The notes beneath the pieces were generated by a model, which saw nothing but the letters and a program-made list of their open reading frames with translations, was not told the origin of the DNA and did not search any database. Made by a program: the position numbers and the translations under genes. From Tannerellaceae bacterium (GTDB lineage Bacteria > Bacteroidota > Bacteroidia > Bacteroidales > Tannerellaceae): 64,000 nt of DNA. The stretch spans positions 1 to 64,000 of the forward strand of contig JAITRW010000022.1 of the NCBI GenBank assembly GCA_031288175.1. The letters are read 5' to 3'. This document shows positions 1 to 64,000 of the stretch, piece by piece. How positions within the stretch are numbered: position 1 is the stretch's first letter; every line of letters begins with the position of its first letter.

Positions 1-1118
1 CCCTGGATAGCGGCGCCGACAGCTACAACTTCGTCGGGGTTGACACCCTTAGACGGTGTTTTCCCGAAAAATTTCTCTACGATAGCCTGTACGGCAGGGA
101 TACGTGTGGAACCACCGACGAGTATGACTTCGTTGATGTCCGACGTACTCATTCCGGCGTCTTTCAAGGCTTGGCGGCAAGGTTCGATACAAGCTTGGAT
201 GAGCTGATCGGCAAGCTGTTCAAACTTGGCGCGGGTGAGTGTCTTGACCAGATGTTTGGGTACACCATCCACGGGCATGATGTAAGGCAGGTTAATTTCC
301 GTGCTCGCGGAACTTGACAGTTCGATCTTCGCTTTTTCCGCAGCTTCTTTCAGGAGTTGGAGAGCCATAGGATCTTTGCGCAGGTCTAAGCCTTCATCTT
401 TCCGGAACTCTTCTGCCAACCAGTCGATGATCACATGGTCGAAGTCGTCACCCCCTAAATGAGTATCGCCGTTGGTAGACTTCACTTCAAAGACGCCGTC
501 GCCCAATTCGAGGATAGAGATGTCGAAAGTCCCTCCTCCCAAGTCAAAGACAGCGATCTTGAGGTCTTTGCTGGTTTTATCCAAGCCATAAGCCAAGGAT
601 GCGGCGGTCGGTTCATTGACAATACGCCGCACGTTCAGTCCGGCTATTTCTCCGGCTTCTTTCGTAGCCTGCCTCTGTGCATCGCTGAAATAAGCGGGCA
701 CTGTGATCACAGCTTCCGTCACTTCCTGCCCCAGATAATCTTCCGCCGTCTTTTTCATCTTTTGCAGGACCATGGCGGAAATTTCTTGTGGTGTATACAA
801 GCGGCCGTCAATATCTACGCGCGGAGTATTATTTTCGCCTTTTACTACTTTGTAGGGGACACGTCCCGTTTCTTTACCCACCTGTTCGTAGCTCTCTCCC
901 ATGAAGCGTTTAATGGAGAAAATGGTCTTTTGGGGGTTAGTGATAGCCTGACGCTTAGCGGGGTCTCCTACTTTACGTTCGCCTCCTTCTACGAAGGCGA
1001 CTATAGAGGGGGTTGTTCGTTTTCCTTCGCTGTTTGCGATAACGACCGGTTCATTGCCTTCCAATACAGATACACACGAGTTGGTCGTCCCTAAATCAAT
1101 ACCAATAATCTTTCCCAT
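1..1118 (-). CDS. dnaK: Chaperone protein DnaK (Hsp70), N-terminal 372 codons; continues off the left edge
   Basis: This is the ATP-dependent Hsp70 chaperone, which binds exposed hydrophobic segments of unfolded proteins in the cytoplasm with DnaJ and GrpE. The minus strand reads from an ATG at 1118 without a stop to base 1. The N-terminus [20 protein letters not shown] holds the phosphate-1 motif; the phosphate-2 motif ([11 protein letters not shown]) and the adenosine motif ([13 protein letters not shown]) follow in order. The visible part covers nearly all of the nucleotide-binding domain; the substrate-binding domain lies outside the window. pfkA is upstream on the same strand with an 89-base gap. 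No dnaJ or grpE is seen nearby. I saw no clear promoter in the gap. The identification is certain. Confidence 0.98.
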
Positions 1119-1207
1119 TTGTCGTTGTCCCTTTAAGGTTTACTTTTCTCACTATCTATTGAGAGTATCGGCAAACGGTGTGCCAAAGGGTTGTTGTTTC
1201 TATAAAG

Positions 1208-2191
1208 TCATTTGGAGACGATCTCCAGCGCCCGCATAATGTCCGTATTTATGCTCTTTATATTCTTGATAGCTTTGGAGAAAGGCACATGTACAATTGT
1301 GTCATTATGAATGCCAATCATGACATTACGTTGATCGTCAAGAAGGGCATCAATGGCAGCGACACCCATGCGTGTGGCAAGGATTCGATCTTGTGCAGAA
1401 GGGGAACCCCCTCGTTGCAAGTGTCCGAGTATGGAGACACGCACATCAAATTGGGGATATTCTTTTTTTACCCGTTCGGCCACGCCTGCCGCACCTCCCC
1501 CTGTGATCTCCCCCTCCGTCACCAATACGATACTACTAGTCTTGGAAGTATTAAAACTGTGTTCGATCATGTCCGAGAGCTGGTCTCTTTGCGAGGATAT
1601 TTCAGGAATAATGGCAGCTTCCGCACCTGAGGCTATAGATCCGTTGAGCGCAAGGAATCCTGCCTCGCGTCCCATTACTTCAATGAAAAAGAGGCGTTCA
1701 TGAGAGGTTGCTGTGTCCCGTATTTTGTCGACACATTCCATAATGGTGTTCAGCGCCGTGTCGTAACCGATGGTCACATCTGTCCCGTATAGGTCGTTGT
1801 CAATCGTTCCCGGAAGGCCGACAATGGGAAAATTGAACTCCTGTGCAAAGATACGAGCACCGGTCAGCGAGCCGTCCCCGCCTATCACGACAAGGGCATT
1901 GATACCATGTTCTTGCAAGCACTCATAGGCTTTCTTACGTCCTTCAGGAGTACGAAACTCCTCACAACGGGCAGTTCGTAGGATTGTACCCCCACGTTGG
2001 ATGATATTACTGACATCCCTTGTCTGAAAATTGACGACTTGGTTGGTGATAAGCCCTTTATATCCATGGTAAATGCCCTTGACGGTCATGCTATGCTGGA
2101 GGGCGGCACGTGTGACCGCCCGTATGGCGGCATTCATTCCGGGGGAATCACCTCCAGAAGTAAGTATCCCAATACACTGGATTGCTGACAT
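1208..2191 (-). CDS. pfkA: ATP-dependent 6-phosphofructokinase
   Basis: PfkA phosphorylates fructose 6-phosphate to fructose 1,6-bisphosphate in glycolysis. The start [20 protein letters not shown] carries the ATP-binding GGDSPG motif; the catalytic segment GTIDND (in [13 protein letters not shown]), the substrate motif MGREAGFLA and [13 protein letters not shown] follow. From the ATG at 2191 the protein has 327 residues, the usual bacterial length. The frame stays open to 2248, but the promoter at 2219-2249 would start transcription near 2212, so the longer form is excluded. Another ATG at 2206 remains possible; I prefer 2191 because an AGAGAAG purine stretch precedes it at good spacing. It is divergent from the alkaline phosphatase gene. 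Confidence 0.96.
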
Positions 2192-2218
2192 AATGTCTTC
2201 TCTCATTAAGTTTGGTGG

Positions 2219-2249
2219 CAAAAGTAGAAAGTTTCGACTAACTGCCAAA
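2219..2249 (-). promoter_or_regulatory. Bacteroidetes-type promoter of pfkA
   Basis: On the minus strand TTTG (2249-2246) is followed after exactly 19 bases by TACTTTTG (2226-2219), a full match to the Bacteroides sigma-ABfr consensus TTTG-N19-21-TAnnTTTG. The inferred transcription start, near 2212, settles the pfkA start codon. Confidence 0.8.
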
Positions 2250-2283
2250 TTTGCCGGAACGTCCGAAAAATAGAATAGATTTG
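2250..2283 (+). promoter_or_regulatory. Bacteroidetes-type promoter of the alkaline phosphatase-mlaEF operon
   Basis: TTTG at 2250-2253 and TAGATTTG at 2276-2283 are 22 bases apart, close to the Bacteroidetes consensus. Its -33 box directly abuts that of the divergent pfkA promoter, so that CAAATTTG (2246-2253) forms one palindrome. Transcription would begin near 2290, giving a leader of about 14 bases. Confidence 0.65.
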
Positions 2284-2303
2284 CCGTCTCTTACTAAGAA
2301 GGT

Positions 2304-3911
2304 ATGAGAAAAACGAAGCTTTTGTTTGTGGTGTTCGTCACCGCTCTCTTCCTCCCCTCGTTTGCGCAGCAAGTGGTTGGGGATGTTACCGTGAAGAATC
2401 TCATTATAATGATACCTGACGGTACCTCGCTCCCTGTTGTTTCCGTCTCCCGTTGGATTCAATGGTATCGGGATGGTAAAGAAAATCTGCATATTGACCC
2501 ATATTTTTGTGGTACGGTATCTACTTTTTCTTCTAATGCACCTATTGGCGATTCTGCCCCTACGACCTCGTGTTACATGACCGGTTATCCCTCGCAGACG
2601 GGTTTTGTATCGACTTATCCGTCAGCTGATCCCGATAACGATATCTATCCGGTGGATCCCTCCCGGGCTTATCAGCCTCTCGCCACACTTTTTGAAGCCG
2701 CCCGGTTGTGTATACATAAATCGCTCGGGCTTGTTTTTACTTGTGAGTTCCCTCATGCAACCCCTGCCGACTGCGCCGCGCATAGCTATGAGCGTTCAGA
2801 CTATGCACGTATCATTCCGCAGATGATACATAACGGTTTGTCGGTAGTGATGGGAGGAGGGAGTTCCTACCTACCTTCCGAAGAAGAACATTACTTAATG
2901 AGTAACGGGTATAGCCTTTATAAGAATGATTTAAGCAGAGTGCGTGCCGATACATCTGCACGCATATGGGCGCTTTTCGCTCCTAAGGCGATGGACTATG
3001 ACATTGACAGGGATACATCCCTTCAACCGTCTCTTCAAGAGATGACTCGTATTGCCATTGGCAAACTCTCCCGAAATCCTGCAGGGTTCCTACTCATGGT
3101 GGAAGGGAGTAAAATAGATTGGGCAGCTCATGCCAACGATCCGGTAGGAATGGTGAGTGATTTTCTTGCTTTCGACCGTGCATGCGGCGAAGCTATTGAT
3201 TTTGCAAAAAGGGATGGGCAGACCGCTGTCATTATTGTTCCCGATCATGGGAATAGCGGGTTTAGCTTTGGATGCCGTGATTGTAAAGGTTACGACAAGT
3301 TGACTAAGCATCGATTGTTTGAGGTTTTCTCCCAATTCAGACGGACTGCCGAGAGCCTTGCGTATAAGGTTGCCGGTCGTCCGGATAGTGAGGTAAGGGA
3401 TATTGTCCGTGAATATACGGGGATTATCCTTTCTCCCGAAGAACTTGAAGATATCTGTTCCGCTTCCCACCCTGAAACCGTAATTACAGCCTTGTACACC
3501 TCCCATACTTGTTTCGGTTTTACTACCGACGGGCATACAGGAGAAGAGGTTTTTTTGGCGGCCTATCACCCGCAAGGTTTCTTGCCTGTTGGGAGGCAGA
3601 CCAATATCGAACTCAATCAGTACCTCTCTCATATACTTGCCCTTCCTCCATTAGATGAAGTGACGGCAAAGATCTTTGCCCCTCACCTCGAAGTTTTCCA
3701 TGACTGTGTATATAAGATAGAACCGTCTACGGAAGAGGTTGGGTTTCCTACTCTTTTGGTAAAGAAGGGTAGGAAGACTTTGACTGTTTCGCCTTTTACT
3801 AATGTAGTGAAATTGGGAAAGAAAACAATCCGGCTTAACTCCGTTGTGGTCTATATGGATAAAACGGCTACTTTCTATCTTGCCCAAGATCTTCGTAACT
3901 ATTTGGATTGA
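2304..3911 (+). CDS. Secreted alkaline phosphatase superfamily protein (PhoA-like)
   Basis: This is probably a periplasmic or exported metal-dependent phosphomonoesterase releasing phosphate from organic esters. Residues 1-21 form a signal peptide ending in a likely cleavage site at SFA/QQ. NLIIMIPDG gives the first metal ligand, GDSAPTTSCYMTG (Asp83-Ser84) the nucleophile region, MVEGSKIDWAAHANDP and VPDHGNSGF further metal ligands, and TDGHTGEEVFLAAYHP the C-terminal His ligand. The order matches the family, but the residues after the nucleophile differ from the common DSAAxAT form, and 535 residues is somewhat long because of a beta-rich C-terminal tail. The gene overlaps mlaE by one base (TGATG), so translation is probably coupled. 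The substrate is not predictable from sequence. Confidence 0.88.
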   Translation: MRKTKLLFVVFVTALFLPSFAQQVVGDVTVKNLIIMIPDGTSLPVVSVSRWIQWYRDGKENLHIDPYFCGTVSTFSSNAPIGDSAPTTSCYMTGYPSQTGFVSTYPSADPDNDIYPVDPSRAYQPLATLFEAARLCIHKSLGLVFTCEFPHATPADCAAHSYERSDYARIIPQMIHNGLSVVMGGGSSYLPSEEEHYLMSNGYSLYKNDLSRVRADTSARIWALFAPKAMDYDIDRDTSLQPSLQEMTRIAIGKLSRNPAGFLLMVEGSKIDWAAHANDPVGMVSDFLAFDRACGEAIDFAKRDGQTAVIIVPDHGNSGFSFGCRDCKGYDKLTKHRLFEVFSQFRRTAESLAYKVAGRPDSEVRDIVREYTGIILSPEELEDICSASHPETVITALYTSHTCFGFTTDGHTGEEVFLAAYHPQGFLPVGRQTNIELNQYLSHILALPPLDEVTAKIFAPHLEVFHDCVYKIEPSTEEVGFPTLLVKKGRKTLTVSPFTNVVKLGKKTIRLNSVVVYMDKTATFYLAQDLRNYLD

Positions 3912-4657
3912 TGAAAGAGGCTCTGTATCAATTAGGAGAGTACATGTTACTGATGCGCAAGACCCTCTCCATTCCGGACAGATGGAGTATGTTCTTTCGT
4001 CAGTTAATCAAGGAGATATACAAACTTGGGGTTGACTCTCTTTGGATAGTCGTCATTATCTCTATCTTTATCGGGACGGTAATAGCTGTACAAATTTCTC
4101 TCAACATCCAATCCCCACTTATACCAAAGTTCACCATAGGTTATACTACACGCGAGATTATCTTGCTGGAGTTTTCATCCTCTATTATGTGCCTCATACT
4201 TGCAGGGAAGGTTGGTAGCAATATTGCTTCCGAAATAGGGACTATGCGTGTGACGGAACAAATAGACGCTATGGAAATTATGGGTGTCAATTCGGCAAAC
4301 TTTCTTATCCTTCCTAAGACGGTTGGTTTGATGTTGTTCATCCCCGTATTGGTCATATTTAGTATGTTTACAGGGATTCTCGGAGGTGTTTTAGCAAGTT
4401 ATATAATGGGTGGAGGAATGACGCCTTCCGCCTTTGAGTTCGGGATTCAGTACTATTTCAATGCGTTTTACGTAGAATATTCTATTATTAAATCAGTCGT
4501 TTATGCCTATATCATTTCTACTACTTCCGCTTATTTTGGTTACAATGTCAAGGGAGGGGCATTGGAGGTAGGAAAGGCAAGTACGAGTGCGGTGGTCATG
4601 AGTAGTGTGATGATATTGCTTGCCGACGTAATACTTACTCATTTGCTACTTACCTGA
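3911..4657 (+). CDS. mlaE: MlaE/YrbE-family ABC transporter permease
   Basis: This is the inner-membrane permease of an Mla-type phospholipid transporter that moves lipids between the inner and outer membranes. The 248-residue protein has the MlaE pattern: an N-terminal amphipathic region, several hydrophobic helices, and the EIGTMRVTEQIDAMEIMG coupling segment typical of the family. A TTG three bases earlier could extend it by one residue, but ATG at 3911, overlapping the upstream stop, is the natural start. mlaF follows after 10 bases. No substrate-binding MCE protein (MlaD) is adjacent, so it must be encoded elsewhere. Its place behind a phosphatase gene suggests a shared envelope role, which is inference. 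Confidence 0.92.
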   Translation: MKEALYQLGEYMLLMRKTLSIPDRWSMFFRQLIKEIYKLGVDSLWIVVIISIFIGTVIAVQISLNIQSPLIPKFTIGYTTREIILLEFSSSIMCLILAGKVGSNIASEIGTMRVTEQIDAMEIMGVNSANFLILPKTVGLMLFIPVLVIFSMFTGILGGVLASYIMGGGMTPSAFEFGIQYYFNAFYVEYSIIKSVVYAYIISTTSAYFGYNVKGGALEVGKASTSAVVMSSVMILLADVILTHLLLT

Positions 4658-4667
4658 TCGGAAAGTT

Positions 4668-5438
4668 ATGGTTGAAGTCAAACACATCGTCAAAACCTTC
4701 GAAGGCCATACCGTATTGAACGATATCAGCGCCGTTTTTGAGGAAGGGAAGACCAACCTCATCATTGGGCGGAGCGGTTCGGGTAAGACAGTACTCATTA
4801 AGAATATAATAGGTCTGATGCGACCGGATTCGGGACGGATCCTCTACGACGATAGGGATTTTATCTCCATGGACAAGCCGGAATTAAATCGGTTGCGCCG
4901 TGAGATGGGTATGTTGTTCCAAGGATCAGCCTTGTTCGACAGTATGACCGTTCTGGAAAATGTCATGTTCCCCCTCAACATGTTCTCCCATGAATCAAGT
5001 AAAGAACGGGAGAAACGTGCCATGTTCTGCCTTGATCGTGTAAACTTGCCGGGAGCGGAACATCTTTTTCCTTCCGAGATCAGCGGGGGTATGATGAAGC
5101 GTGCTGCCATTGCTAGGACGATTGCCTTGAATCCGCAATATCTGTTTTGCGATGAACCTAATTCAGGGCTGGATCCTAAAACTGCCCTGATGATAGATGA
5201 TCTTATCCATGGTATTACGACGGAGTACAAGATGACGACGGTGATCAATACACACGATATGAACTCCGTCCTCAATATCGGGGATAATATTGTCTTCATA
5301 CAGGACGGTCGGAAGGAATGGCAGGGTACGAAATCGAATATTATGGATTCCGGCAATAAGGCATTGAACGATTTTCTGTATGCCTCCGACTTATTTCGCA
5401 AAGTAAAAGAGGCGGAGACTACCATGGAGGAGGGATAA
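4668..5438 (+). CDS. mlaF: MlaF-family ABC transporter ATP-binding protein
   Basis: This is the cytoplasmic ATPase that powers the MlaE permease. In 256 residues it shows Walker A (GRSGSGKT), a Q-loop (MLFQGSALFDS), the signature SEISGGMMKRAAIAR (MlaF-like ISGGM instead of the standard LSGGQ), Walker B (YLFCDEPNSGLDP) and an H-loop (INTHDM). It follows mlaE by 10 bases in the same operon. The C-terminal tail past residue 235 is acidic and ends METTMEEG-like; no extra domain is seen. After its stop comes a 162-base gap with the next gene's promoter. Confidence 0.94.
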   Translation: MVEVKHIVKTFEGHTVLNDISAVFEEGKTNLIIGRSGSGKTVLIKNIIGLMRPDSGRILYDDRDFISMDKPELNRLRREMGMLFQGSALFDSMTVLENVMFPLNMFSHESSKEREKRAMFCLDRVNLPGAEHLFPSEISGGMMKRAAIARTIALNPQYLFCDEPNSGLDPKTALMIDDLIHGITTEYKMTTVINTHDMNSVLNIGDNIVFIQDGRKEWQGTKSNIMDSGNKALNDFLYASDLFRKVKEAETTMEEG

Positions 5439-5490
5439 GATATCTAAAAAAGAAGATGGATGAATTACCTGAAAAAAATCGGTGTCTCAA

Positions 5491-5519
5491 TTGGAAGTAT
5501 TGGAAACTTCTTACCTTTG
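5491..5519 (+). promoter_or_regulatory. Bacteroidetes-type promoter of the 1341-residue surface protein
   Basis: TTG at 5491-5493 and TACCTTTG at 5512-5519 are 18 bases apart. The site lies about 80 bases before the start codon, leaving a leader of roughly 75 bases that contains two copies of GCGTTGCACA-like sequence (from about 5519 and 5538). Confidence 0.65.
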
Positions 5520-5600
5520 CGTTGCACATTGTAGTGTTGCGTTGCACAGTATGGTGTTAGAAGTTTGTTGTAATTGCAAGGGACGTAAAAAGGTAGTGTT

Positions 5601-8600
5601 ATGAGAACCCGTGGCATAAGTAAAGCACACAAGAGGTTCTTCCTCTTGTCGGTGTCGGTAGTCGCTTGTGTGGCGGCTGTCGCAGCCCAAGTGCCCTCCG
5701 GAGGCCTTCAGCCGGGAAATAAGGAATTCCATGTGTATACATGGGGACAGTTGGAAGAATTTAGTAAGTTAGTGGATAAGACGACAGGGAAGGCCGGATC
5801 TATATCACGGGTTGTCCTGAAGAACAATATTGCATGTGATACCAATGAAGGAGAGGTAAATCCTACAAATGGAAAAGAACCGCAGTGGTCGAAGAAATGG
5901 ACCCCAATCCCTCTCAATGGTATTCAATTTTCCGGTGAAGGACATACGATAAGTGGTCTTTTTGTAGTGGATACTGTCGGACTGGAAGGGGGTTTGTTTT
6001 CCGCTGTATACGGGAACGCCGTTATTAAGGACCTTGGTATTGTCAATTCTTATATTGCAGGGGGAAGTTATGCGGGTGCGATAGCAGGAGGTTTGAGTGG
6101 AAATGCGCGGATTCAGAATTGTTTTGTGAATAAAACGATAGTCAAAGCAAGTGGTTTCGTAGGTGGAATCGTTGGACGATGCTATGGCTCCGGGATGATT
6201 GGGTGTATTTATTCAGCCGCTTCTGTAAGAGGAATGAAAGACGACACGAAGACGGGAGGACTGGTCGGATGGATTTTTGATCAGGCAGTAATAGAAGATT
6301 GTTTTTGGCAGAATACGGGTTATGAAAGTCTTCCGCAGATAGAATTTGGAGAGTTTACGGGAAGTGCGTTCAAGATATCGAATTGTGCAGGGAAAACTGC
6401 CAACGCCATGCGTGGTTATGACCTAATGTGGAAGTTGAATGAAAAAAAGGATGTATTAGACTATTTGTGGATTTGTAGCGATACTATGGATTATCCCTCT
6501 TTGGGAGATACAACCAAACTGCTCCTTCGTAAAGCGGTTGATGCTTTGGATATTCCGGAATCTGTTTTGTACACAGGTGTGGCAATAACGGATCCTAAGT
6601 TTGTTATTGAAACCAAAGAAACGGGGCTGTTAAAGAAGGAGGATTACAGTATAAGCTACCAAGACAATACGGAAGCAGGCCAAGCGGCTTTGTCTGTTAA
6701 GTTTGAATCACGTAGTTATTTGGAGGCAGGAACTCGGATTCGTAATTTTACTATTGAAGATTTGCCTATCGGAGAGGTCTTGCAGAAAGTAAAGGTACCT
6801 TATGACGGTAAGCAGAAGTTCGCCAGAGATTTTGTAGATAAGGCGGTGGTGTTACCTGCAAGGTTTGAAAAAGTGAACATAACGGTATTAGGAGTGAGTG
6901 AGCCTGTAACGAACGTGGGAGACTACTCTGCAAGAGTGAAGGTTTCAGGTTGGGGATGGAGTATGGACACGACCTTCTATTACGCTATAGAAAAAGGAGA
7001 CCTTTCACAAAAAGCCTTTGTCTGCACATTACCCGCCGGTAATCCTTCCGTCTTTTTTGATGGAGCCCCGAAAACAGCTTCTGTAAATTATCAAGAGGGT
7101 ATTGTAGGAGCCGGAACTTTTGTTGTAAAGTATAATGGTAAAGATGACCTTCCGGTTGTTGCCGGAAACTATGTTGTGTCGGTAGCCTATACAGAAGGGG
7201 AAAACTATAAGGCAGGAAATTGTGTGCTGGGTAACTTCGAGATAGTGAAGTCTACGTTACCTCTTTCTTTCAAAGAAGATGGTTTGGACTATGAACTTCC
7301 TTCGGATGGAATTGCTTATTTTAACGGCCTTCCGCAAGAAATACATGTTTCGTTTAAGCCGTCGGTGACGGATGGTTTCAAGGGAGTATCGTTGACTGTA
7401 CTCTACGATTATGCAGGTAATAAGACGACAACTCCTCCCACAGGGGTAGGTGGGCCGTATCTGGTTTTTGTGACTGTGCCGGAAACTGGTAATCATAGTG
7501 AAACGTCAATACCGCTTGGTTCGTTTGTCATAAAAAAAGGCCGTCACGATGTCTCGCTTTTGCAGAGTTTTATTCCGAAAGGACAAATGTTGGCATACAA
7601 CTACGATGGGACACAGAAAGGAACATTCAGTCTTCGGGGAAGTGGTTTACCCCCTGGCATAGGGGAAATGACGCCGATGTTTGTGGAAAAAACGTCAAAA
7701 GATACGCTCTACGAAGCGCCAAAAGCTGTAGGTGTATATAAACTTTTTGCTTCTTTCTCCGAAGGAATGAATTATGATAAAGGTATCGTAGAAGGAGGTG
7801 AATTTGAGATAAAGAAAAGGGAAACGACCTTGGAAATGTTTGAAATTAATCAATACACCATTGTACCTTATGATGGAGAACCGCATGAGGTCAGTGTCGT
7901 ACTCAAGGGAGGTTACACCTCTGAAGGAATGGGTGAGATCGTAGTGAAGTATGAAGGATCTGAGATACCCCCGTACGACTATGGCACTTATGAAGTTACA
8001 ATTAGCGTTAAAGAAGGGGCAGGATATACAGCAGTACCTACATTAGCTTTCGTTACATTAGAGATCGTCAATGTAGATCCAACTTCTCTCAAAAAATGGT
8101 TATACTACGATCTTACGGATAGAGAGTACACAGGCAACGAACAGAAAATAGGAGTACAATGGGCAGAGGGCGTTGGTCGTATTAAGATAGGTGAAATCAA
8201 GGATACCCTTTATAATAATAAGAAAGAAATTCCACAGGAAGTAGGTACATATAAAGTATCTGTCAAAATAGCGGCAGGAGCTGTACATCCGGAAGTAGAA
8301 ATTGACTTAGGTTCTTTCTCTATCCGTAGAACAAACCCCCAAAAATTTCTGACTTATCCGACGTCTGTTGCTTGGGATGGTTTACCTAAAGAAGTTAAGG
8401 TTAGCTTAAAGGATGGGTTGGAAGGTTTGGGAAGCCCTGTTACCGTAACGTATGAAAACGGTCTGGTTCCGCAAAATATTGGAGACTACGTGGTGCACGT
8501 CTCTATTCCGGAAGGGCGCAACTTCCTTGCGGCGGAGTTTCAGATAGCTTTCTCCATCACCCCCAAGCAAGGTACTTTAGAGCTTCTTCAGAATGATGTG

Positions 8601-9626
8601 ACCTATACAGGTATGCAGATAGAAAAACCTAAAATTCAAGCTACTACGCTAACGGCGCAAGCTCAGGCGAAGGTGAAGTATGAATATAAGGAGAGTGATC
8701 AACCTGACTACAGGTATAATGATGAGCAACCGATAGATGCCGGAACGTACATCGTGCGGGCAATAGGGCCAGCTGAGGGAGATTATTCAGAGATAATTAC
8801 AGAGAAAGCCTTTAAGATATTTCAGGCACAGGGAATTGTGGAATTTACATTGGAGAAGAATCCCGTTGTTGTGGGAGAGAATCCTGTTGTACAGCTTGTG
8901 TATACGACAAATGAGAAATCTATGTCTGTGATTCGTTACAGGGAACTCGCAGATGTTGGAATCGGGACAGAGGAGCCTCCTAGTAAGCCAGGCCATTACC
9001 TGGTTTCACTTACCTATTTGCCGACGCGAAACTTTACCTTGGCTGTGTCTGAGAAATCCTTTACCGTCAGAGGTCCGGCGCAGAACATTACTTACACGCT
9101 TGCTCCGAATACCCCTGCAGGTGGATATTCTGTAAGTGTCGGCACAATTCAGATAAACGCTATTTCAAATGAGCATACATTGAAGTATTCAAGTAATGCT
9201 GAAAACGTGGCAACAGTAGATGAGACAACGGGATTAATTACTTTGCACGGTACAGGTAGTGTGACGATTACTATAAGTCAAGAAGACAATCCTTTGTATG
9301 AACCGGCTACCCCTGTCCTTTTAGCGTTGACAATAAAGGGATCTGATGGTATCGCCGATGTCCTTGACACTCCCGGGCGAGTGTATCTTTCTTCTGGTCG
9401 CCTTGTCCCAGGTTCCTTGATCTACTTGGAAGCGGATTTGAATGAATCTTTGTTACGGGGTGCAGAGGTGGCCGTTTACGACTTGTCCGGAAAGATGATT
9501 GAAAAGAAGAGAGTGGAAAGTCGTACGACCTCTTTACATACACCCACAAAAACAGGTGTTTATCTTTACGCGTTCATTAATACGAGTAGGGGCTTTCGTC
9601 GAACGATAAAAGTGGTAGTGCGATAA
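5601..9626 (+). CDS. Giant secreted surface protein: GLUG-like region, MBG-type repeats, Big_2-like domain, T9SS sorting domain
   Basis: This 1341-residue protein is probably exported and anchored on the cell surface; its ligand is unknown. A signal peptide (about residues 1-29, AAVAAQ) is followed by a GLUG-motif-like beta region (about 70-260) with repeated GGLVG/GGIVGRC turns. About nine MBG-type beta-sandwich repeats (about 385-1155) share the pattern YDG.PKEV.V ... GTY.V.V...EG.NY ... LG.F.I. A Big_2-like module (about 1160-1248) carries NVATVDETTGLITLHGTG. The last 90 residues (from about 1250) form a T9SS type A sorting domain with VAVYDLSGKMIEKK and GVYLYAFI. It has its own promoter and sits between unrelated housekeeping operons. 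An adhesin or matrix role is plausible but not shown. Confidence 0.85.
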   Translation: MRTRGISKAHKRFFLLSVSVVACVAAVAAQVPSGGLQPGNKEFHVYTWGQLEEFSKLVDKTTGKAGSISRVVLKNNIACDTNEGEVNPTNGKEPQWSKKWTPIPLNGIQFSGEGHTISGLFVVDTVGLEGGLFSAVYGNAVIKDLGIVNSYIAGGSYAGAIAGGLSGNARIQNCFVNKTIVKASGFVGGIVGRCYGSGMIGCIYSAASVRGMKDDTKTGGLVGWIFDQAVIEDCFWQNTGYESLPQIEFGEFTGSAFKISNCAGKTANAMRGYDLMWKLNEKKDVLDYLWICSDTMDYPSLGDTTKLLLRKAVDALDIPESVLYTGVAITDPKFVIETKETGLLKKEDYSISYQDNTEAGQAALSVKFESRSYLEAGTRIRNFTIEDLPIGEVLQKVKVPYDGKQKFARDFVDKAVVLPARFEKVNITVLGVSEPVTNVGDYSARVKVSGWGWSMDTTFYYAIEKGDLSQKAFVCTLPAGNPSVFFDGAPKTASVNYQEGIVGAGTFVVKYNGKDDLPVVAGNYVVSVAYTEGENYKAGNCVLGNFEIVKSTLPLSFKEDGLDYELPSDGIAYFNGLPQEIHVSFKPSVTDGFKGVSLTVLYDYAGNKTTTPPTGVGGPYLVFVTVPETGNHSETSIPLGSFVIKKGRHDVSLLQSFIPKGQMLAYNYDGTQKGTFSLRGSGLPPGIGEMTPMFVEKTSKDTLYEAPKAVGVYKLFASFSEGMNYDKGIVEGGEFEIKKRETTLEMFEINQYTIVPYDGEPHEVSVVLKGGYTSEGMGEIVVKYEGSEIPPYDYGTYEVTISVKEGAGYTAVPTLAFVTLEIVNVDPTSLKKWLYYDLTDREYTGNEQKIGVQWAEGVGRIKIGEIKDTLYNNKKEIPQEVGTYKVSVKIAAGAVHPEVEIDLGSFSIRRTNPQKFLTYPTSVAWDGLPKEVKVSLKDGLEGLGSPVTVTYENGLVPQNIGDYVVHVSIPEGRNFLAAEFQIAFSITPKQGTLELLQNDVTYTGMQIEKPKIQATTLTAQAQAKVKYEYKESDQPDYRYNDEQPIDAGTYIVRAIGPAEGDYSEIITEKAFKIFQAQGIVEFTLEKNPVVVGENPVVQLVYTTNEKSMSVIRYRELADVGIGTEEPPSKPGHYLVSLTYLPTRNFTLAVSEKSFTVRGPAQNITYTLAPNTPAGGYSVSVGTIQINAISNEHTLKYSSNAENVATVDETTGLITLHGTGSVTITISQEDNPLYEPATPVLLALTIKGSDGIADVLDTPGRVYLSSGRLVPGSLIYLEADLNESLLRGAEVAVYDLSGKMIEKKRVESRTTSLHTPTKTGVYLYAFINTSRGFRRTIKVVVR

Positions 9627-9633
9627 CATACGG

Positions 9634-10956
9634 TTAATTGATCACACTGTGGACTTCACCATCCGCAAAACGGGTGGTGATGCTGTCGTTTATGTGGAGC
9701 TCGGCAACACGTTTTACGATCTTCCCTTCCTTTAAAGTGAGAGTGTAACCTTTCCGGAGGATGTAGTCGGGAGAAGCCATGCGAATAAATTGCTCTGAGA
9801 GTTTGAGGCTGTTATTCTGTTCGGAGAAAAACGTGGATAATCCATTATCAAGACGGGAACGGAAGGTATCCATCAAGGAAATATGTGTAGAGAAAACGGA
9901 GGATGCAATAACAGGTAGCCGTCCCGTCATTACTTGTAGTAAGTTTCGATTACTTTCGATACTGCTGGTCACTAAGGAGGGTAAGCGATTCCCAATCGAA
10001 AGCAAATAATTCTTGTGCTCTGTTAAACAATTTGTAGTAGCTTGATGGACGAAATCCCGGAAGCTTACTATCTCTTGCGCCGCAATATCCATGTGTCTAA
10101 TAAGAAACTCGGCAACGGCTGTTGGAGTTTTCATACGAGTATGAGCGATCAGATCAAGGACAGTATCGTCGCGTTCATGCCCGATTCCGGTGACAATTGG
10201 TAAAGGGAACTGCGCACAATGAGAAGCGAGGGGATAGGAATCAAAACAACTCAGTTCGGACGTCGCTCCTCCTCCACGAAGAATAACAACGGTATCGAAA
10301 AGATTTCGATGAAGATTTATCTTTTTCAAGGCGGCGATGATGGACGTTTCTACTTTTTCCCCTTGCATAAGTACAGGAAAAAGGTGGGTGTAAAAAGAAT
10401 AACCGGCTTTGTTGTGCAATAACTGATTCATGAAGTCCTCGTAACCGGCGGCAGTGGGAGAAGTAACAACCGCAATCCTCTGTGGAAGGGTGGGGAAGGG
10501 GATGGCCTTATTGAGGCCAAAGATACCGTCCTTTTGTAAGCGCTGTATGATCTCTTGCCGTCGCCGTACCATATCCCCTAGCGTATAAGTCGGGTCAATA
10601 TCAATTACATTGAGACTGAACCCGTAGAGCTCATGATAGTCAACGGTAACCTTGACGAGCACTTTTAATCCGGAAGTAAAGACCTGTCCTGTTTCCTGTT
10701 CAAAAAAAGGTTTAAGCGACTGGAAAGTATTCACCCAAATAGTGCCGCGGGTTTTGGCAATGAGCCGCCCTGCCGGATGCTTTTCAACAAACTCAAGGTA
10801 ACAGTGCCCCGAAGAGGAGTTTGTCCTCACATCACTCGTTTCTGCCCGTACCCAGTAAGTAGAAGGGAGAACTGCATGAATTGCATCGCGAACCTGACGG
10901 TTTAATTCTGAAAGAGATAAGGCTTCCCGTTCTTCAAAAAGTGTTCCGATTGTCAT
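9634..10956 (-). CDS. xseA: Exodeoxyribonuclease VII large subunit
   Basis: XseA with XseB forms exonuclease VII, which degrades single-stranded DNA in both directions during repair. The 440 residues include an N-terminal OB-fold (LSELNRQVRDAIHAVLPSTYWVRAETSD) and the family core RIAVVTSPTAAGYEDF, VILRGGGATSELSCFD and VTGIGHERDDTVLDLIAHTRMKTPTAVAEF. A long helical segment and the C-terminal LRKGYTLTLKEGKIVK motif complete it. Its start overlaps the FKBP gene stop by four bases (ATGA), so the two are coupled. No xseB is visible next to it; in Bacteroidales xseB often follows directly, but here the next gene is convergent. Confidence 0.96.
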   Translation of the reverse strand: MTIGTLFEEREALSLSELNRQVRDAIHAVLPSTYWVRAETSDVRTNSSSGHCYLEFVEKHPAGRLIAKTRGTIWVNTFQSLKPFFEQETGQVFTSGLKVLVKVTVDYHELYGFSLNVIDIDPTYTLGDMVRRRQEIIQRLQKDGIFGLNKAIPFPTLPQRIAVVTSPTAAGYEDFMNQLLHNKAGYSFYTHLFPVLMQGEKVETSIIAALKKINLHRNLFDTVVILRGGGATSELSCFDSYPLASHCAQFPLPIVTGIGHERDDTVLDLIAHTRMKTPTAVAEFLIRHMDIAAQEIVSFRDFVHQATTNCLTEHKNYLLSIGNRLPSLVTSSIESNRNLLQVMTGRLPVIASSVFSTHISLMDTFRSRLDNGLSTFFSEQNNSLKLSEQFIRMASPDYILRKGYTLTLKEGKIVKRVAELHINDSITTRFADGEVHSVIN

Positions 10957-11444
10957 TGTTCGACAATATCGACTACTTCTACGGTAAAGATCAACGTAGA
11001 GTAAGCAGGGATGCTACCGTCACTCGTCCCTGTCGTACCGTAGGCGAGCTGATAGGGTATCCATATTTCCCATTGGTCGCCCTCCTTCATATGTTGCAGT
11101 GCGGTAGTCCAGCCTGCGATTAGAGAAGAAACCGTGAAAGTTGCAGCAGCTTCATAAGGTCTTTCTACCGAATCAAAGACTGTTTCGTCAATCAATTGTC
11201 CGGAATAATATACCTTGACTTTACTATTATAATAAATGGTTTCTGTCCCTTTTCCTTCTTTCAAGACTTTGACGTAGATGGAACCGTTGTTCCCTTCCGA
11301 AGGAATCTCTTTATACGATTCATTGGTTGAAATTTCCAGGAAAGCTAGCCTGTTTTTTCCCTTCCATACCTCATCAATTTCTTCCGGCGTTTCTGTCATA
11401 CAAGCAGCACAGGTAAGAGTTAAACACATGTATATGTACTTCAT
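10953..11444 (-). CDS. FKBP-type peptidyl-prolyl cis-trans isomerase, exported, possible lipoprotein
   Basis: This enzyme catalyses cis-trans isomerisation at Xaa-Pro bonds and probably helps fold envelope proteins. The first 15 or so residues are hydrophobic and end in CAACMTE, which resembles but does not fully match a lipobox. The FKBP domain spans about residues 55-163: VKVYYSGQLIDETVFDS, LIAGWTTALQHMKEGDQWEIWIPYQLAYG and IPAYSTLIFTVEVVDI contain the usual active-site residues. It lies in a minus-strand run after glyS (43-base gap) and overlaps xseA by four bases. The short acidic linker after the signal is common in Bacteroidetes lipoproteins. Confidence 0.9.
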   Translation of the reverse strand: MKYIYMCLTLTCAACMTETPEEIDEVWKGKNRLAFLEISTNESYKEIPSEGNNGSIYVKVLKEGKGTETIYYNSKVKVYYSGQLIDETVFDSVERPYEAAATFTVSSLIAGWTTALQHMKEGDQWEIWIPYQLAYGTTGTSDGSIPAYSTLIFTVEVVDIVEQ

Positions 11445-11487
11445 TGTTTTTTACGTTGTGGGCTTTCTGCAAGCGGTTTATTTTATT

Positions 11488-13032
11488 TCAGATACGCGTA
11501 AGGAGGGATTTCATGCTGAGTTTTGGAGAGAGATAGTCATAGAGGGCGGGAATGGAGATACGTTCTTGCGACATATCATCGCGTGAACGGACGGTTACAC
11601 TATTATTGAGGAGGGTTTCATGGTCGATGGTAATACAAAAAGGTGTCCCTATGGCGTCTTGTCGACGGTAACGTTTTCCGATAGTATCTTTCTCGTCGTA
11701 TTGACAGCGGAAATCAAATTGGAACAACTCAACGACCTCCTGCGCTTTTTCTGCAAGCCCATCCTTTTTAACGAGAGGTAATACAGCAAGTTTAACGGGA
11801 GCGAGTGCAGGTGGTAATTTCAGTATCACCCTTGTGCCACCTTCCTCTGAAACAGCTTCTTCATGATAGGATCCGGCGAGCAAGCTAAGAAAACAACGAT
11901 CAACCCCAATAGAAGTTTCAATGACGTAGGGGGTATAGTTCTTATTCCACTCGGGATCAAAGTACTGTACCTTTTTCCCCGAAAACTTCTCGTGCTGGCT
12001 CAGGTCAAAATCCGTCCGACTATGTATGCCTTCCACTTCCTTGAAACCGAAAGGCATTGCGAACTCTATATCGGTGGCGGCATTGGCGTAATGTGCCAAT
12101 TTATCATGATCATGGAAGCGATATTTGGCGTCACCTAAACCCATGGCCTTGTGCCAGCGTAATCGGACTTCCTTCCAATAATTGAACCAAGACATTTCTT
12201 CACCCGGCCGGACGAAAAACTGCATCTCCATCTGTTCAAATTCCCTCATGCGGAAAATAAACTGACGCGCAACGATCTCATTACGAAAGGCCTTACCTAT
12301 TTGTGCGATACCAAAGGGAATTTTCATCCGGCCGGTTTTCTGCACATTCAAGAAATTGACGAAAATGCCTTGGGCAGTTTCCGGACGGAGGTAGACTTTA
12401 AGCGATCCGTCAACTGTTGACCCCATCTCCGTAGAGAACATCAGGTTGAATTGGCGTACATCTGTCCAGTTACGGCTTCCCGATATGGGACAGGCAATTT
12501 CACAATCAAGGATGATTTGCCGAAGTTCTTCCAGGTTAGGATCCTTCATTGCCTGGACAAAATGTTCGTGCACAGTGTTCCATTTAGCCTGGTGTTCTTT
12601 TACGCGTGAATTTGTAGTTAAGAACTGCACTTTATCAAAAGTATCGCCGAAACGTTGGGCGGCTTTTTCTGTTTCTTTAGCGATCTTTTCTTCGATCTTA
12701 GCCAAATATTCTTCAATAAGGACGTCGGCACGGTAACGTTTTTTTGAATCTTTATTGTCAATGAGGGGATCGTTAAAGGCATCAACGTGTCCGGAGGCTT
12801 TCCATATAGTGGGATGCATGAAGATAGCGGAATCTATCCCGACAACATTTTTGTGAAGTAATGTCATACTTTCCCACCAATACCGTTTGATATTGTTTTT
12901 AAGCTCAACACCTTGTTGTCCATAATCATAAACAGCACCCAAACCGTCATAGAGTTCGGAAGAAGGGAAAACGAACCCATACTCTTTACAATGGGCAATT
13001 AACTTTTTGAAGATATCTTCTTGTTGCGCCAT
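11488..13032 (-). CDS. glyS: Glycyl-tRNA synthetase, single-chain dimeric type
   Basis: This enzyme charges tRNA-Gly with glycine. It is the homodimeric class II type of eukaryotes, archaea and some bacteria, not the two-subunit GlyQ/GlyS form. The 514 residues show the N-terminal signature CKEYGFVFPSSELYDGLGAVYDYGQQGVELKNNIKRYWW, class II motif 2 around FGIAQIGKAFRNEIVARQFIFRMREFEQMEMQFF, motif 3 in ETSIGVDRCFLSLL and a C-terminal anticodon-binding domain (from about 410, PVKLAVLPLVKK). argF' lies 42 bases upstream on the same strand and the FKBP gene downstream, so they may share a transcript. Confidence 0.97.
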   Translation of the reverse strand: MAQQEDIFKKLIAHCKEYGFVFPSSELYDGLGAVYDYGQQGVELKNNIKRYWWESMTLLHKNVVGIDSAIFMHPTIWKASGHVDAFNDPLIDNKDSKKRYRADVLIEEYLAKIEEKIAKETEKAAQRFGDTFDKVQFLTTNSRVKEHQAKWNTVHEHFVQAMKDPNLEELRQIILDCEIACPISGSRNWTDVRQFNLMFSTEMGSTVDGSLKVYLRPETAQGIFVNFLNVQKTGRMKIPFGIAQIGKAFRNEIVARQFIFRMREFEQMEMQFFVRPGEEMSWFNYWKEVRLRWHKAMGLGDAKYRFHDHDKLAHYANAATDIEFAMPFGFKEVEGIHSRTDFDLSQHEKFSGKKVQYFDPEWNKNYTPYVIETSIGVDRCFLSLLAGSYHEEAVSEEGGTRVILKLPPALAPVKLAVLPLVKKDGLAEKAQEVVELFQFDFRCQYDEKDTIGKRYRRQDAIGTPFCITIDHETLLNNSVTVRSRDDMSQERISIPALYDYLSPKLSMKSLLTRI

Positions 13033-13074
13033 AATGCTGATCTTTCTTATTTGGACAGCAAAGTAACGGATTTC

Positions 13075-14025
13075 TCAGTCTGTCAGCAAACGCTTTAAGA
13101 CGGTTTGGGCGGAGATTTCTCGATTAGCCGCTTCCGGAATAACTATACTTTGAGGGCTTTCTATTACATCGTCCGTCACGATCATGTTACGTCTCACAGG
13201 AAGACAATGCATAAAGTAAGCGTTGTTAGTGAGTGCCATTGTCGCCGTATCCACTGTCCATGCGTGATCTTTGCTTAATACTTGTCCATAGTTAGGATCC
13301 ATATAGGCTGCCCAATTTTTTGCATAGACAAAATCGGCGCCTGTAAACGCTTTTTTACGATCGTATTCTATGTGAGCGTTTCCAACAAAAGTAGGGTCAA
13401 GTTCGTAACCCTCCGGATGTGTAATGACAAGTTCGTAACCGGTAGCGTTGATCCATTCGGCAAAACTGTTGGGAACGGCTTGCGGTAACGCACGAGGATG
13501 TGGCGCCCATGAAAGAACTACTTTAGGCCGAGTTGTTTTTTTATACTCTTCAATAGTGATTAGATCGGCAAAACTTTGCAAAGGATGTCGCGTTGCCGCT
13601 TCCATACTGAATACTGGTCGGCCTGAATAAAGGAGAAATTGGTTTAGGATTTTTTCCGAGTAATCATTTTCCTTACTCTCAAACTGTGCAAAAGAACGAA
13701 TCCCGATGATGTCGCAGTAACAACCCATCACAGGAATAGCTTCCAAGAGGTGTTCAGGCTTGTCTCCATCCATCACGACACCTCTTTCTGTTTCCAGCTT
13801 CCATGCCCCATGGTTTACATCCAATACGATAGTATTCATCCCCAGGTTCATCGCCGCTTTCTGTGTACTTAATCTTGTTCGAAGGCTCGAATTGAAAAAA
13901 ATCATTAACAGCGTTTTGTTCTTCCCGATATTCTGAAAACGGAACCGGTCACGTTTAATTTCTAAAGCCTCATCAATAGCTACTTGTAAATTGCCTATGT
14001 CTTCTACACAAGTAAATTTTTTCAT
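13075..14025 (-). CDS. argF': N-succinyl-L-ornithine carbamoyltransferase
   Basis: This enzyme transfers the carbamoyl group from carbamoyl phosphate to N-succinylornithine in the succinylated arginine pathway of Bacteroidetes. The carbamoyl-phosphate motif is FNSSLRTRLST (the normal STRTR replaced, as in this family), and HCLPVRRNMIV carries the second substrate loop. With ATG at 14025 the protein has 316 residues and residue 90 is proline (in GDKPEHL). Published work on the Bacteroides fragilis enzyme showed Pro90 decides for succinyl- over acetylornithine, where the Xanthomonas enzyme has Glu. This numbering also supports the chosen start; a 20-residue extension to 14085 is possible but unlikely. 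Confidence 0.95.
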   Translation of the reverse strand: MKKFTCVEDIGNLQVAIDEALEIKRDRFRFQNIGKNKTLLMIFFNSSLRTRLSTQKAAMNLGMNTIVLDVNHGAWKLETERGVVMDGDKPEHLLEAIPVMGCYCDIIGIRSFAQFESKENDYSEKILNQFLLYSGRPVFSMEAATRHPLQSFADLITIEEYKKTTRPKVVLSWAPHPRALPQAVPNSFAEWINATGYELVITHPEGYELDPTFVGNAHIEYDRKKAFTGADFVYAKNWAAYMDPNYGQVLSKDHAWTVDTATMALTNNAYFMHCLPVRRNMIVTDDVIESPQSIVIPEAANREISAQTVLKRLLTD

Positions 14026-14131
14026 CTTCGATGTATTATTATATTTTGTTCTTCTGGTAAGGTAATCCTCCGAAACGTCTTGCAAGGATACGCATTTTGC
14101 AAAAAATATTTACTTCCTTTGTGGGAGAACC

Positions 14132-14161
14132 TTGATTTTTTCTTGAACCTACTTACCTTTG
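14132..14161 (+). promoter_or_regulatory. Bacteroidetes-type promoter of the phosphatase-like gene
   Basis: TTG at 14132-14134 is followed after 19 bases by TACCTTTG at 14154-14161, 22 bases before the ATG at 14184. A strong match to the phylum consensus shows that the frameshifted gene still has an intact promoter. Confidence 0.75.
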
Positions 14162-14183
14162 ACAAATTTCCTATGTAAAATTC

Positions 14184-14863
14184 ATGATAAAACTTGTCGT
14201 ATTCGATCTCGACGGCACATTGCTTAATACTATTTCCGACCTTGCAGCTGCTACTAACTATGCCCTTGCCAAGAACGGTTTTCCTACACATCCCGAAGCT
14301 GCTTACCCATATTTTGTCGGTAACGGTGTTATGAAACTTTTTGAAAGGGTCTTGCCGGAAGATAAGCGTACCACAGAACATATCCTCGCTATCTGCAATA
14401 CTTTTTTGCCTTACTACAAAGAACATGATACCGATCATACTTTCCCTTACCAAGGTGTTCACAAGATGTTGCGGGACTTGCAGGCAATGGGTATTGGGCT
14501 TGCAGTGGCTTCCAATAAAATTCATGCGGCGACCCGTAGGTTAGTATTTCATTACTTCCCCCATATTCATTTCTGTCGCGTTATCGGGCAACGCGAAAAC
14601 GTTCCGTCAAAGCCTGACCCTTCTATCATATGGGACATACTAAAAACTACCAATATAGATGGGGGGGGGGGGAGGAGGTATTATATGTGGGAGATTCCGG
14701 TGTAGATATGCAAACCGCTGCTGCCGCCAGGGTGATTTCTTGCGGTGTCACTTGGGGTTTTCGTCCCAGGGAAGAACTTGAAATCTTTGAACCGGATTTT
14801 ATCGTTGATACAGCCGAAGAGATAGTTCGTATCGTTCGGTCACAAACGATCCACTTTAAATAA
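14184..14863 (+). pseudogene. Phosphoglycolate phosphatase-like HAD hydrolase, reading frame broken at a G12 tract
   Basis: The 5' frame (14184-14705) gives an HAD protein: nucleophile motif FDLDGTLLNT, motif II in LAVASNK, and the KPDPS motif III lysine. After a run of 12 G (14661-14672) it runs into a stop at 14703-14705 (173 residues). The rest of the enzyme, EEVLYVGDSGVDMQTAAAAR (motif IV GDSxxD) to IVRSQTIHFK, is in the next frame, 14672-14863. Ten or 13 G would fuse them into a normal protein of about 225 residues with a short glycine linker. A -1 ribosomal slip, or one extra G added by RNA polymerase, would do the same. It may therefore be an assembly error, a phase-variable gene, a slippage gene or a recent pseudogene. 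The substrate, probably phosphoglycolate, is inferred from family only. Confidence 0.85.
14661..14672 (+). repeat. Homopolymer run of 12 G inside the HAD phosphatase gene
   Basis: Twelve consecutive G follow the GAT codon at 14658-14660. Such a tract mutates readily by slipped-strand mispairing and is also error-prone in sequencing. It lies in a loop between motifs III and IV where extra glycines should be tolerated. Confidence 0.95.
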
Positions 14864-14877
14864 TTAACGAACGGAAT

Positions 14878-15753
14878 TTATCCGATACTCTCTACGCTTA
14901 CGTCTTTATTGATTTTTCTGATCAATCCTTGAAGGACTGTGCCCGGTCCTGCCTCAATGAAGAAGTCTGCTCCATCAGCTATCATATTCTGTACACATTG
15001 CGTCCAACGAACGGGAGACGTTAATTGTGTAATCAGATTGGTCTTTATTTCTTCCGGATCCACAGATGGTTTGGCATTCACATTCTGATAAACAGGACAT
15101 ATAGGACGAGAGAAAGGTATAATGCCAATTGCCTTCTCCAGTTCGGCACGCGCCGGTTCCATCAAAGGCGAATGAAAGGCTCCCCCAACGACAAGTTTGA
15201 GAGCTCGTTTTGCACCTATTTCCAGAAGTTTCAAACACGCTGCCTCTATTCCGTCAATTGTCCCTGAAATAACGACTTGTCCTGGACAATTGTAATTAGC
15301 ACAAACTATGACATCTTCCACTTTGTCACAAACATCCTCCACAATTTCATCGGGAAGACCAAGTACGGCGGCCATTGTGGAAGCTCTCTGTTCACAAGCC
15401 TTCTGCATGGCCTGTGCACGTATTGATACGAGCTGTAACCCGTCTTCAAACGACAAAACCCCAGCCGCTACAAGTGCTGAAAATTCTCCCAAAGAGTGTC
15501 CTGCTACCATATCAGGCTGAAAATCGGCTATTTTCTTTACTGTCGCCACTGAATGAAGAAAAACTGCCGGTTGTGTCACTTTCGTTTGTTTCAGATCTTC
15601 AACCGATCCCTCGAACATCAGTTTCGTGATTTTGAAACCAAGCAGGGTATCCGCTTGGTCGAACAAAACTCGTGCGGCTTCGTGGGTTTCATACAAGGTC
15701 TTACCCATACCGGAAAATTGGGCACCTTGCCCTGGAAAAACGAATGCTTTCAT
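14878..15753 (-). CDS. fabD: Malonyl-CoA-acyl carrier protein transacylase
   Basis: FabD moves malonyl groups from CoA to acyl carrier protein for fatty-acid elongation. MKAFVFPGQGAQFSGMG gives the typical N-terminus, MVAGHSLGEFSALVAAG the catalytic serine, QAMQKACE the arginine loop region and GGAFHSPLMEPA the catalytic histidine. With ATG at 15753 the protein has 291 residues, a usual length; the longer open frame to 15837 would run through the promoter at 15803-15810. It is convergent with the phosphatase gene (14-base gap) and lies downstream of yigZ. Confidence 0.96.
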   Translation of the reverse strand: MKAFVFPGQGAQFSGMGKTLYETHEAARVLFDQADTLLGFKITKLMFEGSVEDLKQTKVTQPAVFLHSVATVKKIADFQPDMVAGHSLGEFSALVAAGVLSFEDGLQLVSIRAQAMQKACEQRASTMAAVLGLPDEIVEDVCDKVEDVIVCANYNCPGQVVISGTIDGIEAACLKLLEIGAKRALKLVVGGAFHSPLMEPARAELEKAIGIIPFSRPICPVYQNVNAKPSVDPEEIKTNLITQLTSPVRWTQCVQNMIADGADFFIEAGPGTVLQGLIRKINKDVSVESIG

Positions 15754-15802
15754 CTGATTATTCTCAATTGAAGTTGAACATTCCTGAATTGATTGGCGGA
15801 CG

Positions 15803-15810
15803 CAAAAGTA
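15803..15810 (-). promoter_or_regulatory. Promoter -7 element of fabD
   Basis: The minus strand reads TACTTTTG, a full -7 match, about 50 bases before the fabD ATG. A possible TTG (-33) lies 21 bases further upstream. It supports the short fabD start. Confidence 0.6.
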
Positions 15811-15840
15811 AGAAATCCGCTTTGACAAGTTCAACAACCG

Positions 15841-16461
15841 CTAAGGTTGAAGTGTAAAGTTGACAGACTTCAACGCCTCCAATCGTCTTCGCAAAGCGTC
15901 GCTATGATTGACCCGGATAGTAAACCGGAGTCGGCAACGGATATCGGTTGTGCACTCTTGTACCTTTGCTCCGCTTTCCCGGATCGCTTTCAACACACGG
16001 TCTAAGTCTTCGTAAGCGCAAGTCAAGGTAAATTCCGTATCAACGGTACGTAGAATGAGTTTCGCATGACTTAATGCATCGGCGGCGGCACGGCGATAAG
16101 CTACCGATAGCCCTCCTGTCCCTAATTCTACTCCTCCGAAGTAACGTACCACGATTATAATCACATCACTCACTCCCGCTACGCGGATTTGTCCAAGTAT
16201 AGGCTTCCCCGCTGTAGACGAAGGTTCCCCATCATCCCACGCCCGACACTCTCCCTCCGCCCCTAATGAATATGCCCAACAGACGTGACGCGCATCATGG
16301 TATTGTTTCTTGAATCTGCCAACCATTTCCTTCACCTCTTCTGTTGAACACACAGGTAATGCAAAGGACAGAAAACGGCTTCTTTTTTCCGAGTAAAAAC
16401 CTTCCGCCATTCCTTCTATGGCATTGTAGACATCCTTTACAATATGTTTTTCCATACCCAT
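15841..16461 (-). CDS. yigZ: YigZ/IMPACT family protein
   Basis: This is a member of the conserved UPF0029/IMPACT family, whose eukaryotic member regulates Gcn2; the bacterial role is not settled. The N-terminal domain shows the family signature: KRSRFLSFALPV, ARHVCWAYSLG, DDGEPSSTAGKPILGQI and VVRYFGGVELGTGGLSVAYRRAAADAL. A C-terminal DUF1949-like ferredoxin-fold domain follows (about residues 145-206). The 206-residue length is normal. Starts at 16461 or 16455 are equally plausible. It is divergent from proS and upstream of fabD. Confidence 0.93.
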   Translation of the reverse strand: MGMEKHIVKDVYNAIEGMAEGFYSEKRSRFLSFALPVCSTEEVKEMVGRFKKQYHDARHVCWAYSLGAEGECRAWDDGEPSSTAGKPILGQIRVAGVSDVIIIVVRYFGGVELGTGGLSVAYRRAAADALSHAKLILRTVDTEFTLTCAYEDLDRVLKAIRESGAKVQECTTDIRCRLRFTIRVNHSDALRRRLEALKSVNFTLQP

Positions 16462-16482
16462 AAACTTACGAAAAAACCTTTG

Positions 16483-16515
16483 TTTGGTAAGTAGGGATTA
16501 AGTTATCTACCTTTG
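16483..16515 (+). promoter_or_regulatory. Bacteroidetes-type promoter of proS (proS-hisD-hisC)
   Basis: TTTG at 16483-16486 and TACCTTTG at 16508-16515 are separated by 21 bases, a complete consensus match. The -7 box ends 42 bases before the proS ATG. Confidence 0.8.
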
Positions 16516-16557
16516 CGCGTCTTTCAAACAAAAGGATAAAGAATTAACGAATTGAGC

Positions 16558-18039
16558 ATGACAAAGGAACTGAAAGAATTGACCTCGCGTGAAACGAATT
16601 ACGCACAGTGGTACCAAGACCTTGTCATTAAGGCAGGGCTGGCAGAGAACTCTGCCGTCAGAGGTTGTATGGTCATCAAACCATATGGCTATGCCATCTG
16701 GGAAAAGATGCAAAGGAAACTGGACAAGATGTTCAAAGATACGGGACATGAGAACGCTTATTTCCCGCTCCTTATTCCCAAATCTTTTCTTAGTAAGGAA
16801 GCGCAACACGTAGAAGGCTTTGCTAAAGAATGTGCCGTGGTGACGCATTACCGTTTAAAGAATGACCCCTACGGCGGTGGTGTGGTTGTGGATCCCGAAG
16901 CCCGCCTTGAGGAAGAGCTTATTATTCGTCCAACGTCCGAGACAATTATATGGAACACGTATCGCGACTGGATCCAATCTTATAGGGACCTTCCTGTATT
17001 AGTTAACCAATGGGCTAACGTGATGCGCTGGGAGATGCGTACCCGTCTCTTCCTACGGACGGCTGAATTCCTCTGGCAAGAAGGGCATACAGCCCATGCC
17101 ACTTGCGAAGAGGCTCAAGAAGAGGCTTTGAAAATGCAAGAACTTTACGCTGATTTTGCCCAAAATTTTCTTTGTCTTCCCATTATTAAAGGAGTGAAGA
17201 CCGAAAGTGAACGTTTCGCCGGTGCAGTAGAGACTTATACTATTGAGACGATGATGCAAGACGGAAAAGCCCTCCAAGCAGGGACTTCTCATTTTCTGGG
17301 ACAGAACTTTGGTAAAGCCTTCGATGTCTCGTTCATTGACAAGAACGGTAATAGAGAGTACGCTTGGGCTACCTCATGGGGAGTTTCAACCCGTCTTATT
17401 GGGGCGCTCGTTATGGCACATTCTGACGATAACGGCCTTGTCCTTCCGCCCAAACTTGCCCCCATACAAACTGTTTTTATACCCATTTATAAAAACAACG
17501 AAGAGCTTCTCGCCATCACCCAAAAGCTCTCGCCTGTTTTTGACAGACTTCGTTACCTGAATATTTCTTTTAAGTACGATGATTCCGACAATAAAAAACC
17601 GGGTTGGAAATTCTCCGAATACGAACTTAAAGGTATCCCTCTAAGGGTGGTTGTCGGTCCTCGCGATCTGGAAAACGGTACTGTAGAAATAACTCGTCGC
17701 GACACTTTAGAAAAACAGGTATATCCTCTTGCGGCGGTTGAAACACGTATAAGAATCCTTTTCGAGGAGATGCAAAAAAATATCTACGAGAAAGCCCTTG
17801 CACGACGTAATTCACGATTGACTCATGTTGATTCTTACGAAGAATTCAAAAAAGCTATAGAGGAAGGTTTCTTTGTCTATGCCCATTGGGACGGAACACG
17901 GGAGACAGAAGCTCGTATCAAGGCCGAAACTAAAGCAACGATACGTTGTATTCCTGCGGATAGTGATCGTATTCCCGGTAAATGCGTGTTGACAGGAGAT
18001 CCTTCCGTCTGCCGTGTTCTTTTCGCCCGTTCCTACTGA
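16558..18039 (+). CDS. proS: Prolyl-tRNA synthetase, eukaryote/archaeal type
   Basis: ProS charges tRNA-Pro. The 493-residue protein is the short type without the bacterial editing insertion: class II motif 1 near [16 protein letters not shown], motif 2 in [25 protein letters not shown], and motif 3 in [17 protein letters not shown]. An anticodon-binding domain follows, and the C-terminus contains a cysteine-bearing region ([17 protein letters not shown]) and ends in a Tyr, which is a feature of this ProS class. ATG at 16558 is preferred over a TTG six bases upstream. hisD follows after nine bases. Confidence 0.96.
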
Positions 18040-18048
18040 TCTGAAAAT

Positions 18049-19341
18049 ATGAACATCATCAAATATCCCTCCCGTGATCGTTGGGAGGATCTCACCCGAC
18101 GGGCGGCAATTGATTTTACCCTTCTGCATGAAACTGTTCGTATAGTCCTTGACAAGGTTCGTCGAGGAGGTGACGAAGCTATTCGCCGTTGCGGAGAGGA
18201 TTTTGACAAGGTCCGTATCGGTACGCTACGGATTGGACGTGAAGAATTGGCGGAATCCTCCGAATTGTTATCCGACAAAGAGAAAGATGCTTTGCGGGTA
18301 GCGGCAGAGAATATACGTGCTTTTCATGCCGCTCAGCGTTTTAATGAGATAACGGTAGAAACGATGCCCGGCGTTGTCTGTCGGCAAAAAGCTGTCCCGA
18401 TAGAAAAGGTTGGATTATACGTGCCTGGAGGAACGGCGCCGCTTTGTTCAACTGTCCTGATGCTTGCCGTACCGGCTTCGTTGGCGGGCTGTCGGGAAGT
18501 AGTCCTCTGTACACCACCCGATACTACCGGCAAGGTACATCCCGCTATCCTCTTCGCCGCCGAGCTATCGGGTGTCCGGACGATATGCAAGGTCGGCGGT
18601 ATTCAAGCTATTGCTGCAATGGCTTATGGAACGGAAAGTATTCCGAAAGTATATAAGATATTCGGGCCGGGTAACCGTTATGTGACAGCTGCTAAGCAAC
18701 TCATCAGTATCGCCGATACTGCTATTGACATGCCCGCAGGTCCCTCGGAAGTGGAAGTCCTTGCCGATAGTTCCGCAAATCCCGTTTTCATCGCTGCCGA
18801 TCTTCTCTCACAAGCTGAACATGGAGTTGATAGTCAATCCCTGTTGGTGACTACCGATGAAGCCCTTATCCCCGCTGTCCTCCGTTGCCTCGACGAACAA
18901 TTATCCCGTCTGCCTCGCCGTGAATTTGCTGCTCAAGCTCTTGCTCATAGCCGTATTGTGCTTTTTCGGGATGAGAATGAGGCTGTTGATTTCACAAATG
19001 CATATGCTCCCGAACATCTTATCATTCAAACAGTTAATTACAAAGCCCTTGCCGATCGTATTTTAAATGCCGGTAGTGTTTTTCTCGGAAGTTTTACCCC
19101 CGAAAGTGTCGGCGATTATGCCTCCGGTGTGAACCATACCCTACCGACGAGAGGGTACGCCCGTGCCTACAGCGGTGTGAACTTGGATAGTTTCATGAAA
19201 AAGATCACTTTTCAGGAGATTACCCCTGAAGGCCTTATTCGGCTTGCTCCCACACTTTGTACGCTCGCTACCTGTGAACAGCTCGAAGGACATCGTGCCG
19301 CTGTTACTTGTCGTACAGATAATTTTACCGAACTGATCTGA
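18049..19341 (+). CDS. hisD: Histidinol dehydrogenase
   Basis: HisD oxidises histidinol to histidine in the last two steps of histidine synthesis, using NAD and a zinc ion. The 430 residues include GLYVPGGTAPLCSTVLM, FGPGNRYVTAAKQL, DMPAGPSEVEVLAD and the zinc and catalytic region QAEHGVDSQSLL; NAYAPEHLI carries the catalytic Glu-His pair. It follows proS closely and overlaps hisC by one base (TGATG). The usual Bacteroidales order hisG-hisD-hisC-hisB is only partly present here: hisG is replaced by proS upstream and hisB by gltD downstream. Confidence 0.97.
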   Translation: MNIIKYPSRDRWEDLTRRAAIDFTLLHETVRIVLDKVRRGGDEAIRRCGEDFDKVRIGTLRIGREELAESSELLSDKEKDALRVAAENIRAFHAAQRFNEITVETMPGVVCRQKAVPIEKVGLYVPGGTAPLCSTVLMLAVPASLAGCREVVLCTPPDTTGKVHPAILFAAELSGVRTICKVGGIQAIAAMAYGTESIPKVYKIFGPGNRYVTAAKQLISIADTAIDMPAGPSEVEVLADSSANPVFIAADLLSQAEHGVDSQSLLVTTDEALIPAVLRCLDEQLSRLPRREFAAQALAHSRIVLFRDENEAVDFTNAYAPEHLIIQTVNYKALADRILNAGSVFLGSFTPESVGDYASGVNHTLPTRGYARAYSGVNLDSFMKKITFQEITPEGLIRLAPTLCTLATCEQLEGHRAAVTCRTDNFTELI

Positions 19342-20393
19342 TGAGCACATCTGATATACAAAGATTGCTACGTAAAAACATTTGCGAGCTTCAGCCTTAT
19401 TCTTCCGCTCGGCATGAGTTTCATGGTGAGGCTTCTATCTATCTTGATGCAAACGAAAACCCTCACCCCTATCCATACAACCGATACCCCGATCCCTTCC
19501 AACGTCAATTGAAAGTTTGCCTTTCCGAAAAAAAAAGGATTGCGGTTGATCGTATTTTTCTGGGCAACGGGAGTGATGAAGTCATAGATCTCCTCATCCG
19601 TGCTTTCTGCGATCCCCAAAAAGACAGTATAGTTACCCTCATCCCTTCCTATGGCATGTATGAAGTGGCAGCACAAGTAAATGATGTGGACTGTATCAAG
19701 GTGCCGCTTGCCGATCGTTTTCAACTTAACCCCGATGCCCTGCTCCGTGCCGTTATCCCCGATAGAACCAAAATTGCCTTTCTCTGCTCGCCCAACAATC
19801 CGACAGGAAACCTCTTGGACAGAACGGCTGTTCGTACGGTGTTGGAAAACTTCTCGGGGATCGTCGTCATAGATGAGGCTTACATTGACTTCGCCTCCGC
19901 TCCTTCGATGGTAGGATTTCAGGACGAATACCCCCATCTTGTTGTGATGCAAACCCTTTCCAAGGCATGGGGAGCGGCAGGTATCCGTTTGGGTATAGCT
20001 TTTGCTTCTCCACAGATAGTCAATGTGCTTTCCCGTATCAAGATACCTTACAATATAAGTCAGCTTACTCAGGAGTATGCACTTCGCCTTCTTGCCGATA
20101 CTGTTACGATGGAGCGAAATCTTCGTAGTATCCTTGAGGAACGGGAGATGCTCCGGACAGCCTTGTCGGCTTCCCCGTATAATTTCAATGTATATCCTTC
20201 GGATGCTAATTATCTACTCGTTGACGTCGGTAATGCCGAAGAATATTATCGTCGTCTCATCGCACAAGGGATTGTTGTTCGGAATCGCTCAAACATTGCT
20301 CTGTGTGAAGGTTGTCTTCGTATTACCGTTGGGACGCCGGAGGAGAACAAAACACTCCTTCATGCTCTACACAATCCCCCTGTTTCTAAGTAG
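19341..20393 (+). CDS. hisC: Histidinol-phosphate aminotransferase
   Basis: HisC is a PLP-dependent enzyme that transaminates imidazole acetol phosphate with glutamate to histidinol phosphate. In 350 residues it shows LDANENPHPYPYNRYPDP, LGNGSDEVIDLLIRAF, FLCSPNNPTGN, VIDEAYIDFA and the PLP lysine in TLSKAWGAAGIRLGIAFA, ending with the phosphate-binding CLRITVGTPEEN. Its start overlaps the hisD stop by one base, implying translational coupling. gltD follows 56 bases later, apparently with a promoter of its own. Confidence 0.96.
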   Translation: MSTSDIQRLLRKNICELQPYSSARHEFHGEASIYLDANENPHPYPYNRYPDPFQRQLKVCLSEKKRIAVDRIFLGNGSDEVIDLLIRAFCDPQKDSIVTLIPSYGMYEVAAQVNDVDCIKVPLADRFQLNPDALLRAVIPDRTKIAFLCSPNNPTGNLLDRTAVRTVLENFSGIVVIDEAYIDFASAPSMVGFQDEYPHLVVMQTLSKAWGAAGIRLGIAFASPQIVNVLSRIKIPYNISQLTQEYALRLLADTVTMERNLRSILEEREMLRTALSASPYNFNVYPSDANYLLVDVGNAEEYYRRLIAQGIVVRNRSNIALCEGCLRITVGTPEENKTLLHALHNPPVSK

Positions 20394-20412
20394 ACTATCC
20401 GGCTTTATTTAC

Positions 20413-20420
20413 TACCTTTG
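20413..20420 (+). promoter_or_regulatory. Promoter -7 element of gltD
   Basis: TACCTTTG lies 29 bases before the gltD ATG in the short hisC-gltD gap. No convincing TTTG -33 box was found at the right distance, so the promoter may need an activator or be weak. Confidence 0.5.
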
Positions 20421-20449
20421 TACCGTCAAAAATATCAGTAGTCCGAACC

Positions 20450-21880
20450 ATGGGGAACCCAAAGGCATTTCTTTCCGTAGGCCGGCAGGAAGCTGGTTAT
20501 CGTCCCGTCAATGAAAGACTGGGCGATTTTAGTGAAGTAGAGCAAACATTAAACACTAATGATAGGAGAACGCAGGCTTCCCGTTGCATGGATTGTGGCG
20601 TACCCTTCTGTCATTGGGCTTGTCCTGTAGGGAATAAGCAGCCGGAATGGCAGGATATGGTCTATAAGGGTAAGTGGCGTGAAGCATATCTCCTGTTAGA
20701 AAAAACTTGTGATTTTCCCGAGTTTACGGGTCGTATTTGCCCTGCTCTTTGTGAGAAAAGTTGTGTACTCAAGCACAGTACGGAAGAGCCGGTGACGATA
20801 CGGGAAAATGAGGCGGCTATTGCCGAGATGGCTTTCCGTGAGGGATATGCCCGTCCTGTCATACCTGTTCGTAACAATAAGAAGGTCGCTGTCATTGGAA
20901 GTGGACCTGCAGGATTGACCGTTGCTAATCGCCTCAATCGTTTGGGCTATTCTGTGACTGTTTTCGAAAAAGAAGAACGTGTCGGCGGACTGCTCCGCTT
21001 CGGTATTCCTAATTTCAAGCTGAACAAGAAAGTGATAGATCGCCGTGTTGATCTCATGGGTGCCGAAGGAGTTATTTTCAAACTCGGAACGAAAGTCGGT
21101 AAAGATATTTCCGCAAAAACATTGACTACTGACTTTGATGCACTCTGTGTCGCCATTGGGTGTGAGACGCCTCGCGATTTGAATGTTGAGGGGCGTAAAT
21201 TGAAAGGTATCCATTTTGCTATGGAACTGTTGAGTCGGCAAAATAAAGTTCTGGGTGGGTTATCCCTAAAAGGTCTCCCGAATATTGATTGTAAAGGAAA
21301 AAGAGTCCTTGTCATCGGTGGGGGGGATACTGGGAGCGATTGTGTCGGAACGGCCAATCGTTTGGGCGCTATTTCCGTCATTCAGATAGAAATCCTTCCC
21401 AAACCCCCTGTCGGACATAATTCCGATACCCCATGGCCGCAATATCCGAATGTTTTGAAGACGAGTACCAGTCACGAGGAAGGTTGTGACCGCCGTTGGA
21501 GCCTTACTACGAATCGTTTCATTGGTGAAGTGGGTGTTCTCAAAGCGGTTGAGGTAGAAGAGGTGGAATGGGTAAGCGCTACTGATGGTGGACGTCCTAC
21601 TCCTCGCCCAACAGGACGTAAGGAAACTCTGGAAGTTGACATAGTTTTTCTCGCTATGGGCTTTGTCCACCCTGAACAGGAGGGTTTAGTCAAAGAACTT
21701 TCACTTGCCCTTGATGCCCGTAAGAATATTGCTACTGATGCGGATGGACGTATCGCCACAACAACCAAGATATTCGCTTGTGGTGACGCCGTCAGTGGTC
21801 CCTCCCTTGTTGTCCGCGCTATTTCTGAAGGTCATCGTATAGCCTCGTCTATTGATACCCTTCTCAAAGGACGCGGCTAA
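20450..21880 (+). CDS. gltD: Glutamate synthase small subunit (GltD) or related NADPH-dependent flavoprotein
   Basis: GltD transfers electrons from NADPH through FAD and iron-sulfur clusters to the large subunit, which makes glutamate from glutamine and 2-oxoglutarate. The N-terminus carries the two cysteine clusters (CMDCGVPFCHWACP and CPALCEKSC). FAD binding is seen in VIGSGPAGLTVANRL, NADPH binding in VIGGGDTGSDCVGTA, and the C-terminal FAD site in IFACGDAVSGPSLVVRAISEG. The 476-residue length is normal. No gltB is adjacent, which is unusual; a related oxidoreductase using another partner cannot be excluded. It is convergent with skp, nine bases away. Confidence 0.9.
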   Translation: MGNPKAFLSVGRQEAGYRPVNERLGDFSEVEQTLNTNDRRTQASRCMDCGVPFCHWACPVGNKQPEWQDMVYKGKWREAYLLLEKTCDFPEFTGRICPALCEKSCVLKHSTEEPVTIRENEAAIAEMAFREGYARPVIPVRNNKKVAVIGSGPAGLTVANRLNRLGYSVTVFEKEERVGGLLRFGIPNFKLNKKVIDRRVDLMGAEGVIFKLGTKVGKDISAKTLTTDFDALCVAIGCETPRDLNVEGRKLKGIHFAMELLSRQNKVLGGLSLKGLPNIDCKGKRVLVIGGGDTGSDCVGTANRLGAISVIQIEILPKPPVGHNSDTPWPQYPNVLKTSTSHEEGCDRRWSLTTNRFIGEVGVLKAVEVEEVEWVSATDGGRPTPRPTGRKETLEVDIVFLAMGFVHPEQEGLVKELSLALDARKNIATDADGRIATTTKIFACGDAVSGPSLVVRAISEGHRIASSIDTLLKGRG

Positions 21881-21893
21881 ATCTCCTATTTAG
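21877..21893. terminator. Weak hairpin at the gltD/skp convergent junction
   Basis: CTAAAT, a five-base loop CTCCT, and ATTTAG form a perfect six-pair stem across both stop codons. It lacks a GC-rich stem and a U-run, so a terminator role is only possible. Confidence 0.25.
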
Positions 21894-22426
21894 TCGACGT
21901 AGCCGAGTTTAAGAAGGACTTCCTTGCTGATATCTATTTTGGGACTGGCGAAAATGATACTCATGGCGGAAGCCCTGTCAATCACTAATTGGTAGCCATT
22001 CTTGTCGGAAATTTCCTTGACAACATTATATATCTCATCCTGAATAGGTTTCATCAAGCTTTCCCTGCGCTTATATAATTCACCTTCCGCTCCGAAATAC
22101 TTTCGTTTCAGTTCTTGAGCTTCTTGTTCTTTCTTGATGATGTCCTCTTCCCGCTTAGTCTTCATCTCGGCTGAAAGAAAAACCAAATCAGCCTGATAGG
22201 TTTTGTACATGTTCTGAGCTTCCTGCTGCAAGGCTTCCACTTCACCTTGCCATTTTGCAGAGAGTTGTCCCAACTGTTCGTTAGTGATCTCGTATGCCGG
22301 AATATTTTTCAAGATGTATTCCATGTCTATCAACGCGAACTTTTGCCCGACTACCCCCTTGCAAATGCATAATAATATACATAATACCATCCCCCTTCTC
22401 ACCCATACATTCATGTTCTTTTTCAT
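21890..22426 (-). CDS. OmpH/Skp-family periplasmic chaperone
   Basis: Skp-type chaperones bind unfolded outer-membrane proteins in the periplasm. The 178-residue product has a basic, hydrophobic signal peptide (MKKNMNVWVRRGMVLCILLC to about residue 27, VVGQ), then FALIDMEYILKNIPAYE, a long charged helical section (about 45-130) forming the coiled-coil tentacles, and a C-terminal beta segment (GYQLVIDRASAMSIIFASPKIDIS). ATG at 22426 is chosen because the longer frame to 22504 would overlap purF and put the signal peptide inside. It follows purF by 10 bases, so the two are probably cotranscribed. Confidence 0.9.
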   Translation of the reverse strand: MKKNMNVWVRRGMVLCILLCICKGVVGQKFALIDMEYILKNIPAYEITNEQLGQLSAKWQGEVEALQQEAQNMYKTYQADLVFLSAEMKTKREEDIIKKEQEAQELKRKYFGAEGELYKRRESLMKPIQDEIYNVVKEISDKNGYQLVIDRASAMSIIFASPKIDISKEVLLKLGYVD

Positions 22427-22436
22427 ATGCCTGACT

Positions 22437-24362
22437 TTACTGAACAATGTTATCATGTTTTTCTTTGCAAAGATATTCTTCTTCCATAAAAGCGATGAGC
22501 GCACGGTTAACCATTCTCATTCCTCCCTGCGTGGGATAATTACCGGAAAAGTACCAGTCTCCGGGATGATTAGGACACGAGACGTGTAACCCATCTATTG
22601 TTTGGTAGACAATTTCAATCTTCGATTGGATAGTAGGGGAGGTGAGCATATCTGCCATTTTGGCGGATATTTCTTCGTTGGAAAAAGGAGCGTAGATATC
22701 TTGTACATAGTTGCGTAGAGGTTCCACTTGCCGGTAACTTGCAATTCGTTCTTCCTGTAACTTAGCTTGTTTGTAGGCTTCTTGAAGGATAGAGGTTCTC
22801 CCATGTTCTTCTAACAAAGTGACGGCGGCTTTGAAGGTGATAAATTCATTCATACGGGACATGTCAATGCCATAGTAGTCAGGATAGCGTACCTGGGGGG
22901 AAGAGGATACAATAACGATTTTTTTCGGATGGAGACGGTTTAGCATGTGTATGATACTCTGTCGGAGGGTGGTTCCTCGCACGATACTGTCGTCAATGAT
23001 GACGAGATTGTCGACAAAAGATTGTAAACTACCGTAAGTAATGTCGTAGACATGCGCCGCAAGATCATTCCGACTTTGCCCTTCGGCAATAAAGGTACGG
23101 AGCTTGATGTCTTTAATGGCAACTTTTTCGGTACGGATGCGCAGGGAAAGGATCTGTCCCAACTCTTCCTCTTGAAGCAAGTGAGTACGGTCGGCTATCC
23201 AGTCCTTTTTAAGTTTGTTGAGGTAATTGTCCAGTTCCTCCAACATACCGTAATAGGCAACTTCCGCTGTATTGGGAATGAAAGAAAAAACGGTATGACG
23301 AAGGTCATGATCTATGGCTCGCAGTATAGTCTGGACAAGATTCCCTCCAAGCCGTTTTCTCTCCTTATATATATCTACATCACTACCACGCGAGAAATAA
23401 ATGCGTTCAAACGAACAAGCATTGTTAGTTGCAGGAGGGACGATTTGTGAAAGGCGTACCTCTCCGCCTTTATTGATGAGGAGAGCTTCGCCGCGTTTTA
23501 ATTCCGTCACTTTATCCGACCGGATATTCATCACCGTCTGGATGACAGGGCGTTCGGAAGCGAGGACGACAATTTCATCGTCGACGTAGTAAAAGGCAGG
23601 GCGTATACCCCAGGGATCACGCACAGCGAAAGTTTCTCCGCTACCGGTCATCCCACCTATCACGAAACCTCCATCCCAATCGGGCACACATTCCCGAAGA
23701 ACATTCGAGAGGTCTATTCGCTGTTCAATCACCTCGGTCATATCTACCCCCTTCTTCCCTTCTTCCTTACACTCGGCAAAGAGACGTTCCACTTCACGGT
23801 CAAGGCGATGCCCCATTTGTTCAAGCATGATGTAAGTGTCGGAATAGTCCCGGGGATGTTGGCCGGTGGAAGTAATTTTGCGAAACACTTCATCTACGTT
23901 CGTCAGGTTGAAATTGCCGCAGAGCAAAAGATTTCGGGCACGCCAATTATTTCGCCTCAGGAAAGGATGAACATAAGAGATACCGAACTTCCCCGTCGTA
24001 CTGTACCGCAGGTGTCCGAGATACAATTCACCTGCGAAAGGTATCTTCGCCTTCGCAAAAACAGGATCATTCAGTTCCTCTTTCGAGAAGTTTTTATAAT
24101 GTCGGTGGACAGAAGAGAATATCTCCGCGATAGCTCCCGTCCCCGTTGCCCGTTCTCTGAACATATACTCTTTCCCTACACGTGGATGCAATTTAATGCA
24201 AGCCAATCCGGCACCTTCCTGTCCCCGGTTGTGCTGTTTTTCCATTAGGAGATACAGTTTATTTAGTCCGTATGTCCATGTCCCGTATTTACGGTGGTAG
24301 AACTCTAAAGGCTTGAGTAGCCGTACAATAGCTACCCCACATTCATGTTTCAATTCTTCCAT
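22437..24362 (-). CDS. purF: Amidophosphoribosyltransferase-like protein (PurF family, long Bacteroidales form)
   Basis: PurF makes 5-phosphoribosylamine from PRPP and glutamine, the first step of purine synthesis. The class II glutaminase domain begins MEELKHECGVAIVRLLKP, so the nucleophile Cys8 is preceded by a seven-residue propeptide that must be removed. EKQHNRGQEGAGLA, LGHLRYSTTG and RDPWGIRPAFYY are typical glutaminase motifs. The phosphoribosyltransferase PRPP motif is VIIDDSIVRGTTLRQSI. At 641 residues it is longer than the usual 470-510: an insertion (about 375-440) separates the two halves and a tail of about 100 residues follows. A divergent paralogue with altered function is possible. 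Confidence 0.85.
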   Translation of the reverse strand: MEELKHECGVAIVRLLKPLEFYHRKYGTWTYGLNKLYLLMEKQHNRGQEGAGLACIKLHPRVGKEYMFRERATGTGAIAEIFSSVHRHYKNFSKEELNDPVFAKAKIPFAGELYLGHLRYSTTGKFGISYVHPFLRRNNWRARNLLLCGNFNLTNVDEVFRKITSTGQHPRDYSDTYIMLEQMGHRLDREVERLFAECKEEGKKGVDMTEVIEQRIDLSNVLRECVPDWDGGFVIGGMTGSGETFAVRDPWGIRPAFYYVDDEIVVLASERPVIQTVMNIRSDKVTELKRGEALLINKGGEVRLSQIVPPATNNACSFERIYFSRGSDVDIYKERKRLGGNLVQTILRAIDHDLRHTVFSFIPNTAEVAYYGMLEELDNYLNKLKKDWIADRTHLLQEEELGQILSLRIRTEKVAIKDIKLRTFIAEGQSRNDLAAHVYDITYGSLQSFVDNLVIIDDSIVRGTTLRQSIIHMLNRLHPKKIVIVSSSPQVRYPDYYGIDMSRMNEFITFKAAVTLLEEHGRTSILQEAYKQAKLQEERIASYRQVEPLRNYVQDIYAPFSNEEISAKMADMLTSPTIQSKIEIVYQTIDGLHVSCPNHPGDWYFSGNYPTQGGMRMVNRALIAFMEEEYLCKEKHDNIVQ

Positions 24363-24384
24363 CTCCCGATGATTTATCCGGCCT

Positions 24385-24392
24385 CGAAAGTA
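24385..24392 (-). promoter_or_regulatory. Possible -7 element of purF
   Basis: The minus strand reads TACTTTCG, one mismatch from TAnnTTTG, 22 bases before the purF ATG. No clear -33 box was seen. Confidence 0.35.
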
Positions 24393-24522
24393 CGTCATTA
24401 TTGCTGTTGTATCTACCCTGCACTTTTATTTTGTTGAGTGACCGTTACCATATTACATGACTGGTTGAAGTTAAAACACCGATCCCGAAAACAATCGTTT
24501 CCGCAGGCAATAGTTTGGTAAG

Positions 24523-24855
24523 ATGGAGCTAAAGGTGTATCTTTGTGAAGAAATTAGCCGGGTAATGGCAGAGAATCATAGAGTGTTGCTGGCAGAATTT
24601 GAAGTACGTGTTCGTGATTTGGTAGCGCATTGCGAGAGGCAGAAGTGTAAGATTAACGAACTGGAAAGGATGTTGGCTGCAACCAATGTGGATTTGCAAC
24701 ATGCCGAACAGCGAATAGAGATGTTGGAAGTTCAAAAGGACAATATATTGGCAGCACGTGTCGTGGCGGTACACGAGGGAGATGTACGGCGTGCGAAAGA
24801 GCGGATACTGAGGATGATACGAGAAGTAAACAGTTGTATTGCATTGGCCGAATGA
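24523..24855 (+). CDS. Small coiled-coil protein upstream of zapA and rny, unknown function
   Basis: I do not recognise a named family. The 110-residue product is soluble, highly charged and predicted to be almost fully helical: residues 20-100 show heptad spacing (ELERMLAATNVDLQHAEQRIEMLE), which suggests a dimeric coiled coil. It has no signal peptide or membrane segment. Its stop overlaps the zapA-like start by four bases (ATGA), so the two products are probably made together. A small coiled-coil gene ahead of zapA and rny is a recurring arrangement in Bacteroidales as I recall it, which hints at a role in division-ring regulation. Confidence 0.7.
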   Translation: MELKVYLCEEISRVMAENHRVLLAEFEVRVRDLVAHCERQKCKINELERMLAATNVDLQHAEQRIEMLEVQKDNILAARVVAVHEGDVRRAKERILRMIREVNSCIALAE

Positions 24856-25172
24856 GTGTAGGAGCAAGTGATATGTTTTTAATACACGTAGACATAGGTA
24901 GAGGGTCTTATGGATTGCGTGTGCGGCGTGATGAAGAGTATCTTTATCGGCGTGCGGCGGCGGAAGTGCGTACGGTATTACTCCGTTTCGAACAGCGATA
25001 CGGAGGAGAGGCAAAGCAAGAGACGACAGATCTGTTAGCTATGACAGCGTTGCAGTTGGCTACGGAAATGATCAGATTGCGCGAACGAAATGATACGGCT
25101 CCTTTCGTGGAAATGTTGCAACGTTTAACGAAGGAGGTCAGTACATATCTGGAAGTTAACCGTGTTACTTAA
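24852..25172 (+). CDS. zapA: ZapA-like cell division protein
   Basis: ZapA binds and bundles FtsZ filaments at the division site. The 106-residue product has the family layout: a short beta-rich N-terminal head (FLIHVDIGRGSYGLRVRRDEEYLYRRAAAEV) followed by a long helical part (about 45-100) with TTDLLAMTALQLATEMIRL, resembling the conserved ZapA dimer helix. The head contains the expected EE..R.AA pattern. ATG at 24852 overlaps the preceding stop; an upstream ATG at 24834 is disfavoured. rny follows after 70 bases. The family assignment rests on layout and context, since ZapA sequences are weakly conserved. Confidence 0.75.
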   Translation: MSVGASDMFLIHVDIGRGSYGLRVRRDEEYLYRRAAAEVRTVLLRFEQRYGGEAKQETTDLLAMTALQLATEMIRLRERNDTAPFVEMLQRLTKEVSTYLEVNRVT

Positions 25173-25242
25173 CATGTGATGCGGTAGAGAGGTGCGTAGA
25201 TGATATGTTTATCTGCACATATATAAGTAAAGTGATATTAAA

Positions 25243-26796
25243 ATGGAATTAATTATAACAGTTATTGTTGCCTTTCTGATAGGAGGAATAGCAGGATGGT
25301 TTGGAATACGTTCCTTCGGCCGATCGAACTACAAGAGTATTATTGAGGAAGCGAACAGAGAGGCAGAGGCGATTAAAAGGAGTAAATTGTTGGAAGTGAA
25401 GGAGAAGTTCCTTCTCCTGAAAGCAGAACTGGAAAAGCAGGTAGCCCAGCGTACTGCTAAGATACAAACTTCGGAGGTGGGGATACAGTCGACAGAAGCA
25501 AAACTGAAGCAACGGGAACAGATTCTCACACAGCATCAAGAGGAATTGCAACGCAAAAGCAAAGAAGTGGATGCTTGTAAGGAAAGTCTTACTGCGAAAG
25601 AAGAGTTGCTTGAAAAGAAAAGACTGGAAGTAGAACAATTACGCCGGACAGAGGTGGAACGTCTTGAAGCAGTATCGGGTTTGTCTGTGGAGGACGCTAA
25701 AACGCGCTTAGTTGAATCCCTTAAAGATGAGGCTCGGACACAAGCTAGTGCCCACATTGATGAAATCATGGAAGAGGCGAAAATGACGGCTAACAAAGAA
25801 GCCAGGAAAATCGTCATCCAAACTATCCAGCGTGTAGCGACGGAAACGGCAGTGGAAAACTCTGTAACGGTGTTTCATATTGACTCTGACGAGGTAAAGG
25901 GTCGTATTATTGGGCGTGAAGGGAGGAATATCCGTGCATTGGAGGCGGCAACAGGAGTGGAAATCGTGGTAGACGACACGCCGGAAGCTATCGTATTGTC
26001 GGGTTTCGATCCGGTACGTCGTGAAGTAGCACGCCTTGCTTTGCATCAATTAGTGCAAGACGGGCGAATCCATCCGGCACGTATAGAGGAAGTAGTTGAT
26101 CGTGTTAAACAACAAATAGAAGATGAGATTGTCGAAACAGGTAAACGAACGGCAATAGATTTAGGAATCCATGGGTTGCACCCTGAATTGGTACGTATGG
26201 TAGGTCGCATGAAGTACCGTTCTTCTTATGGACAAAATTTGTTGCAGCATGCGCGGGAAACGGCGAACTTGTGCGCAGTAATGGCGTCGGAACTTGGATT
26301 GGATCCCAAAAAAGCAAAACGCGCAGGATTATTGCATGATATTGGTAAAGTACCTGATGACGAGCCTGAGTTACCGCATGCCACGTTGGGAATGAAACTT
26401 TGCGAAAAATATAAAGAAAAACCGGAAATTTGTAATGCTGTGGGTTCTCATCACGATGAAATAGAAATGCAAACGTTGATTGCTCCCATCGTTCAAGTGT
26501 GTGACGCCATATCAGGAGCCCGTCCGGGCGCTCGTCGTGAAGTTGCGGAGGCATATATTAAACGACTGAATGATTTGGAACAGTTGGGATTGTCCTATCC
26601 CGGAGTAGAAAAAACTTACGCAATCCAAGCAGGGCGTGAATTGCGTGTGATTGTAGGAGCAGACAAGATAGATGATGAAGCAACGGAAAGCCTTTCTCAG
26701 GAAATAGCCAAAAAGATTCAGGATGAGATGACGTATCCGGGACAGGTGAAAATTACAGTGATACGCGAAACACGGTCTGTAAGTTATGCGAAGTGA
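25243..26796 (+). CDS. rny: Ribonuclease Y
   Basis: RNase Y is a membrane-anchored endoribonuclease that starts mRNA decay. The 517 residues comprise an N-terminal membrane helix ([19 protein letters not shown]), a long coiled coil (about 30-170), a KH domain (about 205-270, [20 protein letters not shown]), and an HD domain with [31 protein letters not shown] (near residue 363) and [10 protein letters not shown]. It ends in the family tail TRSVSYAK. It lies downstream of the coiled-coil and zapA-like genes and upstream of a strong hairpin shared with the convergent ferredoxin gene. Confidence 0.97.
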
Positions 26797-26827
26797 GCTC
26801 TGAGAGAAGAGAGGCTGAAATAAATAA

Positions 26828-26849
26828 CGCCGAGGTATATGCCTCGGCG
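26828..26849. terminator. Bidirectional hairpin terminator between rny and the ferredoxin gene
   Basis: CGCCGAGG (26828-26835), a six-base loop, and CCTCGGCG (26842-26849) form a perfect eight-pair, GC-rich stem. On the plus side CATTTT follows; on the minus side TTATTTA follows. Its position between converging genes fits a terminator serving both. Confidence 0.75.
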
Positions 26850-26875
26850 CCATTTTAAACTCGGAATGTCTCTAC

Positions 26876-27046
26876 TTATTTGGCAGGATGGATGGCTTCC
26901 GTAGGGCAGGCATCTGCGCAGGAAGCACATTCGGTGCAGAGAGAAGGATTGATGGAATACTTGTCTCCTTCGGAGATAGCTTCCATGGGACACTCACTAA
27001 TACAAGTACCGCAAGCGATACATTCTTCACTGATCACGTAAGCCAT
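26876..27046 (-). CDS. Small 2[4Fe-4S] ferredoxin
   Basis: The 56-residue protein starts MAYVISEECIACGTCISECP and holds two cysteine motifs, CIACGTCISECP and CTECASCADACP, each able to bind one 4Fe-4S cluster. It is a clostridial-type electron carrier, as expected in anaerobic Bacteroidetes, for example for pyruvate:ferredoxin oxidoreductase or radical SAM enzymes. Start ATG at 27046 and stop TAA at 26876 were read directly from the minus strand. It is a single gene, convergent with rny and divergent from the MFS/radical SAM genes. Confidence 0.95.
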   Translation of the reverse strand: MAYVISEECIACGTCISECPMEAISEGDKYSINPSLCTECASCADACPTEAIHPAK

Positions 27047-27094
27047 AACATTTCTCTTTTAGTGTTGGACATATAGATACCATATTAGACGGGT

Positions 27095-27102
27095 CAAAGG
27101 TA
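27095..27102 (-). promoter_or_regulatory. Promoter -7 element of the ferredoxin gene
   Basis: The minus strand reads TACCTTTG, about 50 bases upstream of the ferredoxin ATG. Nineteen bases further on there is TTTCG, a near match to the -33 box. Confidence 0.6.
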
Positions 27103-27135
27103 GAGATAATTCGATTATTGCCGAAACATAATAGA

Positions 27136-27143
27136 TACATTTG
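27136..27143 (+). promoter_or_regulatory. Promoter -7 element of the MFS/radical SAM operon
   Basis: TACATTTG matches the -7 consensus and lies 51 bases before the MFS start codon. The nearest TTG (27118-27120) is only 15 bases away, shorter than usual, so the -33 part is uncertain. Confidence 0.5.
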
Positions 27144-27194
27144 CAGGGTTCCGGAAGAGAAGGCAAAAACAGTGAATAGGAAGGTGAGAGTGGG

Positions 27195-28388
27195 ATGAAG
27201 GAACAAGTATACGAAAAGGGAAAACCAGCTTTTGGCGTGTTATTTATGTTGAGTGTAGCGCACAGCCTGAACGACATGATGCAATCGGTGATTATGGCCT
27301 CCTATCCGCTTATTAAGGAAGAATTAGGTTTAACGTTTGCCCAAATCGGACTAATTACGCTGGCATACCAAATAGCGGCATCGGTGTTTCAGCCGATTGT
27401 GGGACTGGTATTCGACCACTTTCCGTTGTCTCGCTCGTTACAGTTAGGAATGAGTTTTACGTTAGTAGGACTTGTTCTGCTTGGATGGGTATCGTCATTG
27501 GATGGAGTGTTGGTGTCGGTTTTTTTAGTAGGGATTGGTTCGTCGGTTTTTCATCCTGAAGCTTCTCGTATTACATCGTTAGCATCGGGAGGGAAAAGGG
27601 GATTGGCACAGTCTATTTTTCAAGTAGGAGGTAATTTTGGAACGGCGGTAGGTCCTTTACTGATAGCCTTGTTAGTGGTGCCCTGTGGTCGTAACCATTT
27701 GTCTTTTTTTGGCTTGGTGGCAGTAGTGGGTATTATTGTGATGATACCGGCATGCCGGTGGCTCAAAGACTACTTGAAAGAATCTAAGATCAAGTTAAAA
27801 TCAGAAAGTCGCGTAACACGTCCGTTATCGTTGGGCGTCACGGTATGGTCAATAGGAATTTTGTTACTGCTCATATTTTCCAAATATATCTATATGGCAA
27901 GTTTGTCCAGTTACTATACATTTTACTTGATAGAAAAATTTGGAGTATCGGTGCAAAGTTCACAGTTATGCTTGTGTGTCTTCTTGGTGGCCCTGGCGAT
28001 AGGTACATTGTTAGGAGGTCCGTTAGGAGATCGGTTTGGTCGGAAATATGTGATATGGTTCTCAATATTAGGTACAGCGCCATTTTCCCTGTTGATGCCG
28101 TATGTGGGGTTTGGCTGGACGGTAGTATTGAGTTTTTGTATCGGCTTGGTGCTTTCATCGGCATTTCCGGCTATTCTGGTGTATGCACAAGAATTGTTGC
28201 CTTACAGATTGGGACTTATTTCGGGACTTTTTTTCGGCCTGGCATTTGGAGTGGCAGGAATGTCATCGGCTATATTGGGTGAGATGGCGGATGTACGTGG
28301 GATAGAGACTGTCTATCGTGCAGTGGCTTATATGCCGTTGATAGGTATGGTGACATGGTTTCTACCCGACTTGAAAAAAAACGAATGA
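27195..28388 (+). CDS. MFS transporter of the fosmidomycin-resistance (Fsr) type
   Basis: This is a twelve-helix major facilitator protein, probably an exporter in the inner membrane. The N-terminus (VAHSLNDMMQSVIMASYPLIKEELGLTFAQIGLITLAYQ) and GSSVFHPEASRITSLASGGKRGLAQSIFQVGGNFGTAVGPLL are characteristic of Fsr-type proteins; the second half has the MFS loop GGPLGDRFGRKYVIW. The 397-residue length is normal. Its stop overlaps the radical SAM start by four bases (ATGA). The natural substrate of most Fsr homologues is unknown, so drug resistance should not be assumed. Coupling to a radical SAM enzyme suggests export of its product or a related metabolite, which is inference. Confidence 0.9.
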   Translation: MKEQVYEKGKPAFGVLFMLSVAHSLNDMMQSVIMASYPLIKEELGLTFAQIGLITLAYQIAASVFQPIVGLVFDHFPLSRSLQLGMSFTLVGLVLLGWVSSLDGVLVSVFLVGIGSSVFHPEASRITSLASGGKRGLAQSIFQVGGNFGTAVGPLLIALLVVPCGRNHLSFFGLVAVVGIIVMIPACRWLKDYLKESKIKLKSESRVTRPLSLGVTVWSIGILLLLIFSKYIYMASLSSYYTFYLIEKFGVSVQSSQLCLCVFLVALAIGTLLGGPLGDRFGRKYVIWFSILGTAPFSLLMPYVGFGWTVVLSFCIGLVLSSAFPAILVYAQELLPYRLGLISGLFFGLAFGVAGMSSAILGEMADVRGIETVYRAVAYMPLIGMVTWFLPDLKKNE

Positions 28389-29287
28389 TAAGGAAGCTGG
28401 GATATCTGGGTTTATGGTTTGTACGCGCACGTTTTATGGGAAGACAGTCGCCGCTCCAGACGGTATTATTTATTTCGGATCAGTGTAATCTGTCGTGTAA
28501 ACATTGTTTGGTTTATTGTCATGAACAGCCTCATATCAAGACCTATAAGCAGGTTAAAGAAGAATTAGAGTATTCTTACCGGATAGGTTCACGGTTCGTT
28601 GACTTCGAAGGAGGTGAGCCGACACTTTGGCGTGATGGTGATCATGACCTCAATTCCCTCATTCATTTGGCTAAACGGATAGGATTTTTTTCTGCGACGA
28701 TTACGACTAATGCCCAACAACCTTTTTCCGGTTCGGAAGCAGATTCTATCTGGGTAAGTCTTGATGGTTTGGGGGTTTACCACGATGATATACGAGGATC
28801 CGGATCTTTTGACAGGTTATGCCGACATATTGCTACGGCGGCTCATCCCCACCTGAGTGTTAATATGGTAATCAATGTACGTAATTATATGTCTGTGGAG
28901 GAGACGGTGCGCTTCGTCCGCGACAGTCCGCATATCCGTTCTATCTCGCTTAATTTTCATACTCCTTATGCGGGGACAGAAGCCCTTTTCCTGGATCGTG
29001 AGAGGCGCTTGGAAGTTATTGATTTGATTATCAGGCTTAAACGACAAGGTTACCCTATTATGAACTCAGTGTCGGGGTTGCGTTTGATGTATCTTCTACA
29101 ACAGGAGACTAAAAGACAGTGTTGGGTGACCAACTTTATCATGCCGACAGGAGAAAGGTTAAAGGAATGTCAAGGAAAGATAGCCGGAGTGTGTGGCTCC
29201 TGTGGCTTCGCGATGGCAGGGGAAATGCAGGCGGTGTTTTCTTTCAAGCTTGACACCTTGTTGGCAGGGATGAATTTAAGATTATAG
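28385..29287 (+). CDS. Radical SAM protein with C-terminal cysteine cluster, function unknown
   Basis: This is a radical SAM enzyme: Cys34, Cys38 and Cys41 (CNLSCKHC) bind the 4Fe-4S cluster that cleaves S-adenosylmethionine, and FEGGEPTL is the SAM-binding GGEP motif. A TIM-barrel-like core follows, with WVSLDGLGVYHDDIRGSG. The last 60 residues hold further cysteines (QCWVTNF, ECQGK, CGSCGF), resembling a shortened SPASM/twitch auxiliary-cluster region. It has 300 residues from ATG at 28385, overlapping the MFS stop. I do not know the substrate; no peptide precursor gene is visible next to it. purC follows after 53 bases, probably unrelated. Confidence 0.85.
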   Translation: MIRKLGYLGLWFVRARFMGRQSPLQTVLFISDQCNLSCKHCLVYCHEQPHIKTYKQVKEELEYSYRIGSRFVDFEGGEPTLWRDGDHDLNSLIHLAKRIGFFSATITTNAQQPFSGSEADSIWVSLDGLGVYHDDIRGSGSFDRLCRHIATAAHPHLSVNMVINVRNYMSVEETVRFVRDSPHIRSISLNFHTPYAGTEALFLDRERRLEVIDLIIRLKRQGYPIMNSVSGLRLMYLLQQETKRQCWVTNFIMPTGERLKECQGKIAGVCGSCGFAMAGEMQAVFSFKLDTLLAGMNLRL

Positions 29288-29340
29288 AAGGTCTAAATGT
29301 GTAAAAAGTGCTTTCTTTACCTCTGTAAAAAGTATTGACA

Positions 29341-30300
29341 ATGGCATTGACGAGAACAGATTTTCATTTCCCCGGACAGCAAGGGATATATCGAGGGAAA
29401 GTACGTGACGTTTACAAAATTGGAGATGATGTGCTGGTAGTGGTGGCTACAGACCGTATTTCCGCTTTTGATGTGATACTTCCTGAAGCGATTCCGCATA
29501 AAGGGCAGGTATTGAATTGTATTGCGGCGGATTTCCTTGACGCTACGGCGGATATCTGCCCTAATTGGAAACTGTCGGTGCCCGATCCGATGGTCACTAT
29601 CGGGCTACAATGTGCCGGTTTTCCTGTGGAGATGGTGGTAAGGGGATACCTTTGCGGAAGCGCGTGGCGTGCTTATCAACGGGGTGTGCGTCGTATCTGT
29701 GGCGTTGTGTTACCCGACGGTTTACGGGAGAATGAGCGTTTCCCGACACCGATCATCACACCGACTACCAAGGCAGATATAGGCCTTCACGACCAGGATA
29801 TATCCCGTGAAGAGATCCTTGAACAAGGTCTGGTTTCGGAATCGGAGTACGTAGAGATGGAGCGTTATACGCACTTGCTTTTTGCGCGTGGTACGGAGAT
29901 AGCTGCGCGTCGCGGATTGATCCTTGTGGATACGAAATACGAATTTGGTCACCGCAATGGACATATCTACCTGATAGATGAAATCCATACCCCCGATTCT
30001 TCAAGGTATTTTTATTTCGACGGCTACGAAGAACGCTTTATGCAGGGGAAGGCACCACGTCAACTCTCCAAAGAATTTGTTCGCGAATGGTTGATAGAAA
30101 ATGGTTTCCGCGGTGAGGCGGGGCAAAAAATACCGTCGATGACACCTGCCATAGTGGCAAGTATCAGCGAGCGGTATATTGAACTCTTCGAACGGATTAC
30201 GGAACGGCCTTTTGTCTGTGAAGACAACGACGACTTACATACCCGCATCGCCCAAAATGTAAAAGAGGCTCTCGGCAAATTGCCGTCAGTTTACCACTGA
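29341..30300 (+). CDS. purC: Phosphoribosylaminoimidazole-succinocarboxamide synthase (SAICAR synthetase)
   Basis: PurC joins aspartate to CAIR using ATP, step eight of purine synthesis. The 319-residue protein shows [40 protein letters not shown], the ATP-binding start, then [40 protein letters not shown] and [13 protein letters not shown]. It is the longer, eukaryote/yeast-like form of PurC. ATG at 29341 is preferred over TTG at 29335. TACCTCTG at about 29320-29327 is a one-mismatch -7 box. Its stop overlaps the convergent DUF5723 gene by ten bases. Confidence 0.96.
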
Positions 30301-31649
30301 ACAGCCATTCCGAGGTGGATGTTAGCTGCCGTAGCACTAACGGGTAAGAACTGCGGCGTCACTTTGGTCAGCATGTAGTCACTGCCCAAAAAGAAATTGA
30401 AGCCTTTGGGGTAGAAGTTGATGGCGAGCCCAAAGGTCTTGAAATTGCTGTGTATGGCAGAATAACTCAAAGAGGCGGCAAACCAGCTAATAGGACGATA
30501 ATTCGCAGAGGCAGTCAGTTCGGTGTAGGCACCGAGGGGGCTGAAACGGGTGAAAGAAAGAAGCCCTGCGCCTAATTTGTCTTCAAAGAAGGTGTATTCA
30601 CCGCCCAATAATACAGAGGTGGCGAGCATGGTTTTGAAACTTTTATCCTTTTTAGGTAAGAAGTGAGCAAACTCTATAAGTTTGTCAGTCTGCTCGGTGA
30701 ATTTATTGGCGTTACCACCCTCAAGAATATTCAGCTCTTCAAAGTTTAACTCCATACCTTCGTCCGGAATGGAAGATTCGGCGTAAGTAGACTTTCCCCA
30801 AGCAATGAAACCAAAGTCAAGAATAGACGCCGAAAGGGTCAAGTTATCCAGCAACCGGTAAGTTGCCCCCAGATCAATGGCAGCCCCGAAACCCGTGGGA
30901 GAGAAAGATCCGGTCTCCAAACCCTTGATGTACCCCTCTTCCTCGTGTTCTTCAAACTTGAAGTCGCCGGGAAGAGCGGCGGTAATTGTTCCTTGGGCGT
31001 TTGCAGTCCAGATGTCATCCGACAAAGTGGCATCAAAGCGGTCAAACCTGACTTTAGCAGCAGCCAATCCGGAGAGAAGCTTTAGCTTGGCACCGATGGT
31101 CAGTTTATCATCAATAGGGCGGGAGTAACCTGCTGATAGCTCCAACCACGTGCTGAGGTCAATTCCGATTGCAGACATATCATATTTACCGGTCTCTGCT
31201 TTTGTCACGAAGTGAAAAAAGTCTTTAGGTAATGTAGCTTGTAATCCTCCGCGGATAGCAACCCCCGCTGTCCAGAAGGCTGTTCCTGCCTGCCAACCGG
31301 TTTGGATAATGTCCGTCCGGAAATCTACGTTCATCATATTCTTGTTATGAAGGGAGGAAAGCAACTTGTCGGGATCCTGTCCGCTGTTGAGGAAAGTCAG
31401 GAGGCTTCCTTCATCAAGATCCGGGTAAAAAAGTTTATCAATCGCTAATCCATTCATAGCGACATCTAAAGTAAAGGCTCCGACGCCAGGAATACTTACA
31501 AATTTTCCTTCGGTTTGAAAGGCGGGATTAAGCGTGGTGCGAACCACGGATTTATCCATGAAGTAAGCTGTACGAAGCTGTGCAGAGAGGGTTTGGAATG
31601 TCCCCATACTAACGACTACAACGAGTAGGGAAGCGTATAATTGTTTCAT
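30291..31649 (-). CDS. DUF5723-like outer-membrane beta-barrel protein
   Basis: The protein has a signal peptide (about 1-23, TLSA/Q) and then alternating hydrophobic and polar strands rich in aromatic ends, ending in a strand with a terminal Trp ([10 protein letters not shown]), all typical of an outer-membrane barrel. The opening [20 protein letters not shown] and the ordered pattern [47 protein letters not shown] resemble Bacteroidetes DUF5723 proteins as I recall the family. Function is unknown. The gene follows the lipoprotein gene by 28 bases and its last ten bases overlap purC on the other strand. Confidence 0.75.
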
Positions 31650-31677
31650 ATCTCTTTATTTTCTTATCTATTTTCAA

Positions 31678-33303
31678 TCAAAGATCTCTCAATACAATTC
31701 CACCCTTCTTCTTGAACTTCAGTTTAAGGTCTATTGTCTGTTCTTTGTTGAGACAGACACCTTTCACTTTCGGATTTTTACTCCCTATGGCAGTAAAAGA
31801 TATCAGAATACCATCGGCTTTTTTGTCTTTCAACTTGGGCATATCTTTTTCGGAAATGAGGAAAGATACTTCCGCCTTACTTAGTGCTTTCACACTCTGC
31901 TTTTCCCAGTTGATACCGATTGAAGAACCTTTTGCATCAATAATGTCCAAATTTAGCTCTATGTCAAGAGGTAAGTCATTGATGACTTCCCCCGACAATT
32001 CTATTGTACCATTACTAAAAAGTATCTCAATGAGGTCTTCATCAAATACGCCATCAAGCGTTTCCAAGGATGTAAGGTTGAAATCTTCGGCAGGTTCAAG
32101 AGGCACTTTGACAGCAAAGATTAATTCCTGATCCGGTTGGGGGCTGGTGTAGAAACCCGTAGTAGTAGAATCGGAAGAGGCTTTTCCGTGAATGGTCAGC
32201 AATTCAGGTACAATACCAAGAATATCTACGACCTCCTTATTTTCCTCGAAGAAGAAGTCGTCTTTTTTCGGATCGGTGGCGCCAATCCAAATTTTGTTTA
32301 CCTTCTTAGCATCGGGACTGTAGGCAACGGGAGGGGCGATCTTGAGACCGGGAATATGTACAGATTCTTGGTCGTTAGCTATATCCATATCCACCAAGAT
32401 GGGGATACCGATTTTCTGCGTATCAATGAGTTCGATGTGCGGGTCGGCAAAACTCAGGGTAGCATCTTCATCCTCAAACAGGTCGTCAAACTCTTCAAAG
32501 TTAATGACGGTTTCCTCAATATCCATGGTAGTGGCGAATTTCCCGTAAAGGACTTCGTATTCCACTTTTTCTAGGGAAGTCTCGGCCTTGAAACGAGGAG
32601 GTGTGTTGGAAACAGAAACATTAGCGCCTTTAGGGATAGTCAAGGAAAAAGAGCATTGAATACCGTTGTTCTCCTTAGGGATGATACGGCCTAAGTCTAA
32701 CGAGATAGATCCTTGATAGTTTTTCAGCTTGCTGACTACATAGGTAGAATCCTTCGTTGTTTTCCCGTCTTTCAGGAAACAACCTGCGGGGAGGGTTACG
32801 GACAGTTTAATCTCAGATTTATTGTCGTTTGCCTTGAAGTTTGTTAACCAGAAATTAATTTTCAATGTTCCTGTACGGAGAAACATGGAATCTAACACCT
32901 TAATTTCTTTGGAAAGGTCGAATATAATAGGATCCGAAGAACCTTTTGCAACACGTGTGAAGTTATCGGTCTGGGGAAGGGGGTATTGCCAGTTATCAAC
33001 ATCTTCTTCGGAAGAACCGTACTGTTTACCTAAAACAGTTGGATGAGTACCTGCTTTCAAGATTTTCTTCTCCTCAAAGAAGACGTAGTAGTTACCTTCG
33101 TCATCGGTCTTAAGACTCTCCGACGAGGTATCAAAAAGGAAATCACCCAATGAAAAGGATTTCGTTCCCAGACTACCTGATACGTTGTCACCAATGGTGA
33201 TGTTGTCAGTGTCAATGTTTCCGAGATCATAGGCCTCATCTACACACGCTAACGGTAACGTGAGCAGGCATCCTGCGAGCAAGCAATTCAGGCATTTGTA
33301 CAT
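31678..33303 (-). CDS. Large putative surface lipoprotein, unknown function, partner of the DUF5723 protein
   Basis: I do not recognise a named domain. The 541-residue product begins with a lipoprotein-like signal (LLTLPLACVDEAYD) giving Cys20 as a likely lipid site; the acidic residues after it resemble Bacteroidetes signals for surface exposure. The body is beta-rich, with many short strands and repeated D/E-K segments, and no catalytic motif. The gene ends 28 bases before the DUF5723 gene, so both are probably cotranscribed. A barrel plus a lipoprotein could form one outer-membrane complex, which is inference. Its upstream region holds a promoter -7 element and an unusual T8/G9 tract. Confidence 0.7.
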   Translation of the reverse strand: MYKCLNCLLAGCLLTLPLACVDEAYDLGNIDTDNITIGDNVSGSLGTKSFSLGDFLFDTSSESLKTDDEGNYYVFFEEKKILKAGTHPTVLGKQYGSSEEDVDNWQYPLPQTDNFTRVAKGSSDPIIFDLSKEIKVLDSMFLRTGTLKINFWLTNFKANDNKSEIKLSVTLPAGCFLKDGKTTKDSTYVVSKLKNYQGSISLDLGRIIPKENNGIQCSFSLTIPKGANVSVSNTPPRFKAETSLEKVEYEVLYGKFATTMDIEETVINFEEFDDLFEDEDATLSFADPHIELIDTQKIGIPILVDMDIANDQESVHIPGLKIAPPVAYSPDAKKVNKIWIGATDPKKDDFFFEENKEVVDILGIVPELLTIHGKASSDSTTTGFYTSPQPDQELIFAVKVPLEPAEDFNLTSLETLDGVFDEDLIEILFSNGTIELSGEVINDLPLDIELNLDIIDAKGSSIGINWEKQSVKALSKAEVSFLISEKDMPKLKDKKADGILISFTAIGSKNPKVKGVCLNKEQTIDLKLKFKKKGGIVLRDL

Positions 33304-33373
33304 AAAAGAACTTTTTAAATTTAAAGTGAATAATGAACCGTTAGGTTGTCTCCAAAGGAAACAAGTAACGCAA

Positions 33374-33381
33374 CAAAAGTA
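33374..33381 (-). promoter_or_regulatory. Promoter -7 element of the lipoprotein-DUF5723 operon
   Basis: The minus strand reads TACTTTTG, 70 bases before the lipoprotein ATG. No TTTG -33 box stands at the right distance; instead the region upstream is rich in A/T and homopolymers. Confidence 0.55.
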
Positions 33382-33414
33382 GGAGTTTTTTTGTTGTTCT
33401 TACGAATTAAGTCG

Positions 33415-33435
33415 TTTTTTTTACGCGGGGGGGGG
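33415..33435. repeat. Adjacent homopolymer tracts T8 and G9 upstream of the lipoprotein promoter
   Basis: Eight T (33415-33422), ACGC, then nine G (33427-33435) stand 34-54 bases upstream of the lipoprotein -7 box. The 33304-33516 interval otherwise holds only the leader and promoter of that operon. Such tracts change length readily and could alter promoter strength. Confidence 0.9.
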
Positions 33436-33516
33436 TAAATCGCTGTTGGTCAATCCGTTGCGTACTTTTAACAATAGAAAGGAAATCAAAGCGTTACCTC
33501 TTCATAAATACTATTG

Positions 33517-33590
33517 CTCTCCCTCTTGGACTTGAACCAAGGACCCTCTGATTAACAGTCAGATGCTCTAACCAACTGAGCTAAGGAAGA
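33517..33590 (-). tRNA. tRNA-Asn (anticodon GUU)
   Basis: The minus strand folds into a full cloverleaf of 74 bases: acceptor TCTTCCT/AGGGAGA with one G-U pair, D arm GCTC/GAGC, anticodon stem TCTGA/TCAGA with loop CTGTTAA (anticodon GTT), variable loop GGGTC, T arm CTTGG-TTCAAGT-CCAAG, and discriminator G. The CCA end is not encoded. Confidence 0.97.
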
Positions 33591-33608
33591 ATATCTAAGT
33601 CGCGGGTG

Positions 33609-33638
33609 CAAAAGTAGAACTGTTTTTCAATTATACAA
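33609..33638 (-). promoter_or_regulatory. Bacteroidetes-type promoter of tRNA-Asn
   Basis: On the minus strand TTG (33638-33636), 19 bases, and TACTTTTG (33616-33609) form a full consensus match, with the -7 box 18 bases before the tRNA 5' end. Confidence 0.75.
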
Positions 33639-33687
33639 TATCTTTGTCCGAAAAATCCGGAGTGACGAAGTTGATGTAGTTAAGGAG

Positions 33688-33702
33688 CGTAGCGAGGCTA
33701 CG
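33688..33702. other. Short hairpin upstream of the PfkB kinase gene
   Basis: CGTAGC, a three-base loop GAG, and GCTACG form a perfect six-pair stem about 60 bases before the kinase ATG. There is no following T-run, so it is not an obvious terminator; it may be a leader structure or a protein site. The role is unknown. Confidence 0.35.
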
Positions 33703-33762
33703 AGTGTTTGCGCACAACTTATTTCGGTGGTTGTAGATTCATCAGATTAAAGAGAAGGGATC

Positions 33763-34749
33763 ATGCATGTAGTAGGGATGGGTAATGCGTTGATGGATGT
33801 GTTGTTGCGACTACCATCGGATGCGGTTTTGGAACGGATAGGTCTCCGTAAGGGAGTTATGGAGCTAGTGAGCGAGGCTCAGATGTTAGCGTTGCGTGAA
33901 GAACAGGCGAGTTTGATACAGACGGAGAAGCCTGGAGGAGCGGCTTGTAATACGGTGCGTGCATTGTCACGCTTAGGAGTAAAGACGGGATTTATCGGTA
34001 AAATCGGAACGGATGCAGCGGGGATATATTATGAGGAAGCTGTCCGTAATGCAGGAGTGACACCTTTCTTTGTACGTACGGAGGGAATATCGGGTAGCTG
34101 CACGGTGCTGATCTCTCCGGACGGGGAACGGACAATGGCGACTTTCCTCGGACCGGCAGCGGAAATAAGACCGGCAGAATTGTCCGACACTTTGTTCCCT
34201 GACGATGGATACCTTTATATAGAGGGTTATCTGACCGCGAATGAACCCCTCATGCGTGCGGCGATAGCGTTGGCACGTCGAAAAGGAACGAAAGTAGCGT
34301 TAGATTTGGCGAACTTCCATATTGTGGATACGTATAAGCCTCTGCTTGAGGAGATAGTTCCGCAAGTGGATATCCTTTTCTGTAATGAGAGTGAGGCAAA
34401 AGCGTTCACTCGTATGTCGGCCGGAGCAGCGGCGGAATGTCTGGGGCGTCTTGTACGGATAGCCGTGGTGACGATGGGGGAAAATGGGGCGTTGATCGCT
34501 TCCGGAGGAAATGTCTTTCATGTGGAGGCACATCGTTGTTGTCCGATAGATACCACAGGAGCGGGCGACCATTTTGCTGCCGGATTCTTCTATGGGCAAA
34601 CGGCAAAGGCGACACTTGAACAATCGGGACGGTTGGGCGTTTTACTTGCCGGTTATGCCGTTAATGTGATTGGAACGGAGATACCGGAAGAATATTGGGA
34701 AAAGATACGGAATGAGATGGCGGAGATTTTAGGTACGGGTAAACGATAA
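33763..34749 (+). CDS. PfkB-family sugar/nucleoside kinase (adenosine kinase-like)
   Basis: This is a ribokinase-fold kinase that phosphorylates a sugar or nucleoside with ATP. Both PfkB signatures are visible: GGAACNTVRALSRLGVKTGFIGKIGTDAAG near residue 57 and CPIDTTGAGDHFAAGFFYG near residue 262, with the catalytic Asp in GAGD. The 328-residue length and the pattern GNALMDVLLRLPSD fit the adenosine-kinase-like subgroup common in Bacteroidetes, but the substrate is not certain. It starts a plus-strand run with an S41 protease (10-base gap) and thiE. The 172-base region between tRNA-Asn and this gene contains the tRNA promoter and a hairpin. Confidence 0.9.
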   Translation: MHVVGMGNALMDVLLRLPSDAVLERIGLRKGVMELVSEAQMLALREEQASLIQTEKPGGAACNTVRALSRLGVKTGFIGKIGTDAAGIYYEEAVRNAGVTPFFVRTEGISGSCTVLISPDGERTMATFLGPAAEIRPAELSDTLFPDDGYLYIEGYLTANEPLMRAAIALARRKGTKVALDLANFHIVDTYKPLLEEIVPQVDILFCNESEAKAFTRMSAGAAAECLGRLVRIAVVTMGENGALIASGGNVFHVEAHRCCPIDTTGAGDHFAAGFFYGQTAKATLEQSGRLGVLLAGYAVNVIGTEIPEEYWEKIRNEMAEILGTGKR

Positions 34750-34759
34750 AGAATCGGTG

Positions 34760-36379
34760 ATGGGAAAAAAAGTAGTGGTGATATTAGGTTGTTTCCTGTT
34801 TCTTGCGGACACTTGGGGGCAAGAAAGGAGGGCAGAGGTAGCCAAGCAGTTGGAGATACTCAATGCGCTGGTGAAGGAAGTGGAAATGTTTTATGTGGAT
34901 ACGATAGAAATAGAGAAAATGGTGCGCAGGGGTGTTCAAGCAATGTTATCGGGGTTAGATCCGTACACAGAGTACATTCCGGAAGAGGATGTGGAGGATC
35001 TACAGATTATTACTACCGGTGAATACGGAGGTATAGGTTCCATTATTCGTCAGCGTAGTTCGGGTGAAGGGGTGATGATTGCCGAACCTTACGAAGGGAT
35101 GCCGACTGCATTAGCCGGATTGAAAGCGGGAGACCTGATTGTTGCTGTGGATACAATAAACGTTGTGGGAAAAGGTAGCGGAGAGGTGAGCCGTCTTCTC
35201 AAAGGCACACCAAACACTACGGTGACGTTAACTATCCGGCGTCCGAATGAGGCAAAGGAACAGGAAATCAAACTTATTCGTCGGCAAATAGTACTGAATA
35301 CGGTACAATATTATGACGTGTTCAATGGTACGGGTTATATTTACTTGAGTAACTTCACGGATAAGAGTGCACAGGAAATGCAGGATGCTTTTGAAGATTT
35401 GCGGAGGAGAGATATTCATTCGCTGATCCTTGACTTGCGTGGAAACGGTGGTGGTTTATTGGAAACGGCTGTTCGTATAGTAGGGATGTTTGTTCCACAA
35501 GGAAGTGAAGTGATTTCCACGAAGGGAAAATTACGACAATGGGATAGGGTTTACAGGACTACTGCCGAGCCGGTTGATACTGTTATTCCTTTGGTGGTAC
35601 TTATAGATGAACATTCCGCTTCAGCTTCGGAAATTGTAGCTGGGGCGTTACAGGATATGGACCGTGCCGTTCTGATAGGTAATCGTTCCTTTGGTAAAGG
35701 ATTAGTGCAGTCGCCCCGTGATTTGCCTCATGACGGTAAACTTAAAGTGACGATGAGTCGCTATTACATTCCCAGCGGCCGTTGTATTCAGCAACTTGAC
35801 TATTCTCACCGTAACGCTGACGGTAGCGTAGCAGCTATCCCCGATAGCCTGACGTCGGTGTTCTACACTGCAGGAGGCCGCCCTGTGCGCGACGGCGGGG
35901 GTATCCGTCCTGATATAGAAGTGGAGGGAAAAAATGTGCCCACTATGATTTATTATCTCATTCATGATGATCTGTTTTTTGATTTTGTGACGAATTGGGT
36001 ACAACAGCATGATACAATAGCTCCTGCCGGTCTCTTTAGTGCTTCCGATGAGGATTTTGAGGCGCTTAAAGCTTATGCCTGTGTACATGATTTTTCTTAC
36101 GACCGACAGAGTATCAAAGCGCTCAACCGCCTCAAAGATATAGCCCGAACAGAGGGATATCTTGACGAAGATTCAACGCTGCTTGCTACCCTCGAAGAAC
36201 GTTTGACACCTGATATTACACGCGATTTCGATCGTTTCAAGGTAGATGTGAAACGGTTCCTGACTTCGGAGATCGTTAAACGTTATTATTACCAGCGTGG
36301 GGAACTTATAGATTCGCTTAGTGATGATCCTGTATTACAACGGGCATTGGCCGAACTTTCGAGAGAGGAACAAGAGTAA
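34760..36379 (+). CDS. S41-family C-terminal processing peptidase (Prc/CtpA-like)
   Basis: This exported serine protease cuts near the C-terminus of envelope proteins. The 539 residues contain a signal peptide (about 1-20, ADTWG/Q), an N-terminal helical region with MLSGLDPYTEYIP, a PDZ domain (about 85-170, GIGSIIRQ and AGLKAGDLIVAVD), and the catalytic Ser-Lys core: HSASASEIVAGALQDMDRAVLIGNRSFGKGLVQ. DGGGIRPDIEV follows and a helical C-terminal domain of about 150 residues ends it. ATG at 34760 is preferred over GTG at 34757. It sits between the kinase gene and thiE, whose start follows its stop directly. Confidence 0.94.
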   Translation: MGKKVVVILGCFLFLADTWGQERRAEVAKQLEILNALVKEVEMFYVDTIEIEKMVRRGVQAMLSGLDPYTEYIPEEDVEDLQIITTGEYGGIGSIIRQRSSGEGVMIAEPYEGMPTALAGLKAGDLIVAVDTINVVGKGSGEVSRLLKGTPNTTVTLTIRRPNEAKEQEIKLIRRQIVLNTVQYYDVFNGTGYIYLSNFTDKSAQEMQDAFEDLRRRDIHSLILDLRGNGGGLLETAVRIVGMFVPQGSEVISTKGKLRQWDRVYRTTAEPVDTVIPLVVLIDEHSASASEIVAGALQDMDRAVLIGNRSFGKGLVQSPRDLPHDGKLKVTMSRYYIPSGRCIQQLDYSHRNADGSVAAIPDSLTSVFYTAGGRPVRDGGGIRPDIEVEGKNVPTMIYYLIHDDLFFDFVTNWVQQHDTIAPAGLFSASDEDFEALKAYACVHDFSYDRQSIKALNRLKDIARTEGYLDEDSTLLATLEERLTPDITRDFDRFKVDVKRFLTSEIVKRYYYQRGELIDSLSDDPVLQRALAELSREEQE

Positions 36380-37021
36380 GTGAAAGGATTACTTTTTATT
36401 TCACATTCGGGGGCAAATATTGGATTGTTGGAGGGGATTGAGTTTGCCCTCAAAGGAGGGTGTCGACATATACAGTTGAGAGCGAAGGGAGCAGCGGTTG
36501 TCGAAGTAGAAACAGCGGCATGGAAGGCTAAAGCTCTTTGCGAACAATATGGCGGGTCACTTTATGTGAACGATCATGTAGACGTATGTCTCAAGGTGAG
36601 AGCCAAGGGGGTTCATCTGGGTAAGTCGGATATGTCGCCATGTGAGGCCAGGAAGCGGCTCGGGCGGGATTTCCTTATTGGAGGAACAGCCAATACCTTT
36701 GAAGATATCCGCCGTTTGAATGAGGAAGGGGTTGATTATATTGGGCTTGGCCCTTTTCGCTTTACCTCTACGAAAGACAGACTGAGCCCGTTGTTAGGGT
36801 TGGAAGGTTATAAACAGATATTGGAAAAGTGCCGTATTGAGGGAATAACTTTACCTATCATGGCTATCGGAGGGATAGTGTTAACAGATGTACCTGTTAT
36901 CAGGGCGGTAGGGCTTGCCGGTATAGCTGTCTCGTCGGCCATTCTTGGTGCAACCGATCCGGTGGAAGAGACGAAGGCCTTCTGCAATGCCCTTGATGTT
37001 CACGCGAGAGAATTCGCATAA
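36380..37021 (+). CDS. thiE: Thiamine phosphate synthase (ThiE/TenI family)
   Basis: ThiE joins the thiazole and pyrimidine halves of thiamine to thiamine phosphate. The TIM-barrel motifs are present: RHIQLRAKG, LYVNDHVDVCL, KGVHLGKSDMS, IGGTANTFED and GVDYIGLGPFRFTSTKDRLSPLLGL, with the glycine-rich phosphate site IMAIGGIV and AGIAVSSAIL. The 213-residue length is normal. It starts with GTG immediately after the protease stop, so it is probably coupled. The other thiamine genes are not nearby, and I saw no TPP riboswitch. A TenI-like role is possible, though the pyrophosphate loop looks intact. It overlaps ribD by 22 bases at the 3' end. Confidence 0.88.
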   Translation: MKGLLFISHSGANIGLLEGIEFALKGGCRHIQLRAKGAAVVEVETAAWKAKALCEQYGGSLYVNDHVDVCLKVRAKGVHLGKSDMSPCEARKRLGRDFLIGGTANTFEDIRRLNEEGVDYIGLGPFRFTSTKDRLSPLLGLEGYKQILEKCRIEGITLPIMAIGGIVLTDVPVIRAVGLAGIAVSSAILGATDPVEETKAFCNALDVHAREFA

Positions 37022-38028
37022 TAATGTAGTATCCTGCGACCGTCGGTCCATTTTTCTTCCGATTGCCGTAAAATAGGTAACGAAGAGGTCGTTATAGTGG
37101 GCGCTATGACGCCTTTACCGAGAAAGAATGGGACAACTTCGACATGGGCTTCATCCCACAAGCCTGCTTCCAGAAAACTGTTCAACAAAGTAGCCCCTCC
37201 TTCTACGAGGAGGGAATCCAACTTTCGTGCGTACAATTCGGCCAAAACTTGGGGCAGTAAGGGACGGTTGTAATCCATGTTTTCTTCCGAAAAAAAAAGT
37301 GTTTCCACGGTCCTGTCCGACAAGTGTGCTTGTGGCGGAGGTACAAATCGCCGCCCTAATACGAGACGGACAGGTGAAAGCCCTGCCCAGTAACGAACGG
37401 TCAAAGAAGGGTTATCGAGTTCTGCCGTTTGCCTGCCTATCATGATGGCCGCAACTTCGGAGCGTAATTTATGTACTATGCGGCGGGATGCGGTGGAAGA
37501 AAAACGAACGGGAGCAGAGGATGTATCTATACGGAGACGGTCAATGAAGCCGTCAATGCTCTGTGCCCATTTGAGAAAGATGTAAGGGCGGTGTTGCTCA
37601 TGAAAGGTGATAAAGACCTTGTTGAGCGAACGGGCTTCTCTTTCGAGGATACCGGTGACAATTTCCACGTCGGCTCTTTGTAAACGGCAGATACCTTGCC
37701 CCGAAACGGCAGGAAAAGGATCAAGGCAGGCGACGACAACCCGACGGATGTTTTTTTCTATTATCAGATCTGTACAAGGGGGAGTTTTACCATAGTGAGC
37801 ACATGGTTCAAGGTTCACATATAATGTGGACGAAGACAAGAGATTTGGATTTTGAACGGCGGCGATAGCGTTTACTTCGGCATGCGGTTCCCCTGCACGA
37901 CGGTGGTATCCTTCACCGATGATCTGCCCTTCGTGCACAACGACAGATCCCACCATAGGGTTTGGTGAGGTATTTCCTTTACCTGCCTCTGCCAATTCTA
38001 GGCATCTCCGCATAAAAATTTCATCCAT
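37000..38028 (-). CDS. ribD: Bifunctional riboflavin biosynthesis deaminase/reductase
   Basis: RibD deaminates the pyrimidine intermediate from GTP and reduces its ribosyl side chain, two steps of riboflavin synthesis. The N-terminal deaminase holds zinc ligands HAEVNA and EPCAHYGKTPPC; the C-terminal reductase (about 145-342) holds FLKWAQSIDGFID, DNPSLTVRYW and DSLLVEGGATLLNSFLEAGLWDE. The 342-residue length is normal. The linker motif usually written NPxVAGxG is FPAVSGQGICRL here, a mild change. The gene is alone on the minus strand, convergent with thiE. No FMN riboswitch was recognised. Confidence 0.95.
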   Translation of the reverse strand: MDEIFMRRCLELAEAGKGNTSPNPMVGSVVVHEGQIIGEGYHRRAGEPHAEVNAIAAVQNPNLLSSSTLYVNLEPCAHYGKTPPCTDLIIEKNIRRVVVACLDPFPAVSGQGICRLQRADVEIVTGILEREARSLNKVFITFHEQHRPYIFLKWAQSIDGFIDRLRIDTSSAPVRFSSTASRRIVHKLRSEVAAIMIGRQTAELDNPSLTVRYWAGLSPVRLVLGRRFVPPPQAHLSDRTVETLFFSEENMDYNRPLLPQVLAELYARKLDSLLVEGGATLLNSFLEAGLWDEAHVEVVPFFLGKGVIAPTITTSSLPILRQSEEKWTDGRRILHYYANSLA

Positions 38029-38053
38029 TCTTGATTTTATTTACCTTGCTTTG

Positions 38054-38061
38054 CAAAGGTA
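38054..38061 (-). promoter_or_regulatory. Promoter -7 element of ribD within an inverted repeat
   Basis: The minus strand reads TACCTTTG, 25 bases before the ribD ATG. It forms one arm of the inverted repeat TTACCTT (38041-38047) and AAGGTAA (38056-38062), which could also place a second -7 box on the plus strand or an operator. Confidence 0.5.
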
Positions 38062-38114
38062 ATGTAAGGACAGGCATGTGAACTTGCCCTTACAGGTAAT
38101 TCACGAAAGATAGC

Positions 38115-38122
38115 TACCTTCG
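38115..38122 (+). promoter_or_regulatory. Promoter -7 element of tRNA-Leu
   Basis: TACCTTCG, one mismatch from TAnnTTTG, ends 19 bases before the tRNA 5' end, the same geometry as at tRNA-Asn. No clear -33 box was found. Confidence 0.5.
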
Positions 38123-38141
38123 CCGCAAATAATGACTATCG

Positions 38142-38226
38142 GCTCGAATGGTGGAATCGGTAGACACGAAGGACTTAAAATCCTTTGGCTATTGCAGCTG
38201 TGCGGGTTCGAGTCCCGCTTCGAGTA
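38142..38226 (+). tRNA. tRNA-Leu (anticodon UAA)
   Basis: The 85-base sequence folds as a class II tRNA: acceptor GCTCGAA/TTCGAGT (one G-U pair), a D arm with GTGGAATCGGTAGACAC, anticodon stem AAGGA/TCCTT with loop CTTAAAA (anticodon TAA), a long variable arm, T arm GCGGG-TTCGAGT-CCCGC, and discriminator A. CCA is not encoded. It stands just before the accessory-looking surface gene block. Confidence 0.97.
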
Positions 38227-38273
38227 CGGAAGTCTCCGGGAAATGGAGGCTATAAAGCGAGTGTATATATCGG

Positions 38274-41200
38274 ATGAAACGCCTTCTCTTTCTTCTTTTT
38301 TTATTGACGGGCGAAGCTTTCGGAGCCATTCGTACGGTGCAGACAACGGGAGTTTCAGGTCCGGGAAGTTTCTCTCAGGTTTTAATGGAGGCCGTTTCGG
38401 GTGATACTATTCTCTTTAATGTTGCCGATGGTTCACTATCACCTGTCGTCATATTGCCTCCTTCTCTTTCTTCCAATACGAAAGATTTGCTTATTGAAGG
38501 GAATGGAGTTACTCTATCGGGTGGCACCATACGTTCTCGCACGTTTTCTAACGAGGCGGGCGCCAAGGTAGTCTTCCGACGGACACATTTCACGAATGGT
38601 TATCTTATCAATAAGGGGCAGCTTAAGCTGGAATCATGTATTTTTTCTAGCAATCGTTCTCCGGACGGAAAGGGTGCAGTTTGGAACGATAACGGCAAAC
38701 TGATAGTGCGGGGTTGTACATTTTTTGAAAATGTCAGTACACATTGTGGTGCGGCAATTTATACGGAAGGTTCTTCTGCCGAGGCCTCGTTTATGGGATG
38801 CCTCTTTTTGCATAATGTTTCGGAAAAAGGAGCGAGTGTTTACCGTGCCTCTGGCAAAATCAGTTCCGAGGGCCACAATATCTTTGACTATGATATTTTT
38901 GCCGAATCGGATAAGTTCTACCATGAGGAAGATATCCATCTCCCTGCCTACAATTCCTACGAACCGGCTTATTGGTTCTCCCCCATTTCATTCCGCATTA
39001 TGCAGAATGATTATATGTATTTTCTTTCCCGTATTGTGCTGCCGGTTGAAGATTATCCGGAGACAGATTTTTATGGCGCTCCTATTCAGGCTTTGACGAA
39101 TGGGAAGGCTTTTTCGGGTGCGGTGCAATCTGTTGTCAGGTCTCAGAATGGTTATGTGCTCCATTATGTGATTCAAGGGAATAATCACTTGACAGTAGAA
39201 ACTGTTATAGGAGAACCGCCGGATGAAGACGGCTTATTCCTTCCGGGAACAACTGTCTTGTTGAAAGATGAGACGCCGGATGCTGTTGCTCTGTCGTGGA
39301 CAGTGAATGAGGTAACCCGACCACCTGCCTCACTGAGCGAAGGAGTAGAAATATATATGAATGGACACCAACGAGTGAAATTGACGGTTTACCGTCAGCG
39401 GCTCGTCACGCAATCGAACGATGATGGAGAAGGTAGCCTCAGGCAAGTTCTTACCTCAATGCAGGATTATGATGTGATACAGTTTGCAGACGGTCTGAAG
39501 GGTAAGACTATCTTCCTTAACTCGAAACTGCCGACTGTGACAAACCGCTTCATTCGTATCGAAGGTATAGAGTTAACGTTGGCGGGTAATGATTATCCGT
39601 TACTTACGTTTCACGGCGCTTCCGCTTGCTTGCGAGGTATCCGGTTTACTACTCAAGAGGATGTTTCGTACGATAGAAACGGTGGCATAGGGGAAGGAGG
39701 AATTGTTTTCAACAAAGGTGGAGATCTTACCTTGCACTCCTGTATCTTTTCCGGCAACGAACTTTCCAAGCAGGGAGGTGACGGAGGCGCTTTGCATAAT
39801 GCCGGAGGGAAAATGATCGTTAGCGCCTGTACGTTTTACAACAATACTGCTTTCCGCGGAGGCGCTATTTACAATGCGGGAGAGTTGGAGTTACAGGGAA
39901 ATATCTTTTCAGGTAACCGGACGGTCATACCGAGTAATGGACAGACACTGTTCAATACCGGTACGGTAACAGCAGGTCACAATTTCTATGATGCAGATAG
40001 TTATGGATTCAGTTTCGGTGCCGGAAATGAAAAGATTTCTGCTATACTACCTTTTTCTCCGGTTACGTTCGAACTGACGTCGAACAATCCTGCATTGGTG
40101 GAGTTTTCTCCCCCTTCCCTCTATCCGGAAACGGATTATTACGGGGAGACGTTTGAGACTGTCGTTTATCCCGGCGCCGTCAAACAAAACCATCCTGAAG
40201 GATTCATTCTCTCATGGGAGACTTTCGGGCAAGGACAGATTGAACTGATCGAAGGTCCTATGCCAACCGTTGCTCGTAAGCTTGTATCTGCAGGAAGTGT
40301 CGTTACCCTCCGGGCGACACCTATAGGTGCGGGTGATGCGCGGGTAATTTACTGGGAAGTGAATGGTCAACAGCGTCCTGAAACGGGTGACTTGACACTT
40401 ACCGTGAATGGTAATACATCCGTTCGTGCAGTTTTCAAACGTATTTATACAGTTACTACGCTTACAGACGATCCAAATGGAGGGCAGGGAACGTTCCGTA
40501 ACTATCTTTTCACCGGTTGGCAAGAGGATGGCGACGTTATCCGTTTTGCCGATGATCTGGCGGGGGAAACCTTCGTACTGACAACCGGTCTTCCTGAAAT
40601 TACTCACAAGATAACGATAGAGGGGAATGGCGTAACTTTCGACGGGAGTAACCTTACTTCTCCGATGTTCAATGTAAACCCTGAGGCGGAGGTCAATTTC
40701 AGCCGTATCCGTTTTACAGGATGTATATTGCCATCGACTTCGGAAAGTCCCGGCGGAGCAGTCTTTTTCAATCAGGGACAACTTTTGTTGAGTAATTGTA
40801 TATTTGATAATAATCATACTGATGATTTTTCGGGAGGCGCTATATATAGTACCGGCCTGCTTCTGGCTACAGCCTGTACTTTTTACGGGAACTCTGCCCA
40901 AACAGGCGGAGCTATTTGCGTTGCCGGAGGTGCCTCCCTTACCGCAGGCAATGTTTTTTGCAATAATACTGCCCAAACAGCGGTAGATATCTACGAATCA
41001 GTCTCTCTGAAGAACATTCATCGTTACGATCAATACCTCATTGAATCTATTATTGATCCGGTCACATACGTTCCCTATAACGGTGATCGGTTGCAGGTTT
41101 CTTATGAGGAGTTGTCCTCTTTTGGGTTCCCTGTTGTTGATTTCTACAATGTGTCACGGAATACGCGTACCACTACTTCCACCGGTGCAACTGTCCTTAC

Positions 41201-42113
41201 TACGTTCGTTTCTTTTGATACCCATGATGAAGGGGCGACTACTGTTCCTTCTCGTATCGTTGAACGAGGCAGTTTTCTTAATGAACCGTCTCCCGAAGTT
41301 CAACGTCCGGAGTATCTGTTCGAAGGTTGGTTTGAAGATTCCGGAGGTACTTACCGCTGGAACTTTGATTTGCGCCCGACCAGTACCGAATCTCTCGTAC
41401 TTCACGCGAAATGGCAAAGCTTGTACACCGCCTACGCTGTCACTTTCAGGCTTGGTAACGGACAAGCCGATCTCCTTTCTTACGTTTTTCCCTCTACGGG
41501 TATTCTCGAATGTCCCGAAGATCCTTCCCGCCCGTATTATACTTTTTTGGGATGGTTTGCTAACGAAGATTGTACCCTTCCATGGGATTTTCAGACTTTG
41601 ATAGTCTCAAATACAACAATTTATGCAGGCTGGATCCCTGTCTCTTTCCTCGTTACTTTTGATCCTCGTAACGGTTCGTTGCCGATTACCTCCACGACCT
41701 CATATGGCGACGTCCTTGTTCCTCCTACCATTATCCCTGTCGGTGTTTCCGTTGTGATCGGTTGGTGTGCGGATACACTTAGTGCGGCATTGTGGAATTT
41801 CGAAACCACGCAAGTTATTTCCGATACTACACTGTATGCCGTCTGGTCACCTCCACTCAAATCAATATCCGTTTTACTACCTGTTATTTCTTTAACGCCA
41901 ACGGTTTTTACAGAGTTTGTGCGTTTGCAGGGTGCCGGTGGTCGACAACTCGGTATTTACAATTCATCCGGTCGTCTCCTTTCGTTCCGGAAACTTGAAA
42001 CGGACGATGAGATTGTCAATACGTCGGCTTTTTCCCCAGGTATTTACTTCTTTTCTCTCTCCGCTCTTTCCGGAAAAGAGAGGTCGCTTCTTTTAAAAGC
42101 CATCAGACATTAA
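38274..42113 (+). CDS. Giant secreted surface protein: three beta-helix modules, InlB-type repeats, T9SS sorting domain
   Basis: This 1279-residue protein has a signal peptide (about 1-18, AFGA). Three modules of about 350 residues start near residues 19, 377 and 724. Each begins with a G(S/T)F/LRQ-type opening and IEGNGVTL.G, continues as a parallel beta-helix with GGAIYN-type turns as in Pmp and pectate-lyase-like proteins, and (modules 1 and 2) closes with a YPETD.YG segment and a small beta domain ending in V.G...V....Y. Three Listeria-Bacteroides (InlB-type) repeats follow (about 975-1195, GWF.D...W.F ... LYAVW), then a T9SS type A sorting domain (about 1197-1279, LGIYNSSGRLLSFRKL and PGIYFFSLS). 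Ligand or enzyme activity is unknown; no catalytic motif was recognised. It starts 48 bases after tRNA-Leu. Confidence 0.85.
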   Translation: MKRLLFLLFLLTGEAFGAIRTVQTTGVSGPGSFSQVLMEAVSGDTILFNVADGSLSPVVILPPSLSSNTKDLLIEGNGVTLSGGTIRSRTFSNEAGAKVVFRRTHFTNGYLINKGQLKLESCIFSSNRSPDGKGAVWNDNGKLIVRGCTFFENVSTHCGAAIYTEGSSAEASFMGCLFLHNVSEKGASVYRASGKISSEGHNIFDYDIFAESDKFYHEEDIHLPAYNSYEPAYWFSPISFRIMQNDYMYFLSRIVLPVEDYPETDFYGAPIQALTNGKAFSGAVQSVVRSQNGYVLHYVIQGNNHLTVETVIGEPPDEDGLFLPGTTVLLKDETPDAVALSWTVNEVTRPPASLSEGVEIYMNGHQRVKLTVYRQRLVTQSNDDGEGSLRQVLTSMQDYDVIQFADGLKGKTIFLNSKLPTVTNRFIRIEGIELTLAGNDYPLLTFHGASACLRGIRFTTQEDVSYDRNGGIGEGGIVFNKGGDLTLHSCIFSGNELSKQGGDGGALHNAGGKMIVSACTFYNNTAFRGGAIYNAGELELQGNIFSGNRTVIPSNGQTLFNTGTVTAGHNFYDADSYGFSFGAGNEKISAILPFSPVTFELTSNNPALVEFSPPSLYPETDYYGETFETVVYPGAVKQNHPEGFILSWETFGQGQIELIEGPMPTVARKLVSAGSVVTLRATPIGAGDARVIYWEVNGQQRPETGDLTLTVNGNTSVRAVFKRIYTVTTLTDDPNGGQGTFRNYLFTGWQEDGDVIRFADDLAGETFVLTTGLPEITHKITIEGNGVTFDGSNLTSPMFNVNPEAEVNFSRIRFTGCILPSTSESPGGAVFFNQGQLLLSNCIFDNNHTDDFSGGAIYSTGLLLATACTFYGNSAQTGGAICVAGGASLTAGNVFCNNTAQTAVDIYESVSLKNIHRYDQYLIESIIDPVTYVPYNGDRLQVSYEELSSFGFPVVDFYNVSRNTRTTTSTGATVLTTFVSFDTHDEGATTVPSRIVERGSFLNEPSPEVQRPEYLFEGWFEDSGGTYRWNFDLRPTSTESLVLHAKWQSLYTAYAVTFRLGNGQADLLSYVFPSTGILECPEDPSRPYYTFLGWFANEDCTLPWDFQTLIVSNTTIYAGWIPVSFLVTFDPRNGSLPITSTTSYGDVLVPPTIIPVGVSVVIGWCADTLSAALWNFETTQVISDTTLYAVWSPPLKSISVLLPVISLTPTVFTEFVRLQGAGGRQLGIYNSSGRLLSFRKLETDDEIVNTSAFSPGIYFFSLSALSGKERSLLLKAIRH

Positions 42114-42125
42114 CCTGTTACGCTA

Positions 42126-43400
42126 GTGGGCAGTTACATAGACCGTTATTTTTATATTCTCTTTATCATCGCCTTGGTCGGAGGGGTGATGCTTTATTGG
42201 TTTGATGGGTTTGGTAGCGTAGATGAGCTTTGTCTCAGTGCACTTCTCGTGCTGTTTTTCGTCCGTCTGCTTGAAACAAAAGATTGGGCGATAAACAAGA
42301 GTTTCCTCATCGTCCTTGGAGTTTTTGCCTGTTATCTGGGTTATTCCTTACACATAGGCAGTAACGCTGTACGTGCTATTTTTACTGATCTCCTCATACA
42401 GGTGAAACCGTATCTTGCCTTTTTCTGTGTGTATCAGCTTCGTCCCGTTTTCGATAAGAAACAATGCTTGTTACTTAAACAATTCTGTTTTGTCTGTTGG
42501 GTTATACTTATTCCTTTTGCAGTAATGGGTTTGATGAATGAGATGTACTTAGTACATACGATCGGACACCCTGCTATTCTTGGGGCTTCGGCGGCGGCAA
42601 TTGCGCTCATATACCTCTACACGTGCGAAGATTATTCCCGTCGATCCTTACTTGTTTTTTTGGGATTATTGGCGTTGGGAATCGGGTCAACTCGTTCGAA
42701 GTTTTACGGTTTCTTCATCTTTACATCTTTTCTCGCTTTCTTTTTGCAGGATACAAGTCGTTTTCGCCTGAGTATAAAGAACTTATTACTCCTTGTGACC
42801 GTTATGGTTGTGATGACGGTCGCCGCGAAAGAAAAAATCTTTATCTATTTCGTACAAGGGATGTCTGAAAATGCGGACAAGGAAAATATCGCCCGTTTTG
42901 CACTTTATGTCACGTCAGGGGAGATTCTTATGGATTACATGCCATTCGGGAGTGGTTTGGCTAGTTTCGCTACTTATGCATCGGGAGAATACTATTCTCC
43001 GCTTTATACCAAGTATGGGATTGACGGTGTTTGGGGGCTGACTAAGAATAATCACGCATTCATTACCGATACATACTACCCCTCGCTGGCTCAATTCGGT
43101 GTTGCCGGTGTTCTCTTTTTCCTGGTGTTCTGGATGTATTTGCTTAGGAAGGCCTTTCTCTATGCGAGAAATTCAAAAGACTGTCGCCCTTTGCTGATAG
43201 CTGCTTCTATCATTGGTTATTTTGCGGTGGAGAACGTGGCTGATGCAACTCTGACAAGTAGTCGCGGTTTCTTCTTCATGATGCTTCTTGGATTGGTCTT
43301 TGCGAAGATGTCGTCAACGATGGAGGCGACGCTTCGATTTCCAGAGAGCGAAGATTTGGTAGAGAAAGACAAAATTAAAAATGAGGTAACGCTTCCATAA
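42126..43400 (+). CDS. O-antigen ligase/polymerase-like membrane protein
   Basis: This is a polytopic inner-membrane protein of about 11 hydrophobic segments that resembles the Wzy/WaaL (O-antigen ligase) superfamily, which joins or polymerises lipid-linked glycans on the periplasmic side. A long periplasmic loop before the last helices (about 255-320) contains GSGLASFATYASGEYYSPLYTKYG and NNHAFITDTYYPSLAQFGVAG, resembling the conserved loop and following helix of this family. The start is GTG at 42126, 12 bases after the preceding stop. Its last 87 bases overlap wecG on the opposite strand, and these encode a charged, probably dispensable tail. Polymerase and ligase cannot be told apart by sequence. 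Confidence 0.8.
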   Translation: MGSYIDRYFYILFIIALVGGVMLYWFDGFGSVDELCLSALLVLFFVRLLETKDWAINKSFLIVLGVFACYLGYSLHIGSNAVRAIFTDLLIQVKPYLAFFCVYQLRPVFDKKQCLLLKQFCFVCWVILIPFAVMGLMNEMYLVHTIGHPAILGASAAAIALIYLYTCEDYSRRSLLVFLGLLALGIGSTRSKFYGFFIFTSFLAFFLQDTSRFRLSIKNLLLLVTVMVVMTVAAKEKIFIYFVQGMSENADKENIARFALYVTSGEILMDYMPFGSGLASFATYASGEYYSPLYTKYGIDGVWGLTKNNHAFITDTYYPSLAQFGVAGVLFFLVFWMYLLRKAFLYARNSKDCRPLLIAASIIGYFAVENVADATLTSSRGFFFMMLLGLVFAKMSSTMEATLRFPESEDLVEKDKIKNEVTLP

Positions 43401-44054
43401 ACGGCGAGGATTTTTGAGTAATCGCCCAAACCATTCCAAACCAAGCCGTTGCATTCGGGGAGAAGGACGTTTTTGAGTACCGGCATAAAAATCAAAAACA
43501 GCGCCAACGGTACAGATCACCTTCGCTTGTAGACGTTCTTTGTTTGCATATACCCAAAGTTCCTGTTTGGGTGCAGTCATTCCGATGAACAATACGTCAG
43601 GGGCGAAGATATTCACAGCCTCGCACATACGGTCATTTTCTTCTTCGGTGAAAGTTCGCTTGAAAGGTGGACTGTAAGATGCTATGCGAACGGAAGGATA
43701 TTCGGTGTTTATCCGGTTTTTTATCTTCGAAAGCGTCTCGCCCGATGCGCCAAGATAGAAGCAACTACCGCCGGATGCTTGTAAAAGTCCTAACAGTGAA
43801 CGATGAATGTCTGCACCGGCCATCTTTTTTATACGTTGTCCTGTCAGAAGACGTGCGGCAAGAACAATACTGACACCATCGGGAAGCAACACATCACTTT
43901 CCAGAAGCGCTTGCTTAAATACCTGTAACCGCTCGGCTATCGTCCACGAGTAGGCATTAATTGTCTGGATAACGAGACGACTCGCCGGAATTTTTTCCAT
44001 ACGAAAACCCGACGTTACCGTAAAGTCTCCTATCTTCAAAAGCTTCCCACTCAT
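43314..44054 (-). CDS. WecG/TagA/CpsF-family glycosyltransferase
   Basis: Members of this GT26 family add an N-acetylmannosaminuronic acid, N-acetylmannosamine or glucose unit to a lipid-linked sugar at the cytoplasmic face. The 246 residues hold VLLPDGVSIVLAARLLTGQRIKKMAGADI, FYLGASGETLSKIKN, FIGMTAPKQELWVYANKERL and VGAVFDFYAGTQKRPSPRMQRLGLEWFGRLLKNPRRLWKRYL, all typical. The sugar cannot be deduced. It overlaps the GT4 gene start by four bases at 44051-44054 and the ligase-like gene tail to tail by 87 bases. Confidence 0.92.
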   Translation of the reverse strand: MSGKLLKIGDFTVTSGFRMEKIPASRLVIQTINAYSWTIAERLQVFKQALLESDVLLPDGVSIVLAARLLTGQRIKKMAGADIHRSLLGLLQASGGSCFYLGASGETLSKIKNRINTEYPSVRIASYSPPFKRTFTEEENDRMCEAVNIFAPDVLFIGMTAPKQELWVYANKERLQAKVICTVGAVFDFYAGTQKRPSPRMQRLGLEWFGRLLKNPRRLWKRYLIFNFVFLYQIFALWKSKRRLHR

Positions 44055-45115
44055 GGCTTCAACAGAGATTCGTAGACTGAGGCTAAACGGCGGCTAATGT
44101 ACGGCAATCCGAACACATTTACTGCCAACTCATGCCCTGCGTCACCAAGACGTTTCCGCAGATCAACATCCGATATAAGGCGCTCTAACTGTTGCGCAAT
44201 ACATTTTATATCACCGATCTCAACTAACAGTGCCGTTTCTTCATCCCGAATAACATCCGACAATCCTCCTACAGAAGTACAAACAACAGGTAAACCGTAT
44301 GCCCAGGCTTCTACTACTGCCATTGGAAAACCTTCCGAATAACTTGGTAGACAGACGATCGCCGCTTTTCTGAATAATTCTTGTTTTTCTTTACTGTCTA
44401 CCCATCCCTGAAACTCCACTTGCTTAGCTAAACCTAATGATTCTGACAGTTGCTTCCCTTCGGCGAGACTACCCGAACCACCGAAGATAAGCTGCCAATC
44501 AGGGTGAGTATCGGCAATGTGTCGAAAAGCGCGCAATAAATCGAACCACCTTTTTCGAGGTATAAGGGATCCCATGAAGAGAATATATTTCTGTTCTTCA
44601 GCAAGAAGGCGAGGTGTTACAGAGCAGGCAGGGTTGTAGAGTACTTCTATGGTCGCTTTTAGCTTACCTATGTCCGTCAGATACTTTTTCCATGCTTCGG
44701 AGAGCACGAGTATATGGTGTGAGCAATGGAAAAAGAGCGTGTAGATCCATGCAACAAACGAACTGTTCTGAATATGTGTTTCGGAAATATCGCAGTGTAT
44801 ATGTGTAATGATTTTTTTCCCGAGAAACTTGGCAGGGAGAAGGAAAAAGAGTTTTCGGAAAGCGGAAACCGGTGAAGAAATATGAATGTGTACGACGCGA
44901 TTAAAAGGAAGAAGTAATCCATAATGGAAAAGTGCGAAAAAAAAATAGGTGAGCTTTAATAAAGGGTTGCGATCTATATGAGTTTCTACCCACCTTAGAC
45001 GGTAATCACGTAAAGCTTTCGCATTTTCGTAAGCTTTCACTACGGCTGTCACTCCCCCTCGTGTCCGGCGGGAGGTGGCGACTACTATTATACCTTTTCG
45101 TTTCTTTTGCCCCAT
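44051..45115 (-). CDS. Family GT4 glycosyltransferase
   Basis: This GT-B fold enzyme transfers a sugar from a nucleotide donor to a glycan precursor. The N-terminal domain has GIIVVATSRRTRGGVTAVVKAYENA and HIHISSPVSAFRK; the C-terminal domain has ILFMGSLIPRKRWFDLLRAFR, a glycine-rich FGGSGSL and the E-x7-E motif SEGFPMAVVEAWAYGLPVVCTSVGG. The 354-residue length is usual. It ends with a four-base overlap into wecG and begins one base after the acyltransferase stop, so the three genes form one minus-strand operon. Donor and acceptor are unknown. Confidence 0.92.
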   Translation of the reverse strand: MGQKKRKGIIVVATSRRTRGGVTAVVKAYENAKALRDYRLRWVETHIDRNPLLKLTYFFFALFHYGLLLPFNRVVHIHISSPVSAFRKLFFLLPAKFLGKKIITHIHCDISETHIQNSSFVAWIYTLFFHCSHHILVLSEAWKKYLTDIGKLKATIEVLYNPACSVTPRLLAEEQKYILFMGSLIPRKRWFDLLRAFRHIADTHPDWQLIFGGSGSLAEGKQLSESLGLAKQVEFQGWVDSKEKQELFRKAAIVCLPSYSEGFPMAVVEAWAYGLPVVCTSVGGLSDVIRDEETALLVEIGDIKCIAQQLERLISDVDLRKRLGDAGHELAVNVFGLPYISRRLASVYESLLKP

Positions 45116-45116
45116 C

Positions 45117-45698
45117 TCAATTTGTGTGTGAAGGAAGTCGTTCTTCTTCCCGATACAATATCGTTTCGTGTTGCGTTATTTCTTCAGGGGAGAATCGATA
45201 ATGCAGTCGTCGGGCAGGTACTCCCCCTACGATAGAGTAAGGTTCTACGTCTTTCGTAACCACTGCTCCTGCTGCTACAACAGCGCCCCTCCCCACACGA
45301 ACACCCTTTAGAATAGTTACATTCGTCCCTACCCATACATCGTCCTCAATGATTACGTCTTTGTCGTCCTCTTCTTTTTTATCATGTACATCGTAGATGA
45401 ACCTACCGACATCACTTGTCCGATGATCACCGCCGATTATCGTTACTCCCGGTCCAAACAAAACTTTATTCCCTACCGTTATCCGGCTTTTCGTCGCCAT
45501 GAAAAACGCACGTGGACCGATATATATGTGGTTGCCGAGAGCAAGCGTCCGGTAAGTAAAATCAGAGGTTAAGACGGAAAAACGAACATCCTTGCCACAA
45601 GAACGCATGAGACGCTTACAGAAAAAAGCTAATCCTCTGTTCAGGCTACCCCGCACAAACCAATAGAATAGACGGAACACTTCTACGATTAACTTCAT
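45117..45698 (-). CDS. Hexapeptide-repeat acyltransferase
   Basis: This is a left-handed beta-helix enzyme, probably an O-acetyltransferase acting on a sugar. Hexapeptide repeats run from about residue 50 to 165 ([90 protein letters not shown]). GDH carries the likely catalytic His. A 40-residue hydrophobic N-terminal part may lie on the membrane. At 193 residues it is typical of colanic-acid type acetyltransferases. It is the first gene of the minus-strand glycan operon; the 138-base upstream gap carries the promoter of the divergent queA. Confidence 0.9.
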
Positions 45699-45802
45699 TT
45701 GTATTTGCTTCGCATCAATAACGTTTCAGCCTTATGTTTATTGTCGTTTACTTGAAGGTGAGGCATCCTTCCTATTACAGATACAGAGAACATTATTTAT
45801 TC

Positions 45803-45810
45803 TACCTTTG
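45803..45810 (+). promoter_or_regulatory. Promoter -7 element of queA
   Basis: TACCTTTG lies 26 bases before the queA ATG. A matching TTTG -33 box was not seen; the region 45699-45802 is AT-rich with no other recognisable feature. Confidence 0.6.
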
Positions 45811-45836
45811 CGGGGCTTAAACAGGAACGGAACTTT

Positions 45837-46883
45837 ATGAGGCTTTCCAAGTTCGGATTCGAATTACCGCTGGATTTACTTGCGCAGTATCCCCTAGAAC
45901 ATCGGGATGAATCGCGGCTTTTAGTCCTGCACCGAAAAACCGGGGAGGTAGAACATCGTGTTTTTAAAGATGTTTTGCAGTATTTTGAGGCAGGAGATGT
46001 CTTTGTCCTGAACAATACACGTGTTTTCCCAGCCCGTTTGTACGGGAAAAAAGAAAAAACAGGAGCACGTATTGAGGTTTTCCTGCTTCGTGAACTTGAT
46101 CCGGAAATTGCTCTTTGGGATGTCTTAGTTGATCCTGCCCGAAAGATCCGGATAGGGAATAAACTTTATTTTGGAGGTGATTCTGTTGTAGCGGAGGTTA
46201 TTGATAATACGACATCACGGGGAAGGACTATCCGTTTCCTTCATGATAAGCCTTACGAGGTTTTCAAAGAGAAATTGTATACCTTAGGTGAGACCCCATT
46301 ACCGAGATATATACGACGCACTGTAGCTCCCGAAGATATTGAGCGTTACCAGACGATTTATGCTTCGGAGGAAGGGGCTGTTGTTGCACCTGCGGCGGGT
46401 TTACATTTTAGTCGCGAACTGATGATGCGGCTTCGGATTAAAGATTGTCAGTTTGCTTACTTGACTTCCCATACAGGGTTGGGAAACTTTCATGAAATTG
46501 ATGTGGAAGATCTTACAAAGCACAAGACTTACTCTGAGCAAATGATCATCAATAATGAGGTCGTTGATATTGTCAATACAGGAATAGACGATAAAAAGCG
46601 TATCTGTGCAGTAGGGGTTTGTACGATGCGGGCTTTGGAAACAGCACAAGGTACAGATGGGCATTTGAAAGAATTCGAAGGGTGGACGAATCGGTTCATT
46701 TTTCCACCATACACTTTTAGCATTGCTAATGCTTTCATTACGAATTTCCATCTCCCTTATTCTACCATGCTTATGATGGCGGCCGCTTTCGGTGGGCTGG
46801 AAAACGTGATGGCAACGTACAAGATCGCTATTGAAGAAAAATACCGTTTTGGGGCTTATGGAGATGCTATGCTCATCTTGTGA
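45837..46883 (+). CDS. queA: S-adenosylmethionine:tRNA ribosyltransferase-isomerase
   Basis: QueA transfers the ribosyl part of S-adenosylmethionine to preQ1 in tRNA, making epoxyqueuosine at wobble position 34. The 348 residues show [82 protein letters not shown] and the C-terminal [17 protein letters not shown]. It is a complete gene of usual length. DUF2723 follows after 30 bases. No other queuosine genes are seen nearby. Confidence 0.96.
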
Positions 46884-46913
46884 AAATAATGAGACGACTG
46901 AGGATAAATTGGT

Positions 46914-49900
46914 ATGAAAGGAATTTTGTGTCAACAGAGGATTAGCTGTTATTCGATTGTAAACAATGTATTAGGTTGGTTGGTCTTTGCCGTAGCGGCA
47001 GCCACCTACTTGTTGACGATGGAACCGACCGCGAGTTTTTGGGATTGTGGAGAGTTCATATCTTCTGCCTACAAGCTTGAAGTGGGACACCCTCCGGGTG
47101 CTCCTTTCTTCATGTTGACGGCCAATCTCTTCACGCGCTTTGCTTCTGATCCGTCCCAGGTGGCTGTGGCAGTGAACGCTATGTCGGCTCTTTCGAGTGC
47201 ACTGACTATTCTTTTCCTCTTTTGGAGTATTACACGATTACTGCGCCGCATGATTGTTGTGGAAGAGGAAACGATAAGTCTCTCGCAGATAGTAACGATC
47301 ATGGGTGCAGGCCTTATCGGAACTTTGGTCTATACGTTCAGTGATACTTTCTGGTTCAGTGCTGTGGAGGGTGAAGTTTACGCTTATTCATCGCTCTTCA
47401 CTGCGGTGGTTTTTTGGCTTATCCTAAAATGGGAAGAGGTGGCCGATTCCCCGCAGGCTGACCGTTGGCTTGTGCTGATAGCCTATCTGATGGGGTTGAG
47501 CGTGGGGGTACATTTACTTAATTTACTCTGTATCCCTGCCATCGTATTGGTGTATTATTACCGTAAACGTTCCAATCCCACGATAAAAGGCATGTTGATT
47601 GCTGTTGTCGTTTCTTTTGCTATAGTAGCATTGATGATGTACGGCGTTGTGCAAGGGTTGGTTGAGGTGTGTGGATGGTTCGAACTCTTCTTTGTGAACG
47701 TATTGGGAATGTCTTATAATTCAGGCGTTTTTGCCTACGTATTTATACTTGGCGTTACCCTGACTTGGGCTATTTGGGAAACGATGCGAATGGAAGTGAA
47801 CGTCGTGCGTTCTCGTGTCTCTTTCATCCTCTCCGTTACGTTGCTTGGTATCCCTTTCATGGGTGATGGTCTTCTGTTCGGTATACTTCTTATCGTAGGA
47901 CTTACTATCTTTCTGTTTAGGAGTAAAACTGTTGCGGTCGGAGTACTTAACACGATACTTGTCTCCTTAACGGTTATCTTCATTGGGTATGCTTCTTATG
48001 CACTTATTCTCATACGGGCTACGGCCGACACACCGATGAATCAAAACTCTCCGAAGGATATTTTCACTCTACGTACTTACCTTGCGCGGGAACAGTATGG
48101 TACAGCTCCCTTGTTGTATGGACGTACTTATGTGTCGGAAGTGAAACGGGAAAATCGCGACGGTACATGTGTCGCTGTTGTAGATGAAGGAGCACCGACG
48201 TGGAGTCGTATCATCAAAAAGGGGAATGAGAAAGACCGTTATTATGTTTCTCATCGTAGTAGTGAAGTCCAATACATGGATGAACTAATGACTATTTTTC
48301 CCCGTATGTACAGTCCTGAGGGAAGACATGTTCCTGCTTACAAAATATGGGCGGATGTAAAAGGGGAGCCTGTGCGTATCAATCGTTGCGGGAATGTGAC
48401 AACAGTGATGAAACCGACTTTCGCCGAAAACCTTCGTTTTTTCTTCGCTTACCAGTTGAACTTTATGTACTTCCGCTACTTTATGTGGAACTTTTCGGGA
48501 AGACAAAATGATATTCAGGGACATGGTGAAATAATGAATGGCAATTGGATTACCGGTATCCCATTCATTGATGAGGCTCTCGTCGGACCACAGGATAATA
48601 TGCCGACTGATATTAGTGATAACAAGAGTCATAATACATACTTTCTCTTACCGCTCTTGCTTGGTATCATGGGTATACTTTATCAGCTTTATGCCGGAAA
48701 GTGTGGTGTCCAACGTTTCTGGATCACTTTTTTTCTTTTCTTCATGACAGGTATTGCTATTGTGCTTTACCTCAATCAGACGCCTTTTCAACCGAGAGAA
48801 CGGGATTACGCCTACGCGGCGTCTTTCTACGCTTTTTGTATCTGGGTTGGTTTTGGGGTTGTTGCACTGACTGAATTGATAAAACGTTACCTTAAAGTGC
48901 CTGGACTAGTAGCTGCTGTTGTTGCTACGCTTCTTGCGCTTCCTGTTCCGGCGAGGATGGCCTCGGAAAATTGGGATGATCATGATCGTTCCCTCCGTTA
49001 TTTTGCTCGCGACTTCGGGGCGAATTATTTGGAATCCTGCGAACCGGACGCCGTGCTTTTTACGAATGGTGATAATGACACCTTCCCCCTCTGGTACGTA
49101 CAAGAAGTAGAGGGTATTCGCACCGATGTGCGGGTCTGCAATACTTCCTACCTGCAAACAGACTGGTATATCTCTCAAATGAAAAAGGACGCTTACGATT
49201 CCAAGTCATTACCGGTTTCGTGGGAACTTGAAAATTATATTCAGGGGACAAGGGATTTTGCTTATGTAATTCCCCGATTGAACCAACCGCTTGACTTGCT
49301 TGCAGCCTTGAATTTTGTCAAAAGTAACGACCCGAAGAATAAGCGTGTCCCGGAATACCGTCAGGCACTTGACTACATACCGACAAAGACACTTACTTAT
49401 CGGGTGGATACCGCTGCCGCTCTCGCTTCTGGAGTTATTACCGAAAGTGACCTGCCTTTTGTGGCTCCCGAGATGATCATTGATCTGGATGGGAAAGATG
49501 TTCTCGGTAAACAAGAATTAGCTATCCTTGATATGTTGCAGACCAATAATTGGAAACGTCCCATTTATTATGCAATAACTGTTTCATCCGATCAATATGT
49601 TCACATTGATCCCTATTTCCGTCAGACAGGATTAGCTTATCTCATTACACCGATGAGAGTGAATAATACTGTGAAGTCGGTGGATGCAGATCGGATGTTT
49701 GATAACTTGATGAACAAGTTCCGTTGGGGTGGGTTGGAAACGAAAGGAGTTTATCTTGACGAGAATGTGATGCGTATGGCGAAAAGTTATCGTTCGGCAC
49801 TTTTCGGACGACTTGCTAATATCCTCGCTTATCAAGGAGATAACGAACGGGCGCTTCAAGTGTTGGACAAGGGAATGGAAGTAATTCCTCCTTACAATGT

Positions 49901-50177
49901 CTCACTGGATGAAAGCGCTCTCTCTTTTGCCGAGCTTTACTATCAACTCGGACAGACCGAAAAAGCTGAAGAAATACACGAAGCGATTATTGCTAATGCA
50001 TTTCGTAATCTGGATTGGTTCAGGCGATTGAGACCTGTACACCGAGCTTCTGTCTTTGAAGAAATGAAAAGAAACCTTGCCATTGCCCAGGAAGTTTTAA
50101 GAGTCGGGGAATATTATAACCCTGATTTTGTTGCCAAACACAAAGCAACGTTCGATAGTTACAATACCTTTCAGTAA
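46914..50177 (+). CDS. DUF2723-family membrane protein, probable GT-C glycosyltransferase
   Basis: This 1087-residue protein has about 12 membrane helices in its first 650 residues and a large soluble C-terminal part. The N-terminal loop motif EPTASFWDCGEFISSAYKLEVGHPPGAP is the DUF2723 hallmark; its Asp-Cys-Gly-Glu is placed as the acidic catalytic residues of GT-C enzymes are. The human family member TMEM260 is an O-mannosyltransferase, so a protein glycosyltransferase role is plausible but not shown for bacteria of this type. The C-terminal part contains a TPR-like helical segment (about 985-1060). It lies between queA and aminopeptidase P and near a glycan cluster, without a close operon link to it. 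Confidence 0.85.
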   Translation: MKGILCQQRISCYSIVNNVLGWLVFAVAAATYLLTMEPTASFWDCGEFISSAYKLEVGHPPGAPFFMLTANLFTRFASDPSQVAVAVNAMSALSSALTILFLFWSITRLLRRMIVVEEETISLSQIVTIMGAGLIGTLVYTFSDTFWFSAVEGEVYAYSSLFTAVVFWLILKWEEVADSPQADRWLVLIAYLMGLSVGVHLLNLLCIPAIVLVYYYRKRSNPTIKGMLIAVVVSFAIVALMMYGVVQGLVEVCGWFELFFVNVLGMSYNSGVFAYVFILGVTLTWAIWETMRMEVNVVRSRVSFILSVTLLGIPFMGDGLLFGILLIVGLTIFLFRSKTVAVGVLNTILVSLTVIFIGYASYALILIRATADTPMNQNSPKDIFTLRTYLAREQYGTAPLLYGRTYVSEVKRENRDGTCVAVVDEGAPTWSRIIKKGNEKDRYYVSHRSSEVQYMDELMTIFPRMYSPEGRHVPAYKIWADVKGEPVRINRCGNVTTVMKPTFAENLRFFFAYQLNFMYFRYFMWNFSGRQNDIQGHGEIMNGNWITGIPFIDEALVGPQDNMPTDISDNKSHNTYFLLPLLLGIMGILYQLYAGKCGVQRFWITFFLFFMTGIAIVLYLNQTPFQPRERDYAYAASFYAFCIWVGFGVVALTELIKRYLKVPGLVAAVVATLLALPVPARMASENWDDHDRSLRYFARDFGANYLESCEPDAVLFTNGDNDTFPLWYVQEVEGIRTDVRVCNTSYLQTDWYISQMKKDAYDSKSLPVSWELENYIQGTRDFAYVIPRLNQPLDLLAALNFVKSNDPKNKRVPEYRQALDYIPTKTLTYRVDTAAALASGVITESDLPFVAPEMIIDLDGKDVLGKQELAILDMLQTNNWKRPIYYAITVSSDQYVHIDPYFRQTGLAYLITPMRVNNTVKSVDADRMFDNLMNKFRWGGLETKGVYLDENVMRMAKSYRSALFGRLANILAYQGDNERALQVLDKGMEVIPPYNVSLDESALSFAELYYQLGQTEKAEEIHEAIIANAFRNLDWFRRLRPVHRASVFEEMKRNLAIAQEVLRVGEYYNPDFVAKHKATFDSYNTFQ

Positions 50178-50204
50178 TATTCATCTTAAACATAGATTTT
50201 TCAA

Positions 50205-52046
50205 ATGACAACAACCGATCGCCTTTTTTCCCTTAGGGAAGCCATGAAGAGGCAACAATTGGATGCTTACATCCTGACCGATTCCGACCCTCATTTAAGC
50301 GAATATACTGCTGAACGCTGGAAAGTGCGTAGTTGGTTTTCCGGTTTCACAGGGTCAATGGGAACCCTTGTCGTGACTGCCAATAAAGCTTCCCTTTGGA
50401 TAGACTCTCGTTATTTCCTTCAAGCTGAAATAGAGCTTTCTGATGTAGATATTGAGATTCAGAAGATTGGCATAGCTGAGACACCATCTATCGCCGACTT
50501 TCTCCGTACCGAACTTTTCGAAGGACAGACAGTAGGTGTTTGCGGACAGACGTATAGTATTGCTCTTGCCCGTTCCCTCGAAACAAACCTGTCTAAATCG
50601 GGCATTCGTTTCGATACATCTTTTGATTTGGCAGAAGGTATCTGGGAGGACCGCCCCGCTGTACCTGATGGCTCTTGTTTTCTCCACGAAGAAAAATACA
50701 GTGGAAAATCTGTTTCCGATAAATTATATGAGATACGTGCTCAGCTCGAAAAAGATGAAGCGGACGCTGTTGCTTTGACAGCACTTGATGATATTGCTTG
50801 GACATTTAATATACGTGGAACAGATATTGCTTACAATCCCGTCGTCATCAGTTACGGTTTTGTTTCGAAAAAAGAAAGTGTTCTTTTCATAGATGAAAAA
50901 AAAGTACCTGAAGAAATCGTTGGATACCTTCAGGAAGCTGGTGTTTCTTTTCTGGACTACGATGCCTTCCTTCCCTTCCTCTCTCAATTGCCTGATGGTA
51001 CAAACCTATCCGTTGACCCGAATAAGGCTAATATTGCCTTACTCAACGCTATTCCCGAAAGTTGTTCCTTAGTGGAAGGTTTTACTTCCGTTACTCGCCT
51101 TAAGAGTATTAAAAATGAGGTAGAGATAGAGGGTATCCGTAACGCTGTTATTCGGGACGGTGTTGCTTTAACCAAATTTTATATGTGGTTAGAACAATCA
51201 CTGCGTGACGGAGAACGGGTGACGGAACGTAGTGCTGCCGCTAAGCTTTCCGAGTTTCGTGCCGGACAAGATTTATATCTCATGGACAGTTTCCATACCA
51301 TTTGCGCGTATGCTGAACATGGAGCTATCGTTCACTATTCTGCCACGCCTGAATCTGATGCCCTTATTCACCCCGAAGGTTTACTCCTGATTGATTCCGG
51401 AGGACAATATCTTGACGGTACAACCGACATTACCCGGACCATTGCCTTAGGAACACCTACCGACCAGATGAAAGAGGACTTTACTTGTGTTCTCAAGGCA
51501 ATGGTAAGTCTTTCTAAGTGTAAGTTTCCCGAAGGGACATACGGTGGACAATTGGATGTTGTTGCTCGCAAGCATCTCTGGGATGCGGGACTGAATTACT
51601 TACATGGAACATCACACGGAGTAGGACACTGTCTCAACGTGCATGAGGGTCCACAGAGTATCCGTTTGGCAGATACCAACCCCACTTCTTTGCAAATTGG
51701 AATGGTACTCAGTAATGAACCTGGATTGTATCGTACCGGCGAATATGGTATACGTATTGAAAATATGATGCTCGTCAGGGATAGTTATGTCTCTGCCGAT
51801 TTCGGAGCCTTCTTGCACTTTGACCCTTTGACGCTTTTCTATATTGACGAACGTTTATTACTTGTTCCAAAACTCTCCATCAGCGAAGTAAACTGGTTAT
51901 ATCGTTACCAGCAACGTGTTTTTGGTCGTCTGCGTCCCTTCCTTAACGATGCGGAAGGTTTGTGGTTGAGGCGTAAGACGTCATGTTCTTTCATGCGCCA
52001 CCTCCCTGCACCGAGGCGTCATTCTCCCGGCAACTCCCGCAGGTAG
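50205..52046 (+). CDS. Aminopeptidase P family metallopeptidase (Xaa-Pro aminopeptidase, M24B)
   Basis: This cytoplasmic enzyme removes N-terminal residues preceding proline, using a dinuclear metal site. Two creatinase-like N-terminal domains (about 1-310) precede the pita-bread catalytic domain, with metal ligands in LLIDSGGQYLDGTTDITRT, HGTSHGVGHCLNVHEGP, LSNEPGLY and IRIENMMLV. The family usually ends near WLRR (about residue 590); here the frame runs on for about 20 more residues into the 3' end of ispH, so the original stop may have been lost. It overlaps ispH by 28 bases. Confidence 0.93.
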   Translation: MTTTDRLFSLREAMKRQQLDAYILTDSDPHLSEYTAERWKVRSWFSGFTGSMGTLVVTANKASLWIDSRYFLQAEIELSDVDIEIQKIGIAETPSIADFLRTELFEGQTVGVCGQTYSIALARSLETNLSKSGIRFDTSFDLAEGIWEDRPAVPDGSCFLHEEKYSGKSVSDKLYEIRAQLEKDEADAVALTALDDIAWTFNIRGTDIAYNPVVISYGFVSKKESVLFIDEKKVPEEIVGYLQEAGVSFLDYDAFLPFLSQLPDGTNLSVDPNKANIALLNAIPESCSLVEGFTSVTRLKSIKNEVEIEGIRNAVIRDGVALTKFYMWLEQSLRDGERVTERSAAAKLSEFRAGQDLYLMDSFHTICAYAEHGAIVHYSATPESDALIHPEGLLLIDSGGQYLDGTTDITRTIALGTPTDQMKEDFTCVLKAMVSLSKCKFPEGTYGGQLDVVARKHLWDAGLNYLHGTSHGVGHCLNVHEGPQSIRLADTNPTSLQIGMVLSNEPGLYRTGEYGIRIENMMLVRDSYVSADFGAFLHFDPLTLFYIDERLLLVPKLSISEVNWLYRYQQRVFGRLRPFLNDAEGLWLRRKTSCSFMRHLPAPRRHSPGNSRR

Positions 52047-52888
52047 GAAGCTACCTCTTCCATTAGCCATTTTGGCGTGGATGTAGCCCCACAGATGCCT
52101 ATCCGACGTACGCCGGATGGTAGCTCTGGGGCTATATCTTTTACTCCGGAGACAAAAAAAGAGCGTGGATTGGCACTTAGGCATTCCTCGAAAAGCACTC
52201 GTCCGTTGGAGCTCTTCTCTCCGGCAACGAAATAGATGGCATCGTGGGAAACAGCGAAGGCTCTTACTTGAGTCAGACGTTTGGAAACTTGGCGACAAAT
52301 GCTGTCGTAGGAAATTAGTTGTGCGCCGAAAAGTCGGGTACGCCGTTCTATTTCTTGAGCTATCCGGCAAAAGCCTTCCTCCGATTTAGTTGTTTGGGCG
52401 AAGAGGGCAACATCCCGATGATAATCTAATCTATCAAGATCAGATTCTTTTTCTACTACAATGGCATCTCCACACGTTTGTCCGACTAGCCCATTTACTT
52501 CGGCATGCCCTTTTTCCCCATAGATAACTACCTGTGTCTTTTTCTCTCGCGAGGTGTCGTAGCATTGACGTATTTGCCGCTGTAAACGGAGGACTACCGG
52601 ACAAGTGGCATCTACTACCGTTAGGTGGTTACGACGGGCTATTTCATAAGTTTCGGGAGGTTCGCCGTGCGCTCGGAACAGTATTTTCGTGTCATGGAGG
52701 AGAGAAAGCTTTTCGTGTGTAATTGTCACCAGACCTAATTGTGCCAACCGACGCACTTCAAGGTTATTATGTACAATGTCACCCAGGCAATAAAGGCCTC
52801 TTCGTTGCTTTAATTCCCGTTCAGCGTCTTCAATAGCACGTACTACACCAAAACAGAAACCGGAATCTTCATCTATCTCTACTTCCAT
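52019..52888 (-). CDS. ispH: 4-hydroxy-3-methylbut-2-enyl diphosphate reductase
   Basis: IspH makes isopentenyl and dimethylallyl diphosphate in the last step of the MEP isoprenoid pathway with a 4Fe-4S cluster. The start MEVEIDEDSGFCFGVVRAIE gives the first cysteine; VDATCPVV and SYDSICRQVS hold the others, and HNNLEV and RAHGEP are substrate motifs. ATG at 52888 gives 289 residues, the normal length; the longer frame would overlap era. Its presence shows this bacterium uses the MEP pathway. It ends a minus-strand cluster after era (13-base gap). Confidence 0.95.
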   Translation of the reverse strand: MEVEIDEDSGFCFGVVRAIEDAERELKQRRGLYCLGDIVHNNLEVRRLAQLGLVTITHEKLSLLHDTKILFRAHGEPPETYEIARRNHLTVVDATCPVVLRLQRQIRQCYDTSREKKTQVVIYGEKGHAEVNGLVGQTCGDAIVVEKESDLDRLDYHRDVALFAQTTKSEEGFCRIAQEIERRTRLFGAQLISYDSICRQVSKRLTQVRAFAVSHDAIYFVAGEKSSNGRVLFEECLSANPRSFFVSGVKDIAPELPSGVRRIGICGATSTPKWLMEEVASYLRELPGE

Positions 52889-52901
52889 TCCACGAGAGCT
52901 T

Positions 52902-53810
52902 TTACTCGAAACGGTAACCGAAAGATTGCAAAAGAGTATCACGGTTACGCCAATCTTTCTCAACTTTGACTTGTGTCTCAAGGTAGACTTTTTTCTCAAA
53001 AAAACGTTCAAGATCACGCCGTGCTTGAGCGCCGATTTTCTTCAACGCTTTTCCTCCATGTCCGATGATAATTCCTTTTTGTGATTCCCTCTCCACAAAA
53101 ATTAGTGCACGAATACGCAACAACGCCTCTCCTTCCTCGAAGGATTCTACAATAACCTCTACCGAGTACGGTATTTCTTTCTGATAATACAAAAGTATTT
53201 TTTCGCGTATGATCTCAGCAACGAAAAAACGGGCTGGCCGATCGGTTAGGACATCCTTTTCAAAATAGGGAGGGGAGACAGGAAGCAAGTCTTTCACCCG
53301 TTGTTGCACATAGTCTATTCGAAAGTTATTAGAAGCGGAGATAGGGATGATTTCGGCCTTTGGTAATAATTCGCTCCATTGGAGAGCAAGTGCATCCAAT
53401 GTTTCCGGTGTACTGAGGTCTACCTTGTTTATGAGCAAGAGGATAGGGAAATTTGCGTTTCTTACTTTGTCAAGGAAGTATCTATTTTTTTCCGGTGTCT
53501 CAATTATGTCGGTTACGTAGAGGAGTACATCGGCATCACTCAGCGCAGAGTAGGAGAAATTCAACATAGACTCCTGGAGTTTGTAATTAGGCTGGAGGAC
53601 GCCGGGTGTGTCGGAATAGACTATTTGCATCTGTGCCGTATTCACAATACCTACAATCCGATGGCGCGTAGTCTGTGCCTTTGAGGTGATGATGGACAAA
53701 CGCTCCCCCACCAGTCGGTTCATAAGTGTGGACTTACCGACGTTGGGGTTACCCACAATGTTAACGAAGCCGGACTTATGATTGTCCGTTGTCGCTCCGT
53801 TGTCCGTCAT
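52902..53810 (-). CDS. era: GTPase Era
   Basis: Era is a GTPase that binds 16S rRNA and helps the small ribosomal subunit mature. It has G1 (GNPNVGKST), G3 (DTPG), G4 (NKVD) and G5 (ISAS) motifs, and a C-terminal KH domain (from about 215) with [43 protein letters not shown]. The 302-residue length is normal. The first 35 bases overlap the 3' end of fabH, so its translation probably follows fabH. Confidence 0.97.
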
Positions 53811-54795
53811 AACCCCATTTCAGGTAGGCGGCACCGTACACAAAACCGGCGCCAAAAGCAGCGAGAATCATATTATCCCCCTTGTGAAGACGGTTTTCCC
53901 ACTCCCAGAGGCAAAGAGGAATTGAACCGGCGCTTGTGTTTCCGAATTTCTCTATGTTCACCATGATTTTTTCTTCCGGTACGCCAAGCCTCTTACCGGC
54001 AGCATCTATGATGCGTTTGTTTGCTTGGTGGGGAACGACCCAATCAATATCTTCTTTGGACAAATGATTACGCTCAACGATTTCAGCGGCAACATCCGCC
54101 ATATAAGCGACAGCGTATTTGAAGACAACCTTACCATCTTGATAGATGTAATTTAGCCGCTTGTCAATACCTTCATGAGTAAGCGGAAGAACGGAACCTC
54201 CACCCCACATGATAAGATGTTCACGCCCAATCCCTTCTGTCCGCAAGATACTGTCCACCCAACCGTAATTTTCCTCCGTCGGTTCTATCAAGACGGCTCC
54301 GCAACCATCACCAAATAAGGGAGCGGTATTGCGGTCGGTATAGTCGGTCATGGAAGTCATCTTATCGCCCGCTACGAGAACTATTTTTTCGTATCGGCCT
54401 GCACGGATGAAGTTGGCTGCTATCTCTAAACCATAGAGAAAACCTGAACAGGCAGCTTGCATGTCGAAAGTGAAAGCTTTAATACAACCTGTCTCATAGG
54501 CAATGATAGAGGCAGTCGTCGGGAAAGCATAGTCAGGTGTCGTCGTAGCACACAACAGGACTTCTACTTCTGAGGGATCGGTCTTCGTCTTTTCCAGCAA
54601 CTGTCGGACAGCACGAATAGCCATATAAGAAAGACCTTTCCCTTCACCCCGCAGGATACGTCTTTCCTTCACTCCCACTCGCGTGGTAATCCACTCATCA
54701 GAGGTATCTACCATCCGCTCAAGGTCTTTATTTGTCAAAACCTCGTCGGGCACATAACCTCCTATGCCGGTAATAACTGCATTGATTGGTGCCAT
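53776..54795 (-). CDS. fabH: 3-oxoacyl-ACP synthase III
   Basis: FabH condenses an acyl-CoA with malonyl-ACP to begin fatty-acid synthesis. The catalytic triad is visible: Cys in [12 protein letters not shown], His in [12 protein letters not shown], and Asn in [32 protein letters not shown] is the usual N-terminus and the length of 339 is normal. plsX, which often lies between rpmF and fabH elsewhere, is absent, as in other Bacteroidales. It overlaps era by 35 bases and follows rpmF by ten bases. Confidence 0.97.
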
Positions 54796-54805
54796 GCAGA
54801 GGCGG

Positions 54806-54991
54806 CTAAACAGCTTCCTTCTGCTCTATGGCTAACTTGCCACGATAGTACCCACAAGCTCCACAAACGGTATGATAAATGTACCATGCACCACAATTGG
54901 GGCAAACAGCCATAGTAGGCAATTCCGCTTTGTCGTGGGTCCGGCGTTTGGCAGTTCTTGCGTGTCCTTGTCGTCTTTTGGGATGTGCCAT
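54806..54991 (-). CDS. rpmF: Ribosomal protein bL32
   Basis: This 61-residue large-subunit protein begins [20 protein letters not shown], a typical basic start, and holds a zinc-finger pattern [23 protein letters not shown] with four cysteines. It follows yceD by 34 bases and precedes fabH by ten. Confidence 0.97.
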
Positions 54992-55025
54992 GACTATTAT
55001 TTTTAGATTTCCTGTTGTTTGTGTG

Positions 55026-55541
55026 TTATAATTCTTCTTCGGTCGCTTCTATATCGAAATTATCAATGCTCACCCCTTCATCATCAACCGGAACGGTATG
55101 TTGATGGAGGTGGGCGGACATCTCGCGGTTACATTTACCGGGAGCATGGACATGCTTCATAGGAAGAGATAGGACAATAAATTCATAAAGAAACCACGCT
55201 ACATTGATAGCTCCCTCTTCTTCGGGAACGACAATGACCTCATCATTCTCTTCGGAAAACTCTTTCCCAAACTTCACCATTAGTTTGTTACGACTCTCCA
55301 CCGGAAGCTCTACTTCGTCCAGACAACGATCGCATGGGACTTTGACGGATCCTTGCAAACAAAAGTTCAGTTCGAAAATAGTGCCTTTGCGACAAACAGT
55401 CAAGTCCACCTGAACTTTCCCTTTCCTCATTTCGTCATTATCAATATTGGCGAAGTAAGCGTTTTCCAACAAGTACTTGTAAACTTGCTCCTTTCCGGAG
55501 AAATTTTTCAAGTTCACTTCGTATACGCCGAACTTAGCCAT
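55026..55541 (-). CDS. yceD: YceD/DUF177 family protein
   Basis: This conserved protein accompanies rpmF in many bacteria and has been linked to 23S rRNA or ribosome formation. The 171 residues show the family's CxxC pair (VKVPCDRCLDEVELPVE) near residue 75 and the acidic C-terminal tail. The start at 55541 is chosen because the longer frame to 55616 contains the promoter at 55588-55595. It begins the minus-strand operon yceD-rpmF-fabH-era-ispH. Confidence 0.9.
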   Translation of the reverse strand: MAKFGVYEVNLKNFSGKEQVYKYLLENAYFANIDNDEMRKGKVQVDLTVCRKGTIFELNFCLQGSVKVPCDRCLDEVELPVESRNKLMVKFGKEFSEENDEVIVVPEEEGAINVAWFLYEFIVLSLPMKHVHAPGKCNREMSAHLHQHTVPVDDEGVSIDNFDIEATEEEL

Positions 55542-55587
55542 CTCGTGATATGTCTGTTCTATTTGTTTTGTCCTTCTGAAAGCGCCG

Positions 55588-55595
55588 CAAAAGTA
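55588..55595 (-). promoter_or_regulatory. Promoter -7 element of the yceD-rpmF-fabH-era-ispH operon
   Basis: The minus strand reads TACTTTTG, 46 bases before the yceD ATG. It is divergent from the plus-strand -7 box at 55617-55624, with which it shares the short intergenic region. No clear -33 box. Confidence 0.6.
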
Positions 55596-55616
55596 GAAAT
55601 AAATACTATAAAGCAT

Positions 55617-55624
55617 TACCTTTG
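55617..55624 (+). promoter_or_regulatory. Promoter -7 element of the CorC-like gene
   Basis: TACCTTTG ends 16 bases before the ATG at 55641, implying a leader of about 10 bases. This excludes the longer open frame that begins at 55353 inside yceD. Confidence 0.6.
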
Positions 55625-55640
55625 CCTCAAAAGAAATTGG

Positions 55641-56915
55641 ATGGAGATCGTTATCATTGCAGGCCTCATTATATTGAACGGGGTGCTGTCCATGGTGGAG
55701 ATCGCATTAGTATCTGCGCGTAAGGCACGTTTGGAGATTGAGGCCAAAAAGGGCGTGAAATCAGCCCTGAAGGCGCTGGCTCTGGTAAACCAGCCTGAGA
55801 CATTTCTTCCCACCATCCAGATTGGGATCACCCTTGTAGGTATTCTGACAGGATTATACTCTGGGGAAGCTTTCGCCTCCGTCTGTGCTACTTGTATCGG
55901 GCAAGTGGAATTTTTGCGTCCGTATTCTTTTTTCATTGCCAAGACAACAATTGTCGTCTTGGTCACATTTCTTACATTGGTTTTCGGCGAATTGGTACCA
56001 AAACGTATCGGGATGGACTTTGCCGAGCGAGTAGCCAAATGGTCGGCTTCCTCAATGCGAATGTTGTCAATCGCCTGTTCCCCTTTTGTTTGGTTACTTT
56101 CCCGGAGTACAGAGTTAATTGTCCGTTTGTTGGGTTTGCATAAAGGGAGTGGAGGTCATGTCACGGAAGAAGAAATCAAGGCTATTGTCAAAGAAGGGAG
56201 GGACGATGGGGAAGTACAGGAAGTAGAGCAGGATATTGTAGGACGTGTCTTTAACCTTGGCGACCGTAATCTGGGTACCATTATGACACACCGCAGTGAA
56301 TTAGTTTGGCTTGATCTGAATGACAGCCCGGATGTTATCCGTCAGAAAATACAGTCCCGCCTTTTCAATATCTATCCTGTTGCCTGCGAGCGGCTTGACA
56401 AACTTTGCGGCGTAGTTTATCTGAAAGATCTCTTTCTCCACTTGAATGATTCAGGTTTTTCCCTGAGACAAATCCTTCGTCAGGCAAGATATCTTCCTGA
56501 AAACCAAAGTGTTTATAATGTTTTATCTCTGTTCAAGCAAGCCCGTATTAAGTACGGTATTGTTACCGACGAGTTTGGTGGTATTCAAGGTATCGTCACT
56601 CTCAAAGATATTATGGAGGGGTTAATCGGTCAGATATCCGAGGCTGGGGAAGAACCCGATTTGGTGCAACGTACCGATGGAAGCTGGCTCGTAGACGGGC
56701 AGCTTCCTTTCTACGATTTTCTTTCCCACTTCGATGCAGAGGATCTTTACGCAGAACACGAACACAATACTTTGAGTGGCCTCATCCTTGAACTCCTTGA
56801 ACACGTACCTCGTACGGGAGAGCGATTCACATGGTGTGGTTTCGACTTTGAGATTGTGGACATGGACGGTACGCGTATAGACAAAGTATTAGTAAAGAAA
56901 AAGATAACTACATGA
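55641..56915 (+). CDS. CNNM/CorC (TlyC-like) membrane transporter domain protein
   Basis: Members of this family are membrane proteins linked to Mg2+/Co2+ homeostasis; older annotations call them hemolysins. The 424-residue product has an N-terminal DUF21 domain with three or four helices (MEIVIIAGLIILNGVLSMVEIALVSARKARLE and the segment with VFGELVPKRIGM), a CBS pair (about 215-340, IMTHRSELVWLD and YGIVTDEFGGIQGIVTLKDIMEGLIG), and a CorC/HlyC domain (about 350-420). ATG at 55641 is chosen because of the promoter. A glucosaminidase gene follows after 15 bases. Confidence 0.92.
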   Translation: MEIVIIAGLIILNGVLSMVEIALVSARKARLEIEAKKGVKSALKALALVNQPETFLPTIQIGITLVGILTGLYSGEAFASVCATCIGQVEFLRPYSFFIAKTTIVVLVTFLTLVFGELVPKRIGMDFAERVAKWSASSMRMLSIACSPFVWLLSRSTELIVRLLGLHKGSGGHVTEEEIKAIVKEGRDDGEVQEVEQDIVGRVFNLGDRNLGTIMTHRSELVWLDLNDSPDVIRQKIQSRLFNIYPVACERLDKLCGVVYLKDLFLHLNDSGFSLRQILRQARYLPENQSVYNVLSLFKQARIKYGIVTDEFGGIQGIVTLKDIMEGLIGQISEAGEEPDLVQRTDGSWLVDGQLPFYDFLSHFDAEDLYAEHEHNTLSGLILELLEHVPRTGERFTWCGFDFEIVDMDGTRIDKVLVKKKITT

Positions 56916-56930
56916 CAATATCCCTGAAAC

Positions 56931-57845
56931 ATGAAGATACGTGTACGACTTTTCGTTATTATCCTATTTTCCTCACTGACTTCCCCTGCTGGATCCTCCA
57001 CAAATGAAGCCTGCCGGAAGTATATTCAAAAGTACGCCGCTCTTGCTATAGAACAACGTAATAAATATCGTATACCGGCCAGTATTACCCTCGCGCAGGG
57101 TATTATGGAATCCGGCGCCGGGTTGAGTGAGCTTGCCCGTAAATCGAATAATCATTTCGGGATCAAATGTCATCAAGATTGGAGGGGAGGACGTATTTTC
57201 CATGATGATGACCGGAAGGGTGAGTGTTTTCGCAAGTATAAAAAGGTGGAGGATTCCTATGAAGACCATTCCCGTTTTCTGGAACGTCCTCGCTATACTT
57301 CTCTCTTCAAATATAAACTGACCGATTACAAACGATGGGCGCATGGATTACAATCCTGCGGTTATGCTACGGATAAGGCATACGCCTCTAAATTGATCAA
57401 AATCATTGAGGATTACGACCTCCATCAATTTGACAAAGGAAAGTACCTTAAGCAATCTCTCAGCCGCAAGTCACATAAACACATTTCCGCAAAAATCCCC
57501 CAGCATAAGCACATCATTCTTGAAAATAATCATGTCCCCTATGTCCGTCCCTTGCCCAACGATGACTTTGAACGAATCGCTGCCGACTTAGGCATCAAGG
57601 CAAAGACCTTGTGGAAATACAATGAAGTTTCTCCGTCCTACTCCCTGAAGGCAGATGATTTTGTTTACTTAAAAAAGAAGAAAGGGAAAGCAGCTAAACG
57701 TATTTACACACACATTATTAAGGAAGGAGATTCTATGCACTCCATTTCCCAGACTTACGGTATTCGTCTGAAACGTCTCTATAAGTTGAATCACAAGAAA
57801 CCCGATTACGTTCCTCAGGAAGGCGATGTCCTGAAACTTCGTTAA
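56931..57845 (+). CDS. Secreted N-acetylglucosaminidase-domain protein with LysM repeats
   Basis: This is probably a peptidoglycan hydrolase acting in the periplasm. A signal peptide (about 1-22) precedes a mannosyl-glycoprotein endo-beta-N-acetylglucosaminidase (GH73) domain (about 30-165): IPASITLAQGIMESGAGLSELARKSNNHFGIKC has the catalytic Glu, and AHGLQSCGYATDKAYASKLIKIIEDY closes it. A basic linker leads to a LysM-like segment (about 205-245, FERIAADLGIKAKTLWKYNEV) and a clearer LysM (about 255-304, HIIKEGDSMHSISQTYGIRLKRLYKLN). It ends five bases before the convergent typA. Confidence 0.92.
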   Translation: MKIRVRLFVIILFSSLTSPAGSSTNEACRKYIQKYAALAIEQRNKYRIPASITLAQGIMESGAGLSELARKSNNHFGIKCHQDWRGGRIFHDDDRKGECFRKYKKVEDSYEDHSRFLERPRYTSLFKYKLTDYKRWAHGLQSCGYATDKAYASKLIKIIEDYDLHQFDKGKYLKQSLSRKSHKHISAKIPQHKHIILENNHVPYVRPLPNDDFERIAADLGIKAKTLWKYNEVSPSYSLKADDFVYLKKKKGKAAKRIYTHIIKEGDSMHSISQTYGIRLKRLYKLNHKKPDYVPQEGDVLKLR

Positions 57846-57849
57846 CACC

Positions 57850-59646
57850 CTAACGAGACATACGCTTGCGTTCATTTTCATCAAGAACAACTTTGCGCAT
57901 GCGCATGTGGTTAGGTGTTATCTCTACATATTCGTCAGCCTTAATATATTCAAGTGCATCTTCAAGACTAAAAGTAACGGGCGGTGCAAGGGAAACTTTC
58001 TCATCGGATCCGGATGCTCGCATATTTGTTAATTTCTTGGACTTCGTAACGTTTACGACAAGATCGTTATCCTTCGTATGTTCCCCAACTACTTGGCCGA
58101 CATAAATTTCATCGCCTGGCGCAATGAAGAAACGGCCGCGTGACTGTAAATTATTCAGTGCGTATGCAAAAGCCGTCCCCGTTTCCATGGCAATGATAGA
58201 TCCGTTCGTCCGGCGATCAATCTCCCCGCGCCATGGGCGGTATTCGAGAAAACGGTGGGTAATGACAGCTTCGCCCGCAGAGAGAGTGAGTAAAGTATTG
58301 TTAAGTCCAATGATTCCCCGTGAAGGGATAGTGAATTCCAGATAGATACGTCCGTTACGATTCTCCATGATAGTCATCTCTCCTTTACGGCGAGTCACGA
58401 CGTCTATTATACGGCTGGCAGTTTCCTCCGGGAGGTTGATAGTGAGTTGTTCAATTGGTTCGCAACGTTGCCCATTGATCATCCGGATAATTACCTGGGG
58501 CTGGCCTACCTGAAGTTCATAACCTTCGCGGCGCATAGTTTCTATTAAAACGGAGAGGTGAAGGATACCGCGTCCGAAAACAGTCCATGCATCGGCGGAA
58601 TCGGTAGGTGTAAGGCGCAGGGCAAGGTTTTTATCCAGCTCACGGGTAAGGCGGTCAAAGATGTGACGGGAAGTGACATATTTGCCGTCTTTCCCAAAGA
58701 ACGGAGAGTTGTTGATAGTGAAGAGCATTGACATCGTTGGCTCGTCAATAGCAATGGAAGGAAGCGCTTCCGGCGTACAGGTTGCGGCTACGGTCTCCCC
58801 GATTTCGAAATCTTCTATACCGACAAGGGCACAGATATCGCCTGACTTGACAGACTGTACACGAACTCTCCCTAAGCCCTCGAAAACGTTCACCTCTTTG
58901 ACGACAGATTTGGCGATCAATCCATCCCTTTTACAAAGGACAACCTCCTGCCCTTCGCGAATCTCCCCGCGGTGAACGCGTCCGATGGCAATACGTCCGA
59001 CATATTTGGAGTAGTCAAGCGAAGTGATAAGCATCTGCGACGGGCCTTCTAATACTTTGGGGGCGGGAATGTATTGAACAATGGCATCAAGCAACGGTTG
59101 TATGTTGAGTGAAGGTTTATTCCAGTCGTCGGACATCCAGCCTTGTTTAGCAGATCCGTAAATGGTAGGAAAATTCAATTGTTCTTCCGTAGCATTCAAA
59201 CTGTACATCAAATCAAACACCATCTCCTGTACTTCGGATGGACGGCAATTCGGTTTATCTACCTTATTAACAACCACGATAGGTTTTAGGCCGATTGCAA
59301 TGGCCTTCTGTAAAACAAAACGCGTCTGGGGCATAGGCCCCTCAAAAGCATCTACCAATAAGAGACAACCGTCCGCCATGTTCAGTACGCGTTCCACTTC
59401 ACCTCCAAAGTCGGCGTGACCTGGAGTGTCAATAATATTTATTTTATAGTCTTTGTAGGTAATGGAGACATTTTTGGAGAGGATAGTGATACCTCGTTCT
59501 CGTTCAAGGTCGTTACTATCAAGGAAAAGATCGGGTTCGGCTTGTCCGGTGCGGAAAAGTTTTCCGGCAAGCAGCATTTTATCTACAAGTGTCGTTTTGC
59601 CGTGGTCTACATGCGCGATAATGGCAATGTTTCGGATATTTTCCAT
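57850..59646 (-). CDS. typA: Translational GTPase TypA/BipA
   Basis: TypA is a ribosome-binding GTPase of the EF-G group that helps ribosome assembly and stress adaptation. The 598 residues show G1 (AHVDHGKTTL), G3 (DTPGHADFGGEV), G4 (VVNKVD), domain 2, the C-terminal EF-G-like domains (GQPQVIIRMINGQRCEPIEQLTINLPEE) and the TypA-specific C-terminal domain ending in NHMRMRKVVLDENERKRMSR. It follows ychF by 20 bases and is probably cotranscribed with it. Confidence 0.97.
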   Translation of the reverse strand: MENIRNIAIIAHVDHGKTTLVDKMLLAGKLFRTGQAEPDLFLDSNDLERERGITILSKNVSITYKDYKINIIDTPGHADFGGEVERVLNMADGCLLLVDAFEGPMPQTRFVLQKAIAIGLKPIVVVNKVDKPNCRPSEVQEMVFDLMYSLNATEEQLNFPTIYGSAKQGWMSDDWNKPSLNIQPLLDAIVQYIPAPKVLEGPSQMLITSLDYSKYVGRIAIGRVHRGEIREGQEVVLCKRDGLIAKSVVKEVNVFEGLGRVRVQSVKSGDICALVGIEDFEIGETVAATCTPEALPSIAIDEPTMSMLFTINNSPFFGKDGKYVTSRHIFDRLTRELDKNLALRLTPTDSADAWTVFGRGILHLSVLIETMRREGYELQVGQPQVIIRMINGQRCEPIEQLTINLPEETASRIIDVVTRRKGEMTIMENRNGRIYLEFTIPSRGIIGLNNTLLTLSAGEAVITHRFLEYRPWRGEIDRRTNGSIIAMETGTAFAYALNNLQSRGRFFIAPGDEIYVGQVVGEHTKDNDLVVNVTKSKKLTNMRASGSDEKVSLAPPVTFSLEDALEYIKADEYVEITPNHMRMRKVVLDENERKRMSR

Positions 59647-59666
59647 GCGTGAGTTATACTTTTTAT

Positions 59667-60770
59667 TTATACATTAAAACGGAAGTGCATGATGTCGCCG
59701 TCTTGCACGATATAATCTTTACCTTCAATACTCATTCTCCCGGCCTCTTTGACGGCGGCCTCGGAACCGTAGCGAATGTAATCGGTATATTTGATCACTT
59801 CGGCACGAATAAACCCCTTTTCGAAGTCGGTATGAATGATGCCGGCGCAGGCGGGAGCTTTGCTACCCTGAGGATAAGGCCATGCACGTACTTCTTTAGG
59901 GCCGACTGTAAGGAATGTCTCAAGATTAAGCAATTTGTACGCACTCTTGACCAGGCGGTTAACACCCGATTCACTCAATCCGATACTTTCGAGGAACATC
60001 TTCCGCTCATCAAAATTTTCAAATTCGGCAATTTCGCTCTCTATCTTGGCTGCAAGGACTAATATCTCGGAATTTTCATCTTGTACCGCTCGACGAACAG
60101 CTTCCACGTGAGAATTTCCGGTGGTAGCGGAATCTTCATCCACGTTGCACACATACATGACAGGCTTGACAGTGAGTAGGAAACAGTCGCGAGCAAGACG
60201 CCGTTCGGCAGGTGTGTCAAAAATAACAGAACGAGCACTCTTACCTTGTTCCAACGCCTGCTTGAAACGGAGAAGCACATCATAGAGGAGTTGTGCTTGC
60301 TTGTCGCCACCTGTCTGCGCCTGCTTCTGTACTTTGGCAATACGGTTCTCAATGGTTTCGAGGTCTTTGAGTTGCAGTTCAATATCTATGATTTCTTTAT
60401 CATGGACGGGGTCTACGCTCCCGTCTACATGTACCACATTTGCATCCTCGAAACAACGCAGCACGTGGATAATGGCATCCGTTTCACGAATAGTAGCGAG
60501 GAATTTATTCCCTAATCCCTCTCCCCGGCTTGCTCCTTTGACCAATCCGGCTATATCTACAATTTCAACCGTAGCCGGAACGATACGGTCCGGATGAAGC
60601 ATCTCCGTAAGTGCAAACAATCGTTCATCAGGTACGGTGATAACACCTACGTTAGGCTCTATTGTGCAGAAAGGAAAATTTGCAGACTGCGCTTTTGCAC
60701 TCGACAGACAATTAAATAATGTAGACTTTCCCACATTGGGAAGACCTACAATGCCACACTGTAAAGACAT
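59667..60770 (-). CDS. ychF: Redox-regulated ATPase YchF (Obg family)
   Basis: YchF is an Obg-family P-loop protein that prefers ATP and binds the ribosome. It shows G1 ([12 protein letters not shown]), G3 ([20 protein letters not shown]), an altered G4 with NVDE in place of NKxD (CNVDEDSA), which explains ATP over GTP preference, and a C-terminal TGS domain ([40 protein letters not shown]). The 367-residue length is normal. TACCTTTA at 60821-60814 is a possible weak -7 box. typA follows 20 bases downstream. Confidence 0.97.
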
Positions 60771-60813
60771 TCTCGACTGACCATTTAGGAAGAACCCCTC
60801 TCTTTTTGCGCCG

Positions 60814-60821
60814 TAAAGGTA
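60814..60821 (-). promoter_or_regulatory. Possible -7 element of ychF-typA
   Basis: The minus strand reads TACCTTTA, one mismatch from TAnnTTTG, 43 bases before the ychF ATG. No matching -33 box was found. Confidence 0.3.
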
Positions 60822-60967
60822 AGATATGCTTTGACAGTCTCATCCTCCTGCCTCAAAAACTTTATTCCCTACATGATAATAGTTCTCTCAAAAACTATAA
60901 TTTCGCATCGTGGTAATCTAACTTACGTAGTATTTGGTGTATACACACCGCGACAGCGCATAGAGTT

Positions 60968-63900
60968 ATGAAAGTGAGGAAAGTGCTCTCTCGTTTTATC
61001 GTACTTGCCGTCGGCTTGGGAGGGTGGTCGGCTCCTCTTGTATCTGCCGTTAAGGTCACTGATGCTGATATCATCCTGATAGATGTTCCCGAAGGTGAAG
61101 GAGAATTTCAAAAAGTGCTTACCAAGTGGGCAGAGGAATACACCCCCGCGCTGTTGACGCATGTCAAGATCACAGGGGTGTTACCGGCTGACGAACTCTC
61201 ATCCCTTACCGAGTATTTTACAAACTTGGCTTATGTTGACCTTGAAGACCTGAAGATAGTTCCAAAGGCTATTCCTTCCTATGCATTTGCAGATATGGTT
61301 TCATTGCAGCATGTCATTGTTCCTGATAGCTTAGAGGCCATAGGCATCGGTGCCTTTAAGGGTTGTAAGAATTTACAAAGTGTATCTTTTCCCCTTTTAT
61401 TGAAGACTATCGGCGACAGTGCCTTTTTCAATTGTAGTGCTGTGTCCGGTGCATTGAATATACCGGCGAATGTGGAATACATAGGAGCGAATGCTTTCGA
61501 AAAATGTGGCAAACTGACGAATTTATCCTTAGGAAGTAGCTTAAAAAGTATTGGTGCCTATGCTTTTGCGGGGGACACATTGCTGGCTAACGAACTTTTC
61601 TTGCCGAGCGGCCTTCGGGTAATAGCGCCGGGAACTTTCTACAAATGTGGTTTTACGGGAGTATTACGGATTGCGGATTACGTTTCTGTCATACAAGGGG
61701 ATGAGTTCCTTGTCGATGAAACAGGTGTAACCCAACCGCAAGGGAAAGGCGCTTTTGAAGGTTGTATCGGCTTACAACAGATTGAACTCGGCGCCGGGTT
61801 GCGGGAAATAGGAGCGCGTGCTTTTTTCGGTTGTACAGGCCTGAGCGGCATACCGAAATTGCCCGTAGGATTGAGTTATATCGGACCGTCTGCTTTTGGT
61901 AATTGTATCAGGATTACCCGTGTGGAATTGCCGCAGCATCTGACAGAATTTGGCGTCTACCATAACGGAGTGTCGGGTGCCGTCACAGGTGCTTTTGCGG
62001 GATGTACAAAGCTTGCTGAGTTAGTTATTTTCGACAGGATAGAAAGTATAGCTCCCTATACCTTCTACGGTTGTAGTAATTTGGAAGTTGTCACATTAGG
62101 AAAAGGATTACGTGCCATAGGAGATTCTGCTTTCGCTGCTTGTCCGAAACTTAACGGGAAGATCTGGAAGTATTGGAATCCTATACATCTTGACGGAAAA
62201 GTGTTCGGAGATGCTGTTGTCACTTTCGAGAAATTATCTTCCTCTGTACAGGTTTTTTACGTCAAGCACAATGGTAGCGATGACACTAGCGGTGATAATG
62301 GACACACTTGGGCAACGGCCTACCGGACACTGGAAAAAGCTATTCAGGAAGGTGAAGCAACCTCTGATACGCATGTACGTATGGAATCAATGGGATACAC
62401 GGCTACAGCGGGGAGTGTTCACTTTTCACAGGGGGCATTGTCTCTTGTAGGTGGTTATACGGGCGAGGAAGTGACGGATCAAGAACCGTTGGGTAATTCT
62501 TCTTCCCTGAAATTGACTTCTCGTCCTGAATTTTCCGGAAAGTCCGTCCTGATCATCGGTGATCCCTTTAAAGTGACTCCCAGTGAGGTCAACCTAAAAA
62601 AAATGGTAATATCCGGTGTTGAGACGCGGAGCTATTTGATCGGGAATTGGGACCAAGCAACGATTACGGATGTAACTTTCAATAATACGGCTGCCTTAAC
62701 CGGTGTTTTTACACTCAAAGGGAAAGTGAAAGTACAAGAATCGTTGATCCTTTCCGGTGGAAGTGTCACATTTCACGATGCCGTAGTAAGTGCCAATGCG
62801 CCCATCTGTGTCAGTAGTCTGGATGCACTTGGTACGGTGACATTTAATATTCCCGTATGGGATCCCGGTGTGGAGCGTGTCGTTCTTTCCACATGGGGAG
62901 AAAATCTTCCGGACATTAGTTCGTTTCGCGGTATTCTCAATGGTGAAGTAAAGGTTGGGCAAGGGTTCCGCTTCAAATGGGAAAGGGATACGCGTCTGAA
63001 TAAAAAAGGCGAGGTTATTGAATATGGTCGACAAAGGCATCTGGTTGCCATTTCTTACGTTCCCGCAGACGAATTAGTAATAACCTCTCCAAGTCCTCCT
63101 TATTTAGCGCTTGGCGCTTCCATCAAATTAAACTATAAAGTCTCACCTGCTTCGTCTACCTACCCTGATGTAACATGGTACTCTTCCGATACTTCTATTA
63201 TTAAGATAGATTCTTTAACAGGTGTCGCCGTATCTACCGGTAATAAACTTGGATCGGTAGATATTTCCGCCGTATCTAACTTCGATAATCAACTCGTTGG
63301 ACACTACTCCCTCACGGTTATTGCTATTAAAGGGATCACTTCTTCCAGCAAACTTATACCTCTTGACAGTTCTCTGCGTATTCATGTATCTACAGAGCCC
63401 TCCGGTGTCCTTGAAGGAGATATATTCACCTGGGAAGCTAGTGATGATGAAGGAAAGGTGTGGGTGAAATGGGTGGAGGATGCGACAGGTGGGGGTTACG
63501 AAGCCTATGGTGTACATTCGGGTGAGGTGACTATCAAGGTCGCTATCAAGGGAAATAATGAATCTCCCAGCTATCCGATTGAAGGAAAAGGTACTTTTGT
63601 TGTTACCGGTATAAACATTGAAAACGCAGAGAAAGATCGTTTGTGGATAAACCAAACCTTGAAATTAAATGCCACGGTGACCCCGCAAGTGGATAATGAT
63701 TATATTGTTTGGGCGAGTGATTCTCTCCATATTGCCGAAATTGACGAAAAAACAGGCGTTGTCACCCCTATTGCGCCCGGAACAACGATCATTACTGCAT
63801 CCCTCAGTAAAAATCGAGCAATCTCTGCCCGGTATACCTTACACGTAACGAACCTTGTCATTACTCCTCTTGTTACAAATAGTATACTTACAGGCTCTAC

Positions 63901-64000
63901 GCTTGCTCTTTCTGCTAAACTCCTTCCTAAAGAAGGGAAAGATACTACCTTAGTATGGAAATCCTCGGATCCTTCCATTGCGACGGTAGATCCTATTACA
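60968..64000 (+). CDS. BspA-like leucine-rich-repeat and Big_2 surface protein, incomplete at right edge
   Basis: An ATG at 60968 opens a frame that runs to the window end without a stop (1011 codons). A signal peptide (about 1-27, LVSA) is followed by about a dozen LRR_5 (BspA/Treponema-type) repeats (about 85-415) with IG..AF..C..L..V.LP..L..IG..AF. A VFYVKHNGSDDTSGDNGHTWATAYRTLEKAI segment (near 427) opens a beta-helix-like region to about 680. Big_2-type modules follow (VTWYSSDTSIIKIDSLTGVAVS, IVWASDSLHIAEIDEKTGVVTPIAPGT, LVWKSSDPSIATVDP). BspA proteins bind host or bacterial surfaces. A T9SS sorting domain would be expected beyond the edge but cannot be seen. Confidence 0.88.
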   Translation, partial: MKVRKVLSRFIVLAVGLGGWSAPLVSAVKVTDADIILIDVPEGEGEFQKVLTKWAEEYTPALLTHVKITGVLPADELSSLTEYFTNLAYVDLEDLKIVPKAIPSYAFADMVSLQHVIVPDSLEAIGIGAFKGCKNLQSVSFPLLLKTIGDSAFFNCSAVSGALNIPANVEYIGANAFEKCGKLTNLSLGSSLKSIGAYAFAGDTLLANELFLPSGLRVIAPGTFYKCGFTGVLRIADYVSVIQGDEFLVDETGVTQPQGKGAFEGCIGLQQIELGAGLREIGARAFFGCTGLSGIPKLPVGLSYIGPSAFGNCIRITRVELPQHLTEFGVYHNGVSGAVTGAFAGCTKLAELVIFDRIESIAPYTFYGCSNLEVVTLGKGLRAIGDSAFAACPKLNGKIWKYWNPIHLDGKVFGDAVVTFEKLSSSVQVFYVKHNGSDDTSGDNGHTWATAYRTLEKAIQEGEATSDTHVRMESMGYTATAGSVHFSQGALSLVGGYTGEEVTDQEPLGNSSSLKLTSRPEFSGKSVLIIGDPFKVTPSEVNLKKMVISGVETRSYLIGNWDQATITDVTFNNTAALTGVFTLKGKVKVQESLILSGGSVTFHDAVVSANAPICVSSLDALGTVTFNIPVWDPGVERVVLSTWGENLPDISSFRGILNGEVKVGQGFRFKWERDTRLNKKGEVIEYGRQRHLVAISYVPADELVITSPSPPYLALGASIKLNYKVSPASSTYPDVTWYSSDTSIIKIDSLTGVAVSTGNKLGSVDISAVSNFDNQLVGHYSLTVIAIKGITSSSKLIPLDSSLRIHVSTEPSGVLEGDIFTWEASDDEGKVWVKWVEDATGGGYEAYGVHSGEVTIKVAIKGNNESPSYPIEGKGTFVVTGINIENAEKDRLWINQTLKLNATVTPQVDNDYIVWASDSLHIAEIDEKTGVVTPIAPGTTIITASLSKNRAISARYTLHVTNLVITPLVTNSILTGSTLALSAKLLPKEGKDTTLVWKSSDPSIATVDPIT

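Follow-up and report, generated by a model that had tools for sequence, protein, structure and literature searches.

A twelve-guanine tract divides a HAD phosphatase gene in a Tannerellaceae genome with an excess of poly-G tracts

Background

Hypermutable poly-G/C tracts are known from Campylobacter jejuni, an organism without functional mismatch repair in which slippage biases are said to yield modal lengths of G9-G10 (PMC8355987). In Bacteroides, phase variation is attributed by a 2025 review to invertases, with the repeat-mediated kind listed for other groups (PMC11868660). The literature searched for the present analysis (open-licence papers only, and thus no proof of novelty) yielded no poly-G phase variation or phasome in Bacteroidota. 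Described here is a G12 tract within a stretch of 64,000 nucleotides, analysed whole and termed the window, from an uncultured bacterium of the order Bacteroidales, family Tannerellaceae. In a comparison that excluded the window's own and near-identical records, GlyRS relatives of this bacterium lie at 71-78% identity and include Ca. Symbiothrix, Tannerella and Proteiniphilum. The tract lies in a gene for a phosphoglycolate phosphatase-like HAD hydrolase and is compared with the same site in relatives and with the G runs of the whole assembly and of the family.

The divided phosphatase gene

The HAD gene is spread over two reading frames (Table 1). The upstream open reading frame (14184-14705, 173 aa) includes HAD motifs I-III and reads, from the ATG at 14184, MIKLVVFDLDGTLLNT...SKPDPSIIWDILKTTNID, followed by four glycine codons and a stop ending at 14705. 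One base back, the frame of the downstream open reading frame (14630-14863) reads ...EEVLYVGDSGVDMQTAAAARVISCGVTWGFRPREELE... up to the stop ending at 14863 and holds motif IV, YVGDSGVDM. The motif order I (DxDGT), II, III (KP) and IV (GDSxxD) is complete, with IV in the -1 frame, and the HAD domain is not covered by one uninterrupted frame, as the frame changes at 14661-14672. An earlier note had reported a G12 run breaking this frame with motifs intact on either side; the exact position, the step of -1 and the presence of all four motifs in order are borne out. The arithmetic of that note, by which G10 or G13 would give a single frame of about 225 aa, is right and extends to G4 and G7.

Table 1. 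Features of the divided HAD gene and the second long G tract of the window
Feature	Coordinates	Strand	Remarks
N-terminal part of HAD / phosphoglycolate-phosphatase-like gene	14184..14660	+	159 codons, motifs I-III; frame continues to stop at 14703-14705
G12 tract	14661..14672	+	frame moved by -1; 8 bases longer than the fixed loop spacing of the family
C-terminal part of the same gene, -1 frame	14672..14863	+	reads GAG GAG GTA ...; motif IV YVGDSGVDM; stop included (coding 14672-14860)
Second long G tract, G9 then TAAA	33427..33435	+	apparently intergenic; belongs to the genome-wide tract set

Each part matches phosphoglycolate phosphatase models on its own, the N part NF009695 (7.9e-28) and TIGR01449 (9.4e-25) and the C part NF009804 (2.4e-10) and TIGR01449 (5.2e-9). 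As the halves were scored separately, neither reaches the curated whole-protein cut-offs. An intact relative matches solved phosphatases (PDB 2hi0, 2hsz) along its length.

Conservation at the tract site

The family was searched with the N part in 125 genomes, one of them from the genus, and a match was found in 65/125 and none in 60/125. The fetched loci were read in all frames and 27 full-length relatives were aligned. In each of the 27 a single frame is open throughout and the spacing at the tract site is fixed, the number of residues that separate the helix with its final I/V from the strand VLYVGDS being invariant among them, and a G run occurs at this site in none of the 27. The window residues I-D-G-E-E-V-L-Y fit the family spacing at G4, from which the 8 additional bases of the tract are counted.

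The window gene keeps 53/56 of the family-invariant residues in its N part and 14/14 in its C part, and its C/N identity ratio is 1.01, exceeding that of all relatives (0.81-0.98). Judged from these residues, the gene behind the tract has not been decaying, and an old pseudogene is rejected. The earlier note had likewise argued against old decay, on the strength of an intact promoter; its conclusion holds, with residue conservation rather than the promoter as its basis, and the upstream sequence has no obvious match to the Bacteroidota -33/-7 pattern as generally known. With both halves conserved to this degree, the OFF state would be either recent or reversible.

A recent and fixed loss, in which the tract grew, the gene was broken throughout the lineage and decay has yet to begin, is an improbable account of this state. 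The enzyme looks dispensable in the family from the 60 genomes that have no protein match, and its role could in part be covered by another intact HAD_2 phosphatase of the genome (C42:124268-124819, 232 aa). Against such a loss, the gene has no second lesion, its C part is as conserved as its N part, and a tract of 12 Gs would be unlikely to remain fixed.

Reading through the tract

Some full-length enzyme might also be produced from the divided gene by a -1 ribosomal shift or by RNA-polymerase slippage, both of which the earlier note had proposed as routes to a reduced, tunable level of the enzyme. The sequence G-GGG-GGG can permit a -1 shift, and compensatory frameshifting on a G run is known in herpesvirus TK (PMC5009743). 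To that extent a tuned ribosomal shift is biochemically conceivable; the slippery run is, however, absent from all aligned relatives, and no stable structure stands out 3' of the tract (z +0.92). A conserved programmed -1 frameshift is rejected on both grounds. The proposal of one extra transcribed G is not supported, as homopolymer insertions in the transcriptomes of E. coli and Buchnera are confined to A/T runs (100%) and G/C runs are reported not to be slippage-prone, in data whose homopolymer runs reached only 9-11 bases (PMC5574713). Programmed or tuned recoding is very improbable at this locus.

G tracts across the genome

The assembly comprises 1,602,784 bases in 45 contigs and is a fragmented draft, 77% complete. 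Relative to a first-order Markov model of the window applied to both strands and 1.6 Mb, G runs are in large excess, with 49 runs of at least 9 on either strand (about 8 expected) and 4 of at least 12 (about 0.13 expected, P ~1e-5); a chance run is rejected on these expectations. Run lengths in the whole genome (G7=21, G8=13, G9=32, G10=10, G11=3, G12=3, G15=1) do not follow a simple exponential and have an excess at exactly G9, the mode. The 3' neighbour of G9 is T in 28/32 runs, with TA in 24/32, and that of runs of at least 10 is A in 16/17 (P ~3e-10). The G9-TA(A/T) form spans unrelated gene families, both strands and several frames (L039-L076). A role of G9-TA as a promoter (-7 box) was considered and dropped, as the letters downstream misfit and many tracts are intragenic on either strand.

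The genes that bear tracts, identified by frame scoring and Pfam scans of the stretches around the tracts, include those for GT8, GT2, GT4/GT1, GT32/Caps_synth and GH3, SAM methyltransferases, a radical SAM-SPASM protein, a sulfatase-domain (LTA-synthase-like) protein, SusD and SusC/TonB receptors, as well as RsmG, YceG and an acetolactate-synthase-like TPP enzyme. Frame changes coincide with the tract in GT8 (L041), GT2 (L062, G12), GT32/Caps_synth (L070), SAM methyltransferase (L047) and GH3 (L049) genes, and weaker frame calls of this kind are obtained for two GT2 genes (L057, L074) and the radical SAM-SPASM gene (L058). GT2 genes carry tracts in 3 of about 19 cases versus 0.55 expected (P ~0.01-0.02, the gene totals being estimates). 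In one region (L062, G000:C29:113700-116996), three consecutive GT2 genes lie near a contig end and the last is split by G12, and another GT2 gives two partial matches with no tract of G9 or longer between them. The radical SAM-SPASM gene (L058, G000:C24:9600-14600) is split between its domains at a G10 that is poly-C on the coding strand.

Under a strict frame call, the reading frame is kept across 8/11 intragenic G9 tracts (P=0.009 vs 1/3) and across 3/8 of those of at least 10, which are frame-random, a difference that is itself not significant (P=0.18). A mostly in-frame G9 and a frame-random longer class would fit slippage that is free only in the longer tracts.

The same figures bear on whether the tract length was miscounted. 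Long G runs are error-prone and hard to call. If the consensus were wrong in length, the cells would hold an in-frame tract and the gene would be ordinary and intact, an explanation that is the chief alternative, if less likely than not. The fully conserved flanks, the intact frame of every aligned relative, the frame-randomness of tracts of at least 10 and the fragmented state of the draft all speak for it. Against it, a miscount of 1-2 bases cannot create the tract, as the in-frame lengths near 12 still exceed the family spacing by at least 6 Gs; the flanks appear to have been added to rather than replaced, unlike in two-colour poly-G read artefacts; and the G9 tracts of the same assembly are in frame above chance, so that lengths are not generally random. 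The earlier note had named phase variation and assembly error among its options; both remain plausible, and the genome-wide tracts strengthen the case for a hypermutable tract.

Origin of the G12 tract

At about an even chance, the G12 is an expanded tract of slipped-strand mispairing in a housekeeping HAD gene, captured by the consensus in its OFF state. The tract, the frame break, the intact flanks, the absence of the tract in relatives and the genome-wide excess are observed. Slipped-strand mispairing fits these best, given that Gs have only been added, that the flanking codons are kept, that the genome is rich in tracts and that their modal lengths resemble those of C. jejuni. By the mechanism proposed, a short purine stretch in the loop (G4 in the family spacing) would have been lengthened by replication slippage. 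At its present length the tract would gain and lose single Gs frequently, such that its length is heterogeneous and cells are either in frame (ON) or out of frame (OFF), and the assembled consensus would merely chance to be OFF. Loss of mismatch repair is rejected as the cause, since mutS1 (an 891-aa open frame) and mutL (a 589-aa frame) are present and look full length. Their presence, in which the genome differs from C. jejuni, weighs against the slippage reading.

The locus would on this mechanism behave as a poly-G contingency locus, probably an accidental one in a genome that accumulates poly-G rather than a selected switch. A tract of hypermutable length shifts the frame within an open reading frame (G12, -1), and the genome has a large number of tracts, many of them in surface or glycan genes (49; GTs, methyltransferases, SusC/D, GH3, sulfatase). 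The tract is not conserved in orthologues, none of which has the run, and with the run absent from the site in relatives nothing points to a switch under selection; against a selected switch speaks also the HAD product, which is an intracellular enzyme and no surface structure.

Tracts in other genomes of the family

G9 counts per family genome range from 0 to 430 overlapping matches. The pattern HG9TAW occurs 22 times in the present genome versus 7 for the reversed control and, by tally, about 113 times versus 69 across the other 124 family genomes; a pattern search for HG10TAW finds none in the present genome. In other family genomes, tracts split SusC between the carboxypeptidase-like and plug domains (L199, L200) and are present in genes for acyltransferases and hexapeptide transferases (L187, L190, L206), in a TupA-like ATP-grasp gene (L189), in a core-2/I-branching-type GT gene (L090) and in one housekeeping gene, for diaminopimelate dehydrogenase (L203). 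This case and the HAD gene indicate that tracts also grow in genes that would not plausibly gain from switching. G9-TA tracts coincide with frame changes at several loci of these genomes (L187, L189, L199, L200, L203, L204), inside genes for SusC receptors, hexapeptide transferases, the TupA-like ATP-grasp and diaminopimelate dehydrogenase, and in several family loci the TAA directly 3' of G9 is the stop of the upstream frame. One family genome has a run of 32 Gs (G003:C13:55246-55277), possibly an artefact of sequencing or assembly.

It is tentatively suggested, at somewhat less than an even chance, that a poly-G contingency system like that of Campylobacter operates in this family of Bacteroidales. 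In such a system, dozens of intragenic tracts (GT, methyltransferase, acyltransferase, SusC/SusD) would switch surface structures by slipped-strand mispairing, beside or instead of the DNA inversions usual in the order; the G9-TA(A/T) form would give several genes a TAA stop immediately 3' of the tract when OFF, and the HAD tract would be collateral. Taken alone, the locus is an ordinary tract, either hypermutable or mis-measured, and the tract set of the genome and family is the more interesting lead. The phosphatase alone is of little import, its tract sitting in an apparently dispensable housekeeping gene. If tract lengths vary in cells, slippage would be a further means of switching the surface glycans and outer-membrane transporters of the family. 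Where a G tract breaks a gene call in draft genomes of this kind, the gene should not be taken as a pseudogene.

Comparison with known systems

The window gene resembles the phosphoglycolate phosphatase-like HAD hydrolases (NF009695/TIGR01449; PDB 2hi0, 2hsz) in that both its halves match and its catalytic motifs are complete, and differs from them in that its frame is broken ahead of motif IV. With the poly-G/C contingency loci of C. jejuni, the tract set shares a number in the tens per genome, lengths mostly of 9-10 Gs, a location of many tracts in glycan and surface genes and the accompanying frame changes (PMC8355987). By contrast with C. jejuni, the host is a member of the Bacteroidales in which mutS and mutL are present, the HAD gene is a housekeeping gene, and the G9 tracts have an unusual 3' TA(A/T). 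Phase variation by invertases in Bacteroides (capsule, SusC/SusD) has target genes (SusC/SusD, polysaccharide) and order in common with the tracts (PMC11868660); the mechanism is site-specific inversion in Bacteroides, whereas mononucleotide tracts within the coding sequence are found here.
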